Positions 1-64,000 of a stretch of DNA of 64,000 nt are shown here, one piece after another. This DNA comes from Gammaproteobacteria bacterium (lineage in GTDB: Bacteria; Pseudomonadota; Gammaproteobacteria; SZUA-229), in assembly GCA_013041745.1 (NCBI GenBank), contig JABDRN010000034.1:1-64000 (forward strand), given 5' to 3'. Numbering within the stretch: the stretch's first letter is position 1; every line of letters begins with the position of its first letter. Both the position numbers and the translations under genes were made by a program. The notes below the pieces were generated by a model. It had not been told where the DNA came from and made no database searches. It saw only the letters and a program-made list of their open reading frames with translations.

Positions 1-118
1 TCGATAATGACGCTGTCATCGTATGTGCCGGCGGGATACTACCAACAGCCTTTTTGAAGAACGTCGGTATAAACGTCGATACAAAATTTGGCACAGCATG
101 ATTAGACAGGATTACGCA

Positions 119-2116
119 ATGAATTCACCAGTAAAATATTTTTTCAGGATCGTCTTGGTACTATCGATGCTGCTGCCCGAGGTCATGGCCGCGTCCCTGG
201 CTGATGCCAAGATGGCGATACGTGCACAGGATTATAACCAGGCAGTGAAGATCCTGAAGCCACTTGCCAGTAATGGTAACAGGGAAGCACAGTATCAACT
301 GGCTGTGATGTATGGCAACGGTCAGGGTGCCAGTAAAGATAAATCAAAAGCGGCACACTGGATGACGCAGTCGGCAAAACAGGGTTACAAGCGTGCGCAG
401 TATTCACTGGGTGTCTTTTATGAAGAAGGCAGCGGTGTCAAAGCCGACAGTAAAAAAGCTGCGCACTGGTATAGCGCAGCTTCAAAACAGGGGCACAGGA
501 ATGCTGAGAAGCGGTTGCAGAAAATTCGCTCCGCAGCCTCTGCAGCATTGATCGATACATCGACAGATCCGGAGGAAGCACTCCTGCTCGCTGTCAGTAA
601 GGGTGATATCACCTTTGCAAGGCAATTGCTGTCAAAAGGCGTAAGTCCAGACATACAGGATAAACATAAGCGGCCGGTACTTTTGGATGCGGTTACACTT
701 AAAGATGACGCCATGGTCACGTTGTTGCTGAAGCATGGCGCTGACGCAAATGCTGCAGATGAATACGGAGACCGGCCATTAATGATTGCGGCATCTTCAA
801 ATAAAACGTCGATGGTCAGTGAACTGCTAAAACATGGTGCGAAAGTGAGCTATAAAGATGCTAACGGTAATACGGCAATGATGCTGGCGGCAGCTAAAGG
901 TTATGATAAAACAGTGTCTGCATTATTGCTCGGCAGGTCACCGGTCAATACAAAAAACCGAAAGGGTGAAACAGCTATCATGCTGGCCGCAAAAAAACCG
1001 CATGCATCGACAGTGAAGCTTTTAGAACGACATGGTGCAGTGCTACCGGCGACACAGCAAGATGGGCTCAGTGTAAAGCAGAAGCTGGCAGCCATTAATA
1101 GTGCAAGCACGGGCATATATAAAAACTGGCAGCCGCTGATGATCGCTGTCTGGCGAGGTCAAACGGATGTGACTGCTGCTCTGTTGAAGAAAGGTGCTGA
1201 TCCTGACCAGGTGGATCATGATAGTCATACCCCGCTCACCCGAGCTGCCCTGCAGGGACACGATAAGATAATCGGTCAGCTCATCAACAACGGCGCTAGC
1301 GTAAACCTGGCTGACAATGATGGAAAAACACCGTTGATATGGGCGGCTGAACAGGGCAGGGAGGAATCCGTGATGATACTTCTGGCAGCGGGTGCAGATG
1401 TCAGGCTACAGGATAAAAAACACCGTAGCGCCCTATCGCATTCACTGCTAAATCAGCATGAATCAATCAGTAAGCTTTTACTCGACAAAGGTGTGAGGCC
1501 GTCAAATTCACTTAACAGCGGTAAGACAGACCTGATGATCGCTGTTACTACGATGTCGACAGCAACAGTAAAGCGCCTGGTCAGCGCAGGTGCAGATATA
1601 ACCATACAGGATGCATCTGGCCATGATGCCTTATGGTATGCCATGGGCGCTGCCGAGGCAGAGACCGTAGATTACCTGATTAGAAACCATGCAGATATCA
1701 ACAACGAGGATACAAAAGGACATACCCTGCTGCATCAGGCGGCAAAACTGGGTAATGCTAAAGTCGTATCGCTGATGATAGAGAGCGGGCTGGCGGTCGA
1801 TGTCAAAGCGCTCGATGGTAATACGCCCTTGATGATGGCGGCAAGCCGCGGCAACAGTGAAACAGTCAATGTATTAATTTCCATGAAAGCGGATGTAAAC
1901 TTGAAAAACAACATAGGTAATACAGCATTGATGCTGGCAGTGATCGCTAAAGACGCAGATTCGGTAAGATTATTACTTGAGGCCGGGACCGATATTGATA
2001 TCAGGAACAATAAACGGGAACAGGCGATCAATCTGGCGGAATCGGCTGAAGATGAAAAGATCATGGAACTGATACGCAAACATAAAAGTGAAAAAAAACT
2101 TTTTGGCGTTTTTTAA
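119..2116 (+). CDS. Exported Sel1-like / ankyrin repeat protein
   Basis: A protein of about 665 aa that starts with a signal peptide (hydrophobic core FFRIVLVLSMLLP, likely cut after VMA). Two Sel1-type repeats follow (about residues 50-130; AQYQLAVMYGNG and AQYSLGVFYEEG). The remainder is a long array of about 12-14 ankyrin repeats, with recurring units such as TPLMMAASRG, TALMLAV and LLKHGAD, up to the C-terminus. I chose the ATG at 119 because a GACAGG ribosome site lies 9 bases upstream and because it puts the signal peptide at the N-terminus; the frame is open back to 23. Both repeat types bind other proteins, so the product is probably a periplasmic scaffold; the partner is unknown. It stands alone, convergent with the next gene. 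Confidence 0.85.
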   Translation: MNSPVKYFFRIVLVLSMLLPEVMAASLADAKMAIRAQDYNQAVKILKPLASNGNREAQYQLAVMYGNGQGASKDKSKAAHWMTQSAKQGYKRAQYSLGVFYEEGSGVKADSKKAAHWYSAASKQGHRNAEKRLQKIRSAASAALIDTSTDPEEALLLAVSKGDITFARQLLSKGVSPDIQDKHKRPVLLDAVTLKDDAMVTLLLKHGADANAADEYGDRPLMIAASSNKTSMVSELLKHGAKVSYKDANGNTAMMLAAAKGYDKTVSALLLGRSPVNTKNRKGETAIMLAAKKPHASTVKLLERHGAVLPATQQDGLSVKQKLAAINSASTGIYKNWQPLMIAVWRGQTDVTAALLKKGADPDQVDHDSHTPLTRAALQGHDKIIGQLINNGASVNLADNDGKTPLIWAAEQGREESVMILLAAGADVRLQDKKHRSALSHSLLNQHESISKLLLDKGVRPSNSLNSGKTDLMIAVTTMSTATVKRLVSAGADITIQDASGHDALWYAMGAAEAETVDYLIRNHADINNEDTKGHTLLHQAAKLGNAKVVSLMIESGLAVDVKALDGNTPLMMAASRGNSETVNVLISMKADVNLKNNIGNTALMLAVIAKDADSVRLLLEAGTDIDIRNNKREQAINLAESAEDEKIMELIRKHKSEKKLFGVF

Positions 2117-2225
2117 GTTTCAGAGATGAATGAAAGTCATTAGCATGTTCTTGTCATTCAGCTTGATCGTATTCAGGACGGTGTCAGCCCCCATCAAAAT
2201 CCATGATCGATGGCGGCAAACAATA

Positions 2226-3131
2226 TTATAGCGGCCGTTGCAACCAGCGTATCTTCCATTTATTTACATGCGGCAGATACTTGCCGTATTCGTAGATCGT
2301 CAGACCCGCCAGGATCAATGTTGTACCCAGTACGACTTTACCGCTGATTAGTTCATCGTTGAAAAATGCGCCTAGCAACAATGCGGTAACCGGTGTTATC
2401 AAGGTGACTATCGCGACCCTCTCCGCTGTCAGGTTTTTAAGCAGATAAAAATACAACGGGAAGCCTATGGTTGAGCCTACCAGACCCAGGTATAAAATCG
2501 ATAGCGCTGGTCTTAGTGGTATCACTTCCGGCCAGCCGCCTACCACGATACAGTTCAATATAAACAGCGGCAACGCGATGAAGATACTGCCTGCAGTTAT
2601 CGCCATAGGGTGAAAATCAGGCTGTTGTTGCTTTATCAATACCGCACCGAGCGACTGTGATGCGGCACTTATCACGACAGCTGTTATACCCAGCATGGTG
2701 GCAACCGAGATAGAGATGCCTTCGATAAAAACCACCATCAAGCCGATGAGGCCGATCGTCATCCCGCTCAGCCGTATACCAGAGAGGCGTGAATCTTTCA
2801 GGATCACACTGGCAAGCACGCTGGTGAATATCGGAGACAGGCCAAACACCACTGATATCCAGCCACTGGGTATCTGCTGGGCCGCCCAGTAGACGAATGT
2901 CATGGCAATGTAGAGTGTTAACCCGCTGATGAGATAGACGCGTCGTGCTTTCAGGTGCCAGGGCAGTTCGATCTTCATCACGCGCAGCAATGCGAGCAGG
3001 GCTATTAGGCCAATAGTCATACGTGCTGCGACACCAAACTGAAAACCAACATCATTGCCGCTCCACTGGATGGCTAACGGTGTGGTGCTCCAGATCAGGA
3101 TGACTGAGAGATACGAGATCGGTACTGACAC
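2226..3131 (-). CDS. EamA-family (DMT) inner-membrane permease
   Basis: A 301-aa polytopic protein with about ten hydrophobic segments arranged as two EamA halves. The first half starts at ISYLSVILIWSTTPLAIQWS and contains VYWAAQQIPSGWISVVFGLSPIFTSV. The second contains AAVVISAASQSLGAVLIKQQ and LGLVGSTIGFPLYFYLLKNLTAERVA. Gly/Pro-bearing helices and this length are typical of drug/metabolite transporters, which usually export or import small metabolites. The substrate cannot be told from sequence. The start ATG is preceded by AAAGGAGGAAAAG, a strong ribosome site. It is a single-gene unit. Confidence 0.88.
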   Translation of the reverse strand: MSVPISYLSVILIWSTTPLAIQWSGNDVGFQFGVAARMTIGLIALLALLRVMKIELPWHLKARRVYLISGLTLYIAMTFVYWAAQQIPSGWISVVFGLSPIFTSVLASVILKDSRLSGIRLSGMTIGLIGLMVVFIEGISISVATMLGITAVVISAASQSLGAVLIKQQQPDFHPMAITAGSIFIALPLFILNCIVVGGWPEVIPLRPALSILYLGLVGSTIGFPLYFYLLKNLTAERVAIVTLITPVTALLLGAFFNDELISGKVVLGTTLILAGLTIYEYGKYLPHVNKWKIRWLQRPL

Positions 3132-3187
3132 TTCTTTTCCTCCTTTTTAATGACTGTTGATGGTTTTTAAAATTACTTTACATGCGA

Positions 3188-3355
3188 TCCATGCCGGCAT
3201 GTTCGTATCGCCGTTCCTGGCTCTTTGAGAAATACGCCCACCAAGGATGGCGGAAGTGCAGAAAATGCAGGAGCAATTATCTGTCCGACCATCCATGGGC
3301 ATAATCGCAACGCCGTTCCTGGCTCCTTGCGAAATACCGCCCATCCATGGGCATA
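3188..3355. repeat. Two imperfect tandem copies of an intergenic repeat
   Basis: A unit containing CGCCGTTCCTGGCTC, then TTG and GAAATAC, is present at 3209-3240 and again at 3311-3343, about 100 bases apart. It is flanked by CATCCATGGGC palindromic words that recur at 3290 and 3341. Reading frames through it look like by-products of the repeat rather than genes. The rest of this 620-base gene-free stretch, 3390-3750, holds nothing I recognise. Confidence 0.6.
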
Positions 3356-3388
3356 AAAAAAGGCCACTGGTTTAGCAGTGGCCTTTTG
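3355..3388. terminator. Bidirectional intrinsic terminator
   Basis: Stem AGGCCACTG / CAGTGGCCT around a 6-base loop, with an A-run on the left and TTT on the right, so it can stop transcription from either side. Confidence 0.7.
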
Positions 3389-3750
3389 AATATGAATCTT
3401 TATGTGTCGTTCAATGATAAATAGACAAATGGCCGCTGCACGCATTCCAGTGAAGGCGGACGATCATCGTACGTGCGGCAAGTTGGCTTATCAGATAGAA
3501 CATGGATTGATAGTCGTTTATATGCCTGAAACTGTCAATCTGTTTTTTGGCTTAAACTTGATTATTATGGCTTTATCGCTATTCTCGAAGAAGTGATGTG
3601 TAGGCGGTAACTGTAAAAAATGTCGACGTGATTCGGGATCTTTAACAGTATTTGCTTATATTCTGATTATAACTTCCTGTTTTTCCATAGATACGAAGTT
3701 GGCATTAAGATTGCTATATTCACATTTATTAATATTGTTGATTGAATACT

Positions 3751-4404
3751 ATGAAAAAAATAACCACGATAGCAGGCATGACGGTACTGTTATATAGCCA
3801 GCTGTCTTTCTCTAACACGATAGTCATGCCTAGTCCTGCTGAACCGAACCTGACGGGTACAGGCGGTATACTGGATAATATATTTGGTCTGACGAACCTG
3901 CAGCGCATCGATGATAATCTTGACCAGTACTGGAACGTATCTGCAAACAAGGTAGAAGTGACAGCTGTCGCCAAGTACGCTGGTTACAAACAGGACTTCG
4001 GTTTTATCGATACTAACGATAATTTTGGCTCACTGTTATATGTTCCGTATATGAATGCACAGAGTAACAGTTTTACTGTTGCGCAATCTGGTTCGCCATT
4101 TCGTTTTGGGCTTGATCCCAGTGGTTCCCCTCTGCTTAGTTCTGATCCTTTAGATAATGTGTTCTGCGGTAAGTATTCATGTACCGAGGCAAAGGATCAT
4201 ATGGTCAGCTGGCTGATCACTGACGGTCAGTTTGCGGGTGACTACGTGATCGCCTGGGAAGACCTGAAGAATCTGGGCGATCGTGATTACAATGATCTGG
4301 TGGTGCGTGTCTCTGGTGTTACCGTGGTACCGGTACCGGCTGCTACCTGGTTGTTTGGCTCTGGTCTACTGGCCCTGGCCGCTTTCCTCAGGCGACGAGT
4401 CTAA
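3751..4404 (+). CDS. DUF4114-like secreted protein with PEP-CTERM-type tail
   Basis: A 217-aa exported protein with signal peptide MKKITTIAGMTVLLYSQLSFS. Near the end of the main domain is VIAWEDLKNLGDRDYNDLVV, the Asp-rich signature seen in DUF4114 domains. The C-terminus is a sorting tail: VPVPAATWLFGSGLLALAAF followed by RRR. That is the gammaproteobacterial PEP-CTERM form (VPVPAA instead of VPEP), which is normally processed by an exosortase and sends proteins to the cell surface or exopolysaccharide matrix. No exosortase is in the window. I chose ATG 3751; a TTG three codons upstream is possible. Role: probably an extracellular or matrix protein. Confidence 0.82.
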   Translation: MKKITTIAGMTVLLYSQLSFSNTIVMPSPAEPNLTGTGGILDNIFGLTNLQRIDDNLDQYWNVSANKVEVTAVAKYAGYKQDFGFIDTNDNFGSLLYVPYMNAQSNSFTVAQSGSPFRFGLDPSGSPLLSSDPLDNVFCGKYSCTEAKDHMVSWLITDGQFAGDYVIAWEDLKNLGDRDYNDLVVRVSGVTVVPVPAATWLFGSGLLALAAFLRRRV

Positions 4405-4442
4405 AATCTAGCAATTTTTAGATCTACCAGCTATATAATAAT

Positions 4443-4471
4443 AACCATCGTCAATTTACGATGGTTTTTTA
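4443..4471 (+). terminator. Intrinsic terminator after the PEP-CTERM gene
   Basis: Stem AACCATCG / CGATGGTT with an 8-base loop, followed by a T-run. Confidence 0.8.
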
Positions 4472-4501
4472 TGGCATGTTCTCGATAGGACGGTGTAGCA
4501 A

Positions 4502-4966
4502 ATGACAATAATAAAAATAATAGCATTTATCACGGCTGTGATCGTTGCAATCGTTTTTTATACGCTGCATAGGAACCAGGCTAACCTGTTTGAAGAGCCC
4601 GGATTTTATCAACGTGTGACAACCTTCATGACCACGAATGTTGCAGAAACTGCAGATGATCACCCGTTTGCAGAGTTACGCACGCCGGTATTTAATGTCG
4701 ATGCAGAAAAACTGTATCAGCGTGTTTTATACGTTGCTGCAGAGGCAGGCTGGAATGTGCTGGCACATGATAGAGAAAACCTGAGCGCTAACTTTGTAGA
4801 ACGTACCCCGGTGTTCCTGTTCGAAGACGATATTTTTGTCCAGGTAAAGTTTGTCGGTCGCGATGAATCGTCTCTCTATGTACGCTCCAGTTCGCGCAAT
4901 GGTAGTGCAGACCTGGCTGCAAATTCAGGACATATCCAGACATTGATCCAAAAGATAAAAGAGTAG
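4502..4966 (+). CDS. DUF1499 family protein
   Basis: A 154-aa protein with one N-terminal membrane segment (IIAFITAVIVAIVFYTL) and a DUF1499-like body. The family features visible are the ERTPVFLFEDDIFVQVKF strand and the SSLYVRSSSRNGSADL motif near the C-terminus. DUF1499 proteins have no established biochemical activity. An AGGACGG ribosome site precedes the ATG. It is monocistronic, between two intrinsic terminators. Confidence 0.75.
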   Translation: MTIIKIIAFITAVIVAIVFYTLHRNQANLFEEPGFYQRVTTFMTTNVAETADDHPFAELRTPVFNVDAEKLYQRVLYVAAEAGWNVLAHDRENLSANFVERTPVFLFEDDIFVQVKFVGRDESSLYVRSSSRNGSADLAANSGHIQTLIQKIKE

Positions 4967-5030
4967 GTTGAACGCTTGCTAATTATGATTAGTGAGACCT
5001 AAAGCAGAATATTTGTTCGTAGCATGATAG

Positions 5031-5059
5031 CGGCAGACCTTTTGGCTGCCGTTTTTTTT
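5031..5059. terminator. Intrinsic terminator after the DUF1499 gene
   Basis: Stem CGGCAG / CTGCCG followed by eight T residues on the + strand. It overlaps the stop codon of the convergent hipA-like gene, so it serves the + strand gene. Confidence 0.8.
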
Positions 5060-6443
5060 ACCACTGCTGCTGTAGTTTCTTACGTACCGCCTGTGTCTTT
5101 TCGATCAGCCGTCTTTTGTTCTCATCGGGCACGGTTTTGAGTTCGCTGACACGTGCGCTGAAGTCTTGCGTTTTTAGTATCAGTTGTTCGATGATATCCG
5201 CCGTTTCAGTCTTTGTTAAACCACAGCTTTTTGCAAAGCGCATAACGGCATCTTTGAGCGTTATCGTTTCTTCATAGCCGTCTGGCATCTCGCCGTATTC
5301 GCCAAATGGCATCACGCTTAACATGTCATGTTGTGCATAAGCACGCATCGGTGCAGGATCGTATATTTTTGAAAAAGCTTTAACCCCGTTGCAGCAGGTG
5401 ACGGACAGGTTTTCCAGATGCAGGTCGCCATTGCCCGTGAGCATCGCCATCAGTAAACGTTTGAACAGATACTTTTTTGCTTCGATGGTATCACTGACAA
5501 ATTCGACCGGGGACAGGTCAATCGCCTGGGCGATGAGATCATATCTGTAATCGTAGTGGTTGTTCAATCTGATACCTGAGGCCAATATCGAGTAAAGAGT
5601 CTCACTGCATAATGGCGTATTGTTGTGGTCGCGATCGAAGCGCTCGATAGCAATTGCCGGCATGCCTTTAAAGAAACATGGCCAGTATCTTGGGACTTCG
5701 AAGCCGGCTTCACGATGCATTTCCAGTGCCAGCATTTCGAGTTCGATGATGCCTGGATAACGGGTCGTCTGTTCGAACTTGAGTACGATATCGACCACCC
5801 CGGGTGTCTTCTTGCGCGTGGGTAAGCCTATGCGTCCATCCCAGCCGGACTCGGGTATAGATAATAATAGTTTTGGAATGGCACCACCGACACTGGGTGT
5901 TGGTCCGACAGTTCGGATAAAAACATCGATATCCTCCTCGAACCAGGTCATGAACTGTTTAAGGGAAAAGCTCAGGTCGTCACTTATCTCTTTCAGTTCG
6001 TGAGGCAGTGCATGGCCATACCAGTGCTCTGCTGTTTCATCGTCCGCAAAAACATCCAGGTGACCGATGCCGCCATGGCCGGAGATCATCAAGATCTCCC
6101 AGTCGGTATCAAAACTAGCTATATCAGTTTGAGTGAATTTACGGTCCTGCTTTAACTGTAAATATTTTAATGCCAGGTTGCGCTGAAAATTATCCCTCTG
6201 CCGGGGAGGGATCAGTGACTGAATAGGTGGGAACAGGTCGAACGGTTCTCGGCGCTGACGGCTGATCGTGCTGCTGCCATAAAATTCCGGTGCATAGACC
6301 AGTCCGAGACCTGGTTGAGACAATTGCAGGTAGTCATCGTCATAGGTAAAGCGGCATTCCTGATCTGTGACATAGAGGCGCCCCATTCGCTTCGGCTGCC
6401 CGCGCAGACGTGTCCAGACGACGGCTTCTCTATCCGTACTCAT
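5058..6443 (-). CDS. HipA-type serine/threonine kinase toxin
   Basis: A 461-aa protein in the HipA kinase fold. The Gly-rich loop SVGGAIPK is at residues 184-191, the catalytic loop NGDLHLENLS at 338-347 (Asp340 and Asn345 as base and metal ligand), and the metal-binding Asp of KIYDPAP at about 362. In characterised HipA toxins this kinase phosphorylates an aminoacyl-tRNA synthetase (GltX in E. coli) and induces dormancy; the target here is unknown. All catalytic motifs look intact. It lies 51 bases downstream of a HipB-like repressor gene on the same strand, forming the classical antitoxin-first pair. No clear ribosome site precedes the ATG. Confidence 0.88.
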   Translation of the reverse strand: MSTDREAVVWTRLRGQPKRMGRLYVTDQECRFTYDDDYLQLSQPGLGLVYAPEFYGSSTISRQRREPFDLFPPIQSLIPPRQRDNFQRNLALKYLQLKQDRKFTQTDIASFDTDWEILMISGHGGIGHLDVFADDETAEHWYGHALPHELKEISDDLSFSLKQFMTWFEEDIDVFIRTVGPTPSVGGAIPKLLLSIPESGWDGRIGLPTRKKTPGVVDIVLKFEQTTRYPGIIELEMLALEMHREAGFEVPRYWPCFFKGMPAIAIERFDRDHNNTPLCSETLYSILASGIRLNNHYDYRYDLIAQAIDLSPVEFVSDTIEAKKYLFKRLLMAMLTGNGDLHLENLSVTCCNGVKAFSKIYDPAPMRAYAQHDMLSVMPFGEYGEMPDGYEETITLKDAVMRFAKSCGLTKTETADIIEQLILKTQDFSARVSELKTVPDENKRRLIEKTQAVRKKLQQQW

Positions 6444-6494
6444 CTAGCTGTACTCATAAGTCGATGCTCATTTGGCTATACTGACAGGGGTCGC

Positions 6495-6737
6495 TCAGGA
6501 AGGGAACAGGGTGCCTTCCTGTATCCTGTTCGTTATCGGATTATCTTCCACCAGTTTCAGCTTCAGGCCGACGATCTGCGCCAGTTGTTCAACGGTTTTA
6601 AAGCTCAGTGTAGAGTTTTTTTTAGCGCGTGAAAGGGTTTCCTGGCGAATACCGGCTCTGGCTGCCAGCTCACCCTGGCTAATGCCCCGAGCTTTAGCTG
6701 ACTCGATAATTTTCTTAATAATCTCTGATTCAGACAT
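6495..6737 (-). CDS. HipB-like XRE-family antitoxin
   Basis: An 80-aa DNA-binding protein with a helix-turn-helix of the XRE/Cro type (ISQGELAARAGIRQETLSRA, about residues 19-38) and a second helix pair, KTVEQLAQIVGLKLKLV. It is expected to neutralise the downstream HipA-like kinase and repress the operon. An AT-rich region with an inverted repeat lies just upstream (6822-6858) and would suit as its operator. Size and position match HipB proteins. Confidence 0.85.
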   Translation of the reverse strand: MSESEIIKKIIESAKARGISQGELAARAGIRQETLSRAKKNSTLSFKTVEQLAQIVGLKLKLVEDNPITNRIQEGTLFPS

Positions 6738-6821
6738 TTGATTTTAATCTCAAAATAATGTTTTAATCATAGCAGTTATGACGAAAATATCAAAAATATC
6801 TTTGATTTATATATCATAAAT

Positions 6822-6858
6822 ATTGATTTAATTTACATATATTGATATTTAAATCAAT
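6822..6858. promoter_or_regulatory. Candidate operator upstream of hipBA
   Basis: A perfect 10-base inverted repeat, ATTGATTTAA at 6822-6831 and TTAAATCAAT at 6849-6858, lies in a very AT-rich stretch before the antitoxin gene. The assignment to HipB is inferred from position only; TTGAT/ATCAA words recur nearby. Confidence 0.35.
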
Positions 6859-6940
6859 TTATAAGGTGATTTGACCAGGAGTCAGTCTGACACGTATATC
6901 CATGATGAATATCCTGTGTTACTCATTTGCAGGCAGTTGG

Positions 6941-7903
6941 CTACTGCTCGAGCAATTCAGCTTCCATCGACAGATAGACCTGGTAGGCATTTATACGGTT
7001 GCCTTCTTCGAAAGCCGGCAGATCTTTGAATTCAGACCAGTCGGCTTCGGCGTATACCTCGTCAAACGGCATCAGTTCTTCGATACCTTCACCAAGCACC
7101 TTGCGCAGGTGGGCAAGGTAACGGCGTGTTAGCGAGATGGTTTCTTTCGGGTTTCTGGAGGCAGGTCCATGACCTGGCACGAGGGCGTTTAATCCCTCGG
7201 TCTCCAGTCTTGTTAAGGTCTGCAGCCATTTTTTAGAATCGGCATTACCGACGAATGGAATCCTGCCTTCAAAGATGATATCCCCGGAGAAGAGTACCTT
7301 GTCCGGTTCGACCAGCAGAGTCAGGTCGCCATCAGAGTGCGCCTTGCCCATGTAGTTGATAGTGAAGCTGAGGCCGCCCTGTTGAAAAGAGTATGACTTT
7401 TCCACCGTGGTATCGGGCAAAACCAGGCGGGTATTTTCGTTTACCCAGGGCTCGAGTGAGAACTGGCGCTCTTCGAGCCGGCTAGCGGCAGCTTCCGACT
7501 GGATATACTTCTGTGCACCATAAGGCGCGATGATCTCTGCGCCTAACTCTTCAAATACCTGCAGGCCATAGATGTGGTCAGCATGAAAATGGCTGACGAT
7601 GACTTTTTTAATGGGCTGGTCGGTAACTGTTTTTATCTTCTGTACCAGTTTATCGGCAAGGGATGGCGTACCTAATGAATCAAAAACCACGACGCCGTCT
7701 TCTGTGACGATAAAACCGGCGTTGGAGATAAAGCCTTCGTTATCGGTAGCGATGCCAGGTACACCTTCAACATAATAGACATGCTCCGAGACTTTTTTGA
7801 CTTCCATGTCGACGGATGTCGGCGCATATTTTTCGGCAGCGACGAGCACCTGGCTGAAAATCAGGGTAAACGTAAAACAGATAATTTTATTGCATGTAAG
7901 CAT
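6941..7903 (-). CDS. Periplasmic metallo-beta-lactamase-fold hydrolase (SoxH-like)
   Basis: A 320-aa exported enzyme. The zinc motif HFHADH is intact, with further ligands in GKAHSDGDL, FSGDIIFEG and LVPGHGP. Signal peptide: MLTCNKIICFTFTLIFSQVLVAA. The ATG at 7903 is preceded by AGGAAGATC; a longer frame opens at 7942, but that would bury the signal peptide. The gene overlaps the 3' end of the DsrE-like gene by 17 bases, so the two are translationally coupled. Related proteins occur in sulfur-oxidation (SoxH) and quinoprotein-associated loci, where substrates are poorly defined. The hydrolase call is solid; the sulfur role is inferred from the neighbours. Confidence 0.82.
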   Translation of the reverse strand: MLTCNKIICFTFTLIFSQVLVAAEKYAPTSVDMEVKKVSEHVYYVEGVPGIATDNEGFISNAGFIVTEDGVVVFDSLGTPSLADKLVQKIKTVTDQPIKKVIVSHFHADHIYGLQVFEELGAEIIAPYGAQKYIQSEAAASRLEERQFSLEPWVNENTRLVLPDTTVEKSYSFQQGGLSFTINYMGKAHSDGDLTLLVEPDKVLFSGDIIFEGRIPFVGNADSKKWLQTLTRLETEGLNALVPGHGPASRNPKETISLTRRYLAHLRKVLGEGIEELMPFDEVYAEADWSEFKDLPAFEEGNRINAYQVYLSMEAELLEQ

Positions 7904-8375
7904 GATCTTCCTCGTATTGCAGGCGAATGATTTCGGCGTCACCCATCGGTATCATCTCGACAAAACCGTGGATATCTTCAGGGGAGAAACCTTGACTCTG
8001 GGCGGCAATTTTACACATCCTGATGGAGAGCGCCTCACTTTCTACCAGGCTTTGTGCGCGCCTCATAAGATCCTGGTTTTTTTCAAAGTTCTTGCTGGCA
8101 AAGAAGCTGATCTCCTTGCCGTGCAGCACCAGCACGATGGACTGGTCGAACGGGTCAGCGCCAGTAATAGTGCTCAGGTAACTGGCACGATCTAAAACGC
8201 TCTCGACCGCTTCGACGGTTTTGACATGAACATCATAGACGACTTTTTGTGGCTTATACTCTGTTGCCGTGACGCTTGCGCCTCCCCATGGCGCACTCAC
8301 AGTGTCACCGGCAATCACTGCTGTGCTTACCGATAGGTTGATCGATATTAATAGAGATAACAGTAGTTTAGGCAT
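7887..8375 (-). CDS. Exported DsrE-like protein
   Basis: A 162-aa protein beginning with signal peptide MPKLLLSLLISINLSVSTAV, cut near VIAGD. The body has the DsrE/DsrF fold pattern: the strand SIVLVLHGKEISFFA, then SIRMCKIAAQSQGFSPEDI with one conserved-position Cys, then VEMIPMGDAEIIRLQYEE. DsrE-family proteins carry or relay sulfur, but many exported members are uncharacterised. The start at 8375 is chosen for the signal peptide (frame open to 8411). It forms a two-gene operon with the overlapping MBL-fold hydrolase. Confidence 0.78.
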   Translation of the reverse strand: MPKLLLSLLISINLSVSTAVIAGDTVSAPWGGASVTATEYKPQKVVYDVHVKTVEAVESVLDRASYLSTITGADPFDQSIVLVLHGKEISFFASKNFEKNQDLMRRAQSLVESEALSIRMCKIAAQSQGFSPEDIHGFVEMIPMGDAEIIRLQYEEDHAYMQ

Positions 8376-8455
8376 TTGAGTTCTCCATGCAGGGCAGTAC
8401 TGAATATACATTATCCAGTGAGACGTTTCAAAGCAGGAGATTATTCACAGGGGAA

Positions 8456-8488
8456 ATAAAAAACGGCGTGAGTAACCAGCTCACGCCG
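8456..8488 (-). terminator. Intrinsic terminator, minus strand
   Basis: Stem CGGCGTGAG / CTCACGCCG (8464-8472 with 8480-8488), with a run of six T on the minus strand side. It ends transcripts from the GIY-YIG gene or from a small RNA between. Confidence 0.75.
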
Positions 8489-8600
8489 TGTGCATGCCTC
8501 CAGGAGAGAGAGGCAATGCGGAGGCATTGCCGCAGGAACTATGAAAACCTGCGACGAGTACATATTAGATGCAGGCGGAATTTTTATACTTGATTCATAT
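8489..8600 (-). ncRNA. Possible small RNA or structured 3' region
   Basis: On the minus strand, between the GIY-YIG stop and the terminator, lie two further hairpins. One is a perfect 8-bp GGCAATGC / GCATTGCC stem at 8511-8530. The other is a GCAGG / CCTGC stem around 8531-8552. A pyrimidine-rich single-stranded CTCTCTCTCCTGG segment lies between hairpin and terminator, complementary in character to a ribosome-binding site. An AT-rich TATAAAAAT box lies at about 8580. This could be a trans-acting sRNA or merely the 3' UTR. Weak evidence. Confidence 0.3.
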
Positions 8601-8632
8601 CAATTAAATCACTTTTACATATAAGATTTTTC

Positions 8633-8920
8633 TTATTTACGAGCGATCAATCGTTCTTTTTCGGACCGGCTCAGGTCTTTGATGGCATATTCACGTTTGC
8701 ATGCATCGGAGCGTGAGTTCGAGGTTTCCTGGTACACCAGTGTTACCGGCTGCCTGTTGCGAGTGTATTTGGCGCCGTTTTTAATGATGCCGTTATGCTG
8801 ATCCAGGCGTCGGCTGATATCCGTGGTGACACCAGTGTAGAAGGTGTCGTCTGCGCAACGCAGGATATAGACAAACCATGGCTTAAGCGCCGTGGCCTGT
8901 TTGTCGTCTTCAGATACCAT
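8633..8920 (-). CDS. GIY-YIG domain protein (UPF0213 type)
   Basis: A 95-aa single-domain protein. It shows the FVYILRCADDTFYTGVT signature (the GIY-YIG motif is degenerate as VYI...YTG), then ISRRLDQHN, and GAKYTRNRQPVTLVYQE with the conserved Glu. Small stand-alone members of this family (YhbQ type) are nuclease-fold proteins with unclear cellular role. It lies 27 bases from the start side of the intergenic gap after the YeeE/YedE gene and may be co-transcribed with it. Confidence 0.85.
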   Translation of the reverse strand: MVSEDDKQATALKPWFVYILRCADDTFYTGVTTDISRRLDQHNGIIKNGAKYTRNRQPVTLVYQETSNSRSDACKREYAIKDLSRSEKERLIARK

Positions 8921-8946
8921 CCCTGAATCGAATATCTGAGGGCTTG

Positions 8947-10212
8947 CTAGATAGCATCGAGTTTGCGCATCGATGACGGCAGCAGTTTCATATCGACCAG
9001 TGCGGTGATGAATGCCTTGCCGAAAGTGGCTTCATCTTCATAACACAGCTTGTAGTACTGTATCTTCATGGTCATGGCGCTGCCGAAGACGATGGAGAGG
9101 AAGGTGAGTATCGAGCCCAGTGCTAAGGTCGACATGCCGGTTATGCCCTGGCCGATAGTGCAACCCAGCGCCAGAACACCGCCAAAGCCCATCAGGACGG
9201 CGCCAAAGAAGTGGTTCAGGAAGTCTTTCAGATCGGCGAACCATTCGATGCGGAACGACCGGCTTATCAGCGACCACAGGAACGAGCCCAGGATGACGCC
9301 GAATACCGAGATCAGGCCAAAGGTTAACAGTGCAGGATCAAAACCATCTTTGACGTAACCGTAGGTCTGCCCGATAGGGTTGATAAAAGTGAATGACTGT
9401 GTGTTCAATGCGCGGCCGGTAGCTGGCCTGCCTTCATCACTATCTGCCAGCATGTCCCATTCGGCATAATATTCACCCAGGGAGTAATCACTGTCATCCG
9501 CGTTGACGCCGATATTGCTGCTGGTGTACCAGGCGGCAAGAATGATCAGGCCGATAGCGACACCGGCGAGTATATTGTCTTTGCTGGAGCGGAAATCAGC
9601 CGCTTTGAATATATAGAACAGCATACCGCCAGCGACGACCAGGCCAGCGACCAGCCGCATTATCTCGGTATTTTCACTGCCGCCGATGAGCGCACCGATA
9701 TCCTGGTTGCCATCGAGTGTCACTGCCATAGGATTGACCCAGCCATAAAACAATACGCTGTACAGTGTTTTGTCGCTGTCGGGGAATGGCGTAGTCATGT
9801 AATAGGCGATGAGCGCAATGACGATGAAGACCAGGATGGACTTGATATTGCCGCCACCGATTCGTATCAATGTCTTGTTACCGCAGCCGCTGGCATAGGT
9901 CATGCCGATACCGAAGAGGATGCCGCCGAGGATATTCTCCAGGTAGATAAACTGCGATCCGCGGTAGTTAGGAAAGCTGTCGCTAACCGAGAGTAGTCCC
10001 ATATATTCGAGTACGCTGACACCGATGGTTGCGACGGCGATGGCCAGCAGCCAGGCTCTGAAGCGCCCATAGTCACTCATATTGACCATGTCGGAAACCG
10101 CGCCCATGGTGCAGAAGTTTGTCTTATTGACGATCGCGCCGAGTATTACCGCGATGATGAATGTTGACCATAGGAAGAAAGACAGGCTTTCAGAGAAGGA
10201 TTCAAAGATCAT
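8947..10212 (-). CDS. YeeE/YedE family sulfur-compound transporter
   Basis: A 421-aa integral membrane protein of the YeeE/YedE (DUF395, TsuA-like) family with two repeat halves. Each half carries a membrane-embedded Cys motif: TNFCTMGAVSDM near residue 35 and GGVLALGCTIGQGITGMS near residue 350, plus TYASGCGNKTLIRIGGGN in the first half. Characterised relatives (TsuA, YeeE) import thiosulfate through conserved cysteines. Thiosulfate or another sulfur compound is the likely substrate, by family. No TusA-like gene adjoins it. The protein is longer than the minimal family length because of an insert at about residues 240-285 (DSDYSLGEYYAEWDMLADSD). Confidence 0.85.
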   Translation of the reverse strand: MIFESFSESLSFFLWSTFIIAVILGAIVNKTNFCTMGAVSDMVNMSDYGRFRAWLLAIAVATIGVSVLEYMGLLSVSDSFPNYRGSQFIYLENILGGILFGIGMTYASGCGNKTLIRIGGGNIKSILVFIVIALIAYYMTTPFPDSDKTLYSVLFYGWVNPMAVTLDGNQDIGALIGGSENTEIMRLVAGLVVAGGMLFYIFKAADFRSSKDNILAGVAIGLIILAAWYTSSNIGVNADDSDYSLGEYYAEWDMLADSDEGRPATGRALNTQSFTFINPIGQTYGYVKDGFDPALLTFGLISVFGVILGSFLWSLISRSFRIEWFADLKDFLNHFFGAVLMGFGGVLALGCTIGQGITGMSTLALGSILTFLSIVFGSAMTMKIQYYKLCYEDEATFGKAFITALVDMKLLPSSMRKLDAI

Positions 10213-10367
10213 AATGTTACCCGTGTATGTGCGTTATTGAGTGCAGCGCCATCGCTTTTTTGCGAAAGTATACTGGTTAATAAACCATAGAGAAAGAGTC
10301 TAATAATTATTTATAAGACGTAGCGCAGGGCGTATTATTCTTCAGCGCTGAGATCAGCGCATTAATA

Positions 10368-12134
10368 TTAACTGCTGTATAGCGGCTTCAATGTAGAGCT
10401 ATGCTTACTCCCGTGCTTGCCGAGCAGTGCCTGTTCCTGTTTAAAGTGGGACAACAGGTCTCTGCCGCTCCAACCGAGATGCTCTTTGCTATACAGCGAT
10501 TCGTTGAGCTGACGTATCGACTGGCCGAGTTGCGGCGAGCATCTTTCGCTTATCTGTGACAGGTTATTGATATGCTCGTCTTGATAGGCGGCTCTTGCCC
10601 ATTCGATGAGTGCTTCCCTGGTGTGTACGGCGTCATTTTTAGCCGCATGTTTCTGTACCGCTGCGATAGCCGGTTTTATTGGCAGTCTCGCAGGCAGGGT
10701 CTTTGCTGGCAGGTCTGAAGTACCGCTGCCCCTTATTCTTCGCAATAACAATAGAAGGGTCATCAGCCAGGCGAAGGCAAAGACCAGTGCGATGTATTTC
10801 CACATCGGGTCAGCCGCAGCCATGGTGGTTATCGGTGCCGGCTGTTGCTCGCCGATATCCATCTGGCCCTGGTCAGTGCTCAGTGTCTCTATGGGCGCGG
10901 GTGTGGTGACGATATTACTGGTCGTAGCGCTGCCGGTAGCCGTTAATATCTTTTCAGGGATGATCGCGCGCTCGCTGCTGCCTGTCTTCGTATTCCACCA
11001 CTGCAGTTCTATCTCGGGCAGTGTGTAACTGCCGGCAGCCGTCGGGATTATCGCGACCTTGATCTGCTTTAGACCGGTGATTCCCGAGCTTGATGGCCTG
11101 TCTTCGGTTATGGCTTTATCCGGATATAGTTTCAATCCGTCTACCTCTTCGAACTTCAGATCAGGTAACTGCACTGCTGTCAGGCCTTCGGCTGCGATGG
11201 TGATAGTGCGGGTGATCGGATCGCCTGTCTTGATGTTCTGAATATCATCAGACCATTCTTCCAGTAGCTGTACCTCGCTGGCAGGCAACCAGTCCTGCAG
11301 GTTTATGCTGCCCGGTGCTGCTTTTATAGTAGCGCTGACGGCTTTACTGCGCAGACGTTTCAGTTGCCCGCTGATGCGGAACTGGTCGAAGATCGTCATC
11401 GGCTGCTGTGCATTTACCCGGCCTTCGAACATTGCGGGGTTGATCTTTAGTTGTCCGCTTTTTTGCGGGTAGATAGCATATCGGCGTTCGAATACCTCAT
11501 AACGGATACCGTTCCTCGTCGTCTGGTAATTGTCTTCAGCTATCTTATGGATGATGGCATCAGCATCGTTCGTTACCGGGTCAGTGATCGATGCACTGGC
11601 GATACTCACCGTTCGCAGCAGGCGCACCGTATAGATTATCTGTGACTGCACCCAGCCTGATTTCTTATCGATGCTACTTTCCAGGAAGATCTTCGCCGGG
11701 ATGGTCGACTGCCCATCGGGTGACACGCTGTTCGGTGAGCTGCTGTTAGTCACGGTGACCTGTATCGACGGGCTGATGTCTTTGCCGAAGGCGATAGGCG
11801 GGATAGTGAACTTACCGACCGTCTTTGCTATCACTGCCAGGTCCCAGGTCTTCTTCATGCTCCAGTTGCCATTGATGGAACGCATGTTGGTACTCTGGCT
11901 GCTGTTGAGGACGTCGAAATCTTTATAGATCGGTGAGAAGTCCGGATCATCATCGACATTGCTGTCAGCTTCATAGATCAGGTGAAAAGAGTCATCCAGT
12001 GATACCGGGTTACGGCTGGTGGTGACAGTAATATTTGCTGCCTGTGCGGCGGCAGAGGCAAGGATACTGATTAATAATAGCGTCCGTAGAATCATCTTAC
12101 TGATCGCGTTTATACTCGTGCTTTCTATTACCAT
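10368..12134 (-). CDS. batD: BatD-like membrane protein
   Basis: A BatD family protein of 575-588 aa: signal peptide (MILRTLLLISILASAAAQA), then several beta-rich domains, the first starting ITVTTSRNPVSLDDSFHLIY. A C-terminal transmembrane segment (YIALVFAFAWLMTLLLLL) and a short cytoplasmic helical tail follow. ATG 12134 overlaps the stop of the previous gene (coupled), while ATG 12095 gives a cleaner signal peptide; either may be used. Last gene of the Bat operon, whose proteins have been linked to oxidative and envelope stress tolerance in Bacteroides, Leptospira and Francisella. Biochemical role unknown. Confidence 0.85.
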   Translation of the reverse strand: MVIESTSINAISKMILRTLLLISILASAAAQAANITVTTSRNPVSLDDSFHLIYEADSNVDDDPDFSPIYKDFDVLNSSQSTNMRSINGNWSMKKTWDLAVIAKTVGKFTIPPIAFGKDISPSIQVTVTNSSSPNSVSPDGQSTIPAKIFLESSIDKKSGWVQSQIIYTVRLLRTVSIASASITDPVTNDADAIIHKIAEDNYQTTRNGIRYEVFERRYAIYPQKSGQLKINPAMFEGRVNAQQPMTIFDQFRISGQLKRLRSKAVSATIKAAPGSINLQDWLPASEVQLLEEWSDDIQNIKTGDPITRTITIAAEGLTAVQLPDLKFEEVDGLKLYPDKAITEDRPSSSGITGLKQIKVAIIPTAAGSYTLPEIELQWWNTKTGSSERAIIPEKILTATGSATTSNIVTTPAPIETLSTDQGQMDIGEQQPAPITTMAAADPMWKYIALVFAFAWLMTLLLLLRRIRGSGTSDLPAKTLPARLPIKPAIAAVQKHAAKNDAVHTREALIEWARAAYQDEHINNLSQISERCSPQLGQSIRQLNESLYSKEHLGWSGRDLLSHFKQEQALLGKHGSKHSSTLKPLYSS

Positions 12135-14155
12135 GGTTGTTCGCTGTCTGTCTGGTTTGGTATCTGTTTGTACTGATAATGAAATTTGCGTCGCAACAGG
12201 CCGCCGGGATCATCAGGGATTCTTTTTAACCATTGTTCAGTCGCTTTATCCTGTTCACTGATCGAAGCTTCCATCGGGTTGACCTCGATATCCATCGGTT
12301 TCTGTTCCGAATCCTTGTCTTCGACTTCCTGGTTCTTGTTGGCTTCGCTATCGGACTGATCCTGTTCTTCCTGTTCTTTCTGTTGTTGCTGGTATTGCTG
12401 TTCTTCCTGTTTCTGCTGCTCGGCTTCGGCCTCAGCATCACGCTGTTTTAACTGTTCCTGCTCCTGCTGCTCATCGTTCTCCTGTGGCTTGCCCTGTGAT
12501 GACTGCTGCTCTTCGCTTTCATTTTTGTCAGATGGCTGTTCAGATTCCTGCTGCGGTTGTTGTTGATCCTGGTCCTGTTGTTCTCCATCCTGCTCCTGGC
12601 CATCCTGTTGTTGCTGCTCCTGCTGTTGTGATTGCTGATCTTTACCGTCCTGCTGATGATCATCCTGCTGCTGATTTTCCTGTTGTTGCGATCCTTGCTG
12701 TTGTTGCAGCGCCTGTTTCACCTGTTCACGATTATATTCTGCATCGGCATTGCTCTCATCGAGTTCCAGAGCCCGGTCATAGGCTTCGATTGCCTCTTCA
12801 AATCTGCCCAGCTTTACCAGCGCGTTTGCCTTGTTGTAGAAGCCATCACTGCTCTGTGTGTTCTGCAGTGTTTCGATGGCAGATTCATAATCGCCATTTC
12901 GGTAATAGGCACTGGCTTTCCAGTCGGGGCGAGTGAACTCTCTGGCGGCGGTCTCTTTGTCACCGTTTCTGAACGCTTTCATCGCCTTTTGATCCGGGCT
13001 GCTCCACAGGTGTTCGGTATCGAGTAACGGCCTGTCTACAGTGTCAGCATAGACCGATGATGGTATCGGGCCGCTGGTAGAAGAAACGAACAGGACAAGG
13101 GCGGCTAGCCAGCCTTTTCTTGTCCATAATGCAGCAAAAAATAATAATGGCAATAATAACCAGTGGCCTTCTTCCTGCCAGACATCGGCACTCAGGTTAT
13201 TGGGATCACTGCTGTCCTCGTCCTTAGAGAGTTCTTTCGACTGCAACAGTTTTGCCAGTTTTTCGACATCGCTATCATCCGCCTGCAGTGCTGTATAAAG
13301 GCCGCCGCCCAGCAGTGTATATGATTGCAGCCGTGCCGAGTCAAGCCGTGGTAATACGATGGCTCCGTCTCTGTCCTGCAGGAAGCCACCATCGACCAAC
13401 GGTACCGGTGAACCTTCAGCGGTACCGATGCCGAAGATCGACACGCGGTGTCCCTGTGAGACAACTTTCTCGATGGCACTCTCAGTACGCGGATGGATAT
13501 CATCGGTGATCACCAGGATATCGCCATGTACCGTACCTGACTGAGTGAACAGCGAATTGGCTTTTTCCAGGGCTTTAGACAGCTTGCTCCCCTGTGCCGG
13601 CATCATGTCGGTTTCAAGTGACGGCACCAGGTTGGCGATGGTGGCATTGTCATCGGTCAGCGGAGTCACCACGAAGGCATCGGCGGCATAAACCACGAGT
13701 GCCGTCTGTCCTGACTTCCTCGTCTTCAGCAGGTCGAGCAGTTCGAGTTTTGCCCGTGACAGTCGTGACGTTTTGATGTCGGTCGCATTCATCGACTGTG
13801 ACAGGTCCAGCAGCACGACCAGTGATGACTGCTCACGATATACCGGTTGTGGCAGCTTTTTATAGACCGGCCCGGCGAGTGCGGTGATACACAGGCTGGC
13901 GGCAATCAGCACTAATAACAGTGGATAGCGGCGCTGTTTCTTACCGGTTACAGTCAATACGTAGGGTAATAACTGGGCATCGATAACGCCGAGCCAGTTC
14001 CTGTTGTTAAGACGTGTGCGATAGGAGAAGAGCAGGAACAGCAGCAACGGGATGAACGCATAGAACCATTCGCTGCGTACGAAGTGCAGGCTGTCTAGGA
14101 TGATCAGTGTTTCTTGGCTGATATCCTGCAGTGATATGTTCAGCAAGTCGTTCAT
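12128..14155 (-). CDS. BatB-BatC fusion: von Willebrand A domain plus TPR and Gln-rich tail
   Basis: A 675-aa protein. N-terminal membrane helices are followed by a VWA domain with MIDAS motif DLSQSMNATD (about residues 96-105) and VITDDIHPRT. Two central membrane segments (HWLLLPLLFFAALW, GWLAALVLFVSS) come next. A TPR region (about 380-470; YYRNGDYESAIETL and NKANALVKLGRFEEAIEAYD) leads into a low-complexity tail of Gln, Glu and Asp at about 475-620. In Bacteroides these are two proteins (BatB, BatC); here they are one chain. Start and stop overlap neighbours as ATGA, showing tight coupling. The tail is encoded by CAG/CAA-rich repeats that may vary in length. Confidence 0.9.
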   Translation of the reverse strand: MNDLLNISLQDISQETLIILDSLHFVRSEWFYAFIPLLLFLLFSYRTRLNNRNWLGVIDAQLLPYVLTVTGKKQRRYPLLLVLIAASLCITALAGPVYKKLPQPVYREQSSLVVLLDLSQSMNATDIKTSRLSRAKLELLDLLKTRKSGQTALVVYAADAFVVTPLTDDNATIANLVPSLETDMMPAQGSKLSKALEKANSLFTQSGTVHGDILVITDDIHPRTESAIEKVVSQGHRVSIFGIGTAEGSPVPLVDGGFLQDRDGAIVLPRLDSARLQSYTLLGGGLYTALQADDSDVEKLAKLLQSKELSKDEDSSDPNNLSADVWQEEGHWLLLPLLFFAALWTRKGWLAALVLFVSSTSGPIPSSVYADTVDRPLLDTEHLWSSPDQKAMKAFRNGDKETAAREFTRPDWKASAYYRNGDYESAIETLQNTQSSDGFYNKANALVKLGRFEEAIEAYDRALELDESNADAEYNREQVKQALQQQQGSQQQENQQQDDHQQDGKDQQSQQQEQQQQDGQEQDGEQQDQDQQQPQQESEQPSDKNESEEQQSSQGKPQENDEQQEQEQLKQRDAEAEAEQQKQEEQQYQQQQKEQEEQDQSDSEANKNQEVEDKDSEQKPMDIEVNPMEASISEQDKATEQWLKRIPDDPGGLLRRKFHYQYKQIPNQTDSEQPW

Positions 14156-15192
14156 AATCCCTGCCTGCTCGATGGTGGCCTGTGCGCTGAGGGCGCTGTA
14201 CTGTCAGACAGTTTGAAGTTAAACCGTGGCACGTATACTGCCAATGCGAGGAATACAGCAATGACCAGGCCGGCTGTTAACGGTATATAGAACAGCGCCT
14301 TTATCGGTCGATAACTCTTAACATCTTTTTCTACCGGTTCGAGTTCGTCGAGCAGCTTATAGATTTCTACCAGGTCGCTGGTATTGTAGGCGCGGAAGTA
14401 CTGGCCGCCGGTGGCCCTGGCAACCCGGCGAAGAGTGACCTCGTCGAGCTCCCTGGAACCGCGGTCACCGATGCCGATGGTGTGGATCTTCAGTCCCTTG
14501 GCGGCCGCCAGTTCGGCTGCTTTCAAGGGGGTGATCTCGCCACGGTTACTGACGCCATCGGTGAGCAGGATGAGTACCCGATCGTCGGCGATACCCTGCT
14601 TGCTGTCAGCGGCAGATGACTTCTTCTGATCTTTGTCCAGCCGTTTTACCGCGAGGCCGATGGCATCACCGATGGCGGTAGCCTGTCCGGCGAGTCCGGT
14701 AACCGCCTCCTGTAACAGTATATTCACCGTGGTGCGGTCGAAGGTAAGCGGTGACTGCACATAGGCCTGATCGCCAAATAATATCAGGCCGATGCGGTCA
14801 CCGACGCGTTTTTCGATAAAGGCGCTGGCCACTGCTTTAGTGGCAGTGATCCGGCTGACGGAACTTATGTTGTGACGTATCTTGTGGTCCATACTCTTTG
14901 ATATGTCGATGGCGAGTATCAGGTCACGGCCACTGACCGGTATCTCGATGGTGTCTCCTGTCCACTGTGGCCGGGCGAGGGCGGTCACCAGGCAGATCCA
15001 TGCCAGGGTATACAGTAGCAATGGCCAGCGTGAAGCACTGCCGCTGGATGAGGCGCTGTCGCTCAACTGGAAATCATTTAGCTGTGAGACGCGCAGCGCA
15101 GCATCATTGGTTTTAGCACGTGGCAGTATCAGCCGAAAGATAAACGGCAGTGGCAGGGCGGCAAATGCCCAGGGCCAGAGCAGTGAGATCAT
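14152..15192 (-). CDS. batA: BatA-like von Willebrand A membrane protein
   Basis: A 346-aa protein with two N-terminal membrane segments, a VWA domain and a C-terminal membrane helix (ALFYIPLTAGLVIAVFLALAVY). MIDAS residues are complete: DISKSMDHK, the Thr of SPLTFDRTT, and LLTDGVSNRGE. I chose ATG 15192 because it overlaps the previous stop codon as ATGA; the frame is open to 15243. VWA domains bind partners through a metal ion. With the MoxR ATPase and DUF58 protein upstream this suggests a metal-dependent membrane complex assembled by MoxR. Family role: aerotolerance and envelope stress. Confidence 0.9.
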   Translation of the reverse strand: MISLLWPWAFAALPLPFIFRLILPRAKTNDAALRVSQLNDFQLSDSASSSGSASRWPLLLYTLAWICLVTALARPQWTGDTIEIPVSGRDLILAIDISKSMDHKIRHNISSVSRITATKAVASAFIEKRVGDRIGLILFGDQAYVQSPLTFDRTTVNILLQEAVTGLAGQATAIGDAIGLAVKRLDKDQKKSSAADSKQGIADDRVLILLTDGVSNRGEITPLKAAELAAAKGLKIHTIGIGDRGSRELDEVTLRRVARATGGQYFRAYNTSDLVEIYKLLDELEPVEKDVKSYRPIKALFYIPLTAGLVIAVFLALAVYVPRFNFKLSDSTAPSAHRPPSSRQGL

Positions 15193-15803
15193 CTTGCTGC
15201 CACCTGCGCCTTGCTGTGCCTTGATGTCAGCCATGATTCGCACAGGCTGATTAATTTATCTGCATCAAAATCGAGTTCGGCATTATCCGGCAGATAGGGC
15301 GCGCTTAACAATGCGTGTCCGGTTTTACTCTGAAAAGTGAGATCAGCACGCGGTCTGTCATTCGTCCTGTCCAGGTGCTGTAACCATTGCTCGCCAGTCA
15401 GGCCGGCGATGTTTGATTCTGGATAGTAACTGATATTGGCACGGCGTAATAATATCGATAAGTCACGTGCCAACTGAGGTTTGTTGGCATTCTGCTGGTA
15501 TTGCTGCCTGATGTGTTGCAGTTCACTGCCGATGTCCCGGTTGAGCTGTCGGCTGTGGTAGATTTTTCTGGTGATAATAAAGATTGCGATAAGCATTATG
15601 ATAGCGGCCAGTGTCAGCCACCAGCCAGGTGCAGGCGGCCACCATGAGATCGGCTCAGGCAGATGGATGTCCCGCAGCGGGATATCCCCTGGCTGGATAT
15701 TAACGGGCTGCTGCATACCCGGATTGAACGTATCGGGCATCGGTGCGGCTGTGCCTGGTGTTGCTGGACTGGATGCGGGATTGGCTGCTGGCTGGTTCAT
15801 CAC
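15189..15803 (-). CDS. DUF4381 domain protein of the Bat operon
   Basis: A 204-aa protein: a Pro/Ala-rich N-terminus, then the characteristic IPLRDIHLPEPISWWPPAPG stretch leading into one membrane helix (WWLTLAAIIMLIAIFII). A cytoplasmic helical domain with LSILLRRANISYYPESNIAGL follows. This matches DUF4381 proteins, which sit between the DUF58 and VWA genes in Bat operons and have no known activity. It overlaps batA by 4 bases. Confidence 0.85.
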   Translation of the reverse strand: MMNQPAANPASSPATPGTAAPMPDTFNPGMQQPVNIQPGDIPLRDIHLPEPISWWPPAPGWWLTLAAIIMLIAIFIITRKIYHSRQLNRDIGSELQHIRQQYQQNANKPQLARDLSILLRRANISYYPESNIAGLTGEQWLQHLDRTNDRPRADLTFQSKTGHALLSAPYLPDNAELDFDADKLISLCESWLTSRHSKAQVAAR

Positions 15804-15833
15804 TATTAACTATGTATCACTGGCAACACGGTG

Positions 15834-16793
15834 CTATGCCGAACGAAACTGTGGCTTATTGTTTACTCTCACGCCCAGCCCTTTATTGAGTGTGTCTATG
15901 TGATCATCATCAGTCGATAGCTGTATCAGGTGGATACGATTCTGCCGGCAGAACGTTTTAAGCTGGTCGTCATAGTCCAGATAACGCCGATGATAGTCAT
16001 CTCTGAGCTTTTTGTTGGCGGTATGGATCTGTAGTTCATTGATGCCATCGGTCAGTTTGTAGTCGCCGGAGACAGGCAGTTCGGCTTCGATAGGATCATG
16101 TATCTTTATCATGACTATGTCATTATGCCGTGCGATATTTGCGATATGTGAATAGCTCTTTTCATCCAGGCCGCGAAAATCACTGATCATGAATATCAGG
16201 CTGCCGGGGTGTGCGACTTTTCGTAATCTTGCGACGGCAGTCATCATATTGCGCTCTGATACAGCAGCAGACTGCCCGTTATGCCATGCCGTATGTTTCG
16301 TGCAGCGGCCGATAAAATCCAGCACAGCCGCTTTTCCACGCCGGGGTTTTAACTCGATGTGTTCGTCCGAGGAAAATATCAGGCCGCCCAGCCGGTCATT
16401 ATTCTTTGCCGCGCTCCATGCGATCAAAGCGGCGAGTTCGGCGGCGATGACAGACTTGAATTTATTCCTCGTGGCAAACATCATCGAAGCGTTGAGGTCT
16501 AGCCAGAGCAGCACCGGCCGCTCACGTTCCTCACGGAATATCTTGGTATGCGCATCGCCGGTTCGTGCGGTTACCCGCCAGTCCATGTTGCGGATATCAT
16601 CGCCTGCCTGGTAGATACGAGACTCGTCGAATTCCATACCGCGGCCTTTGAAGGATGACAGGTAAGCGCCTCCCTGTTTGGCATGGATGATACTGCTGTT
16701 CAGCATCGTCGGACTGGCATGCAGTCGAAGCTGGATCAGTGACTGTGGGCTGATCCATGTGATACCTTCGGCTGCTTTATCGTTACTGCTCAT
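15834..16793 (-). CDS. DUF58 protein (VWA-like, Bat operon)
   Basis: A 319-aa cytosolic protein with the DUF58 signature GRGMEFDESRIYQAGDDIRN and MDWRVTARTG, then a VWA-like fold (LLWLDLNASMMFATRNKFKS and SLIFMISDFRGLDEKSYSHI). DUF58 proteins accompany MoxR ATPases almost universally and are thought to be partners or clients. It lies 30 bases upstream of the DUF4381 gene and 213 bases downstream of moxR, the gap holding a palindromic repeat. Confidence 0.88.
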   Translation of the reverse strand: MSSNDKAAEGITWISPQSLIQLRLHASPTMLNSSIIHAKQGGAYLSSFKGRGMEFDESRIYQAGDDIRNMDWRVTARTGDAHTKIFREERERPVLLWLDLNASMMFATRNKFKSVIAAELAALIAWSAAKNNDRLGGLIFSSDEHIELKPRRGKAAVLDFIGRCTKHTAWHNGQSAAVSERNMMTAVARLRKVAHPGSLIFMISDFRGLDEKSYSHIANIARHNDIVMIKIHDPIEAELPVSGDYKLTDGINELQIHTANKKLRDDYHRRYLDYDDQLKTFCRQNRIHLIQLSTDDDHIDTLNKGLGVRVNNKPQFRSA

Positions 16794-16881
16794 GTTATCT
16801 GTTTATTCAGTGACAAACATAGGTTTCAACTAAATCCCATAAACCAGGCTGTCATCGAACCCGGTTGTCATCAAACCAAGC

Positions 16882-16948
16882 TGTCATCTCGACGCAGGAG
16901 AGATGTTATGTATAGGCGGTTCAAGATCTCTCCAGTGTCGAGATGACA
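16882..16948. repeat. Palindromic repeat, copy 1
   Basis: Arms TGTCATCTCGAC...GGAGAGAT and AAGATCTCTCC...GTCGAGATGACA around a short centre. It lies between moxR and the DUF58 gene. Degenerate half units (CTGTCATCGAAC, TTGTCATCAAAC) precede it from about 16851. Confidence 0.75.
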
Positions 16949-17005
16949 ATTAACTGTTGAGGTTGTTTTCTGCTTGCTGTTCATCTTTGGATAAAACACT
17001 TTTGT

Positions 17006-17974
17006 TCATGGAACCGCGACTCGCGCGATCAGTTCCTGGATAAAACTGTCTGGGGTTACACCATCAGCTTCGGCTTCATAGCTGAGGATAACGCGGTGGC
17101 GTAATACATCAAATGCGATCGCCTGGATATCATCGGGGCTGACAAAATCACGCTGGTCTAACCAGGCATGGGCCCGGGCGCAACGGTCGAGTGCGATCGT
17201 GGCCCGCGGGCTGGCACCATACAACATCCAGTTTTCCAGGTCAGAACCATAGCTGCCAGGGTTGCGTGTCGCCAGCACCAGCTGTAACAGATACTCTTCC
17301 AGGTTGTCCGCCATATGGATGTCGAGTATCTCATTACGTGCTTCGAAGATGCTCTGCTGGCTGATCTTCTCTACCTCGGCGGGCGAATCGCTGGAAACAT
17401 TTCTTGCTTCCACTCTCGCCAGTTGCAAAATCTGTTTTTCTGCCTCGGCTTCGGGGTAATCGATGCTGACATGCATCAGGAAACGGTCGAGTTGTGCTTC
17501 AGGCAGCGGGTAGGTGCCTTCCTGTTCAATCGGGTTCTGCGTCGCCATCACCATGAACAGTTCAGGTAACGGGTAGGTGATCTTGCCGATAGTAATCTGG
17601 CGTTCGGCCATGGCTTCCAGTAATGCAGACTGTACCTTTGCCGGCGCCCGGTTGATCTCATCCGCCAGTACCAGGTTGTGAAACAGCGGGCCTTGCTGAA
17701 AGACGAATGAGCCATCCTGCGGCCGGTAAACTTCGGTGCCGGTGAGGTCGGCAGGCAACAGGTCGGGAGTGAACTGGATGCGGTGAAAATTACTCTCTAT
17801 GCCATCGCTGAGGACTTTTATTGCCTTGGTCTTGGCGAGCCCCGGAGCACCTTCTACCAGGAGGTGTCCATCTGCCAGCAGGGCAATCAGCAAACGGTCG
17901 ACCAGTTTTTCCTGACCGATGATGTGATTTTGAACGTGCTGCTTAAGTGTGAGTACTGCTTTCAGGTTAGACAT
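17006..17974 (-). CDS. MoxR-family AAA+ ATPase
   Basis: A 322-aa AAA+ protein with Walker A GAPGLAKT, Walker B LVLADEINRAPAK, sensor region MVMATQNPIEQEGTYPLPEA and LDRFLMHV arginine finger region. A C-terminal lid contains GASPRATIALDRCARAHAW. MoxR ATPases act as chaperones that insert cofactors or assemble VWA-containing complexes. As first gene of the moxR-DUF58-DUF4381-batA-batBC-batD run it probably serves that complex. I chose the ATG at 17974 (MSNLKAVL), since upstream residues to 18049 do not look like family sequence; no clear ribosome site is visible. Confidence 0.9.
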   Translation of the reverse strand: MSNLKAVLTLKQHVQNHIIGQEKLVDRLLIALLADGHLLVEGAPGLAKTKAIKVLSDGIESNFHRIQFTPDLLPADLTGTEVYRPQDGSFVFQQGPLFHNLVLADEINRAPAKVQSALLEAMAERQITIGKITYPLPELFMVMATQNPIEQEGTYPLPEAQLDRFLMHVSIDYPEAEAEKQILQLARVEARNVSSDSPAEVEKISQQSIFEARNEILDIHMADNLEEYLLQLVLATRNPGSYGSDLENWMLYGASPRATIALDRCARAHAWLDQRDFVSPDDIQAIAFDVLRHRVILSYEAEADGVTPDSFIQELIARVAVP

Positions 17975-18106
17975 AATATATTTTGTTGTTATAGCTATTT
18001 TTATTACACATTGAGTGACTTTTTCAGGGCGAGAAAGTTCATCCCTCATTGGGGGAGTATATTATCGTCATTTCTAGTGTAAGATGTGATTGTTTTTTGA
18101 ATTTTC

Positions 18107-18345
18107 AACATCAGGTGCTGCCATCACACTGTTTTTTTGATGGCAGATAATCGGGAAGCTGGTGCATTCGATCTGTTCGTCTGGACAGGATCGAATAATG
18201 CCAGCGCTGCCCCCGCAACGGTGATTGGTGAGAATTATTCAGCCACTGCGAACTCGTTCGTGGGAAGGGGATAGTTCAGGCATCGAAATATATGGCCAAC
18301 ATGTATCTCGTTACACACCATAAGCCCGGAGACCGGCCTGATGTT
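18107..18345 (+). promoter_or_regulatory. Cobalamin riboswitch
   Basis: Closing stem AACATCAGG (18107-18115) pairs perfectly with CCTGATGTT (18337-18345). Inside are the conserved core words of the AdoCbl class: ATCGGGAAGCTGGTG at about 18151, CCAGCGCTGCCCCCGCAACG at about 18200, and the B12 box AGCCCGGAGACCGGCCT at 18323-18339. It ends 32 bases before the ATG of a B12-type TonB-dependent receptor. This placement suggests repression of uptake when coenzyme B12 is plentiful, most likely at translation since no T-run follows. Confidence 0.95.
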
Positions 18346-18377
18346 ATTTATACATTAGTCGCGGTGGGCGGCATGGT

Positions 18378-20438
18378 ATGGCGCATCCTGTTCTGCAGGC
18401 TGTGCTTTCCCTGTTGCCTCCAAATTTTTTGGTGGATCTCTTGAATAAATTTTTACCTCTTGGCGCAGCTGCCATATCGGCGAGTTTCGCTGTGCCGGGG
18501 CACTCTGATGTCGGGCCGGTCACGAATGAAGTTCCGACGGTCGTGGTCAGTGCAGCGCGCACCGAACAGAGCACATTAACCACACCGGCAAGTATCACGG
18601 TGATTTCACGCCAGCAGATCGAGGACAGCGGTGCTGCTGATATCGTCGAGGTGCTGCGTGGCCAGGGCGGGGTGCAGATCAAAGACCTCTATGGTGATGG
18701 CAGCCGTGCAACGGTTGATATGCGCGGCTTCGGTGATTCTGCAAGTTCCAATACACTGGTATTGATCGATGGCAGGCGGTTAAATAATCCGGACATCGCT
18801 TCGCCTGATCTGAACGCTATCGCACTGGATGATGTCGAGCGCATCGAAGTTGTGCAGGGTAGTGCCGGTGTGCTGTTCGGCGACCAGGCAGTCGGTGGTG
18901 TGATCAATGTCATCACCCGCAGGCCAGGGGCGATGAGACATTCATTGAAGTTATCAGCAGGCAGCTATAACGCTGTTAACCTGCATGCCATGACATCGCA
19001 GGCACTGGATAACGGCATCAATTATCGCGTCTCTCTCGATGCGAGAGAGTCAGACAATTATCGGGACCACAATGAATTATCCTACCTGAATGGTTTTGCT
19101 AAACTGGCTTATGACTACAGTAGCGGATCTGTTTTTACCGAGCTGCAGTATATCGATAATGATCTGAATACGCCCGGGGCGCTTTTTGCCGATGAAGTTG
19201 CCGAAGATCGCAGACAGGCCAATGCGAGTTTTGCCAGCGACTATTCCAATGCGAAAACGACGGTGGGGCGGATAGGCCTGGTGCAGGAGATCAGCAGCAA
19301 CTGGTCATTCGAAGGTGAAGTCACCAGCCGCAAAACAGACGGTGACTTCAGGATCAGTTTTGCCGGTGGCTTGCCATCTACAGGTAATTACACTCAGAAC
19401 CGGAAAATACAGGAATTCACACCCCGGTTTATCGGTTTTATTCCAGCCTTGAATAACACCATGCTGACCATCGGTGCAGATGCAGTAGAAAGTGAATATG
19501 ATGTCAGCACTATCTTTGGTGATCAGTTTAACGACCAGTCGCAGCGCTCTCTGTATGCACAGGCATTGATTCCGGCAAGCATGCTAGATTTCACCGTCGG
19601 TGTCAGGCATGCCCGTGTCGATAACGAACTTCGAGATGCCGGTATGTTCGCTGTTTATCCGACAGGTGTGAACATCGAAGATGAGGTAACCGTTGCTACA
19701 CTGGGCCTTGCTATTAAAGCCAATGATAACTGGCGCCTTCTGTTGCGGGCAGATCAGAACTACCGCTTTGCCAAAGTGGATGAGTTTTTGCAACCGGCGT
19801 TTACGCCCGCATTCTCGCCCATCGAACTGAAAACGCAGGAAGGCTTGTCGCTTGAAACCGGCGCCGAATGGTCCAGGGGTGGTAATAGTGCAAAAGTTGT
19901 CGTCTACAGCCTCAAGCTTGAAAATGAGGTCGCTTATGATCCGGCTAATTTTGCCAACATCAATCTGGATGATACCGAGCGCAAAGGACTGATCACCAGC
20001 GGTTACTGGCAAGCGACACAGCGTATAGGCTTCTCAGCGAGTTATACCTATACCGATGCGGAAGTGACCAGTGGTTTCGCGACGGGTAAAGATATTCCGT
20101 TAGTAGCCGAACACTCAGCACTGCTGAGCACCGACTATGTGATATCAACAAGCTGGCAGGTCTTTGCTGAAGTCGTCGCGATCAGTGATCGCGTATTAGG
20201 CGGGGATTTTGATAATACCCTGAGCACGCTCCCCGGCTATGGTGTATTTAATATCAAGGCTGGTTATCAAGTGAGTGATTTCACCTTCAGTGGCCGTATT
20301 AATAATGTGTTTAATAAAAAATACTCCGATGTCGGGCAGCTGGGGTTTGACCCCAATGCCGGTTTCGCGGCTGCCGAAGCTTTCTATCCATCACCGGAGA
20401 TCAACTTTTTACTGACAGCCGCGTGGAACTTCAGATAA
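18378..20438 (+). CDS. btuB: TonB-dependent outer-membrane receptor, probably for cobalamin
   Basis: A 686-aa receptor. It has an atypical signal sequence, a TonB box (PTVVVSAAR, about residue 52) and a plug domain (ASITVISRQQIEDSGAADIV and IEVVQGSAGVLFGDQAVGGV). A 22-strand barrel follows, ending in Phe-Arg (LTAAWNFR). Substrate is inferred from the cobalamin riboswitch directly upstream and the B12-adenosylating enzyme two genes down. BtuB-type receptors bind B12 outside and pass it to the periplasm using TonB energy. No BtuCDF genes lie in the window, so inner-membrane transport must be encoded elsewhere. Confidence 0.87.
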   Translation: MAHPVLQAVLSLLPPNFLVDLLNKFLPLGAAAISASFAVPGHSDVGPVTNEVPTVVVSAARTEQSTLTTPASITVISRQQIEDSGAADIVEVLRGQGGVQIKDLYGDGSRATVDMRGFGDSASSNTLVLIDGRRLNNPDIASPDLNAIALDDVERIEVVQGSAGVLFGDQAVGGVINVITRRPGAMRHSLKLSAGSYNAVNLHAMTSQALDNGINYRVSLDARESDNYRDHNELSYLNGFAKLAYDYSSGSVFTELQYIDNDLNTPGALFADEVAEDRRQANASFASDYSNAKTTVGRIGLVQEISSNWSFEGEVTSRKTDGDFRISFAGGLPSTGNYTQNRKIQEFTPRFIGFIPALNNTMLTIGADAVESEYDVSTIFGDQFNDQSQRSLYAQALIPASMLDFTVGVRHARVDNELRDAGMFAVYPTGVNIEDEVTVATLGLAIKANDNWRLLLRADQNYRFAKVDEFLQPAFTPAFSPIELKTQEGLSLETGAEWSRGGNSAKVVVYSLKLENEVAYDPANFANINLDDTERKGLITSGYWQATQRIGFSASYTYTDAEVTSGFATGKDIPLVAEHSALLSTDYVISTSWQVFAEVVAISDRVLGGDFDNTLSTLPGYGVFNIKAGYQVSDFTFSGRINNVFNKKYSDVGQLGFDPNAGFAAAEAFYPSPEINFLLTAAWNFR

Positions 20439-20447
20439 TCTATCATC

Positions 20448-21158
20448 ATGGATACTGCAACAAAACCTATCGTTACTACAACCTCGCTGTCATTGCTGCT
20501 GCATGCCGCGGCAATCGCTGCAGCGTTGCTGGTGTATGAGAAGCTTGCAGCGCTGGATGAGGCTGTCACACATGGTGTAGAGGTGCAGCTGATCAGCTCG
20601 GTGATAGTGTCCGGGCAGTTGCCGGCAGAAGTGCCGCAAGCGCAGCAAATGAAACCGGTTTCCTTGCCGCAACAACTGATGCGGACAGCTGAGAAGACGT
20701 TTGCAGAAGATATATTGACGTCTTTGAAAAGTTCGACGGCTGTCGCCCGTAATGATGAAGTCGAACAAACTGACAGTGATCGCGATGAACAGCCGGCTGA
20801 TGCCAGGCGTGTGCAGCTGCAGGCATACCAGGACGAGAGTCCGGCGTCTGCGCTGCAGTCTACCGAAGCATCGCAGCAGCATACGATACTGGAATTGCTG
20901 CATCGGCGCATCAGCGATAACAAGGAATATCCTTACCTGGCACGCAGGCATCGCCGTGAAGGTGTGGCAACGGTCGCCTTCATCCTGCACCCCGATGGCA
21001 GCATCGAAAATGCACACCTGGTCGCGTCCAGTCATGCGCGTGCGCTCGACCGCGCTGCGCTTTCAGCAGTCGAACAGATCGAGCCGTTTGATGCTGCAAA
21101 AGAATATCTTGAGAGGGCTGAAACCTTCCAGGTCGATATTGAATTTGATCTACTTTAA
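20448..21158 (+). CDS. TonB-like energy transducer
   Basis: A 236-aa protein with an N-terminal membrane anchor (TSLSLLLHAAAIAAALLVYE), a variable periplasmic linker and a C-terminal TonB domain from about residue 150. Visible motifs are YPYLARRHRREGVATVAFIL, then DGSIENAHLVASSHARALDRAAL. The anchor retains the Ser...His pattern (SLSLLLH) needed to contact ExbB/ExbD. It starts 9 bases after the receptor stop, so it is a receptor-specific TonB under the same riboswitch. No exbBD genes are nearby. Confidence 0.88.
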   Translation: MDTATKPIVTTTSLSLLLHAAAIAAALLVYEKLAALDEAVTHGVEVQLISSVIVSGQLPAEVPQAQQMKPVSLPQQLMRTAEKTFAEDILTSLKSSTAVARNDEVEQTDSDRDEQPADARRVQLQAYQDESPASALQSTEASQQHTILELLHRRISDNKEYPYLARRHRREGVATVAFILHPDGSIENAHLVASSHARALDRAALSAVEQIEPFDAAKEYLERAETFQVDIEFDLL

Positions 21159-21170
21159 TACACTGAGATT

Positions 21171-21716
21171 ATGGCAAACAGACTAACAAAAATTTATACA
21201 CGTACCGGCGATGACGGTAGCACCGGTATGGCGGATGGTTCACGTGTCGCCAAAGATGATCTGCTGATCCAGGTCATCGGTGAAGTCGACGAACTCAACA
21301 GCCAGCTTGCGGTTCTGTCATGTCATGCTCCTGTCGAATTTACTGGCTCGATCAGGACGATACAGAATGAGCTATTCAATGTCGGTGCTGAACTCAGTAT
21401 GGGGCAGCCTATCATCAAGCAGGAAAGTGTTGACTGGCTGGAACAGTCGCTGGATGAATTAAACCTCTCGCTGGAACCGTTAGAAGAATTTATTTTACCT
21501 GGTGGTGGTCTGGCAGCATCTCACTGTCATGTGGCACGTGCCGTCTGCCGCAGGGTCGAAAGGGTACTAGTCGCTGTCGATAAACGTGCTGCGCTCAATG
21601 ACTACCTGAAATCATACATCAACCGTCTCTCTGATTACCTGTTCGTGCTTGCTCGTGCGATCAGTAAACAGCAGGGTGCCGATGAGATCTACTGGCAGTC
21701 TGAAAGGCTGAAATAA
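21171..21716 (+). CDS. PduO-type ATP:cob(I)alamin adenosyltransferase
   Basis: A 181-aa enzyme that makes adenosylcobalamin from cob(I)alamin and ATP in the cytosol. The N-terminal ATP-binding motif KIYTRTGDDGSTGMADGSRV is complete, as is GEVDELNS. The family signatures FILPGGGLAASHCHVARAVC with RRVERV, and YINRLSDYLFVLAR, are also present, with the catalytic Arg and Asp of the latter. It lies 12 bases after tonB, so uptake and activation of B12 form one operon. Confidence 0.94.
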   Translation: MANRLTKIYTRTGDDGSTGMADGSRVAKDDLLIQVIGEVDELNSQLAVLSCHAPVEFTGSIRTIQNELFNVGAELSMGQPIIKQESVDWLEQSLDELNLSLEPLEEFILPGGGLAASHCHVARAVCRRVERVLVAVDKRAALNDYLKSYINRLSDYLFVLARAISKQQGADEIYWQSERLK

Positions 21717-21744
21717 GGTCACTTTATAGACCGTAAATATTGTT

Positions 21745-21821
21745 TGTCATCTCGACTAGCGGGAGAGATCTTTAACTCTGGTACAATGCCAGCAAGATCT
21801 CTCCCGCTAGTCGAAATGACA
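21745..21821. repeat. Palindromic repeat, copy 2
   Basis: 28-base arms at 21745-21772 and 21794-21821 match at 27 positions (TGTCATCTCGACTAGCGGGA... with its complement). It sits just after the adenosyltransferase gene and could also act as a transcript end. A half-unit GTCGAGGTGACAGCAA follows at about 21831. Confidence 0.85.
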
Positions 21822-21932
21822 GCAAGAGTGGTCGAGGTGACAGCAATAAGTTGACAGTACTAAATTGATTCTAGCGTGATTACCACACAGTCAATCAGCG
21901 TTACTCATGTTAGATAATAAATATCTGGAGCT

Positions 21933-22832
21933 ATGATAAGAATCGGCATCGACCTCGGCGGTACAAAGATAGAGGGCATCGCTCTATCTGAAACAGGTGA
22001 AGAACTGTTCCGCAACCGGGTAGCCACCCCGCAGGGTGATTATAGAGCGACTTTGCAAACTGTTTCTGATCTTGTCACGCAGCTAGAAAAAGCGGTCGGC
22101 GAAAAGGGCAGTATCGGTGTCTGTACTCCCGGCGCATTATCACCTGCCAGTGGCCTGATGCGAAATTCCAACTCTGTCTGTATGAATGGCAAACCGGTGT
22201 TAAGCGATCTGCAGCAACTTTTGCACAGAGATATCCGCATCGCGAATGATGCTAACTGTTTTGCACTTTCGGAAGCCACCGATGGTGCAGCAATAGATGC
22301 CGCTGTGGTCTTCGGGGTCATCGTCGGTACCGGTACTGGTGCAGGCGTGGTCATCGATAACAAGGTGCTGCTGGGGCCTAATGCCATCGCTGGAGAATGG
22401 GGACACAACCCGTTGCCGTGGCCGCAGGATTCTGAGTTACCGGGAGCGGAATGTTATTGCGGTAAACACGGCTGTATCGAAACCTGGCTGTCAGGACCGG
22501 GCATGGTGCGCGATCACGAGTTGCATAACAACGTGTTTCTCGATGCAGAGACCATCGATAACAAGGCACGCTTCGGTGACGAGGAAGCCGATGAGACCCT
22601 GGAGCGATATGAGAACCGCATGGCCAGGAGCCTGGCGCATGTCATCAATATACTGGACCCTGATGTCATCGTTCTCGGTGGCGGCATGGGCAATATAAAA
22701 CGTCTGTACAAAAATGTACCCATGATATGGGGAGACTATATTTTTTCTGACGTGGTCAATACTAAGTTGGTTTCACCCGTTCATGGTGATTCATCAGGCG
22801 TTAGAGGCGCTGCGTGGTTATGGAACAGATAG
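21933..22832 (+). CDS. ROK-family sugar kinase (fructokinase / N-acetylhexosamine kinase type)
   Basis: A 299-aa kinase. It has the phosphate-binding motif IGIDLGGTKIEGIAL at the N-terminus, the catalytic Asp in RIANDANCFALSEA, and GTGTGAGVVIDNKVLLGPNA. The ROK zinc site is ECYCGKHGCIETWLSGPG, followed by VIVLGGGM. ROK kinases phosphorylate glucose, fructose, mannose or N-acetylglucosamine with ATP; the exact sugar cannot be assigned. Its last 13 bases overlap the rlmG start. Confidence 0.9.
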   Translation: MIRIGIDLGGTKIEGIALSETGEELFRNRVATPQGDYRATLQTVSDLVTQLEKAVGEKGSIGVCTPGALSPASGLMRNSNSVCMNGKPVLSDLQQLLHRDIRIANDANCFALSEATDGAAIDAAVVFGVIVGTGTGAGVVIDNKVLLGPNAIAGEWGHNPLPWPQDSELPGAECYCGKHGCIETWLSGPGMVRDHELHNNVFLDAETIDNKARFGDEEADETLERYENRMARSLAHVINILDPDVIVLGGGMGNIKRLYKNVPMIWGDYIFSDVVNTKLVSPVHGDSSGVRGAAWLWNR

Positions 22833-24004
22833 AAAACACACTGGGTACGTCGTTTGGCAGTTTTGAGCTGCAGCGCTTCCCATTGCGCAAGAAAGAGACG
22901 CTGAGAGCCTGGGATGCCGCTGATGAATACCTGCTGCAATACCTCGAAGAGAATGAGCTGCTGCATGATGATGTCAGCATCCTGATAGTGAATGATGCTT
23001 TCGGTGCGTTATCGGTTCCGTTGAGTCATTTCACGCCCGTGGTGATGACCGATTCCTACCTGACGATGCAGGCGATATCTGCCAACCTGAAAGCAAATGA
23101 TCTAGATTATGACTCGGTGACGATGATAAACAGCCTGCACGCACCAGGCAGTGTACTGCAGCACGGAAATGAAAACGGCATCGCTGATATCGTTCTGATA
23201 AAGATACCCAGGAGCCTGGCGATGCTGGAAGACCAGCTGCACCGTATACGTTCTGCCGTGGATGGTTCGACCAGGATCATTGCCGCGGGCATGACAAAGA
23301 AGATACATATGTCGACGCTGTCGCTGTTCGAGAAGATCATCGGTCCGACGAAGACATCACTGGCTCACAAGAAGTCACGACTCATCTTCAGTGAATTCGA
23401 TGCTGGTCTCGCTGTCGATGAAAACCCGTACCCGGACAAGTTCGAGATCGGCTACCAGCTCGATGGCGCCGAGCTGGAAGTAAGCAACCATGCGGGTGTC
23501 TTCTCGCGAGACAAACTCGATATCGGGGCACGCCTCTTTATCGAGAACCTGCCGGTGGATGAACGTTATAAGGTCATCGTCGATCTGGGCTGCGGCAACG
23601 GTGTGCTCGGACTGATGGCTGCTATCAAGAACCCTTCTGCAAAATTGATCTTCAGCGACGAGTCTTACATGGCGGTAGAGTCCGCGATCAGTAATTTCGT
23701 CGAGGTATTCGGTGAATCGCGTGACGCCGAGTTCCTGCAGACTGACTGTCTGCACGGTGTCGCTGATAACAGCGTATCACTGGTCTTGTGTAATCCACCA
23801 TTTCACCAGGATAACGCCATCAACGATGACGTTGCCTGGCAGATGTTTACCGAGTCAAAAACAGCACTGGAACCGAATGGGGAACTATGGGTGATAGGAA
23901 ACCGCCACCTGGCATACCATGCCAAGTTAAAACATTTGTTCGGTACCTGCGAGGTTGTCGCCAGTAATAAAAAGTTCACCCTGCTGAAAGCAGTAAAAAA
24001 ATAA
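22820..24004 (+). CDS. rlmG: 23S rRNA (guanine-N2)-methyltransferase RlmG-like
   Basis: A two-domain class I methyltransferase of about 394 aa. The N-terminal domain is the degenerate RlmC/RlmG type (residues 1-190). The C-terminal catalytic domain has SAM motif VIVDLGCGNGVLGLMAA and active-site motif VLCNPPFHQ. E. coli RlmG methylates G1835 of 23S rRNA and has a similar length (378 aa). ATG 22820 lies within the end of the ROK kinase gene; a GTG at 22814 is an alternative start. Confidence 0.88.
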   Translation: MEQIENTLGTSFGSFELQRFPLRKKETLRAWDAADEYLLQYLEENELLHDDVSILIVNDAFGALSVPLSHFTPVVMTDSYLTMQAISANLKANDLDYDSVTMINSLHAPGSVLQHGNENGIADIVLIKIPRSLAMLEDQLHRIRSAVDGSTRIIAAGMTKKIHMSTLSLFEKIIGPTKTSLAHKKSRLIFSEFDAGLAVDENPYPDKFEIGYQLDGAELEVSNHAGVFSRDKLDIGARLFIENLPVDERYKVIVDLGCGNGVLGLMAAIKNPSAKLIFSDESYMAVESAISNFVEVFGESRDAEFLQTDCLHGVADNSVSLVLCNPPFHQDNAINDDVAWQMFTESKTALEPNGELWVIGNRHLAYHAKLKHLFGTCEVVASNKKFTLLKAVKK

Positions 24005-24022
24005 CAGGATATCTTTTTAACG

Positions 24023-24240
24023 ATGCATCATTCACCAGAGGGCCTGCTGTCTGTCCATGCCGCGGTGCTGATCTTTTCTTTCACCGCGTTGCCACACACT
24101 TTATTCGCCAATGGCCTGTTACACTCAAAGCAAAGACCGCCAGCCTTATCGCCTGTGTAGAGGTGGTCTGATCGTCGTGTCTGCGGCGATGTACGAGTCT
24201 TTGTCGAAGAAGAGGAATTAAGCGTTTCAGCCGCGTATCA
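24023..24240 (+). pseudogene. Remnant of an EamA-type permease gene
   Basis: From the ATG at 24023 the frame reads GLLSVHAAVLIFSFTALPHT, then LFANGLLHSK, and stops after 45 codons. The start looks like the first helix of an EamA permease. The LFANGLLHSK part looks like the tail of that family. Removing one base near 24130 restores AKTASLIACVEVV, the family's conserved last-helix motif. So an internal deletion joined the two ends and frameshifts followed. This gene-free stretch of about 300 bases otherwise holds nothing I recognise. Confidence 0.45.
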
Positions 24241-24307
24241 TCGTATATTAATGTTATTATTCAGAGAGTTTACAGGTATCAACGCAAAACAGACGAAGGG
24301 GTAATGT

Positions 24308-24868
24308 ATGAGGTTTCCTGTTATAACATTAATGCTGGTCAGTGCGTCACTGGCTTCGATATCGACGGCAGCGGCTGAGCCGTATGTCGGCTTTGGTATC
24401 GGTACTGCTTCCTATAAAGCAGACCTGAGCTCGTTAGGCGGCGGCAACCTCGACGATGACGGCACGGGCACCAAACTCTACATTGGTTATTCGTTCAATA
24501 GATACTTTGCAGCCGAAGTCAGTGCTAATAATTTTGCAGAAGCCAGTGTCTCAGCAGTCGAAGTAAGCCCCGGTACATTTGCCAGCGCCTCGGTCAGTAT
24601 GAAAGGTTTCGGTGCTTATGCTGTCGCTATGTATCCGATCAGTAAAAAAGTAAAGCTGATGGCTAAGCTTGGTATGCTCAACTGGGATGCTGATCTGCAG
24701 GTGAATACTACCAAGGGTGAAAACGACGGTACCGATGCAGCCTATGCACTTGCCGCCTCTTATGCTTTTACCAAGGAGTTATCAGTGGCTGCAGAGTGGG
24801 AGTCATTCAACTCGGACAATCCCGAACTTTCGATGCTGTCTCTTGGCTTTAAATATATATTTAGATAA
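24308..24868 (+). CDS. Small outer-membrane beta-barrel protein (OmpA-like / OMP_b-brl)
   Basis: A 186-aa protein with signal peptide (MRFPVITLMLVSASLASIST, cut near AAA-EP). Eight alternating strands start at PYVGFGIGTASYKADL and end with the aromatic C-terminus LSLGFKYIFR required for barrel insertion. It resembles opacity-type or OmpW/OmpX-size barrels. Specific function unknown; porin-like or adhesive roles are typical. The start ATG has AAGGGGTA upstream. Monocistronic. Confidence 0.85.
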   Translation: MRFPVITLMLVSASLASISTAAAEPYVGFGIGTASYKADLSSLGGGNLDDDGTGTKLYIGYSFNRYFAAEVSANNFAEASVSAVEVSPGTFASASVSMKGFGAYAVAMYPISKKVKLMAKLGMLNWDADLQVNTTKGENDGTDAAYALAASYAFTKELSVAAEWESFNSDNPELSMLSLGFKYIFR

Positions 24869-24886
24869 TAGCCATTGAGACGGCTA

Positions 24887-25296
24887 TTACACGATATAGT
24901 CTGCAGGGCAGAGTGAAAAAGATCCGGAACTGTTCAGTACTGACCTGTTGTAACAGCCTGGTGCAAAGGGTTTAATCTTCAGGGCCCTGTAATTCGTACA
25001 TCGCCCGCCACGGTCGCTGCGCAAACCATGTTCTTCATAATTACAGTGAAAGGCAATCTCGCCGTTTCTGAGGTGGGTGATATACAGCTTGCGATTAATG
25101 TGCCTGTCTAGAACTACTGGCTCTGGCAGCCATCATTAAGTGCGCCGACCATGTGGCTACGAGGATAGGTATACAGCATGACGCCATGGGCCTGTGTCTT
25201 TCCAGCTTACACAGGCGGCTCTGCCAGCTTGCAGTTGTCACCGCTGATGAGTGCTGTTGCCATAAGTAACTGCAGGCTAAGCAGGCTGGTCATCAT
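24887..25296 (-). pseudogene. Decayed small secreted Cys-containing protein
   Basis: On the minus strand an ATG inside the end of the trmH-like gene (25293-25296) opens MTSLLSLQLLMATALISGDN, a signal-peptide-like start. Then comes an in-frame TAA, continuing AGKTQAHGVMLYTYPRSHMV and GALNDGC before TAG codons near 25110. After a one-frame shift the sequence reads INRKLYITHLRNGEIAFHCN, YEEHGLRSDRGGRC and CYNRSVLNSSGSF, ending at a TAA (24887). The coherent Cys-rich content across stops and a frame change indicates a recently inactivated gene. Family not recognised. Confidence 0.45.
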
Positions 25297-25825
25297 CTTC
25301 GAGCATGCGGGTGATCTCGAAACAGGCGATCGCTGTTGCGCTGACGATGTTCATCGAAGAGTTTGCGCCATGCATCGGTATATGCACGGTAATATCCGAT
25401 AGCTCGAGCAGTGCTTCTCTGACGCCGGTATTCTCCGAACCCAGTACCAGGCAGACCGGCCGGCTGTTTTTGATGGCTTGAGAAAACGCTTTCGAATTGA
25501 TCGATATGCTGGAAGAAGTTATCTCAAGAGCGACGATCAATGTACCGGATGCTCTAAGTGCCGAAGCGATTGCGACGGCATCGGCCTGGTATTCGAACGT
25601 GACTTCTTTTTCCGTTGAGCGTGATGTCTTTTTAATCTTTGCGTGAGGTGGGGTCGGCGTCTCACCGCACAGGTATAAGGTGTCGATACCCAGTGCATCA
25701 CTCAGGCGAAACAGGCCGCCGACATTGAGTGGGTCGCTGATATCATCTGCTATTAGGATCAACGGGAACCTGATGCCCCTCTGCTGATGGTCTTCGTGTG
25801 ATAGTTGTCTGTTGTGCTGCCTCAT
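25277..25825 (-). CDS. SpoU/TrmH-family RNA 2'-O-methyltransferase
   Basis: A 182-aa SPOUT methyltransferase. Motif 1 is LILIADDISDPLNVGGLFRL (the N at PLNVGG), motif 2 VCLVLGSENTGVREALLELS, and motif 3 IPMHGANSSMNIVSATAIAC. These form the trefoil-knot SAM site and 2'-O-ribose methylation site. It lacks an N-terminal L30e-like extension, resembling TrmH/TrmL-sized tRNA enzymes rather than RlmB. The exact target (tRNA or rRNA) is not determined. Confidence 0.87.
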   Translation of the reverse strand: MRQHNRQLSHEDHQQRGIRFPLILIADDISDPLNVGGLFRLSDALGIDTLYLCGETPTPPHAKIKKTSRSTEKEVTFEYQADAVAIASALRASGTLIVALEITSSSISINSKAFSQAIKNSRPVCLVLGSENTGVREALLELSDITVHIPMHGANSSMNIVSATAIACFEITRMLEDDDQPA

Positions 25826-25920
25826 GAAAGCCTGCCACTGGGCTCAGTTTTTCTCATAATGATACACTCATTGATATGATGCAGTTTGTTTGCCATATCA
25901 TGTGTTGTAAATAAATGCCC

Positions 25921-25993
25921 TGTCATCTCGAACAGATGTGAGAGATCTTATACACTGGCCTCTTTAGATCTCTCACATCTGTTCGAGATGACA
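25921..25993. repeat. Palindromic repeat, copy 3 (perfect 28-bp arms)
   Basis: Arms 25921-25948 and 25966-25993 are exact inverted repeats (TGTCATCTCGAACAGATGTG and the following GAGAGATCT with their complement), with a 17-base centre. It lies in the 340-base gap between trmH and the DUF4870 gene, which otherwise shows nothing. Confidence 0.9.
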
Positions 25994-26163
25994 GCCAGTG
26001 CGGTGTTAAGTGTTAGTGAGCTGTTTCCAGATGTGGATATTCGCTGATATATTGCCATTGATTTCGCCGTTTACAAACCGCTCCTGCAGGGTGGCAAGTA
26101 TTCGAAAGAGCGGTTGGTAAACAGCAATAACCTGCAAGGTTGACTGAATAGTGCTGCTATAGA

Positions 26164-26505
26164 CTAGGTGAACATCCAGCTCTCAAGATTTTTCACCGGC
26201 TCCCTGTTCTCAAGCTGTTTTAAGCCTTTGGTGCAGCGCACGATCAGCCAGATAAAAGCAAACAGCAGGACAAAGAAGCCGATGCCGACATTTATCAGAA
26301 ACACGCCGATCATCGAATATAAAAGACCGATCCAGAAAGTGCGTATCTGAAACCGGTAATGGCTCTGCAGCCATTCTTCAGAGCCGTCCTTCATTACATA
26401 TGCCATGATCAGCCCGATGATGCCGGTGATACCGACGATGGTACCGACGATCAGAAGGATATAGATAACTTTTGCTGTTGGCAGGGAGTTCTTTTCAGTG
26501 CTCAT
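26164..26505 (-). CDS. DUF4870-like small membrane protein
   Basis: A 113-aa protein with three hydrophobic segments (VIYILLIVGTIVGITGIIGL, FWIGLLYSMIGVFLINVGIG, FVLLFAFIWLIVRC). It has the family pattern of HYRFQIRTFW and a C-terminal KGLKQLENREPVKNLESWMF. Function unknown. It starts 7 bases after the pseudouridine synthase stop, so the two are co-transcribed. Confidence 0.75.
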   Translation of the reverse strand: MSTEKNSLPTAKVIYILLIVGTIVGITGIIGLIMAYVMKDGSEEWLQSHYRFQIRTFWIGLLYSMIGVFLINVGIGFFVLLFAFIWLIVRCTKGLKQLENREPVKNLESWMFT

Positions 26506-26512
26506 CTTTATT

Positions 26513-27352
26513 TCACTTGTCGTTATTATTCAATTTATATTCCCGTACCTGGTCGGTGATCGGACAGTTAAACTTCAGGTATATAGCCTGCAGTTTTAAA
26601 TCATCCTCGGGCGCATCGGAACCATATAACCTGTCGCCGACGATGGGGAAACCCATTGCCGACAGGTGCCGGCGTATCTGGTGCTTGCGGCCGGTTTCGA
26701 TCTCTATCACCACCGTCGTGTTGTTATCCTGTTGCTGCAGTGACAGGATCTTGGACATGGCAGGTTTGTCATCTATCGTCGACTCTATGCTAAAGGGCAG
26801 GTCGATGTCATCGAGTCTGCCTATAACGGTTGCCCGGTACTGCTTTTGAATCTTACGTTTTTTGAACATCCCTGAGAAGACCTGTGCCATCTTCTTCGTG
26901 TGTGCCAGTATCATCAGTCCGCTGGCAGCACGATCCAGCCGGTGTACAGGAAAAGCAGGCCGCTGCGGTTTTAAATGCTGCTCCGCCCAACGAGATATCG
27001 TGCAATGATCTCCCCACCTGGTGCCTTGTGAATACATGCCATAAGGCTTGTTCCAGATGCTGTAATCGCCCTGATCATCAATCAGCTCAGCAGCAGCCGG
27101 TGCGGTGTCCTGGATAGCAGCATCATAATAGAGATGAACAGTGTCGTTTTCAGCGAGCTGTTTTTTTGCGCGTCTTAAGCGCTGGATGCCGCTTGAGGAC
27201 TCCAGCCAGACAGCGCCTTTGGTCATCGCGCTCTTGATCTTCTGCTTGCTGACAGGCGCGTTTTCAGCCAGCAGGTCGATCGCTGCCAGTCCTGCCGTGT
27301 TGGCTATAAGATGCAATTCAAAGTGATTTGGATTCAGGTTATCTTGTGTCAC
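26513..27352 (-). CDS. RluA-family RNA pseudouridine synthase
   Basis: A 279-aa enzyme with an N-terminal S4-like region (VSKQKIKSAMTKGAVWLESS). The RluA catalytic motif is PVHRLDRAASGLMILAHT, with the nucleophilic Asp in HRLD. Further motifs are YRATVIGRL and IEIETGRKHQIRRHLSAMGF with PIVGDRLYG. These isomerise uridine in rRNA or tRNA; the target is not determined. It heads a two-gene operon with the DUF4870 protein. Confidence 0.9.
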   Translation of the reverse strand: MTQDNLNPNHFELHLIANTAGLAAIDLLAENAPVSKQKIKSAMTKGAVWLESSSGIQRLRRAKKQLAENDTVHLYYDAAIQDTAPAAAELIDDQGDYSIWNKPYGMYSQGTRWGDHCTISRWAEQHLKPQRPAFPVHRLDRAASGLMILAHTKKMAQVFSGMFKKRKIQKQYRATVIGRLDDIDLPFSIESTIDDKPAMSKILSLQQQDNNTTVVIEIETGRKHQIRRHLSAMGFPIVGDRLYGSDAPEDDLKLQAIYLKFNCPITDQVREYKLNNNDK

Positions 27353-27529
27353 TGTTATCGTTCGTAGCGGCCTGTAGCGCGGAAAATATGGAGTTCAGTT
27401 AGCTAAGTCTACCGCTATTTGAGGCTGGGTTTTATGTAACTGCGTGTTTTTTCTATAAAAAAGAGTATTATATTTTCCTAATATAGTGGATAATGCACCT
27501 AGTTCGTCTTCTTTCGGCTCAATTCACAA

Positions 27530-27660
27530 AATGCTGGGGACCTGTGTGGTCAGCCTGGATGAGGTGGCAAGGGCCTATCGATCTACCGGGGTGGTAGATC
27601 ACGGCGTTTCCATTTCACTCTTTTTCAGGCCATAATTTTCTGGCCTGGTTTTACAGGTAT
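27530..27660 (+). promoter_or_regulatory. Structured leader before the DEAD-box helicase gene
   Basis: A 5' region of about 180 bases has two clear hairpins. One is GATCTACC / GGTAGATC with a GGGGT loop (about 27579-27600). The other is CAGGCCA / TGGCCTG with an 8-base loop (about 27627-27648), followed by GTTTT. AT-rich boxes (CTATAAAAAAG, TATTATATTTT) near 27452-27478 fit a promoter. deaD/csdA-type genes often carry long regulated leaders; the second hairpin could be a weak attenuator or the end of a small RNA. Confidence 0.45.
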
Positions 27661-27664
27661 TAGC

Positions 27665-29524
27665 ATGAGCACAGACAACAGCGCTGACGTGGCGATCACG
27701 TTTAAAGATCTAGCGTTAGACAAATCAATCCTCAAGATACTGGACGAAGTCGGTTATGAATCACCGTCACCGATCCAGGCACAGACCATTCCGCTGCTGC
27801 TGCAAGGCAAAGATATCATCGGGCAGGCACAGACCGGTACCGGCAAGACGGCAGCGTTCGCCCTGCCGATGATCAACAACCTCGATATCAGGCAGAAAGA
27901 TCCGCAGTTGCTGGTGCTGGCGCCGACCAGGGAGCTGGCTATCCAGGTGGCGGAAGCCTTTCAGAAGTATGCCACCTATAAGAAAGGCTTTCACGTGCTG
28001 CCGGTTTATGGCGGTGCTGATTACAGCGGCCAGATCCGTGCCCTGAAGCGCGGCGTGCATGTCGTCGTCGGTACCCCGGGCAGGGTGATGGACCACATAC
28101 GCAAAGGGACATTGAAGCTGGGCGGTCTGAGTGCGCTGGTACTCGATGAAGCGGACGAGATGCTGCGCATGGGCTTCATCGACGATGTCGAATGGATCCT
28201 GGAGCAGACGCCAGAGGACAGGCAGATCGCACTGTTCTCTGCGACCATGCCAACACAGATACGCCGGATCGCGACCAAATACCTGAACCAGCCCGAGCAG
28301 ATCACGGTTAAAGTTAAGACCACCACGGCGGAGACTATCCGTCAGCGTTTCTGGCCGGTCAGCGGCCTGCACAAGCTCGATGCACTGACACGTATCCTGG
28401 AGGCGGAAGAGTTCGATGCCATGATAATCTTCGTGCGCACCAAGAACTCGACCGTCGAGTTGGCCGATAAACTCTCGGCGCGTGGTTATGCCGCGACTGC
28501 GCTCAATGGCGATATCGCACAGAACCAGCGTGAACGCACCATCACCAACCTGAAGAAAGGCAAGCTGGATATCCTGGTCGCTACCGATGTCGCTGCGCGC
28601 GGTCTCGATGTCGACCGTATCAGCCACGTGGTGAACTATGATGTACCGCATGATACCGAATCATACGTGCATCGTATCGGCCGAACCGGCCGCGCCGGTC
28701 GCGAAGGTGATGCCATCCTGTTTGTCGCGCCACGTGAGAAGCGTATGCTGTTCGCCATCGAGAGAGCGACCAAGAAAAAGATCGAGAGGATGGAGCTGCC
28801 ATCGACAGAATCCATCAATGACAAACGCATCGATAAATTCAAACAGCGCATCACTGATACCCTGGCCGAAGAAGACCTGGCCTTTTTCTCTCAGCTGGTC
28901 GAACAGTATGAACAGGAGCATAACGTTCCAGCGATAGAGATCGCCGCTGCACTCGCGCAGCTGATGCAGGGTGATATCCCGCTGTTATTACAGAATAAAC
29001 CGCAGGGCAAGGACAAGAAAGCCAGGGGCCATGATGACTGGGACAGGGAAGAGCGCCCGCGCCGTGACAGACCCGAGCGCAGGGATCGCGAACGCTCCCC
29101 AAGAAGGGAGCGCCAGTCGAGTGACTCTGCGATCGACGAAGGCATGGAGCGCTACCGTATCGAAGTCGGGCATGAGCACCAGGTCAAGCCGGGCAATATC
29201 GTTGGCGCAATCGCAAACGAGGCCGATATAGAGAGCAAGTACATCGGCCGCATCAGTATCTACGATGACCACAGTACGGTCGATCTGCCAGAAGGGATGC
29301 CGAAAGAACTGCTCTATACCCTGAAAAAAGTCTGGGTCGCAGGCCAGCAGTTAAAGATATCATCATTGAAAAAAGGCGGCGGCTCCGGTAAGCCCGCTAG
29401 TAAAAAGGCCGGCAAGGGCGCTAAAGATAAGAGCCATGCTAAAGGACGGGGCAGGGATGGCGGCAAAGCGGCTGAAAAAGGAAAACGTAAATTAAGCCTG
29501 AAGAAAAAAGCCCGAAAGAAATAG
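27665..29524 (+). CDS. deaD: DEAD-box ATP-dependent RNA helicase DeaD/CsdA-like
   Basis: A 619-aa helicase. The Q motif is SPIQAQTIPLLLQGKD, Walker A AQTGTGKTAAF, motif II VLDEADEMLRMG, motif III LFSATMP, and motif VI YVHRIGRTGRAGREG. An RNA-binding domain of the DbpA/CsdA type lies at about 500-570 (YRIEVGHEHQVKPGNIVGAI, YIGRISIYDDHSTVDLPEGM). A Lys/Gly-rich basic tail ends the protein. It unwinds RNA in ribosome assembly and mRNA decay, especially at low temperature. A charged, Arg-rich linker (about 450-480) precedes the RNA-binding domain. Confidence 0.93.
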   Translation: MSTDNSADVAITFKDLALDKSILKILDEVGYESPSPIQAQTIPLLLQGKDIIGQAQTGTGKTAAFALPMINNLDIRQKDPQLLVLAPTRELAIQVAEAFQKYATYKKGFHVLPVYGGADYSGQIRALKRGVHVVVGTPGRVMDHIRKGTLKLGGLSALVLDEADEMLRMGFIDDVEWILEQTPEDRQIALFSATMPTQIRRIATKYLNQPEQITVKVKTTTAETIRQRFWPVSGLHKLDALTRILEAEEFDAMIIFVRTKNSTVELADKLSARGYAATALNGDIAQNQRERTITNLKKGKLDILVATDVAARGLDVDRISHVVNYDVPHDTESYVHRIGRTGRAGREGDAILFVAPREKRMLFAIERATKKKIERMELPSTESINDKRIDKFKQRITDTLAEEDLAFFSQLVEQYEQEHNVPAIEIAAALAQLMQGDIPLLLQNKPQGKDKKARGHDDWDREERPRRDRPERRDRERSPRRERQSSDSAIDEGMERYRIEVGHEHQVKPGNIVGAIANEADIESKYIGRISIYDDHSTVDLPEGMPKELLYTLKKVWVAGQQLKISSLKKGGGSGKPASKKAGKGAKDKSHAKGRGRDGGKAAEKGKRKLSLKKKARKK

Positions 29525-29534
29525 CATGATAGAG

Positions 29535-29558
29535 AAGGCCGCCAGAGAGGCGGCCTTA
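29535..29558 (+). terminator. Terminator-like hairpin after deaD
   Basis: A perfect 9-bp stem AAGGCCGCC / GGCGGCCTT with loop AGAGA, 11 bases after the stop codon. Only a weak T-rich tail follows. Confidence 0.6.
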
Positions 29559-29701
29559 CTACTTCTATTATATAAGCCTGCAATCACCTGCTAGTCCTGA
29601 CTGATTATAGGTAGTGCACAGCTGGAAGCCAGCAGGAGGATTTCCAGCTGGTACTGAGGCCGAGTTTTAAATTCCAGTTTAGCCTAATGCAACTAACCAT
29701 A

Positions 29702-30133
29702 TCATTCGAGTGAGTTCAGCAGGGTCTTGATCTCGGCTCGAACAGAATCGATCGATGCGACAATCTTTTCGACAGAATCTCTGTTACTCGCCATCGCGCT
29801 CCATTGGTTGGACCAGACCTTTTTCAGTGTGGCAGATTCCTCTCTGACAGCGTCATCCGTCAATGCGCTCAGGTCAACGACGAGACCGACCGTCACCCAT
29901 CCTTTTCGCGGATTACCTTCTTCGAGGTCTTTGTCGTAATGCGCTGAATAGACTAACTGCTCCAGGGAAGACAGGTTGATCAATATCTCAAAACAGGCTG
30001 TGCGGATATTGTTGTTCTCTTCTGATGCCTCCATGCGCCATACATTGTATGAGAAACCGATCAGAGCGAACAGCACGCTGAATATGACTGTCGCCTGGTA
30101 AAGTCGAAGCTTTTTATACATAGTCGTATCCAT
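29702..30133 (-). CDS. Unrecognised single-pass membrane protein
   Basis: A 143-aa protein with one N-terminal membrane helix (ATVIFSVLFALIGFSYNVW) followed by a helical, charged periplasmic or cytosolic domain. The latter ends with a coiled-coil-like segment (SVEKIVASIDSVRAEIKTLL). I do not recognise the family. It lies 77 bases downstream of another membrane-anchored protein gene on the same strand and may form a pair with it. Confidence 0.6.
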   Translation of the reverse strand: MDTTMYKKLRLYQATVIFSVLFALIGFSYNVWRMEASEENNNIRTACFEILINLSSLEQLVYSAHYDKDLEEGNPRKGWVTVGLVVDLSALTDDAVREESATLKKVWSNQWSAMASNRDSVEKIVASIDSVRAEIKTLLNSLE

Positions 30134-30210
30134 GGTTTTTAGCTAAGGCAGCATGTAAGTGCGATCTCACCTGATGCAGCATGACCAGGCGTCCAGCTTG
30201 ATGTGCCTCG

Positions 30211-30933
30211 TCATATCTTATCAGGTTCCTGAAGGATCATCGCGGATACCAGTTTCGCAAGTATGTCCTGTTTGCTTACCATGTATAGATATTTCATATC
30301 GTTGGTAACGATAGCGATGTGATCTGTCTGCTTGCTCTGCATCTGCATCAAAACTTCACTCGCTGAGGAAGAGGGGAAGGCATATTCGTCACGTAATCCA
30401 ATGATCTCGTTTTTCAATTGCGCATAGGTATATATGGTGCGGCTCCTCAGTTGCCCCATGAACAGCCCGGCAGGTATCCAGGATTCAAATTCACCGTCAC
30501 CCATGAAGATGATGTATTTGACGCCCAGCATGTTGACATACTTTTCCAATACCACCGATGAGTAACGGATGCCCGTTTTCAGGATCATCACATCGACAGG
30601 CTTGCCGCCGTGTTCTTCGCTCTGCTGTCTCAGGTTGTCGATCAGGCTTTCGTCGCCTTTTTCGATAACCCACTCTTCATAATCATGATCGACCAAAGAT
30701 ACAGAAAGGTCGCCAAGGTTTAACTTGGATATCTCGGTTTCCCTGGCTCGCTCACCGATCTTTATCCATGGCGTCTCCAGGCTCCGCCCCTGTTCTCCGA
30801 CAGCTTTTTTTGCGATCTGGATAAAATCTACGACATCAGAGCGGAACCACACGATGAGCAAGATAATAAATAATGGTGTAACCAGGGAAGAGAGGAGTGG
30901 TATCCAGTCCTTCATGACGGTTTCGGTACTCAT
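30211..30933 (-). CDS. Membrane-anchored protein with CBS-like C-terminus
   Basis: A 240-aa protein. It has an N-terminal membrane helix (LVTPLFIILLIVWF), then a mixed alpha/beta region (VDVMILKTGIRYSSVVLEKY) of unknown fold. A final stretch (SSSASEVLMQMQSKQTDHIA, then SKQDILAKLVSAMI) resembles one CBS half-domain, a nucleotide-sensing module. The CBS reading is tentative; no family assigned. Located beside an integron-type cassette. Confidence 0.6.
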   Translation of the reverse strand: MSTETVMKDWIPLLSSLVTPLFIILLIVWFRSDVVDFIQIAKKAVGEQGRSLETPWIKIGERARETEISKLNLGDLSVSLVDHDYEEWVIEKGDESLIDNLRQQSEEHGGKPVDVMILKTGIRYSSVVLEKYVNMLGVKYIIFMGDGEFESWIPAGLFMGQLRSRTIYTYAQLKNEIIGLRDEYAFPSSSASEVLMQMQSKQTDHIAIVTNDMKYLYMVSKQDILAKLVSAMILQEPDKI

Positions 30934-31182
30934 AATAGTTCTCCATTAATATATGACGCTTCAGTAAGCTTTGCTGAATAACACCGTTGTTTGATATCGG
31001 GGTTGCTTATCATTTGTCACCGACCATTTTGATTAGAGCTTTAACTGACCAAGTCGAAGTATACGAACTTCTGAATTACTTAGCTTTGTACTATCTATAT
31101 TCGCCTTGGTCAATAATGCACAAAAACTATTTGTGTCAGGGTGTCCCAGAATGACGAGCATGTTTTTTTATTGCCCTTCTTA

Positions 31183-31248
31183 GCCTAACGTTTGAGTTAA
31201 CTTGGCTTCGCGTCGTTTGTGCCGGTCAAGTTGGACGACTTGTTAGTA
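31183..31248 (-). other. Integron attC recombination site
   Basis: In the minus-strand reading the site begins TACTAACAAGTCGTCCAACT and ends AAGTTAACTCAAACGTTAGG followed by C. This is the R''-L'' ... L'-R' order of attC sites. R' is GTTAGGC, and complementary CCAACTTG / CAAGTT arms flank a GC-rich centre. The stop codon of the gene at 31243 falls inside the R'' box, as in mobile gene cassettes. No integrase gene or second complete attC is seen. The remaining 250 bases of this gap (30934-31182) hold nothing I recognise. Confidence 0.8.
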
Positions 31249-31701
31249 ATTTTCATTTTGCGCATCCTTAATCTTTTGCGAAAACTCTATGAAGTTATCC
31301 TCTGTAGCTGAAAAGAAGTTTACCGGCTCAGAATTGATTAGTTTTATCTCTTTATCATCAACGGAATAAATAAAGACTTGCCCAAGTAACCTTTTAGAGT
31401 CACCAGTAAGCTCTGTGCCCCATGCTGATAAGAGAATTTTAAAATTATCATCAGCATCTAGAACAGCAAAACCTTCAAAGAAATGAAAATCATCTTTAGT
31501 AAATTTAACTGACTCCCCTGCAGAGTCTCCATATATATGAAAGTAACTGCCGATAAAGTCTTTGTTTATAATGATCTTTTGATATTTATGCGCGTAACCA
31601 TATTTATAACTTTCCCAGGTACCGATGAGTACCGTACTATCCCATGAAGAATGAGCGTTTAAAGATATAAATAAGATAATGCTAAAGAGTGCTTGTTTCA
31701 T
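31243..31701 (-). CDS. Cassette-borne exported protein of unknown function
   Basis: A 152-aa protein with signal peptide (MKQALFSIILFISLNAHS, cut before SWDS) and a beta-rich mature part. The opening VLIGTWESYKYGYAHKYQKI looks like the start of a lipocalin-like 'GTW' domain. Base composition is clearly more AT-rich than the flanking genes, and its stop codon lies inside an attC site, so it is a transferred integron cassette. I do not recognise the family. Confidence 0.75.
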   Translation of the reverse strand: MKQALFSIILFISLNAHSSWDSTVLIGTWESYKYGYAHKYQKIIINKDFIGSYFHIYGDSAGESVKFTKDDFHFFEGFAVLDADDNFKILLSAWGTELTGDSKRLLGQVFIYSVDDKEIKLINSEPVNFFSATEDNFIEFSQKIKDAQNENY

Positions 31702-31737
31702 ATTTTATATCACTAACTACAATTAGAAGGTTTAAAA

Positions 31738-31764
31738 GCCCAATTTGCAAACTGAATTTTAGGC
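31738..31764. other. Possible shrunken attC at the cassette's other edge
   Basis: On the minus strand the 27-base word GCCTAAAATTCAGTTTGCAA plus ATTGGGC has the outer boxes of an attC site (GCCTAAM...TTGGGC) without the central stem. If real it marks the left boundary of the cassette, 37 bases upstream of the gene start. Weak. Confidence 0.2.
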
Positions 31765-31947
31765 AATATGATAATTTGAATTTTAGTAAAAATCAGATAC
31801 ATGGTTCCAAATCAGGGTGCCGAAAAAGGGTTTTAAGAGGTGCTGAACGTTGACATGCAGGTGTAATATCTTGTCAAGAAAAGGTGCCTGATTTATTTCC
31901 TGTTTATTAACTTCCATGTTTAATGCTTTTATGAAGATGACTTGATT

Positions 31948-33384
31948 CTATAAAGATGGTGATCTTATTACCATCATTTTCTCTATCTGCATGTCTCTGA
32001 ATGTATGCGGAATTCCGCCGACGCCGTGGCCTGAATGCTTCAGTCCGGCGAAGGGCATCCAGTCGACGCGGAAGGCGGTGTGGTCGTTGACCATGACGGC
32101 GGAGGCGTCGAGCTGTTTGAACGCATGCATGCAGGTGTCGATGTTCTTCGAGAAGACAGCAGCCTGGAATGCGACGTCGAGGCTGTTTGCCTGCTCGATG
32201 GCATCGTCTATATCCTCGTACTCGTAGACACAGATGACCGGTCCGAAGATCTCGTTCTTTGAGATGGTGGCATCGGCCGGCGGGTTGAACAATACGGTTG
32301 CCTGGTAACAGCTGTCTGATATTTTTTCACCGCCGGCGATGAGTTCTGCGCCTTTATCGACGGCATCCTGTACCCATTCTGCGACACGGTCGGTCTCTGC
32401 ATGCCTGATGAGCGGCCCGATCTCGGTATCGTCTGATGTCGGGTCGCCTATCTTCATCTTGCTGCCGGTGTCGGCAATCTTTTCGGCGAGTTCCCTGGCG
32501 ATGGATTTTTCTGCATACACCCGCTGCACCGATACGCATACCTGGCCGGCATGGTAGAAACCCGCCTTTGATAACAGTGCGACGGTGTCATCCATGTCGG
32601 CATCATGCGAGACGATGACGGGCGCGACACCACCATGTTCCAGTGCGCAACGTGTGCCGGGTGCCAGCTTCGAACGTAACATCCAGCCGACGCGGGCACT
32701 GCCGATGAAGCTGAAGAAACCGACACGGTTATCTGATACCAGCTGTGTCGCTGCATCATGATCAGTGGTGACGATGCCCTGGCACCAGGCCTGGGGCAGG
32801 CCGGCTTGGTGCAGTATCTCGATCAGGCGGAAACAGGACAGCGGGGTGTCTTCTGCCGGTTTGATGATGACTGGGCATCCTGCCGCGATGGCTGGCCCGA
32901 CCTGGTGTACAGCGAGGTTGAGCGGATGGTTGAATGCACTCACTGCAACGACCACGCCGATCGGTTCATGCGTGGTAAATGCCAGGCGGTTCATCGAGGC
33001 AGCGTTCTTTCCCATGGGGATCTCTTCACCGTGTTCACTGCGTATGACTTCGACACAGTTCTTCATGCCGTCGATGGCCCGGGCGACTTCGACTTTCGAA
33101 TCGGGCAATGGTTTGCCGCCTTCACGCGCGGCTTCGACGGCCAGCTCATCAAAACGTGACTGCATGATGTGGGCGGCTTTTTCCAGGACATCGATGCGCT
33201 GCTCGGCGCTGAGCCATTGGCTTTTGTCGGTGAACAGTTGGTGTGCATTATTCAGCGCGATTTCGACGGCGTTGCTGTCACCGGTTTCGATGCTGGCGAT
33301 GTGGGCACCGTCAAAAGGTGCGGTAACGTCGACGCTGCCAGCGGCGGTTGCGCCGGGAACCAGGAGTTTGAAATGTTCAGCCAT
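31948..33384 (-). CDS. NAD(P)-dependent aldehyde dehydrogenase
   Basis: A 478-aa enzyme of the ALDH superfamily. The N-terminal region contains PIGVVVAVSAFNHPLNLAVH (catalytic Asn in AFNHP). A coenzyme loop ends FIGSARVGWMLRSK, the general base Glu is in CALEHGG, and the catalytic Cys is in AGQVCVSVQRVYAE. It oxidises an aldehyde to an acid; lactaldehyde, glycolaldehyde and succinate-semialdehyde enzymes are in this size class. It lies 180 bases downstream of the acetolactate-synthase-like gene, the gap holding palindromic repeat copy 4, so co-transcription is likely but not certain. Confidence 0.9.
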   Translation of the reverse strand: MAEHFKLLVPGATAAGSVDVTAPFDGAHIASIETGDSNAVEIALNNAHQLFTDKSQWLSAEQRIDVLEKAAHIMQSRFDELAVEAAREGGKPLPDSKVEVARAIDGMKNCVEVIRSEHGEEIPMGKNAASMNRLAFTTHEPIGVVVAVSAFNHPLNLAVHQVGPAIAAGCPVIIKPAEDTPLSCFRLIEILHQAGLPQAWCQGIVTTDHDAATQLVSDNRVGFFSFIGSARVGWMLRSKLAPGTRCALEHGGVAPVIVSHDADMDDTVALLSKAGFYHAGQVCVSVQRVYAEKSIARELAEKIADTGSKMKIGDPTSDDTEIGPLIRHAETDRVAEWVQDAVDKGAELIAGGEKISDSCYQATVLFNPPADATISKNEIFGPVICVYEYEDIDDAIEQANSLDVAFQAAVFSKNIDTCMHAFKQLDASAVMVNDHTAFRVDWMPFAGLKHSGHGVGGIPHTFRDMQIEKMMVIRSPSL

Positions 33385-33433
33385 GATCTTCTCTTCGTTA
33401 TTTCATTGGTCACTGAGTGATTGAGTTTGCATC

Positions 33434-33504
33434 TGTCATATCGAGCAAGACGATAAATCTGCAACAGTTAGAGACAAGATCTCTCTCGTCCGTTCGAGAT
33501 GACA
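33434..33504. repeat. Palindromic repeat, copy 4 (degenerate)
   Basis: TGTCATATCGAGCAAGACGA on the left and AGATCTCTCTCGTCCGTTCG with AGATGACA on the right; the left arm has several mismatches. Lies between the TPP enzyme and aldehyde dehydrogenase genes. Confidence 0.7.
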
Positions 33505-33565
33505 GCAACAGGACTGTTCTGATATATGTTTAGCATGATATGTTCTGTCTCTGTACTCATCTGTT

Positions 33566-35218
33566 CTATATCGGGCAGGCGATATCACCGAGGCGCTCTG
33601 TCAGTTTCAGGTTTTCACGGTAATCGATCGGTATCACCACCAGGCTCGGGCCTTCTTCGGCGAAGGCCTGTTCCACTGTGGCGACGAGGTCTCTGCTGTT
33701 TTCGACACTGTGCCCGTGCCAGCCAAAGGCATCGGCCAGTTTTAGCCAGTCCGGGTTGTCGAATGTCAGGTCGGTATGTTTACCGAATTCGTTTTCCTGT
33801 TTCCACTCGATCAGGCCATAGGCATGGTCTTCCCAGATCATGGTGACGATGTTTACATTCAGCCGTTTCGCGGTTTCCATCTCCTGCACGTTCATCAGGT
33901 ATGCGCCGTCACCGGAGATGGACATGATGCGTCGATCAGGGTACACCAGTGCTGCCGAGATGGCGCCGGGCAGGGAGAAGCCCATCGAGCAAAAGCCGTT
34001 GGGGATGAGACAGGTGTTCGGTTCGTGGCACTGGTAATGCCGGGCTATCCACATCTTGTGGGCGCCGACATCGGACAGCAGGATATCGTCAGGCGCCATC
34101 ACCTGGCGGCAGTCCCACAGCACTTTTTGTGGCCGGATGCTGCCTTCGGTATCGTCATCTTTGTGCCTGGCGATCTCTTCTGTCATGCTCTGGCGGGTGG
34201 CGACCTGGTTCGAATGGTCGAACGTTAGCCCGCCGTTGTCAGCAACTCGCTCGTTCAGCATCCACAGGGTGTGAGCGAGGTCGCCGACCAGTTCGGTCTC
34301 CGGGTGGTAATCGGAATCGATCTCTGCCGGCTGAAAATCGGCGTGGATGATGTGGCGCTCGCCATGTTCGTTCCACAGGTTGGGGTGGTATTCCACCATG
34401 TCGTAACCCAGTGCGAGTACGACATCGGCCGCTTCCAGTGCGCAGGCGACCACGTCGCGTGCCTGCAGGCCGATGGTATACAGGCAGTAGTCTGCATCCA
34501 TATCGACGCAGCCTTTGGCCATAAAGGTGTTGATGACACCGATGCCGGTGGCTTCACAAAACAGGCGCAGCTGTTTGCTGGCACGGCGGCGGATACAGCC
34601 GTTACCGGCAAGTATCACCGGGTGTTTTGCCTGCTTCAGGATCTCGAAAGCCCTGTCGACGATCTTGTCGTCGGTGACCGGACGCCTGAAGCGCTGCGGC
34701 TGCAGCGGTTTAGTGGTGGTCTGCAGCTTGGCGATGTCTTCCGGCAGCTCGATATGGACAGCACCGGGTTTTTCGCTACGGGCAACGCGTACCGCCTTGC
34801 GGATGATCTCCGGAATATTGTCCTGGTGGATGACACTGGTGGCCCACTTGGTGACCGGGCCAAACATCTCGACCACGTCCATGATCTGGTGTGACTCTTT
34901 ATGCAGGCGCTGTGATGAACCCTGGCCGGTTAATGCCAGCAGTGGTGCCCGGTCCATATTGGCATCGGCGACACCGGTGATCAGGTTGGTGGCACCGGGG
35001 CCGAGTGTGCCGAGACAGCCGGCAGCGTTACCGGTGAGGCGGCCATAGACTTCAGCCATGAAAGCTGCACCCTGTTCATGCCGGGTGAGGACAAACTTGA
35101 TCTTCTCCGACTTCTCCAGCGAGATCATGAAGTCAGCGTTCTCTTCACCGGGGACACCGAAGATATACTCGATGCCTTCTTCCTCTAAACACTTTACGAA
35201 CAGGTCGGATGCTTTCAT
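33566..35218 (-). CDS. Thiamine-diphosphate enzyme, acetolactate-synthase-like
   Basis: A 550-aa enzyme. The catalytic Glu is in VLTRHEQGAAFMAEVYGR, LGPGATNLITGVADA is present, and the TPP/Mg motif is SGDGAYLMNVQEMETAKRLN followed by VNIVTMIW. Family-level reaction: decarboxylation of pyruvate (or another 2-oxo acid) and carboligation to acetolactate. No regulatory subunit (ilvN) is adjacent, which suggests a catabolic or side-pathway enzyme. The aldehyde dehydrogenase downstream fits a pathway making or removing an aldehyde. Start ATG 35218 (MKASDLFVKCLEEEG) chosen; frame open to 35281. Confidence 0.85.
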   Translation of the reverse strand: MKASDLFVKCLEEEGIEYIFGVPGEENADFMISLEKSEKIKFVLTRHEQGAAFMAEVYGRLTGNAAGCLGTLGPGATNLITGVADANMDRAPLLALTGQGSSQRLHKESHQIMDVVEMFGPVTKWATSVIHQDNIPEIIRKAVRVARSEKPGAVHIELPEDIAKLQTTTKPLQPQRFRRPVTDDKIVDRAFEILKQAKHPVILAGNGCIRRRASKQLRLFCEATGIGVINTFMAKGCVDMDADYCLYTIGLQARDVVACALEAADVVLALGYDMVEYHPNLWNEHGERHIIHADFQPAEIDSDYHPETELVGDLAHTLWMLNERVADNGGLTFDHSNQVATRQSMTEEIARHKDDDTEGSIRPQKVLWDCRQVMAPDDILLSDVGAHKMWIARHYQCHEPNTCLIPNGFCSMGFSLPGAISAALVYPDRRIMSISGDGAYLMNVQEMETAKRLNVNIVTMIWEDHAYGLIEWKQENEFGKHTDLTFDNPDWLKLADAFGWHGHSVENSRDLVATVEQAFAEEGPSLVVIPIDYRENLKLTERLGDIACPI

Positions 35219-35380
35219 AGTATTACTTCGCGGCTTATAATCTGCCGGTAAATCCGGCATGTGATTGTTATGAGAAGGCATGCCTATATTAGTTCAAACA
35301 CTGTTGTGATTACAATCAATTCACCAGCTTCAGATTGGATATCAGGGCTCTGTTAATGGTCGGAAGGCGCCGCCCAATCG

Positions 35381-35449
35381 TGTCATCACGAACAGCAGGA
35401 GAGATCCTGAGGTTACGCCTACAAGATCTCTCCCATATGTCGAGATGAG
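35381..35449. repeat. Palindromic repeat, copy 5 (degenerate)
   Basis: TGTCATCACGAACAGCAGGA with GAGATCC on the left and AAGATCTCTCCCATATGTCG with AGATGAGG on the right. Lies in the 340-base divergent gap, which has no other feature I recognise beyond the promoter it must hold. Confidence 0.65.
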
Positions 35450-35557
35450 GATCGATGGTTGATATGTATGTCGGTAAGACCCGGGAGAAAACAGCCTGTT
35501 CTGTGTTAAGATTGGACATTATTCAACGTTGTGATACCAAGATTAGAAGGTGACCTG

Positions 35558-36079
35558 ATGCGCGCAAAACTTTTTACCATCTCTGCCATTATTTTTGCAC
35601 TGGCAATGTTCCGACTTTTGCCGCATCTGCCTAACATCTCACCGGTCGCTGCCATGGCCCTGTTCGGCGGTGCTTATTTTGCCGATAAACGCATGGCGTT
35701 CATCGTTCCCTTCCTGGCCTTGTTGCTCAGCGACCTGATCCTCGGACTGCATGATACGATGATCTTCGTCTACGCCGGATTTGCCCTGACCGTCGCTATC
35801 GGTTTCCTGCTGAAAGACAGGGTGACCGCCACCAATACGGCTTTTGCTGCGGTGGCCTCTTCGCTGCTGTTCTTCCTGCTGACTAATCTCGGTGCCTGGA
35901 TGACATCGGGCCTGTATGCTAAATCGGCCGCTGGCCTGATGCAGGCCTATGTGGCCGGCATCCCTTTCTTGCAGAATTCTCTGCTGGGTAACCTGGTGTT
36001 CGTCGCCGTGATCTTTGGCGGTTACCATTTACTGCAGAAGAATGTTGCGGTGCTCAGCGAGCCGACCTTAAAGAAATAG
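35558..36079 (+). CDS. DUF6580-type membrane protein
   Basis: A 173-aa protein with about five membrane segments. The N-terminus contains the family's hallmark LPHLPNISPVAAMALFGGAY and FADKRMAFIVPFLALLLSDL. These proteins resemble small-molecule ECF-type substrate-binding membrane subunits, but substrate and role are unknown. ATG 35558 is preceded by AGGTGACCTG; the frame opens at 35531. A short CGCGGATT / AATCCGCG hairpin follows at 36103. Confidence 0.75.
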   Translation: MRAKLFTISAIIFALAMFRLLPHLPNISPVAAMALFGGAYFADKRMAFIVPFLALLLSDLILGLHDTMIFVYAGFALTVAIGFLLKDRVTATNTAFAAVASSLLFFLLTNLGAWMTSGLYAKSAAGLMQAYVAGIPFLQNSLLGNLVFVAVIFGGYHLLQKNVAVLSEPTLKK

Positions 36080-36217
36080 GGTGGTCTCGTACAGCCAGTG
36101 CTCGCGGATTACAATCCGCGATGTTTTATCCTGTTCAACATATACTCGTCGATCGAAGAGCTGCTGTTTGCTCTCGATAACAGGCTCGTGTCTCTATACT
36201 CCTGTGCTTAGACGTTG

Positions 36218-36991
36218 TTATGGCTTCAGGCCAACCCCGATTCTCAACAGCCGCAGGGCAAAGTAAAACAGCACGACGATGAAGGCGACGATGATGATAA
36301 ACGCTGTCGACACATCGATATCACTGACCCCGAGTATGCCGTAATGAAAGGCGTTCACCATATAAAGGATGGGGTTCGCCAGTGAGATCGTCTGCCAGAT
36401 CTCGGGCAGCATCTTTATCGAGTAAAACACACCACCGAGATAGATCATCGGTGTCAGCACGAAGGTCGGGATGATGGTGATGTCATCGAAGCTCCTGGCA
36501 TAGGCGGCATTGATGAAACCGGCCAGTGCGAACAGTATCGAGGTGAGGATGAATACCGAGAAGGTAACGGCATAGCTGTGGATCTGTATATCCGAGAAAA
36601 ACATCGATACCACGGTGGCGACGAGACCGACGATGATGCCCCTGGCCAGCCCGCCGGAAACGAAGCCGAGCAGGATGATGTAGTTGGGCAGCGGTGATAC
36701 CAGCATCTCTTCGACACTGTGGTGGAACTTGGCGCTGAAGAAAGACGATACCACGTTGGCATAGGAGTTGGTGATCACCGCCATCAGGATCAGCCCGGGC
36801 ACGATGTAATCCATATATTTATAGCCGTTGATGTCCTGTATCTGGCTGCCGATGATCTCACCGAAGATGATGAAATACAGTGCGATGGTGATCGCCGGCG
36901 GCAGTACCGTCTGTATCCAGATACGGATGAAACGCAGGTACTCTTTTATGGTGATCGTTTTCAGCGCGACCAGCTGTTGTGATAAATTCAT
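36218..36991 (-). CDS. ABC-2 type transporter permease
   Basis: A 257-aa membrane protein with six segments, of the ABC2 (YadH/DrrB-like) type. It includes the amphipathic N-terminus LSQQLVALKTITIKEYLRFI and the signature region FSAKFHHSVEEMLVSPLPNY. It overlaps the ATPase gene by 4 bases (ATGA). Such exporters move drugs, polysaccharides or lipids; substrate unknown. Confidence 0.87.
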   Translation of the reverse strand: MNLSQQLVALKTITIKEYLRFIRIWIQTVLPPAITIALYFIIFGEIIGSQIQDINGYKYMDYIVPGLILMAVITNSYANVVSSFFSAKFHHSVEEMLVSPLPNYIILLGFVSGGLARGIIVGLVATVVSMFFSDIQIHSYAVTFSVFILTSILFALAGFINAAYARSFDDITIIPTFVLTPMIYLGGVFYSIKMLPEIWQTISLANPILYMVNAFHYGILGVSDIDVSTAFIIIVAFIVVLFYFALRLLRIGVGLKP

Positions 36992-37929
36992 CTGGTGGCC
37001 GCCTCGTTGATGTCGCCTTTCTTGTTATTCATCATCGAGATGAACAGCTGTTCTAACCGGTTGGTCTTGTTCTTCATGCTATCAACCTCGATGCCGCACT
37101 TTCTTAGCTTGTGAAAGATATCACTGATGTTCTGCTGCTGGTTGATATCGACTTCGAGCGTTGTTTCATCGAGCATCCTTACCGCGTAATCACCACAGTC
37201 GGGTAATGTCTCTATCTTTTCGGTGAGATACAGGATGAAGGTCTCAACGTGCAGCCGGCTCAGCAAGGAGCGCATCTGTGTCTGTTCGATAGTGATGCCG
37301 TGGTCGATGATGGCGATGTTGTTGCACAGGCTTTCGGCTTCTTCCAGGTAGTGCGTGGTCAGGATGATGGTGGTGCCCTCAGCATTGACCTTTTTCAAAA
37401 ACGCCCACATTGAATGGCGTATCTCGATGTCGACACCAGCTGTTGGTTCATCGAGGATGAGCAGCTTTGGCCGATGCATCAGGGCACGAGCGATCATCAG
37501 CCGGCGTTTCATACCGCCGGATAGCTCTTTTGCCATATCGAAGCGCTTCTCCCAGAGGTCGAGCTGCTTCAGATAGACCTCTGCGCGCTCGGTGGCATCT
37601 TTTCGATTGATACCGTAATAGCCTGCCTGGTTGATAAGGATCTCACCCACGGGCTCAAAGATATTGAAGTTGAACTCCTGCGGCACCAGGCCTATGTGCA
37701 TGCGTACGTCTGCTGAATTTGTATCCAGGCTGCAGCCGAAGACTTCGACCATGCCTGAAGTTTTGGTTACCAGTGAGCATACGATGCCTATCGCGGTCGA
37801 TTTGCCGGCACCATTGGGGCCGAGAAGGGCGAAGAAGTCACCTTCATTTACTGTAAGATCGACACCTTTGAGCGCATTTACACCATTTTTATAGGTTTTT
37901 TTAAGATTTTTTATATATAAGGCGTTCAA
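36988..37929 (-). CDS. ABC transporter ATP-binding protein
   Basis: A 313-aa ATPase. Walker A is LLGPNGAGKSTAIGIV, the ABC signature KELSGGMKRRLMIARAL, Walker B LLILDEPTAGVD, and the switch His ILTTHYLEEAE. A C-terminal extension of about 85 aa follows, as in multidrug exporters of the YadG/DrrA type. It pairs with the permease gene and is divergent from a TetR regulator that probably controls it. Confidence 0.9.
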   Translation of the reverse strand: MNALYIKNLKKTYKNGVNALKGVDLTVNEGDFFALLGPNGAGKSTAIGIVCSLVTKTSGMVEVFGCSLDTNSADVRMHIGLVPQEFNFNIFEPVGEILINQAGYYGINRKDATERAEVYLKQLDLWEKRFDMAKELSGGMKRRLMIARALMHRPKLLILDEPTAGVDIEIRHSMWAFLKKVNAEGTTIILTTHYLEEAESLCNNIAIIDHGITIEQTQMRSLLSRLHVETFILYLTEKIETLPDCGDYAVRMLDETTLEVDINQQQNISDIFHKLRKCGIEVDSMKNKTNRLEQLFISMMNNKKGDINEAATR

Positions 37930-38087
37930 TTTGCTGCTGGTCTCAGATTATTAAAGTTGTCTTTGAGCAGGCGGTGATGTTACAGTATTCGCATTAGTAA
38001 TACGACCGTCTAATAATTTGCTGTTATGGGTATCTACATAGCTAATGCAGGTGGTCTCGTGATTTTCAATAGTAGTGAGTAAAAATT

Positions 38088-38660
38088 ATGGGCACCAAAG
38101 GTGAAGGTAACCGTCAGCGCATCATCGATGCCGCCGATAACCTGTTCTACAGGCGCGGCTATAACCAGACCTCCTTCCAGGATATCTCGGATGCCACCGG
38201 TATTCCGCGTGGTAATTTCTATTACTATTTTAAAACCAAGGATGAGATTCTCGATGCGGTGGTCAGTTCGCGCGTCGAAGAGCTATCGAACATGTTGAGC
38301 CAGTGCGAAGCTGAAACTAATGACGCCCGGCAACGCCTGTTAATGTTCAGCAATATGCTGGAGGACAAACGTGACGATGTCATTCAGTCGGGCTGTCCGA
38401 TAGGCAGCCTGAGTACAGAGCTGGCAAAAGATGAAGCTGAGCTGCAGGCGATCTCACGCCAGGCGTTCACACTGTTACGTGACTGGGTGAAGCAGCAGTT
38501 TGAAACACTGGGCCTGGCAAATGCGGATGACCTGGCAATGGATCTGCTGGCCAGGATGCAGGGCGCTACGGTTATGGCGTGTGCATTTAAAGATGCAGAC
38601 TTTATAGCGCGCAGTCAGCGTGATATCAAGGAGTGGATTAATTCGAAAACCATGAATTGA
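38088..38660 (+). CDS. TetR-family transcriptional regulator
   Basis: A 190-aa repressor-type protein. The N-terminal HTH (NRQRIIDAADNLFYRRGYNQ then TSFQDISDATGIPRGNFYYY) matches the TetR signature, ending FKTKDEIL. The C-terminal ligand domain contains GCPIGSLSTELAKDEAEL, a Cys-containing stretch found in NemR/AcuR-like regulators. The divergent gap before the ABC genes has a quasi-palindromic TTAGACGGTCGTATTA word (about 37999-38014), a plausible operator. Confidence 0.87.
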   Translation: MGTKGEGNRQRIIDAADNLFYRRGYNQTSFQDISDATGIPRGNFYYYFKTKDEILDAVVSSRVEELSNMLSQCEAETNDARQRLLMFSNMLEDKRDDVIQSGCPIGSLSTELAKDEAELQAISRQAFTLLRDWVKQQFETLGLANADDLAMDLLARMQGATVMACAFKDADFIARSQRDIKEWINSKTMN

Positions 38661-38714
38661 TCCGTGATCAAATCTGCCTTATCAATGAATATGCAAACGC
38701 CTGAGGTAACCGCC

Positions 38715-39155
38715 ATGGACCAGTCCATACAAGATGCTTATATATCAGCATTCAGGGGTAATTTTACATCGACCATGCGCTGGCATGAGCTGGACGAATT
38801 CTGGAATGTGCTGCGCGAGCATGCCGATGATCACTGGTATATCTACGCGGTAGGTGAGGAGCCGCCGGTAAGCACGGCGGATAAAACACAGCTGTTGAAC
38901 TTTATCGACGGTATCGATGAGCTGCTGCGCAAGGAGCATGAAGAAGACTACTGCGGTATCGTCTATATCGATAATAAGGAAGCACCCGAGTTCATCAAGA
39001 TCTTTGATCCGAATAACCTCGGTGTCACCTGTGGTTTCAGTGATAATCCGCCATTACCCGGCTGGATACTGTCCAGGATTCAACCGGTCGAACTGGAACA
39101 AGCACTGAATCCTCCAAAGAATCGCCAGCGCTGGTGGCAGCAGTTATTTAGTTAA
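38715..39155 (+). CDS. Conserved hypothetical protein
   Basis: A 146-aa soluble acidic protein beginning MDQSIQDAYISAFRGNFTST. The start at 38715 is chosen for its GAGGTAACCGCC ribosome site; the frame is open from a GTG at 38664. Recognisable features are an Asp/Glu-rich centre (LRKEHEEDYCGIVYIDNKEA) and a Trp-rich end (RQRWWQQLF). No family known to me. It follows the TetR gene closely and may be co-transcribed. Confidence 0.7.
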   Translation: MDQSIQDAYISAFRGNFTSTMRWHELDEFWNVLREHADDHWYIYAVGEEPPVSTADKTQLLNFIDGIDELLRKEHEEDYCGIVYIDNKEAPEFIKIFDPNNLGVTCGFSDNPPLPGWILSRIQPVELEQALNPPKNRQRWWQQLFS

Positions 39156-39259
39156 TTTCTTAATTCTATTATCGGAATTCCGCAACGATGTGAGATCCGT
39201 GAATTTTTATTATTATTAGACTTCAACCATAAAATATCGAGGTGCTTGACGTGGACAAG

Positions 39260-39454
39260 ATGGAATTATCGATGAAGGCTTTTTTTCTCTTTGCCGGCCT
39301 CCTTTTGTGGGCAGGAATCTGGTTGACGGGATTTGATGTCGTTCACTGGGTGCTTTATCTTCCAGCCTCTTTTTTCCTGTTCTCGGCGCTGACCGGTATC
39401 TGTCCTGGTATGATTTTCTTTAAAGAAGTGTTTCAAGAAGAAAAGCCGGATTAG
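39260..39454 (+). CDS. Small YgaP/DUF2892-like membrane protein
   Basis: A protein of about 64 aa with two hydrophobic helices (AFFLFAGLLLWAGIWLTGF and VLYLPASFFLFSALTGICPG) and a short charged tail. The helix-turn-helix membrane hairpin with FSALTGICPG resembles the DUF2892/YgaP-type membrane domain. The exact start is uncertain: GTG 39242 or 39251, ATG 39260 or 39272. Function unknown. Confidence 0.65.
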   Translation: MELSMKAFFLFAGLLLWAGIWLTGFDVVHWVLYLPASFFLFSALTGICPGMIFFKEVFQEEKPD

Positions 39455-39545
39455 CAGGGTTCGATCTGTCGCACTGAAGACCGGGTTCTATTTCGCCAGT
39501 TCAGGGCACCTTAAGCATCGCTCAATCTTCTTTATCTGGCTGGTT

Positions 39546-39761
39546 TTACTGCAGTAGCTGTTCGCGTTTTTCTTTATAGCCGTGATAACTCTCGTCGTCT
39601 TCCCCGGCCTGTTTTATACAGTCTTCATATTCTGAAATTGGCTCTTTCATGCAGTGTGATGTCTGCGCTGATTTTGCGCCATGGTACCAGCTCTCCGTGG
39701 TGCAGCCGGTCACGGCGAGAAGCAAAGCAACTAGCACTATACTGTATTTTGAGGCCGTCAT
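39546..39761 (-). CDS. Small lipoprotein
   Basis: A 71-aa protein with a lipoprotein signal peptide: MTASKYSIVLVALLLAVTGC, lipobox AVTGC, Cys at residue 20 as lipidation site. The mature part is short, charged and has two more Cys (SHCMKEP, EDCIKQA) that could form a disulfide. The frame opens at 39779; ATG 39761 gives a normal signal length. Function unknown. Downstream of the copper-RiPP genes on the same strand. Confidence 0.65.
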   Translation of the reverse strand: MTASKYSIVLVALLLAVTGCTTESWYHGAKSAQTSHCMKEPISEYEDCIKQAGEDDESYHGYKEKREQLLQ

Positions 39762-39831
39762 TGTTTTTTGCCTATCCATGCATGTTACAGAAGTTTATGA
39801 GAGCATCTGTATAAGTCGAAACTGTTGCCAG

Positions 39832-40593
39832 TTATTTTTCAGTGCCGAGAAGGATGCCATACTGCTGTAGCTCTTCGAGTGCTGCAAGCCCACCCTGTTT
39901 AACGACTCCCGGATCAGGGTGGTTCATCTCCCTGCTTATATGTTCGATGGCATCGATGCCTTTATAGGATTCATTTTCCTGTAACAGGTTGATCAGGCGG
40001 GCAGTGACCGGGTTGATCTCGAGGAAATTTACCTTGTCATTTCTGTTGCGGTAAACCACCAGGTAGGTCGGCTGCTCGGGGGCTTCTTCCGGCAGGTTAT
40101 CAGGACCCATGGTATGAACCGGGAACTGGTAAACCAGTGGCCAGGCGAGTGGTGAAAATACCGGACGTGCATTGAGCAGGTCTCCGTTGGCATCGATGTT
40201 TTCCATGCTGATATTTTCGTCGGAGACATGTAACGCCAATTCTACCCATTCATAATGCGCAAGTTCGATCATTCCAGCAGGGTCTCCGGGCTGTGCTTGT
40301 CTCTCGTTTTGCAGGTAATCGATAAACTCCTGCGATATCTCGAGGAAGTAGGGAGACTGGCTCTGATGGCGGGCAAAGAAGTCACGTATCATGCTGTGCC
40401 AGTTGTCGTCATCATAGATCTCACGCAGCACAGGAAAGCCGCTGGCGATGAAGCCTTCTACATTGTTATATAGCAGGTCACGGTAGATGCCCATACGGCG
40501 ATCTTCGACGCCCTCGGGTAACTTGTTAGCATCGGGGTCACGGATATGCGCGGTAAATTCATACTGGTGTTTTTTAAATGCGGGTATAGTCAT
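39832..40593 (-). CDS. hvfC: HvfC/BufC-type RiPP maturation partner (DUF2063)
   Basis: A 253-aa protein with an N-terminal DUF2063 domain (AFKKHQYEFTAHIRDPDANK, MGIYRDLLYNNVEGFIASGF) and a C-terminal domain starting near NLPEEAPEQPTYLVVYR that resembles a winged-helix-like recognition fold. In HvfABC/bufferin systems it binds the MNIO enzyme and delivers the precursor. It starts 5 bases after hvfB; an overlapping longer start at 40641 is possible. Last gene of the RiPP cluster. Confidence 0.88.
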   Translation of the reverse strand: MTIPAFKKHQYEFTAHIRDPDANKLPEGVEDRRMGIYRDLLYNNVEGFIASGFPVLREIYDDDNWHSMIRDFFARHQSQSPYFLEISQEFIDYLQNERQAQPGDPAGMIELAHYEWVELALHVSDENISMENIDANGDLLNARPVFSPLAWPLVYQFPVHTMGPDNLPEEAPEQPTYLVVYRNRNDKVNFLEINPVTARLINLLQENESYKGIDAIEHISREMNHPDPGVVKQGGLAALEELQQYGILLGTEK

Positions 40594-40598
40594 TGGCT

Positions 40599-41477
40599 CT
40601 ACGCTTTTACTTTTACTCTTTCTGCCGGTGAACCCTGCCACCGCTTCTGAGTGTCTGCGATCTGTCGAACTTCTTTTAGCAGTTCAGACATGGCGGGGAT
40701 ATTAAAATCGCGTTCCAGCAGCGTCGGGAAGACACCGAAATGTTCATAAGCTTTGTCCAGGATGTGCCACACCGGATCGATCACATCGGCACCGTGGGTA
40801 TCGACGATAAGATCATCGGCTTCGTTATAGTGTCCCGCGATATGGGCGTAACGTATACGTTCGGCAGGCAGCTGTTTTAAAAATTCGACAGGATCATAGT
40901 TATGGTTCACCGCGTTGACATAGATGTTGTTTACATCGAGCAGCAAGCCGCAATCGGCTTCATCCAGAACGGCATTTAAGAATTCGATCTCTTCCATCTC
41001 TTTGCCAGGCGCCGGGGTGTAATAGGATGCGTTCTCCATCGATATCTGCTGTTGCAGGATATCCTGTGCCCGACGGATACGCTCTGCGACATAATGCACG
41101 GCTTCTTCTGTAAACGGGATAGGTAACAGGTCATACAGGTGGCCGTCATCTGAGCAGTATGTGAGGTGTTCAGAGTAATGCTTGATACCATGTGTGCTGA
41201 GGAATTCACCGACGTCCCTGACGAAATCTTCATCCAGTGGTGCCGGGCTGCCGATCGATAAAGACAGGCCGTGACAGACGAAATCATACTTCTCGGTGAA
41301 CTGCCTGAATTTCTTGCCAAAGGTACCGCCTACATTGATCCAGTTCTCTGGCGCCACTTCCATGAAATCGACTGCAGACAGCTCCCCAGAGTGCATTATG
41401 TCGAGCATCTCATCGAGCTTTTCTCTACGCAGGCCAAGTCCAGCACCGGATACGGGGTATTGTTGCTCGTTCATCAT
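40599..41477 (-). CDS. hvfB: MNIO (DUF692) multinuclear iron oxidase HvfB/BufB-type
   Basis: A 292-aa TIM-barrel enzyme with the family's metal-binding histidines and acids. Motifs visible: [78 protein letters not shown] and [12 protein letters not shown]692 enzymes use two or three iron ions and O2 to oxidise Cys side chains in peptide precursors. Products are oxazolone/thioamide in HvfA or thiooxazole in bufferins, giving copper-binding groups. Followed directly by the partner hvfC. Confidence 0.93.
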
Positions 41478-41495
41478 CTTTCCTTAAATTATCTC

Positions 41496-42104
41496 TTAGT
41501 TGCAGCCATTAAATTTTCGATTGAAGATATGGTCGATACTCGCCTTACCCGCGCCGGTAAAGAAAAGCATTAACAGCATTATAAAATAGGTCGCGGCAAA
41601 TTCGATACCATTCTTAAGAACAGTGAAACTGCCGGCCTCTGTTAACCAGTTTATATTGCCGTGCTGTTCGAGGATAGAGTTGGCCATCTGTTTTCTTTCC
41701 TGGGCAGCGTCGATGAGATCTGTACGCCATTCCCATGGCACGGTAAGCGTTGTTTCGGGGAGTGCATGCCAGCCGTTACTCCAGTGTGCGCTAACAGCAG
41801 CGACGATCATGGTCACCATCAGCGGTATCGATAGCCAGCGGGTAGCGATGCCAACGAGTATGGCGATGCCGCCGAAAAACTCTGTTGCGCCGGCGAGGAA
41901 TGCCATCAGATCAGGAAATGGCAGGCCGAGGTATTCGCCAAAATAGTATGCGGTACTCTCCAGGTCTTTCAGTTTGCCCCAGCCGGCAAGGATAAATATT
42001 GGTGCGAGATATATTCTAAGAGCGAGCGGGCCTAAAAAGTCGACAGCACGGGTCGCGTTGAGCATCGACTGTGCCTTGCAGCCTAGTGACATGAGTTTAT
42101 TCAT
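41496..42104 (-). CDS. DoxX-family membrane protein (HvfX-like)
   Basis: A 202-aa protein with four membrane segments of the DoxX type (LGPLALRIYLAPIFILAGWG with KLKDLESTAYYFG, and AGATEFFGGIAILVGIATRW). A hydrophilic insert lies before the last helix (SNGWHALPETTLTVPWEW). DoxX proteins are common partners in HvfABC-type copper RiPP loci, where they probably act in redox or export at the membrane. It lies 18 bases upstream of hvfB. Confidence 0.85.
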   Translation of the reverse strand: MNKLMSLGCKAQSMLNATRAVDFLGPLALRIYLAPIFILAGWGKLKDLESTAYYFGEYLGLPFPDLMAFLAGATEFFGGIAILVGIATRWLSIPLMVTMIVAAVSAHWSNGWHALPETTLTVPWEWRTDLIDAAQERKQMANSILEQHGNINWLTEAGSFTVLKNGIEFAATYFIMLLMLFFTGAGKASIDHIFNRKFNGCN

Positions 42105-42197
42105 AGTTATCCTTAATTTTTTTCTGGTTGTTTCTAGTTGACCTTGCTGCAGGCTTATTAGTTCATGTCATGGCACTAATTGCTTGACTAAAGTAAA

Positions 42198-43706
42198 TCA
42201 ATCGTGGGGCATCTTGTCCGGATAGATGTCTGCAAGCAGGCTGGAAGTGCCGTTCTGCTGTACGATCCTTGCATGTTGTCGACTGAGCTGGCGTGGATGC
42301 TGCACCCCGCAGGAATGCGCGATGATGCCGACTTCATAGCGGATATTCTTTATGTAATTAGCCACACGTGTCGATTTCTGTTCTGCGACGAGGCCGCGCT
42401 GTAACTTTTTATCATGCGTTGTTATGCCAGTGGGGCAGGTGTTCTTGTGACATTGCAGGGCCTGAATACAGCCGAGTGAGAACATGAAGCCTCGTGCCGA
42501 GGTTACAAAATCAGCGCCGACGCACAGCGCCCAGGCGACTTCGGCCGGGTTGATAAGCTTGCCTGAAGCGATGACTTTTATCCTGTCACGCAAGCCGGCC
42601 TCCGATATCTTGTCAATGACGCGCGGCAGGCTTTCATTGATCGGCATACCGACGTAGTCCATCAGGCTCATGGGTGCAGCACCGGTGCCGCCATCGGCGC
42701 TATCGATGGTGATGAAATCTGGCGCGGTCTGTTTTCCGCGCTTGTTGACTGCGGCGAGGAATTCGCCCATCCATCTCCTGTCTCCGATTACCGCCTTGAA
42801 GCCGACGGGTTTTCCGGTGACCTCTCGAATATGATTGATCATATCGATAAGGTCGTCATTGTTCGCTATCTCGGGATGCCGGTTCGGGCTGATGGAATCG
42901 GCGCCGCGCTCGATGCCACGGATCTCGGCAATCTGCTGGTTAACTTTTGCTGCCGGAAGAATGCCGCCTTTGCCTGGTTTTGCTCCCTGGGATATCTTGA
43001 TCTCGAACATCCTGACATTCTCATGGGCGGCTATCTCACGTAACTTCTCGTCAGACAGGTTTCCATTCTTGTCGCGCACGCCGTATTTTGCGGTGCCGAT
43101 CTGAAACACGATATCAGCACCACCCTCCAGGTGATAAGGTGAGAGGCCGCCTTCGCCGGTATTCATCCAGGCATTAGCTTTCTTTGCGCCAAATGATAAA
43201 GCCTGTACGGCAGGTTTTGAGATGGCGCCGTAACTCATACCTGATATGTTAAAGAATGAGTTTGCGGTAAATGGTTTCTCTGCAGATCCTTCACCGATAG
43301 TCACCGGCTTGCAGTCGACGGCATCCTTACCCAGCTTGGGAAAAGCGGTGTTGACGAAGAGGATGGTGCCGCTGGGTTTGATATCACGGGTAGAACCAAA
43401 GGAGACCGTGTTGTCGATATCTTTTGCTGCACGATAGACCCATGAGCGTTGTGCACGATTGAATGGCATCTCTTCCCTGTCCATGGTGAAAAAATATTGA
43501 CGAAAGAAGGTGCCTATATGTTCGAAATAATAACGCAGGTGGCCGATGACAGGGTAGTTTCTTCTGATGGCCTGTTTTGTCTGTGTGACGTCCGCGATAT
43601 AGACACCGATCAGGAAGAGGATGAATAGACCGACAACGAAGATGAAAATAGTTGATATCCATCCCAGGGCCTCGAGCCCAAAAGATATACCAGAAAACAT
43701 ATTCAC
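42198..43706 (-). CDS. FMN-binding glutamate-synthase-family protein, membrane-anchored
   Basis: A 502-aa protein with an N-terminal membrane segment (IFIFVVGLFILFLIGVYIA) and a glutamate synthase large-subunit-like FMN domain. Visible are SGMSYGAISKPAVQALSFGA, LEGGADIVFQIGTAKYGVRD, ISQGAKPGKGGILPAAKVNQ, DFITIDSADGGTGAAPMSLM, and the iron-sulfur-cluster-like CIQALQCHKNTCPTGITTHD. It lacks the glutaminase domain, so it is not a classical GOGAT; stand-alone members have unknown substrates. Placed between the HvfA-type precursor and the DoxX gene, with an AGGGGTGA ribosome site. Confidence 0.87.
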   Translation of the reverse strand: MNMFSGISFGLEALGWISTIFIFVVGLFILFLIGVYIADVTQTKQAIRRNYPVIGHLRYYFEHIGTFFRQYFFTMDREEMPFNRAQRSWVYRAAKDIDNTVSFGSTRDIKPSGTILFVNTAFPKLGKDAVDCKPVTIGEGSAEKPFTANSFFNISGMSYGAISKPAVQALSFGAKKANAWMNTGEGGLSPYHLEGGADIVFQIGTAKYGVRDKNGNLSDEKLREIAAHENVRMFEIKISQGAKPGKGGILPAAKVNQQIAEIRGIERGADSISPNRHPEIANNDDLIDMINHIREVTGKPVGFKAVIGDRRWMGEFLAAVNKRGKQTAPDFITIDSADGGTGAAPMSLMDYVGMPINESLPRVIDKISEAGLRDRIKVIASGKLINPAEVAWALCVGADFVTSARGFMFSLGCIQALQCHKNTCPTGITTHDKKLQRGLVAEQKSTRVANYIKNIRYEVGIIAHSCGVQHPRQLSRQHARIVQQNGTSSLLADIYPDKMPHD

Positions 43707-43838
43707 CCCTGAAGTTTATTAATTTTTATTATGAAACTGATATTTTAGTAATGCGTTTACCAGCTTGCTTCAATAATCATCTGATAATACAGAGTATATT
43801 GTTATAATAATATGTATTTATCTTTTCTTGCGGGCGAT

Positions 43839-43869
43839 AAAAAAGCCCCGTTGAAACGGGGCTTTTTTA
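43839..43869. terminator. Strong bidirectional terminator behind the hvfA-type gene
   Basis: Stem AAGCCCCGTT / AACGGGGCTT (G+C-rich, loop GAA region) with A-runs on the left and T-runs on the right of the + strand. On the minus strand it follows the precursor stop codon by 31 bases and precedes the glutamate-synthase-like gene. Confidence 0.88.
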
Positions 43870-43899
43870 TTCAACAAGTTATGTTGTTACAGCTGTGGC

Positions 43900-44196
43900 T
43901 TATTTTTTACCGCCGCATTTGCCTTCGCCACATTTACCTTCTTTGTCAGCTTTTTTGCCTTCACCACATTTGCCTTCACCACATTTGCCTTCACCGCATT
44001 TGCCTTCTTTGTCAGCTTTTTTGCCGCCACACTTGCCTTCGCCACATTTGCCTTCAGCAACCTGCATGTAACCACCTTCCAGGTTCTGCATGCCGAATGG
44101 ATTAGCATCAGCGCTAGCTATCGGTGATGCAGACATCGCTGCTACGAATGTTACGCCTGCTGCAGCTGACAGTGATTTTTTCATAGTATTTTTCAT
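43900..44196 (-). CDS. hvfA: HvfA/bufferin-type copper-binding RiPP precursor
   Basis: A 98-aa exported precursor. A signal peptide (SLSAAAGVTFVAAMSASPIA, cut near SADA) is followed by NPFGMQNLEGGYMQVA and then seven EGKCG units separated by Lys-rich GKKADK spacers. All seven cysteines are in this motif. In studied HvfA/bufferin peptides the MNIO enzyme converts such Cys to oxazolone/thioamide or thiooxazole groups that bind Cu(I). Ribosome site GGAG lies 9 bases before the ATG. The coding repeats (15-bp units, about 43915-44060) are prone to length change. Confidence 0.93.
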   Translation of the reverse strand: MKNTMKKSLSAAAGVTFVAAMSASPIASADANPFGMQNLEGGYMQVAEGKCGEGKCGGKKADKEGKCGEGKCGEGKCGEGKKADKEGKCGEGKCGGKK

Positions 44197-44310
44197 TAAG
44201 TTAATCTCCGGTTTTCTATAGATGCCACATTATTAGCGTGGCTGAGTGTACAATGTTGTCGCATTGAAAGACAAGCCCGTGTCTTCTAAGTTCAGATGTT
44301 TTTTTAAAAG

Positions 44311-44742
44311 TTATGAAATTTGAGCGATTTTTTTAAGGCAGTCTAAATATTTCGCCTCATCCGGTGCTGCCTGGCTGCGCTGTGCATTCCACAACGCCTC
44401 GCCCAGACATTCCATCATCTGATGTTCGGCATCATGTGAACCACCATGCAGCAGGCATAACTTCTGATAGCAGTCATTGATGCCTTCAGGCCGGTTGGTG
44501 CTTATCTGTTCGTGCAGTGCGATATGCATACTCATGTGCAGGAAAGGGTTGCTCTCACCCATCTCGGCTGAGAAATCTCTATCCACAACTTCATCGTCTT
44601 CCAGTAACTGGTGGTACTCGGGGTGTAGTTCTACGATATTGGCAACGACTTCCTGCATGGGGTCCATTGGCAGCTTGTTTTTTTTCAGCTGCCAGCAGGA
44701 CAGGTACACCTGGCGTAATTCGTTTCTGTTATTTCCAAACAT
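44311..44742 (-). CDS. DUF1841 family protein
   Basis: A 143-aa soluble protein with the DUF1841 signature: RQVYLSCWQLKKNKLPMDPM near the start, then VELHPEYHQLLEDDE and NPFLHMSMHIALHEQISTNR, and HDAEHQMMECLGEALWNAQR near the end. Metal-binding-like His/Glu residues are conserved, but function is unknown. It often lies near nth/rnf in gammaproteobacteria, as here. Confidence 0.88.
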   Translation of the reverse strand: MFGNNRNELRQVYLSCWQLKKNKLPMDPMQEVVANIVELHPEYHQLLEDDEVVDRDFSAEMGESNPFLHMSMHIALHEQISTNRPEGINDCYQKLCLLHGGSHDAEHQMMECLGEALWNAQRSQAAPDEAKYLDCLKKIAQIS

Positions 44743-44986
44743 ATAGCTTTCAGTTCTGTTATTCGTGAGATAGCATCGTATAGTAATACAAATCTATCGC
44801 GGGTTCTAAGTGAATTGTTGCTGGTATGCGAGCAGCGTGTTGCTGCTAAAGAAAAATGCTTATGATTATTGTAAGATTCAAAACTGGCCGTTGTGATACA
44901 GAGATTGATGAAACAGAGCGATATCTGTTCATCGTTCTATCGAAGTCTGTGCTTCACCGGTTTTAAATCGCGAGCAAAACAAACGT

Positions 44987-45514
44987 ATGTCCAGCATAAT
45001 CATCATCTATTCGACAACTGACGGTCACACCAGGGAGATCTGTTCGCAACTGATCAAGGTGATCGAGCAGCAAGGAGAGCAGGCGACCATGGTTGAAATC
45101 GACGAAGTGGCTTCTATCGATCTGGCTGCATTCGATAAGATAGTTATCGGTGCCAGTATCCGCTACGGCAAACACGATAAAAAAGTTTACCGATTGATAG
45201 AGAAGAATCAGCAGCTTTTAGAGAGCAGGGCGAATGCATTTTTCTCGGTTAACGTGGTCGCACGCAAACCAGAAAAAAGACAGCCTGATACCAATCCGTA
45301 CCTGAAGAAATTTTTAAAAGAGATATCCTGGCAGCCGAAAAACCTGGCAGTGTTCGCAGGCAAGATCGACTACCCGATGTATAGTTTCTGGGACCGTAAC
45401 ATAATCAGGCTGATCATGTGGATGACGAAAGGGCCCACCGATCCTGCAGCGACGATCGATTTCACTGACTGGAAACAGGTGGATGATTTCGCAAGGTTTA
45501 TCTGTGATATGTAA
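44987..45514 (+). CDS. hemG: Menaquinone-dependent protoporphyrinogen oxidase, flavodoxin type
   Basis: A 175-aa FMN flavodoxin. The FMN-phosphate loop is IIYSTTDGHTREIC, then VIGASIRYGKHDKKVY and FSVNVVARKPEKRQPDTNPY, the insert typical of HemG, with FAGKIDYPMYSFWD near the end. HemG oxidises protoporphyrinogen IX to protoporphyrin IX in heme synthesis, passing electrons to quinones. Length and motifs match E. coli HemG (181 aa). Convergent with nth. Confidence 0.9.
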   Translation: MSSIIIIYSTTDGHTREICSQLIKVIEQQGEQATMVEIDEVASIDLAAFDKIVIGASIRYGKHDKKVYRLIEKNQQLLESRANAFFSVNVVARKPEKRQPDTNPYLKKFLKEISWQPKNLAVFAGKIDYPMYSFWDRNIIRLIMWMTKGPTDPAATIDFTDWKQVDDFARFICDM

Positions 45515-45539
45515 GTATGATGTTTGAATCGCAAAGTTT

Positions 45540-46172
45540 TCATTCAGTCTTGTCCTTATACTCACATAGGTCTTCTATCAGGCACGAACCACAGCGTGGT
45601 TTGCGTGCGACACAGGTATAACGGCCGAGCAATATCAGCCAGTGATGCGCGTCTACCAGGAACTCTTTGGGTATGAATCTGAGTAATTTCTTCTCAACCT
45701 CCAGTACATTTTTACCGGGAGCGATCCTGGTGCGGTTGGAGACTCGAAAGATATGTGTGTCGACGGCCATAGTAGGATGACCGAAGGCAGTGTTACGGAC
45801 CACGTTGGCGGTTTTTCTGCCGACGCCGGGCAGCGCCTCGAGCTTTTTCTGGTCATCCGGTACCATGCTGCCATGCTCTTCGATCAGTATCCTGCAGGTC
45901 TTGATGATATTCTTTGCTTTACTGTTAAACAGGCCGATGGTCTTGATGTATTCTTTCAGGCCGTCCTCGCCGAGCTGGTAGATCGCTTCAGGAGTGTTGG
46001 CAACGGCAAAGAGTTTTTCGGTCGCGATATTGACGCTCTTGTCAGTCGCCTGTGCTGACAGGATGACGGCGATCAATAATTCGAAGGTCGAATCAAAATT
46101 GAGCTCGGTGGTCGGGTGGGGGTTGTCCTGTTGCAGGCGTGAAAATATTTCGTAGCGTTTGTCTTTGTTCAT
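45540..46172 (-). CDS. nth: Endonuclease III (Nth)
   Basis: A 210-aa base-excision repair glycosylase/AP lyase. The HhH motif is LEALPGVGRKTANVV with the catalytic Lys of GRKTA, followed by VDTHIFRVSNRT with the catalytic Asp. The C-terminal 4Fe-4S site is CVARKPRCGSCLIEDLC (C-x6-C-x2-C-x5-C). It removes oxidised pyrimidines. Last gene of the rnf-nth cluster, 105 bases after rnfE, with a palindrome between. Confidence 0.96.
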   Translation of the reverse strand: MNKDKRYEIFSRLQQDNPHPTTELNFDSTFELLIAVILSAQATDKSVNIATEKLFAVANTPEAIYQLGEDGLKEYIKTIGLFNSKAKNIIKTCRILIEEHGSMVPDDQKKLEALPGVGRKTANVVRNTAFGHPTMAVDTHIFRVSNRTRIAPGKNVLEVEKKLLRFIPKEFLVDAHHWLILLGRYTCVARKPRCGSCLIEDLCEYKDKTE

Positions 46173-46196
46173 GGTCTTTTTTGGGGAGGGGGGAGA

Positions 46197-46263
46197 ATCG
46201 CGGAATAAATTCCGCTCCTACGGGTAAGTACGCATTTTGTAGCAGTGGAATTTATTGCGCGAT
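46197..46263. repeat. Palindromic intergenic repeat (GCGGAATAAATTCCGCTCCTAC type)
   Basis: Imperfect arms ATCGCGGAATAAATTCC with GCTCCTAC, and GTAGCAGTGGAATTTATTGC with GCGAT, lie between rnfE and nth. This word family is frequent in gammaproteobacterial intergenic DNA. Different from the TGTCATCTCGA family. Confidence 0.75.
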
Positions 46264-46276
46264 GTTATAACCTGGC

Positions 46277-46996
46277 TCAATTGGTTAAGGGTTCTGCGCC
46301 TTGTATAACAACCTCTTTCGCTGAACTCTGGCGTTTATCGATGATGTTCTTCAGCGCGATGAGCAGACCTAAACCGATAAAGGCGCCGGGGGGCAGGACC
46401 GCGAGCAGGAAGCCGGGGTAGTCTTCGTTAAAGGTCATTGTCATGTTCTCGCCGACACTGCCGAACATGAGCTGGGCATTGGCGAACAGCGTTCCGAAGC
46501 CGACCAGCTCACGCATGCCGCCGAGCACCACCAGGACCAGGGTGAAGCCCAGACCCATCATGAAACCGTCGAGCGCGGAGTCGATCAGGTTGTTCTTCGA
46601 GGCGAATGCTTCTGCACGCGCGATGATGGAACAGTTGGTGACGATCAACGGGATGAAGATGCCGAGGACGAGATACAGCTCATGGAACCAGGCGTTCATG
46701 ATGAGTTCGATGGTGGTCACGATAGAAGCGATGATAAGCACGAATACGGGGATGCGGATTTCTGATCTCAACCAAGGGCGGATGATTGATACCAGGCTAT
46801 TCGATAAAACTAATGTCATCAGTGTCGCGATGCCAAGCCCCAGCCCGTTGATCACCGTGCCGGTGACCGCGAGCAACGGACATAGTCCGAGCAGCTGCAC
46901 GAGTGCGACGTTGTTTTTCCACAGGCCATTTTTACTGATGTCTGCTGCCTGCGGGCCTGCTGCTGTCACGGTTTTTTTCTCTGTCTTATCGCTCAT
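46277..46996 (-). CDS. rnfE: Rnf electron transport complex subunit E
   Basis: A 239-aa integral membrane subunit with six helices. [20 protein letters not shown] carries a transmembrane Cys of the intramembrane iron-sulfur site, and [17 protein letters not shown] carries the second. Pairs with RnfA. Rnf couples ferredoxin/NAD redox to ion pumping. Overlaps rnfG by 4 bases (ATGA). Confidence 0.95.
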
Positions 46997-47646
46997 GATT
47001 GTTCTGCTTTTTCAGCGGGCGTATCGAATAATGTCGCCTGGTTCTGGTCAAAGTATAGCAGGGCATTATGTACTGCTTCTACCACGGCACGCGGAGTGAT
47101 GGTAGCGCCGGTGAACTGGTCAAATATGCCGCCGTCGCGTTTTACTTTCCAGCCTTTTGCTTGCGGGTTGCTCAATGATCTACCATCGAAGCCAAGGATC
47201 CAGTCAGAACGTACGATGCTGACAACATCACCGAGTCCCGGCGTCTCACGGTGTTTTACTACCCGGACACCGGCAAGTGTGCCATCGACTTTTACCCCGA
47301 CGAGCAGCTGTATAGGACCATTGTAACCATTGGGCGCGATGCTGGAAAAAACCACGGCAACATTCTTTTTATTTTTCCGTGCGCGGTAAGCCCGTGTCTG
47401 CTCATCAGTTCCCAGCATTGAATTCGGTTTCAGGCTAATAACGTCTTCCAGCAGATCGTTGTCGTAGCTCTCTGCCGGGATTATATTATTCAGTTTTCGC
47501 AGTAAGGTCAGCTCTTCATTGTGCCTGATATCATCTTCGGTCTGGCTGAAGGTCAGACCTACCAGGGCGGCACCGATAACGGCAAACAGCATGAGTAAAG
47601 ATGCTGTTATGACGATCATTTTTATCTGTGCTCTGCTGAAGATCAT
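46993..47646 (-). CDS. rnfG: Rnf electron transport complex subunit G
   Basis: A 217-aa protein with one N-terminal membrane helix and an FMN-binding domain (FMN attached to Thr in the motif [16 protein letters not shown] near residue 175). [15 protein letters not shown] matches RnfG. Electron carrier facing the periplasm. Ends 4 bases before overlap with rnfE. Confidence 0.95.
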
Positions 47647-47649
47647 GTC

Positions 47650-48708
47650 TTACCTGTTCGGGTCGCCATACACTTTTGGCTGCGTGTAGTAGTCGATCAA
47701 CGGTGCAGCGATGTTCATTAAAACCACCGCAAAAGCGATGCCGTCAGGATAGCCGCCCCAGCTGCGGATGATGTATACCAGGGCGCCTATACCTGCGCCA
47801 TATATCCAGCGGCCTCTCGGTGTCGTGCTCGCAGATACCGGGTCAGTGGCGATAAAGAATGCACACAACATGGTGCCACCGCTGAAAGCGTGAAACAGTG
47901 CTGAGCTGTTGGCCGAGTAATCGATAACGGCAAACAGGTTTGAGATCAGTACCAGGCTGATGAGGAAAGCGGTGGGGATACGCCAGTCTGCAACGCCTTT
48001 TTTCACCAGCCAGACACCGCCAGCGAGGTAGAGGATATTGATCCATTGCCAGCCGGTTCCGCTGATGCTGGAAAACAGTGGACTGAAGTCAGGATTGTTC
48101 CTGGTCTCAGTGACATCATGGAACTGGCTGAGTTGTGTTTTTAGCAGGTCGATCGGTGTCGCCATCGATATGCTGTCGATGGTCTCAGCGTAAGGCAAGG
48201 CGCCGAGAAATACCCAGTTAAAGGTGGTGATAAAATCCGGCCAGCCGGTTGTGCTGCCATGAGGTACCCCCATCGGTGCTGTCCATAAGGTCATCTCCAG
48301 CGGGAAAGAGATCATCACTACGATATAACCGACCATCGCCGGGTTGAACGGATTAAAACCTAATCCACCGTAGAGGTGTTTTGCCACGGCGATAGCCGAG
48401 ATCGATGCGATAACGGTTAACCACCAAGGCGCGAGTGAGGGCAGTGCCAGTGCAAGCAGGCAGGCTGTGACCAATGCGCTGCCATCCATTAAACTGTCGG
48501 TAACATCACGTTGCCGAACCTTCAATATGACCGCTTCGCTTAACAGGCAGACGCTGATCGCGATCAGCAGGTTGAACAGCACGCCCCAGCCAAAGAAATA
48601 TATCGATGCGAGTGCGCCCGGGATGAGGGCGTATAGTACTTTTAGCATCATGTCCTGAACATTGATGCTCTGTTTTATATGCGGCGCTGGTGTACGTTTG
48701 AATAACAT
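47650..48708 (-). CDS. rnfD: Rnf electron transport complex subunit D
   Basis: A 352-aa membrane protein. N-terminal SPHIKQSINVQDMMLKVLYA-like start reads APHIKQSINVQDMMLKVLYA. VAKHLYGGLGFNPFNPAMVG is the family signature, and the covalent-flavin Thr lies in SMATPIDLLK. FFIATDPVSASTTPRGRWIY and RSWGGYPDGIAFAVVLMNIA are typical near the C-terminus. Binds FMN covalently and riboflavin. Confidence 0.95.
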   Translation of the reverse strand: MLFKRTPAPHIKQSINVQDMMLKVLYALIPGALASIYFFGWGVLFNLLIAISVCLLSEAVILKVRQRDVTDSLMDGSALVTACLLALALPSLAPWWLTVIASISAIAVAKHLYGGLGFNPFNPAMVGYIVVMISFPLEMTLWTAPMGVPHGSTTGWPDFITTFNWVFLGALPYAETIDSISMATPIDLLKTQLSQFHDVTETRNNPDFSPLFSSISGTGWQWINILYLAGGVWLVKKGVADWRIPTAFLISLVLISNLFAVIDYSANSSALFHAFSGGTMLCAFFIATDPVSASTTPRGRWIYGAGIGALVYIIRSWGGYPDGIAFAVVLMNIAAPLIDYYTQPKVYGDPNR

Positions 48709-48722
48709 TATTATCTAACCGC

Positions 48723-50384
48723 TCAGTTCTGACTGATCTCTTTGCTTTTATCTTCCTGGCCCGTGCTGTCCTTGTCTGAACTTTGCTTGCCAGCATTTCC
48801 CTGGTCTTTATTGCGTTGCGCTTTCTTTGCCTGGGCACGAGCAATCGCTTCGGCGATGATAGCCTGTTTGCTGCTCTTTTCGTCACCCTGGTTTTTGCTG
48901 GCCTGCTCCTGTGATTTCTTTTTCAGCAGCTCGCGCTTCTTGCGCATCTTCTCTTCGCGCTCCTGTTTGATCTTATCCAGCCTGCGCTGATGTGCTTCGT
49001 GGCGTTGACGAGAGATGTCAGAAGATTTGCGTTCACGTTCCTGCTGCCATATGGTCGTTTTTGCATGACGATAATATTGTACCAGCGGGATATCGCTGGG
49101 ACAGACGTAGGCACAGCAGCCACATTCTATACAGTCAAACAGGTTGTGCTCGACGAGGCGGTCGTTGTTCTGGCTGCTGGCATACCAGTAGAGCTGTTGT
49201 GGTAACAGTCTTACCGGACATACATCGGCACATTTACCACAACGGATACAGGGCAGATGCCTCTGTCGGTGCGTGTCCTCCTGGCGAGCGGTCACCAGCA
49301 GGCAGTTGGTTGCTTTGACCACCGGTAGTTCATCCGTCTGCAGTGAGAAACCCATCATCGGGCCGCCCATGATGAGTTCATCGCTGTCTTCGGTATAGCC
49401 GCCACAATGTTCGATACATTTTTTCATCGGCGTGCCGATCAGTGCTTCTATGTTCTGTGGATGACTTACACCGTGGCCCGTAATCGTGACGATGCGTGAG
49501 ATCAGGGGTTCGCCGAGAAAGACAGCACGATGGATAGCATAGGCGGTGGCGACGTTATGGCACAGGACGCCTAGCTCTGCCGGGAAACGGCCTTTGGGAA
49601 CTTCCTCACCGGTGAGGATCTGTATCAACTGTTTTTCGCCACCGCTGGGGTAAATGGTGGGGACGACCTGGATTATGAAGTAGCCTGTGCCATCCTCATC
49701 AACGACAGACTGCAATGCCTGTATCGCTTCTGGCTTGTTGTCTTCGATAGCGATGATACATTGCCTGGCTTTGATGATGTGACCGATGATGTCTGCGCCA
49801 GATATGATCTCCCTGGCGTGTTCTCGCATCAGGGCATCGTCACAGGTGATGTAAGGCTCGCATTCGACACCGTTGAGGATCAGCGTCTTTATATTCATCT
49901 CGGTCTGCTTCACTGAAGACGGGAACGTGGCACCGCCGAGGCCGACGATACCTGCATCACGGACGATCTTACGCAGCTCGGAAGAGGTGGTGTTATTGTA
50001 GTCTTCAGCGATCGGATTGCGTTCTATCCACTCGTCCTTGAAGTCATTATCGATGACAACACAGAGGTCCGAGAGGCCTGAGATGTGAGGGATATCGTGT
50101 TGCCTGATCTCGCTGACGGTACCTGAAACCGGCGAGTGCACGGCTGCACTCACCAGGTCACCCGGCATGGCCAGCATCTGTCCTTTCAATACCCTGTCAC
50201 CGGTTTTTACCAGCGGCTGACTGATGGCGCCGATATGCTGCTGCAGAGGAACGATGTAAGTCTTGCATGGTGCCACGGTGGTGATCTTTGAAACAGTCGA
50301 TATATGTTTATGACCGACCAGCCTAAGACCGCCATCGATCGTGGTCAGCTTGTTATCTGTAGAGAGTATTTCTATCTGGCTCAT
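48723..50384 (-). CDS. rnfC: Rnf electron transport complex subunit C
   Basis: A 553-aa peripheral subunit that takes electrons to or from NADH. The N-terminal region binds FMN and NADH (VGLGGATFPSSVKQ, LNGVECEPYITCDD, YPSGGEKQLIQILTGEEVP). Two 4Fe-4S motifs follow: CIRCGKCADVCP and CIECGCCAYVCP. A long charged coiled C-terminal tail (about 440-553, rich in Lys, Glu, Gln) is as in E. coli RsxC. The start at 50384 follows AGGAAAACC; the frame is open further upstream through rnfB but that is not coding. 13 bases after rnfB. Confidence 0.95.
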   Translation of the reverse strand: MSQIEILSTDNKLTTIDGGLRLVGHKHISTVSKITTVAPCKTYIVPLQQHIGAISQPLVKTGDRVLKGQMLAMPGDLVSAAVHSPVSGTVSEIRQHDIPHISGLSDLCVVIDNDFKDEWIERNPIAEDYNNTTSSELRKIVRDAGIVGLGGATFPSSVKQTEMNIKTLILNGVECEPYITCDDALMREHAREIISGADIIGHIIKARQCIIAIEDNKPEAIQALQSVVDEDGTGYFIIQVVPTIYPSGGEKQLIQILTGEEVPKGRFPAELGVLCHNVATAYAIHRAVFLGEPLISRIVTITGHGVSHPQNIEALIGTPMKKCIEHCGGYTEDSDELIMGGPMMGFSLQTDELPVVKATNCLLVTARQEDTHRQRHLPCIRCGKCADVCPVRLLPQQLYWYASSQNNDRLVEHNLFDCIECGCCAYVCPSDIPLVQYYRHAKTTIWQQERERKSSDISRQRHEAHQRRLDKIKQEREEKMRKKRELLKKKSQEQASKNQGDEKSSKQAIIAEAIARAQAKKAQRNKDQGNAGKQSSDKDSTGQEDKSKEISQN

Positions 50385-50397
50385 GGTTTTCCTGCCG

Positions 50398-50958
50398 TCA
50401 TCTCGCGTGCGGCGCCGCAAATGCAGCATCAGGTAATTCTGCCGTCCAGGTACGAACGGTTGGCTGGATCGCGACGATATCGATACAGTCCACCGGACAA
50501 GGAGGTATGCACAGGTTACAGCCCGTACATTCAGATTCGATGACGGTGTGCATCTGTTTCGCTGCACCGAGTATGGCGTCGACAGGACATGCCTGGATGC
50601 ATAGGGTACAGCCAATGCATGTCTGCTCATCGATACGCACCACGGTCGGCAGCTGCTTCGCTTCACCATGCTCGGCATTCAACGGTTTGACCTCGACATC
50701 GAGCAGGTCTGCCAGTGCGATGATCGTCACTTCGCCACCGGGCGGACACTGGTTGATATCAGCTTCACCTTTGGCCATGGCTTCGGCATAAGGGCGACAG
50801 CCTGCGTAGGTGCACTGGCCGCATTGGGTCTGCGGCAGCAGGGCATCTATCTGGTCTACTACCGGGTCGCCTTCAACCTTGAATCGGATAGCAGAATAGG
50901 CGAGTAGCAAGCCGAATATGCAGGCGATGACAGCGAGGGTGATGATGACAGTTAACAT
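50398..50958 (-). CDS. rnfB: Rnf electron transport complex subunit B
   Basis: A 186-aa ferredoxin-like subunit. It has an N-terminal membrane helix ([20 protein letters not shown]), the first 4Fe-4S site ([20 protein letters not shown] with CPPGG), and two further ferredoxin clusters ([16 protein letters not shown] and [16 protein letters not shown]). It passes electrons between ferredoxin and the membrane subunits. Confidence 0.96.
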
Positions 50959-50976
50959 GTTTGGTGATCTTTGAAG

Positions 50977-51558
50977 CTATACCTTTATCAGTCCGGCAAA
51001 CCCCATGAATGCGAGTGACATGATACCTGCAGTGATCAACGCGATAGAGGTTCCCTGAAATGCTTCTGGGACATCGGCGACATTGATACGTTCCCGCAGT
51101 GCTGAGAACAGGATCAGTACCAGGGAGAAACCGACAGCCGCACCGAAGCCATAAAACAGTGACTGGATGAAACCATGCTGCTCCTTAATATTGAGCAGGG
51201 CGACGCCGAGGACGGCACAGTTCGTCGTGATCAGCGGCAGAAAGATTCCGAGCACGTTGTATAACAGCGGGCTGGTCTTATGTACCACCATCTCGGTGAA
51301 CTGCACGACGACGGCGATCACCAGGATGAACATGATGGTGCGCATGTATTCCAGATCGAGCGGTGCCAGGATGTACTCATTGACAAGGTAGCTGCTGACC
51401 GAAGACAAAGTCAGCACGAAGGTGGTTGCCAGCGCCATGCCGATAGCGGTTTCAAGCTTTCGTGACACGCCCATGAACGGACACAGGCCAAGAAATTTGA
51501 CCAGTACGAAGTTGTTGACCAGTATGGTGCTCAGCAGGATGAGGGCGAATTCAGTCAT
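50977..51558 (-). CDS. rnfA: Rnf electron transport complex subunit A
   Basis: A 193-aa membrane protein with six helices and the signature [20 protein letters not shown]. The second transmembrane Cys motif is [15 protein letters not shown]; these cysteines bind a 2Fe-2S cluster with RnfE. First gene of the rnfABCDGE operon. Confidence 0.96.
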
Positions 51559-51673
51559 CCGCGCATTCTAGCAGATTGTGGCCCTGTAAATTTGATTTAA
51601 CTTAAGAAAAAATGAATAGAATCAACAAGGAAAGTAGGTTTTTATGGTCAGTCTAAAAAGCTGTATGACTGCT

Positions 51674-53005
51674 TTACACGTTACTGGCTAACTTCAGTTC
51701 AGAGTCTTCGATACTCCTGGGGTCGGCGGTTACCTGGTTGCGGCCATTTTCTTTGGAATGATAGACAGCATTGTCGGCAGCTTTATAGAGCCTGTCGAAA
51801 TCATCCTCGTGTTCATCGAGCAACGAGGCGATGCCGATACTGGCAGTCACGTTTAATTCGGAAGGTTTTGACATCTCGATCATGGAGCGAATCTTTTCTG
51901 CCTTGTTCATGGCATGGTTTATCGAACAGTGCGGCAACAGGATGAGAAACTCTTCGCCTCCGATACGGGAAACGATATCCCCCTGGCGGCAGGTGGTCAT
52001 GAGGAGCTTGCCTATCTCGGAGAGTACGATATCGCCAGTAGTGTGTCCGAATTCATCATTGATCTGTTTGAAATGATCCAGGTCGAGTATCATGATACTC
52101 AGCGGAAAATCGTAGCGGATAGAGTCTTTGATGTACTTGGGTGCAAATTCTGAGAGGCTGTGCCGGTTATGGCATGTGGTCAACTGGTCAGTCATCGCGA
52201 TGTTGTATAGTGAACGTTGCTGCTGCCGTACCTGGTCAGCCAGGCGCTTGTTGATGATCAGGTTGTTCACCCGTGCCGCAAGTTCTTCTTCTATCGGTGG
52301 TTTGGTGACGTAATCATTGATTCCGGCATGTAACAGGTCAATGCGCAGCTGCGCGTCATCATGTCCGGTCATCGCCAGTATCGGTGTTTTTGCCGAATGG
52401 GTATTCGATGCACGGATCATACGTACCAGAGAGAGGCCGTCCATGGTACCTTCCAGCATCACGTCGGTGATGACAAGGTCGTATTCGTTATCGGCGAAGG
52501 CGTGAAATGCTTCCTCTGCAGAAGCGAAGTGTGTTATTTCGAGGTTGAGCTTCTTCAGGTACTTGGTGACGATATGTGCCACCGAAGCGCTGTCTTCGAC
52601 GTAGAGTATCCTGCCCCCCTGGATATCAAAATTCTTCTTACCCTGGATATAGTAGCGGATGCTTGATTTTAGATAGGTGATATTGGTCTTTGGAAAGATA
52701 TCCTTTATTCCGGCGGCACGGGCGTTTTTTAACAGGGTCTCATTCGGCTCCGATGTCAGCAGGATGATCGGTGTATTCAGTTCAGAGTTTTTGCAGTACT
52801 GTATGAATTCATTACCGGTTTTGTCGAAGATGTGCTGGGATGCGATGATCAGGTCATAGCGGGTATCTTCATCGGTGCTGACCAGCAGATCGAGACCTTC
52901 CTCGCCGGTGCGAACGCTGCTCACCGTGCAGCCTAGCTCTATGAGCAGGTCCTGCAGGATCTTCTGGAATAATCGTCCATTTTCTAGGATAAGTACTTTC
53001 ATCAA
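51674..53005 (-). CDS. Diguanylate cyclase with two receiver domains
   Basis: A 443-aa PleD-like protein: receiver 1 (about 1-115), receiver 2 (about 130-250, phospho-acceptor Asp in DLVITDVMLE), and a GGDEF-type domain (about 285-425). The active site is SRIGGEEF, and the inhibitory RxxD site RQGD lies five residues earlier. It makes cyclic di-GMP. In receiver 1 the acceptor Asp position reads YDLIIASQHI, so this domain is probably not phosphorylated there. No partner kinase is adjacent. The C-terminus has an Asp/Glu-rich extension. Confidence 0.92.
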   Translation of the reverse strand: MMKVLILENGRLFQKILQDLLIELGCTVSSVRTGEEGLDLLVSTDEDTRYDLIIASQHIFDKTGNEFIQYCKNSELNTPIILLTSEPNETLLKNARAAGIKDIFPKTNITYLKSSIRYYIQGKKNFDIQGGRILYVEDSASVAHIVTKYLKKLNLEITHFASAEEAFHAFADNEYDLVITDVMLEGTMDGLSLVRMIRASNTHSAKTPILAMTGHDDAQLRIDLLHAGINDYVTKPPIEEELAARVNNLIINKRLADQVRQQQRSLYNIAMTDQLTTCHNRHSLSEFAPKYIKDSIRYDFPLSIMILDLDHFKQINDEFGHTTGDIVLSEIGKLLMTTCRQGDIVSRIGGEEFLILLPHCSINHAMNKAEKIRSMIEMSKPSELNVTASIGIASLLDEHEDDFDRLYKAADNAVYHSKENGRNQVTADPRSIEDSELKLASNV

Positions 53006-53132
53006 CCATCAGTATAATAGAGCCGTGTTATCAGATATCAGTATATATGACAAACAGTCATTTATCGCAGATATACGGAATAACGATGACCTTAATAATT
53101 GTAATGGGTCTAGAAATTTCGTTTTATGCGCT

Positions 53133-55193
53133 CTATTTTACTTTCATGCCCGGGATCGCACCGTCATCAGGGTTAAGGATGAACAGGTCTTTACCGCCCG
53201 GGCCGGCTGCAAGCACCATGCCTTCGGAGATGCCAAAACGCATCTTTCGCGGTGCCAGGTTGGCTACCATTACGGTGAGTTTTCCTTCCAGGTCTTCAGG
53301 CTTATAGGCAGACTTGATGCCGGCAAAAACATTACGCCGTGTCTTATCATTCGAGCCATCACCTAGATCGAGAGTCAGTTGCAGTAATTTATCAGCGCCT
53401 TCGACATGTTTCGCCTTGACGATCTTTGCAATGCGTAGATCGACCCTGGCGAAGTCATCGAAATTGATCTCGTCGGCAATCGGGTCATCCGCCAGAGGGC
53501 CACTGAGTGTTTCTTCGGCAGCGTCGTCATTGACCGTGGTTTGTTCTATCGAGTCATGCGTCATGGCTTCGATCTGCTCTTTCTCTATACGGGTCAGCAA
53601 AGGTTTGAATTTATTTATCCCGTGAGAAAGTAATGGCTCACTGATACTCGCCCAGCTAAATTCAGTATTGAGAAAAGCTTCTGATTTTTCTGCGGTAGCC
53701 GGCAATATAGGTTTTAACCAGGTCATCAGCAGGCGGAACATGTTGAGGCCCTGTGTGCATATCCTTTGCACATCGTCACCACGACCCTCTTCTTTTATCA
53801 GTACCCAGGGTTTGTTCTCATCGATGTATACATTGGCTCTATCTGCCTGCGCCATGATTTCGCGCACCGCTTTATTATATTCACGGTTCTCATAGTGTTC
53901 CGCGATAATATCACCGGCTGCAACCATCTCGTTATAGAGCCCGGGTTCTGGTAATTCAGCAGACAGCTGCCCGCCGAATTTCTTGCTGATAAAGCCTGCG
54001 CAGCGGCTGGCGATGTTGACGACTTTGCCGACCAGGTCGGAGTTAACACGCTGCATGAAATCATCCAGGTTGAGGTCGATATCATCGACGCCTGAAGATA
54101 GCTTGGCAGTGTAGTAATAACGCAGGTATTCCGGGTTAAGGTTATCGAGATAGGTGCGCGCCTTGATGAAGGTGCCGCGTGATTTTGACATCTTCTGACC
54201 ATTTACCGTGAGGAAACCATGACAGAACACAGCGGTCGGCTTGCGGTAACCGGAACCTTCTAATACTGCCGGCCAGAACAGGGTGTGGAAGCGGGCGATG
54301 TCTTTACCGATAAAATGGTAAAGCTCGTTATCACTGTCTGCTGCCCAGTAATCATCGAAGTCGATGCCGTGTTTGTCACAGAAGTTTTTGAAGCTCGCCA
54401 TGTATCCTATCGGCGCATCCAGCCAGACATAGAAATATTTTCCCGGGGCATCGGGTATCTCGAACCCCCAGTAAGGTGCATTACGTGAGATGTCCCAGTC
54501 CTGCAGGCCTTCCTCGAACCATTCTTCGAGCTTGTTTGCTACTTCGGACTGTACATGACCGGCTTTCAGCCACTGCTGCAGCATCTCGGAGAAATCGCTG
54601 AGTTTGAAAAAGTATTGTTCAGAATCTTTTTCGATCGGTGTTGCGCCACTGACGACTGATACCGGGTTTTTCAGTTCGGTGGGGTCATAGGTCGCGCCGC
54701 ATACCTCACAGTTGTCACCGTATTGATCTTCTGTGCCGCATTTGGGGCAGGTACCCTTGATGAATCGGTCTGGCAGAAACATCTCTGCTTCCGGATCGTA
54801 AGCCTGCTTGATGGTCTCTGTCCGGATATGGCCATCTTCGCGAAGTTTCAGGTAGATGTTGGAGGCAAAGTGCCTGTTCTCTTCTGAATGGGTCGTGTAG
54901 TAATTATCAAAGCCAATGTGAAAGTCGGCGAAGTCGGCCTCATGTTCTTTCTGTACGGCAGCGATCAGCTCTTCCGGTGTTATGTCGTCCTGACGGGCGC
55001 GCAGCATGATCGGTGTGCCATGAGCATCATCAGCACAAACGTAATAACAGGTATTGCCGCGCAGGCGCTGAAAACGTGCCCAGATATCTGTCTGGATATA
55101 TTCGACCAGGTGGCCGAGATGGATGGGGCCATTGGCATAGGGGAGAGCACTGGTTACCAGGATGCTGCGTTCCAGATTTGTTTGCTGCTGGGA
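53133..55193 (-). CDS. metG: Methionyl-tRNA synthetase
   Basis: A 686-aa class I synthetase. It has [20 protein letters not shown] with the HIGH motif as HLGH, a zinc knuckle ([17 protein letters not shown]), and the KMSKS motif in [13 protein letters not shown]-terminal tRNA-binding domain of the EMAP/Trbp111 type (from about 585; [20 protein letters not shown]) is as in dimeric bacterial enzymes. Charges tRNA-Met. Start ATG 55193 ([13 protein letters not shown]) chosen; frame open to 55229. Confidence 0.97.
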
Positions 55194-55324
55194 CATTGTT
55201 ATTGTGGAGCTGTGTTTTAAAGGGTGCACAATTTAGCATTTTGACCGGTTTAATGCACGAAAAAACACTAGCCAGGCATTCATTTGAATGACATGGCTGC
55301 AGGCCAGGAACACAGGGAGTATTA

Positions 55325-55802
55325 TTATGAATATTTGCAGGAATCGTAGATAAACAGCCAGCTGCGCAAGAACCTGACGACCCAGGGCTGCTGGATACCG
55401 TACTGATTGTTTATCGTATCTGCAAAACTGCTGGCATCCTGGCGGCTGACAAAACCTTCGATACGGATGCGCAACCAGTTCTGCCCGTCGACCTCTACTC
55501 GCTTAATTTCAGCAGCAAAGCCGGCATCATGCAACAGCTGCTGCAGTTTGTTCGCCGCCCCGGTATTCTGCAGGGACATCATGTTAACTGCCCATTCACC
55601 ATTTGCGGTCAGGATACCCCTTCTTCCTGTTTTGCTGGCGACAGCGTGCTGAGATTGAGAATGGCATCTTCACCGAGTTTCACCGTGCTGCCCTCGTTCA
55701 TGCTTATTAATGCACGGGATTTTTTGCCGGTACGGATTACATCGCCGGAATACAGCTTGACGCCTGGTTTAAGCGGGTAGGTTTTGCCTGTCTGGTCTCT
55801 AC
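55325..55802 (-). pseudogene. Remnant of a FecR- and SPOR-domain gene
   Basis: Two frames on the minus strand. The 5' part (about 55802-55611) reads RDQTGKTYPLKPGVKLYSGD, then VIRTGKKSRALISMNEGSTV and KLGEDAILNLSTL. That is a FecR-domain pattern (GD.IRTG...S.A.I...GS...L). It ends at a TGA. The 3' part, in the next frame, reads ILTANGEWAVNMMSLQNTGA, KLQQLLHDAGFAAEIKRVEV and WLRIRIEGFVSRQDASSFAD, a SPOR peptidoglycan-binding domain. The 5' end is missing (TAA before RDQTG). SPOR stop at 55325. The intact part from 55582 could still be expressed as an 85-aa SPOR peptide. Genes of this FecR...SPOR layout are known; this copy is decayed. Confidence 0.7.
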
Positions 55803-55993
55803 GATATTATGTTATCTGGGCTTAATCATAGACTAAAGTTGCTAAATCACATGAGGCCTATCTGAAACTATGAATCAAGTCTCAAAATTGTTTGTTGCAG
55901 GCACTATTGAAAAATGGTTATTTGACCACAGGTAGTTTATCAACCTGCTCAGGGTTGGCCGTTGCCGATAGCTTCCCCTGAAAAGTTAAGGTT

Positions 55994-56019
55994 TAATCAG
56001 AGCCTTAATACTGTAGAAT
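55994..56019 (+). promoter_or_regulatory. Possible promoter of apbC
   Basis: A TAGAAT -10-like box (56014-56019, preceded by TG at one base) with a weak TTTAAT-like box about 17 bases upstream, 84 bases before the apbC start. The rest of the 55803-56090 stretch shows no gene. Confidence 0.3.
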
Positions 56020-56102
56020 GCGCCATCATTTTTTAGAGATAGATATTCAGGTATGCCTGTTTTCGACAGCAGACCCGTTATCCAACCGATTTGGAGTTCG
56101 CC

Positions 56103-57191
56103 ATGAGCGTTACAAAAGAACAAGTTGAAGAAGCCCTTAAACAATATATCGACCCGTATCTTGAGAAAGACCCAGTCACTGCCGGTGTGGTAAAAGATAT
56201 CGCCATCGATGGCGGTAATGTCAGTATCAAGATCGTTCTAGGTTATCCCGCTTATGGTTTTGTCGATAAATTATCTGCTGATCTAAAAGAAAAGGTCGAG
56301 GCTGTTGACGGTGTTGATTCGGCTGAAGTCGATGCTGGCTGGGAGATTGGCAGCCATAGCGTACAGGGTGGCATGAATCCACTGGAAGGGATCAAGAATG
56401 TGATCGCGGTAGCTTCCGGTAAAGGTGGTGTCGGTAAATCTACTACGGCAGTAAACCTGGCACTGGCACTACAGAAAGAAGGTGCACGTGTCGGTGTGCT
56501 GGACGCAGATATCTACGGTCCGAGTATTCCGCGTATGTTAGGCATCGAAGGCAAGCCAGAGTCATCTGACGGTAAGTCTCTGGAGCCTATGGGCGGCCAT
56601 GGCCTGCAGGCGATGTCTATCGGTTTCATGATCGATGAGGAAACACCGATGATCTGGCGCGGCCCGATGGTCACCCAGGCATTAGAGCAGTTGCTGCGTG
56701 ATACCCGTTGGAAATCACTGGATTACCTGATCATCGACCTGCCTCCTGGCACCGGTGATGTGCAGTTAACACTGGCACAAAAAGTACCAGTCAGCGGCGC
56801 GGTCATCGTCACAACCCCGCAGGACATCGCATTACTCGATGCTCGTAAAGGTCTGAAGATGTTCGAAAAGGTGGAAGTACCTGTATTGGGCATAGTCGAG
56901 AACATGAGTATCCATATATGTTCTGAATGTGGCCATGCTGAACATATCTTCGGCCAGGGCGGCGGTGAGAAGATGTGTGATATGCACAATGTCGATTTTC
57001 TTGGTGCGCTGCCTCTGGATATCAATATCCGTATCAACGCAGATGATGGTCATCCATCAGTTGCTGACGATGCAGAGAGCAAAGCGTCGATGATCTATCG
57101 TGACATCGCACGCCGCACAGCTGCGAAGCTGTCACTGAAAGCGAAGGATTATTCAGCGAAATTTCCGAATATCGTTATCCAGAACAACTGA
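56103..57191 (+). CDS. apbC: Iron-sulfur cluster carrier ATPase Mrp/ApbC
   Basis: A 362-aa protein with an N-terminal MIP18/DUF59 domain (about 1-85) fused to a P-loop ATPase. Deviant Walker A is VASGKGGVGKSTTAVNLALA. Other motifs are DADIYGPSIPRMLG, MIWRGPMVTQALEQLLRDTR, LIIDLPPGTGDVQLTLAQKV, and the cluster-binding CxxC in NMSIHICSECGHAEHIFG. It scaffolds and transfers 4Fe-4S clusters. Start ATG 56103 preceded by GGAGTTCGCC; length matches E. coli Mrp (369 aa). Confidence 0.95.
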   Translation: MSVTKEQVEEALKQYIDPYLEKDPVTAGVVKDIAIDGGNVSIKIVLGYPAYGFVDKLSADLKEKVEAVDGVDSAEVDAGWEIGSHSVQGGMNPLEGIKNVIAVASGKGGVGKSTTAVNLALALQKEGARVGVLDADIYGPSIPRMLGIEGKPESSDGKSLEPMGGHGLQAMSIGFMIDEETPMIWRGPMVTQALEQLLRDTRWKSLDYLIIDLPPGTGDVQLTLAQKVPVSGAVIVTTPQDIALLDARKGLKMFEKVEVPVLGIVENMSIHICSECGHAEHIFGQGGGEKMCDMHNVDFLGALPLDINIRINADDGHPSVADDAESKASMIYRDIARRTAAKLSLKAKDYSAKFPNIVIQNN

Positions 57192-57214
57192 TCTGTTTCG
57201 TATTTCTGGCTTGC

Positions 57215-57244
57215 AAAAAAAGCAGTCTTCGGACTGCTTTTTTT
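57215..57244 (+). terminator. Intrinsic terminator after apbC
   Basis: Stem AGCAGTC / GACTGCT with a TTCG tetraloop, A-run before and T-run after, 23 bases past the stop codon. Confidence 0.92.
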
Positions 57245-57433
57245 CTGGCGATGAGATTTTATTGAAACAGTTTCTCGTCATCTCGGTACATACTGAAAAA
57301 ACTGCTGCAGAGCCTTGGCTGACTATTGTGTTTTTTCAGCGTCTGCTGGCGAGCAAGGTTGATCCAGGGCGCGCTGGTTGCTTCCCGCCCGGGTTAAAGA
57401 AAAGACTGCTCGTATGTCTGATAGCTGGCGGCT

Positions 57434-57994
57434 TTACCACATGAGATCATCAGGTATCTGGTATTCGGAATAAGGGTCATTGTCCTCGTTTTCTTTTTTA
57501 CTGTTCTGATCGGTGCCATCACTAAAGATTATGACGCGTTTTGCATTCCTCTGTTGTATCTTTTCAGCGATATCTTTCGACACCAGTTCATATCGTCCCT
57601 CTATGCGAGCGATACCTAATGTGCCTTTGATGATCTTGTCTTTCATCTCCTGGTTGACGTAGACACGTTTCACTTTATTGTTGTGCTCAAAGTTATACGG
57701 GATCTCGCAGTCTTCATCCCTTGAGATGTAGTTGCTTGTGATGAGCTGGTTTATCTCGATGGATATCGCTTTCTGACGCGCCTGTTCCTGTTTTTTTCTG
57801 TTCAGTTCACGGTCGCGTTTTGCTTTTTCTTCGGCCGCCTGCTGAGCTTTAAGCCTGTTCTCATCGACGACCTTTTCTTTTCGGGAATGCTGCTGCTTTT
57901 TCTTCTTTCTGGTTTTGTCCTGTTGTGCTTTTTGCACCTGTTTTTTGGTGACCAGACCCGCTTTTAACAGCTGGTCCTGAAAAGGGTTGTTCAT
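57434..57994 (-). CDS. DUF2058 (YaiL-like) protein
   Basis: A 186-aa protein with the DUF2058 start NPFQDQLLKAGLVTKKQVQK and a highly charged coiled-coil linker rich in Lys, Gln and Glu (about 25-80). The C-terminal conserved block is AISIEINQLITSNYISRDED, CEIPYNFEHNNKVKRVYVNQ and GRYELVSKDIAEKIQQRNAK. Nucleoid or RNA-related roles have been suggested for the family but not shown. Single gene. Confidence 0.9.
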   Translation of the reverse strand: MNNPFQDQLLKAGLVTKKQVQKAQQDKTRKKKKQQHSRKEKVVDENRLKAQQAAEEKAKRDRELNRKKQEQARQKAISIEINQLITSNYISRDEDCEIPYNFEHNNKVKRVYVNQEMKDKIIKGTLGIARIEGRYELVSKDIAEKIQQRNAKRVIIFSDGTDQNSKKENEDNDPYSEYQIPDDLMW

Positions 57995-58119
57995 CTATCT
58001 GTCTCGTAAATTCTGGTATTATTTGGTTTAATGCATCATCGTACCACGAAAGTTTATCGATGAGTCACCAGCGAATAATTCTTTCATAATGAGATACTAA
58101 ATAATATCAGGAGTTAACA

Positions 58120-58398
58120 ATGAGTGATGAGATATCCGATACCGGTCTTATCGAGGTCCTTCTAGAAAGACTGGAAAAACAGCGCCTTCCCAGGCTCCTC
58201 GATATCGAAAAAAAAGTTGATGCCGGTGAGTCCCTTTTAGATGAGGATCTTGCCTTTTTGGAGAGTGCGATAATAGATGGCAGAAAAGCCATGCCGCTGC
58301 TAGACCGTCATCCTGAATATCATCAGCTTGCTACACAGGTGGTGAAACTTTATAAAAAAATAACAGATAAGGCGCTGCAGATCGAAAAAGGTTCATGA
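58120..58398 (+). CDS. Small hypothetical helical protein
   Basis: A 92-aa, all-helical, charged protein ([40 protein letters not shown]). A ribosome site AGGAGTTAACA precedes the ATG. It lies upstream of lemA on the same strand, 70 bases apart, so possibly the first gene of the lemA-protease operon. Family not recognised. Confidence 0.65.
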
Positions 58399-58468
58399 AT
58401 TGAGGCCTGTGAAAAATAAACTATAGTTAGCTGTATCGTTAATCGTAGGAAAGTGAAAGGAGTAATTC

Positions 58469-59065
58469 ATGGAAACCTCTACAATCGTAACACTGGTCGT
58501 CATAGGCGTCGCAATATTTTATGTCGTCAGTATTTTCAATCAGCTGGTGTCGCTGAAAAACCGTTATAAAAACGCCTTCGCACAGATCGAGGTGCAGTTG
58601 AAGCGCCGTTATGATCTTATCCCGAACCTGATCGAGACCGCCAAGGGCTATATGAAACATGAACGCGAGACACTGGACGCGGTTATCACTGCACGTAATG
58701 CAGCGTCTGACGGTCTCGATGCTGCGAAGAAACATCCCGGTGATGCTGGTGTGATGGGTATGCTGTCACAGGCCGAAGGGCAGCTCGCCGGTGCGCTCAG
58801 TCGTTTTAATATGGTGATGGAGGATTATCCGGACCTGAAAGCCAACGAGAATATGATGCAGTTGAGCGAAGAGCTGACCAGTACAGAGAACCGGGTGGCG
58901 TTTGCCAGGCAGTCCTTCAATGATGGTGTTATGCAATACAACACCTACAAGCAGTCTTTCCCACAGAACTTTTTTGCCGGCCCTTTCGGTCATGCAGCTG
59001 ATGCCAGTCTGCTCGAGTTCGAAGACAGTACAGAGATTCAGGCGGCGCCAACGGTCGAGTTTTAA
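58469..59065 (+). CDS. lemA: LemA family protein
   Basis: A 198-aa protein with an N-terminal membrane helix ([20 protein letters not shown]) and a helical LemA domain. The hallmark is [20 protein letters not shown], then [20 protein letters not shown], and [20 protein letters not shown] near the end. LemA proteins are membrane proteins that often accompany M48 proteases, as here. Function unclear. Confidence 0.92.
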
Positions 59066-59157
59066 GTTATTAGTAGTAAGTTTAAGTCTGCGGCAAGGTT
59101 ATAAGGGTTTATCAATTAACTTGAAACTTACTACATGTAACTTATAACTTTATCTAG

Positions 59158-61131
59158 ATGAATTTTTTCGAAGCACAGGATTCGGCGAGGCGCAGTACCA
59201 GTCTGTTGATACTGATGTTTGTTCTGGCAGTTGCAGGTCTGCTGGTATTGAGCAATATCCTGGTATTCGAGTTTATATACTTCACGCAATATTCTATGCT
59301 GGCGTTCTCGCTTGCCGAATTACGATTGGTATTCGATAGCAACCTGAGTGCTATGATCTGCGCATCGATCCTGGGTTTTATCACACTGGGCAGTCTATAC
59401 AAACTGGTCCAGCTATCCTCCGGTGGTTCGGCTATCGCGCAGCATCTCGGTGGTGTTATCGTACCGCGCAGCAGCAGCGACCCGTTACATAAAATAATAT
59501 TAAATATCGTGGAAGAGATGGCGATCGCCTCAGGTACGCCGGTGCCGCAGGTCTATATATTGAACGAACCGGGCATCAATGCATTCGCCGCTGGCTGGAA
59601 GACGACAAATGCAGTGATAGGCATCACCCAGGGTGCGCTCGAGCGCTTAAACCGAGATGAATTACAGGGTGTGATCGCACACGAGTTCAGCCATATCTTC
59701 AATGGTGATATGCGGTTGAATATCCGTCTGATCGCAGTATTACATGGGATCTTGATGATCGGTATGCTGGGCCGCATGACCCTGCGGTCACTGCGATATG
59801 TGCGTACATCACGAAACAGTAAAGGCGGTGGACAGGCAGTACTGGTGATCCTGGGCATCGGTGGTGCCCTGGCTGTCGTCGGGTATACAGGCACATTCTT
59901 TGGAAACTGGATCAAATCCCTGATAAGCAAACAACGAGAGTACCTCGCCGATGCATCAGCCGTACAGTTTACCCGTAGTGATGAAGGTATCGCCAATGCG
60001 CTAAAAAAAATTGGTGGCGCGATACCCGGTTCAGCAATCCTTGCGGCGTCAGTCGACGAGTACAGCCATGCTTATTTCGCCCTGGGTGATAACACGTTCA
60101 GTCTGTTTTCTTTCTCCACACACCCACCTTTGAAACAGCGCATCCTGCGTATCCAGCCGGGCTGGGATGGTAGATACATCTTCGATGAAAGAAAGCCGAA
60201 GCGAGGTAGTGATGATGCTGTTCAGCACGAGGATGAAGACAGGCGCAAGAAGAACATCGCTGCGAGTGTGGCGGCAGGTGTTGGTCTGGGGCAGAATATC
60301 GATGTCAGCATCAATCAAGCATTGAATTCACTGGATAATATCGGTGAGGTCAGCAGGGAACAGGTCCGGGCTGCACAGCTATGGCACAGGCAGATGCCGC
60401 AACAGCTCATCTCGAACGCGGAGAACCCTTATGGTGCCCAGGCATTGATGCTGGCACTACTCATAGACGAAGATGCCATGATCCAGCGCGAGCAATACGC
60501 TGTTCTGGATGACCTCATCGGTGAGCTGCATACCAGCAATGTGAAACAGGTGCAGAGTACTGTCGCGGAGCTGGCAGGTACACAGACTTTACCGCTGATA
60601 GATCTGGCTCTGCCTACCTTGAGAGAGATGACGGCTGAGCAGTACCAGCGCTTCAAACAGTGTATACAGCAACTGGTCAGTGCAGATAAGAAAGTCGATC
60701 TGCGAGAATGGATAATCCAGCGTGTCGTGTTGCAGCACCTCGACGAGCAATATGGCCATCGAAGGAAGCCGGCGGCAAAATATTTTGTCCTGGGGTCAGC
60801 AAAGCAAGCCAGCGAGCTGATGCTGTCTCTGCTGGCATACCTCGAGCACAAGGATCCCCTGCAAGCACAGCAGGCGTTTGATACAGCCAAACGCTCGATC
60901 GGCGCAGGCGCATTAGCTATGTTGCCAAAAGACGCGATATCCCTGCACAGTTTGAATGATGCGATGGATGAACTGGAGTTTTTGAAGCCACCGATAAAAA
61001 AACATTTCCTGCAGGCCTGTGTCGTCTGTATATCATATGATGGCGAGGTCGCGATAAAAGCTTACGAACTGACACGTGCCATCGCCAGCTGCCTGGATTG
61101 CCCGATGCCGCCGGTATTTGTGGATGCTTAG
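59158..61131 (+). CDS. M48-family membrane zinc metalloprotease (HtpX/BepA-like) with extended C-terminus
   Basis: A 657-aa protein. N-terminal membrane helices are followed by an M48 catalytic domain with zinc motif GVIAHEFSHIFNGDMRLNI (HExxH as HEFSH). Further membrane segments and the typical KQREYLADASAVQFTRSDEG follow. The last 300 residues form a helical cytoplasmic domain with no motif I recognise. M48 proteases degrade misfolded membrane proteins. Together with LemA just upstream (92 bases) it likely forms a quality-control unit. Start ATG 59158 (MNFFEAQDSARRST). Confidence 0.88.
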   Translation: MNFFEAQDSARRSTSLLILMFVLAVAGLLVLSNILVFEFIYFTQYSMLAFSLAELRLVFDSNLSAMICASILGFITLGSLYKLVQLSSGGSAIAQHLGGVIVPRSSSDPLHKIILNIVEEMAIASGTPVPQVYILNEPGINAFAAGWKTTNAVIGITQGALERLNRDELQGVIAHEFSHIFNGDMRLNIRLIAVLHGILMIGMLGRMTLRSLRYVRTSRNSKGGGQAVLVILGIGGALAVVGYTGTFFGNWIKSLISKQREYLADASAVQFTRSDEGIANALKKIGGAIPGSAILAASVDEYSHAYFALGDNTFSLFSFSTHPPLKQRILRIQPGWDGRYIFDERKPKRGSDDAVQHEDEDRRKKNIAASVAAGVGLGQNIDVSINQALNSLDNIGEVSREQVRAAQLWHRQMPQQLISNAENPYGAQALMLALLIDEDAMIQREQYAVLDDLIGELHTSNVKQVQSTVAELAGTQTLPLIDLALPTLREMTAEQYQRFKQCIQQLVSADKKVDLREWIIQRVVLQHLDEQYGHRRKPAAKYFVLGSAKQASELMLSLLAYLEHKDPLQAQQAFDTAKRSIGAGALAMLPKDAISLHSLNDAMDELEFLKPPIKKHFLQACVVCISYDGEVAIKAYELTRAIASCLDCPMPPVFVDA

Positions 61132-61205
61132 GTTTCTGGGTGTTACTGAGCTCGTTTTTCAGGATTTGCAGTTATTACCTTAAACAAGGCACTCTGTACG
61201 AACGG

Positions 61206-61229
61206 AAAAAACTGTCTGGAACAGTTTTT
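61206..61229 (+). terminator. Intrinsic terminator after the M48 gene
   Basis: Stem AAAACTGT / ACAGTTTT with loop CTGGA, A-run before and T-run after. Confidence 0.7.
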
Positions 61230-61246
61230 CACGTAAGTCCCGATTA

Positions 61247-61605
61247 GGGGTGAAGCATAGGGATATGCTGAATAATTTATTCCGCGATTTCTTTAAGACA
61301 CAATTTAGGTAGGTGTATTGCTCACGAGTCTTATTTGCCTGATTTTAGTGTTTAGCATTTACCTGTTTCTTTTATTCAGGCTTTGCGGTTGTTGCACCGC
61401 GGGCGAGTCACTCTTTGTCAACAGCCACAAAGAGTAACCAGAAAGGGCCGCCACTTCAGCTGCGCCCCTAAAAAACAGGGGTGCCCATTGAGACAGCACC
61501 ATTATCATGCTGCGCCAGAACTCGCAGAAGACGCTCAGACAACTGGCACAGAAAGCCCATGATAATGGCACTGCCTCAATGGCTTGCTGAGGTGGATTGA
61601 AAGTC
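61247..61605 (+). repeat. Structured non-coding repeat, copy A
   Basis: About 350 bases, related along its length to copy B in reverse. Shared order: GGGGTGAAGCATAGGGATAT, GCTGAATA, then TTATT(C)CGCGAT, TATTGCTC, CGAG, GCATTTAC, GCTTTGCGGTT, CACCGCGGGCGAG, ACTCTTT, CAACAGCC, AAAGAGTA. The 3' part is a long hairpin (outer arms 61485-61509 and 61558-61582, 22 of 25 pairs) with an inner stem and the loop AACTCGCAGAAGACGCTCAG. Reading frames through it look like by-products. Confidence 0.85.
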
Positions 61606-61689
61606 AAAGTCAACAACGGTGTCTTGAGTTAAGCGTTCACCTCTTTTCTTTAGGCCTGTTTTGCTTGTAGCTGTTTAGTTTTTTCTTTT

Positions 61690-62050
61690 GACTCACCCTC
61701 GTCTTAGCCAAGCCGTTGGTGTGTAGCCGGTATCATGGGCCTTCTGTGAAAACTGTCTGAGCGTTTTCTGCGAGTTTTTTCACAGCATGATACCGGCTAC
61801 ACACCAACGGGAACCCCGTGTCTTTTACGGGGCGCCAGGCGTAGCGACGGCCTTTTCTGGGTACTCTTTTGGGCTGTTGCAAAAGAGTACCTCGCCTGCG
61901 GTGCGAGAACCGCAATGCCTAACTAAAAGAACAAAGTAAATGCCAAATACCAGGAACATAAAAAGTCTCGCGAGCAATATATTCCTAAGTAGCGTCCAGG
62001 AGAGATCGCGAAATACAATATTCAGCATATCCCTATGCCTCACCCCAATA
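61690..62050 (-). repeat. Structured non-coding repeat, copy B (inverted)
   Basis: Inverted relative to copy A. Outer hairpin arms 61713-61737 and 61786-61810 pair perfectly (25 of 25). The inner stem CTGTGAAAA / TTTTCACAG is perfect, and the loop is AACTCGCAGAAAACGCTCAG followed by ACA. It differs from copy A at many stem positions but not in pairing. Confidence 0.85.
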
Positions 62051-62128
62051 GGGTAAGCTTCGCCTGCAGTATGAGAATCGCACAACCTGAATAAAACAAC
62101 AAAGTAAATGCCATACACCAAATCCAGC
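62050..62128 (-). repeat. Structured repeat, partial copy C
   Basis: Directly after copy B a third, truncated unit appears in the same orientation: CGCCTGCAGTATGAGAATCG, CACAACCTGAATAAAACAAC, AAAGTAAATGCCATACACC. It matches the 61890-61950 part of copy B. Confidence 0.7.
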
Positions 62129-62217
62129 CCCCAAACTTTCGCTACATATGACGTAGTCTGATACAATCCCCTGCGATAAATTTTCGATAAAAAATATCAA
62201 CATCCCCGGGGTAAATA

Positions 62218-62784
62218 GTGAGTATAAAATCTGATAAGTGGATCCGTCGTGAATCTGAAAAAGGTATGATCGAACCGTTTGAACCTGGGCAGGTGAAAAC
62301 TAATGACGCAGGCGAACGCCTGATCTCGTATGGCACTTCCAGCTACGGTTATGACGTGCGCTGTTCTGACCACTTCAAGATTTTTACCAATATCAACTCG
62401 GCTGTTGTTGACCCTAAAAATTTCTCCGAGCACAGCTTCGTCGATTACACCGGGGATGTCTGTATTATTCCGCCGAACTCTTTTGCCCTGGCCCGTACGG
62501 TGGAAAATTTCAAGATACCAAGAAATGTATTGACGGTGTGTCTGGGTAAATCGACTTATGCCCGCTGTGGCATCATCGTTAACGTGACGCCGCTTGAACC
62601 CGAGTGGGAAGGGCATGTAACGCTGGAATTCTCCAATACCACACCTCTGCCGGCAAAGATCTATGCCAATGAAGGGGTCGCGCAGATGCTGTTCTTCGAG
62701 TCCGATGAAGTCTGTGAGACATCTTATGCTGACCGGGGCGGTAAATATCAGGGCCAGCAGGGTGTGACCCTGCCTAAAGCCTGA
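62218..62784 (+). CDS. dcd: dCTP deaminase
   Basis: A 188-aa enzyme that deaminates dCTP to dUTP for thymidylate synthesis. Family signatures: [50 protein letters not shown], the active-site [20 protein letters not shown], and [20 protein letters not shown]. Starts with GTG at 62218. Followed 19 bases later by an uncharacterised gene. Confidence 0.96.
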
Positions 62785-62803
62785 TACTGAAGTCACTCAT
62801 AAA

Positions 62804-63451
62804 GTGAAGATATTTTTTGCCCTCTTCTTTCTGCTGGCCATCTTCCTGGCGGCATATCCTTTTCTGGATCAGTCTGAAAAAACTGAAACACTATCTGGCT
62901 TGCCGTGGCAGATCGAAATAAGTGCTGATGGTTCCAGCAAAGTTTTTGGTTTGCATATCGGCCGCAGCAGACTGGCTGATGCTATCGAGATCCTGGGCGA
63001 TGATTTCGAACTGGCCATCATCGCGGCCAGCGAAGAGACCGGTAGCCTGGAGATGTATTATGGGCACTATAAAGCCGGTTTGCTTTCAGGAAAGCTGGTA
63101 TTGCTGACAGATATCGACGAGCAGGCGCTGAAAAGCTGGCGTAATAATGCAGTGAAATCTGAATACATGGCGACGGGTAAGGCAAAAAAATACGCACTAT
63201 CAGAGGATGACATGCCCCGAGTGCTCGATGAAGTTATTACCGGAGTGACATTTATCCCGGCAGTAAACCTGGATGAAGAGGTGATACTGGCGCGATTTGG
63301 CACACCCGAAAATCGGGTCCAGTCAGCGGGCGTGGTGCATTACCTGTATCCGGATAAGGGGCTTGATATCGCGCTTCATGAGAGCGCGAAAGAAGTACTG
63401 CAGTATGTCGAACCTCATGCCTTCGACAAGTTGCTGCAACCTCTTCAATAG
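62804..63451 (+). CDS. Hypothetical exported or membrane-anchored protein
   Basis: A 215-aa protein with an N-terminal hydrophobic segment (KIFFALFFLLAIFLAAYPFL) and a mixed alpha/beta domain (VFGLHIGRSRLADAIEILGD). The late motif ILARFGTPENRVQSAGVVHY and LYPDKGLDIAL is typical of small periplasmic sensor-like or BamE-like folds, but the family is not recognised. GTG start at 62804. Downstream of dcd. Confidence 0.75.
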   Translation: MKIFFALFFLLAIFLAAYPFLDQSEKTETLSGLPWQIEISADGSSKVFGLHIGRSRLADAIEILGDDFELAIIAASEETGSLEMYYGHYKAGLLSGKLVLLTDIDEQALKSWRNNAVKSEYMATGKAKKYALSEDDMPRVLDEVITGVTFIPAVNLDEEVILARFGTPENRVQSAGVVHYLYPDKGLDIALHESAKEVLQYVEPHAFDKLLQPLQ

Positions 63452-63495
63452 ATCGATCGTCCCTGCTCATATATCACCCTCGGGGCGCCTGCCGA

Positions 63496-64000
63496 TCATC
63501 TAAAGCTACGTATCTCCCAGTTCCTGGCCAGGGCGGTCTCCTTTAGCTGCTCATCGGGGTCTACTGCCACTGGAGTGGTAACAATTTGCAGTAATGAGAG
63601 GTCATTATGAGAGTCGCTGTAAAAAGTGCTGTTCTCAAGATCGTGCGAAGTCTTCTGTAGCCATTGATTCAGGCGGGTTATCTTGCCTTCCTTAAAACAT
63701 GGCGTACCAGCGACCTTTCCGGTGTATCTGCCATCGATGATCTCTGGATCGGTTGCGATCAGGTCGTCCACCTCAAAGGCTTCGGCGATCGGTGCGGTAA
63801 CAAAACGGTTGGTCGCGGTTATGATGACCGCGATATCACCATTGTCACGATGCTGTTGAATCTGCGCCATGCCTTTTTCAGTCATCACCGGGGTGATGTG
63901 TTTATGCATGAACTCTTTATGCAGCTCGGTTAATTTCTGCGTAGGAATCTGCGTTAATGGTTTAAGCGAGAAAGCAAGAAATTCGAAGATATCCAGAGTG
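63496..64000 (-). CDS. HAD-family hydrolase (HAD-IB, SerB-like), 5' end beyond window
   Basis: C-terminal part of a HAD hydrolase, at least 168 aa in frame to the window edge (no stop upstream to 64000, so the N-terminus lies outside). Visible: motif II ITATNRFVTAPIAEAFEVDD, the Lys region CFKEGKITRLNQWL, and motif III-IV in STFYSDSHNDLSLLQIVTTP with VAVDPDEQL. HAD-IB enzymes include phosphoserine phosphatase-like and lipid-phosphate phosphatases. Substrate unknown; motif I is out of view. Confidence 0.85.
   Translation of the reverse strand, partial: TLDIFEFLAFSLKPLTQIPTQKLTELHKEFMHKHITPVMTEKGMAQIQQHRDNGDIAVIITATNRFVTAPIAEAFEVDDLIATDPEIIDGRYTGKVAGTPCFKEGKITRLNQWLQKTSHDLENSTFYSDSHNDLSLLQIVTTPVAVDPDEQLKETALARNWEIRSFR

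Follow-up and report, generated by a model that had tools for sequence, protein, structure and literature searches.

How does an integron gene cassette come to stand in a genome with no integrase gene beside it? The question is raised by a small gene with an attC site at its end, located behind an aldehyde dehydrogenase (ALDH) gene in a 64,000-nucleotide stretch of gammaproteobacterial DNA, which we refer to as the window. A sequence-only reading of the window had described a lone cassette without an integrase, either inserted at a secondary site or left over from an array. The analyses presented here indicate that the locus is very probably an integrase-less integron cassette locus that is headed by a detached attI. 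The features on which this is based are listed in Table 1.

Table 1. Features of the cassette locus and its surroundings, with positions in the window
Feature	Position	Strand	Remarks
54-bp conserved segment	29626-29679	minus	probable far side of an inserted block
Second cassette, truncated (start)	31033-31188	minus	N-terminal 42 aa of a flavodoxin-fold NAD(P)H oxidoreductase
Cassette attC	31183-31248	minus	covers the stop codon of the ORF; matched by covariance model R3
Complete gene cassette	31189-31716	minus	528 bp, from G^TT at the attI to G^TT in its own attC
Cassette ORF	31243-31701	minus	152 aa; exported-protein-like (signal-peptide-like) N-terminus; no known domain
Detached attI	31713-31826	minus	113-base; promoter-like -35/-10 region, imperfect hairpin, core TTCTAATTGTAG^TTAG
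ALDH gene	31948-33384	minus	conserved anchor upstream of the attI, outside the integron

The cassette and its edges

A search with an attC covariance model, which was the check suggested by the sequence-only reading, bore out the proposed attC. Model R3, trained on nine attCs of related genomes with the window attC left out, gave a single match in the 64 kb, at exactly this site (66.8 bits, E 2.7e-14). Sites that are 80-90% identical to it are present behind unrelated genes in four other genomes (G018, G044, G010 and G050). In an Rfam scan of the window no attC family was matched; the sole match was a cobalamin riboswitch at 18096-18355 (+), with 105 bits. When folded alone as DNA, the window attC was no better than its shuffles (z -0.34), which is expected for a mismatched attC, and the covariance model and the R''/R' pairing were therefore used instead. 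In G005 (L046, C138, 3952-4260), an attC that is 76% identical to that of the window is located beside IS91-like transposase and cytochrome-c-like genes.

The site was also correctly described as overlapping the end of an AT-rich gene for a small, putatively exported protein. A single ORF fills the cassette, and its stop codon falls within the R'' side of the attC. This patch has a GC content of about 0.30-0.38, compared to 0.55-0.60 for the genes on either side. The encoded protein has no match in Pfam and no confident homologue in the genome contig collection or the plasmids searched, and its single-sequence AlphaFold model reached a pLDDT of 47. Conservation of the gene in place among relatives would have spoken against a cassette; in the 53 related genomes no confident homologue was found (best E 0.007, 31% identity over 75 residues).

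In the circular form of a cassette, its first bases are joined to its own R'' box, and the bases that follow G^TT are therefore expected to pair with the R'' box at the other end of the cassette. The 5' bases of the window cassette, GTTAGTGA, pair with the R'' box TTACTAAC of its own attC over 8-9 positions, with one wobble. Moreover, sequences homologous to the DNA that precedes the cassette gene share one end point, which is the core TTCTAATTGTAGTTA. Together, the complementarity and this common end point establish the limits of the cassette given in Table 1, and the crossover G^TT at 31717/31716 is its true upstream edge. The 27-base word at 31738-31764, previously taken as a possible marker of this edge, is located inside the attI instead.

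Directly after the window attC a second cassette begins at 31188 (TTAGGC), of which only the start remains. The truncated reductase, MLVILGHPDTNSFCALLTKANIDSTKLSNSEVRILRLGQLKL, is 65% identical at the amino acid level and 74% at the nucleotide level to an intact cassette on contig C102 of the same genome, which encodes a flavodoxin-fold protein (PF02525), has the same start sequence and is preceded by an attC. The corresponding values for a gene of G005 are 67.5% and 79%. An inverted repeat (31046-31058/31100-31112) that was considered as a second attC is located inside the truncated reductase gene and was attributed to chance. Likewise, a 22-bp match of positions 31004-31025 to locus L048 was rejected as part of a cassette because it belongs to a dispersed palindrome, GTCACCGACC. 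Besides this fragment in the window, the palindrome is found near cassettes in L048 and L150. The fragment is located at the end of the truncated reductase cassette and may therefore mark a deletion.

The claim that there is no integrase holds for the locus and fails for the genome. At the locus, tblastn searches of the window with two IntI proteins returned only noise (E 0.87 or worse), and the window contains no complete integron, with intI, attI and attC in one locus. A genome-wide search for intI, as had been advised, identified an integrase gene on contig C122 (G000:C122:16906-17847) that scores 489 bits against the integron-integrase model, and this contig shows the order intI, attI, cassette with attC, contig end. 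The window cassette is a genuine integron cassette without an integrase in cis.

The element at the head of the cassette

The cassette is preceded by a conserved element that begins 121 bp past the ALDH stop codon. Alignment of ten copies revealed the order of its parts: promoter-like hexamers, a hairpin and an invariant core. The hexamers, TTGATT and TATTAT, are 16 bases apart; they were read on the G015 copy and are a consensus match only. For the hairpin, compensatory changes were found at 5 of its 11 pairs. The window copy matches the covariance model R1 of the element with 100 bits (E 5.6e-13), this copy being part of the R1 training set. Its hairpin is broken and its hexamers are weak or degenerate; a promoter search on this copy found no hexamers on its strand. 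Given the decay of both features and the truncation of the second cassette, the window copy is probably a relic that is no longer active. The element had no match among plasmids and phages in a distant blastn search, and its core was not found in viral contigs.

The identity of the element was established by copies elsewhere. In four genomes outside the family (G190, G158, G154 and G196), which were not in the R1 training set, R1 matches are located 15-27 bp from the start codons of integron integrases that are 56-67% identical to the IntI of the window genome. Since these independent copies adjoin intI, the element is identified as the attI type of this integrase group, of which the window copy is a detached example. 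Judged by its sequence, the 113-base element appears to be the region between intI and the cassettes in the integrons of one integrase clade. Among the integrases sampled, the core TTGTAGTTA occurs next to intI only in the group holding the IntI of the window genome, in a tree in which some deep nodes are weak. In line with its identity as an attI, cassettes start exactly at the core on contigs C27 and C2 of the window genome and in G002, G014, G015, G048, G196 and others, starts that were read as insertions in the sequence. The intI beside the linked attI of G196 (L230, C1, 10047-11050) appears to be broken near its C-terminus, giving two tblastn pieces, and may contain a frameshift.

The attI beside the C122 integrase gene of the window genome is of a different subtype: it has no R1 match and shares the core with one mismatch. 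The cognate integrase of the window attI may therefore be the one encoded on C122 or one that has been lost. Other integron parts of this genome are a cassette array on C102 and a second detached attI on C2 (L182, 10036-14622). The latter is located directly behind ssb and heads a carboxymuconolactone decarboxylase-like cassette with an attC; further cassette-like genes on C2 are of the PDZ/hydrolase, DM13 and GFA types.

Detached copies in other genomes

We then asked how often the attI stands apart from an integrase gene. R1 gave 24 matches in 15 of the 54 family genomes, most of which are draft MAGs, and none of these matches shares a contig with a full-length intI. Among the well-scoring copies that have enough DNA behind them, nearly all head a cassette with an R'' box that is complementary to the junction; for the weak matches at the foot of the list this is less clear. 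Pairing was found at 61 of the 64 variable positions of 16 junctions, compared to a mean of 26.9 and a maximum of 48 in permutations, a result that is inflated by the choice of the R'' boxes as the best-pairing candidates within 1.5 kb. Several of the chosen boxes coincide with attCs that were found independently by the covariance model.

The same architecture is present in finished genomes. G196 is a single contig of 3,111,340 bp with a completeness of 100%, and has four copies of the attI, one beside intI and three without an intI within about 10 kb. Downstream of the three detached copies, R'' boxes pair with the junctions over 10, 7 and 8 positions, and one of these copies heads at least seven attCs. 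Two detached copies are present in G098, which is likewise a single contig; about 10 kb on each side of them was checked for intI. Screening around the copies in G098, G196, G190 and G158 with the attC model detected 22 attCs, all located downstream and on the cassette strand. As both G196 and G098 are finished single-contig genomes, the detached copies are not accidents of assembly.

A further case is the isolate Stenotrophobium rhamnosiphilum GT1R17, which contains five heads of ~175 bp with the same core or a variant differing in 1-2 bases. Three of the five lead cassettes, with pairing over 8-9 positions. The search of this genome for integrases gave no match above the cut-off, only Xer-like ones. 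Within these heads (L203-L207) the core motif is repeated, TTAGCGGTCTAAT / TTAGGCGGTCTAAT. In two of them the junction reads GTTG in place of GTTA, with CAAC as its counterpart in R''. In the Methylococcaceae, two Methyloglobulus genomes have the same core next to intI. In two other genomes it stands by itself, behind nqrF and sdhC, and one of these genomes has its intI on another contig. Since detached attIs are also present in several genomes in which no intI was detectable, some of these loci may be fossils.

One GNAT cassette is found behind two detached attIs, located at a ribonucleotide reductase gene in G024 and at thiC in G021. Identity between these two loci is high from the attI core on, and upstream of it only the attI features are common to both. 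G024 and G012 share the gene that neighbours a detached attI; the spacer does not align, and inheritance at one locus could therefore not be shown. In G047, three detached attIs (L156, L160 and L162) are alike over a further ~250 bp on the 5' side, up to an abrupt left boundary, which would fit duplication of a larger head unit within the genome.

Origin of the locus and relation to known systems

The ALDH gene adjoins an acetolactate-synthase-like gene in ten related genomes, and the pair is conserved in the genus. In one of the related genomes (G016), a segment 87% identical to the 54-bp segment of Table 1 is located 155 bp from the ALDH stop codon, and positions 29680-31826 are absent. This spacing indicates that a block of ~2.15 kb was probably inserted in the window genome, with the reservation that G016 is identified as the empty site by one 54-bp match and is supportive only. 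Two other genes of the block, 30211-30933 and 29702-30133 (both minus), are oriented as the cassette. The former shows a weak match to a CBS domain, and no homologue of it was found in 53 family genomes. Neither gene is followed by a recognisable attC; they may be old cassettes that have lost their attC, or be unrelated.

The locus can be accounted for as follows. The attI of one integrase clade would stand alone behind the ALDH gene, and an IntI acting in trans, either now or formerly, would bind its core. The integrase would then insert the folded single-stranded attC (bottom strand) of a cassette circle at G^TT, as it would at its own attI. The product would be attI-cassette-attC, behind which stands a second cassette that has lost its remainder. 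The first cassette would be transcribed from the promoter-like hexamers of the attI, a promoter activity that is predicted from sequence. IntI recombination in trans is the most likely explanation for the cassettes at detached attIs, and we infer that copies of the attI have moved or spread to new loci.

The main alternative is an ordinary degraded integron, in which a complete integron at this spot lost its intI and left the attI and its first cassette. We consider it unlikely, though it deserves to be taken seriously. The truncated second cassette would fit such decay, and in a sister genome (G017; L038, C10:1-6000) a full intI is present directly behind the same ALDH gene, with its cassettes in the same direction. 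The spot may thus be favoured, or an older integron may have stood there, which would fit in situ loss of intI. However, the G017 integrase belongs to another clade than that of the window genome, its attI is different, and the 121 bp between ALDH and the window attI hold no recognisable remnant of an intI. In addition, three to five detached attIs are found in single genomes of relatives, a finished chromosome among them. To produce these, deletions with almost identical end points would have had to occur independently many times.

It is highly improbable that off-target activity of IntI placed the cassette at an attG, a non-canonical site in the genome. Insertion at attG sites is an established route for cassettes into genomes, and Loot et al. 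(2024) reportedly describe insertions into such non-classical targets. The window locus is alike in that its cassette is integrated away from the integron's own attI. However, its target is a recognisable attI instead of an arbitrary GTT: a conserved 113-base element with a core, a hairpin and a promoter-like region, independent copies of which flank intI in four genomes. An assembly artefact, with the cassette locus misjoined to the ALDH contig or intI lost at a contig break, is likewise highly improbable. The genome is a draft of 138 contigs and arrays often break assemblies (PMC9024848), but the contig is 69 kb long and extends >30 kb beyond the locus in both directions, and two finished single-contig genomes show the same architecture.

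With cassette capture at a detached attI as the preferred reading, a broader view is possible, which we put forward tentatively and at somewhat less than an even chance: the attIs would be multi-copy landing pads, with one integrase acting in trans on several promoter-bearing copies behind ordinary genes. If true, there would be more places where a captured gene can land beside a possible promoter, newly caught cassettes could be expressed at many loci, many arrays without an integrase would be active platforms and not decayed ones, and attI could spread without intI. The presence of several detached attIs per genome, heading different cassettes, in other gammaproteobacteria implies that the capture of cassettes need not depend on a platform beside the integrase. 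The copies also supply attI models for a group whose attI is poorly described.

Arrays without an integrase are usually read as debris, and the detached attI family makes their origin and activity testable. Clusters of attCs and single attCs without an integron integrase are known as CALIN and SALIN, respectively; they are defined by their attCs only, and have been proposed to be degraded integrons (PMC9024848; PMC12690207). Detection of attI by IntegronFinder is restricted to class 1, and integrons typically have one attI, located beside the integrase (PMC9024848). With one attC and no intI nearby, the window locus is a SALIN by count, and it resembles both types in having attC-bearing cassettes without intI in cis. 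It differs from them in its head, which is a conserved attI that is repeated several times per genome. With sedentary chromosomal integrons it shares the type of attI and attC, and the genome encodes an IntI of the same broad clade; in contrast to them, it has no adjacent intI, and attI platforms number several per genome, where one is typical.

We found one direct precedent, the Shewanella prophage M16-3, in which an attI starts an array without intI, the other array of that genome being complete (PMC9892861). M16-3 is a single case with near-identical attIs within a prophage, whereas the attIs described here form a diverged, multi-locus family across several bacterial families. The papers searched described no family of detached attIs that is conserved and multi-copy, and the claim of novelty is limited to these papers. 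As for the choice between a single cassette and the remnant of an array, the truncated second cassette agrees with a remnant in part, but the array is not just a decayed one. The window locus is a new variant of CALIN/SALIN, neither an insertion at a secondary site nor just a decayed array, which is set apart by the attI at its head.
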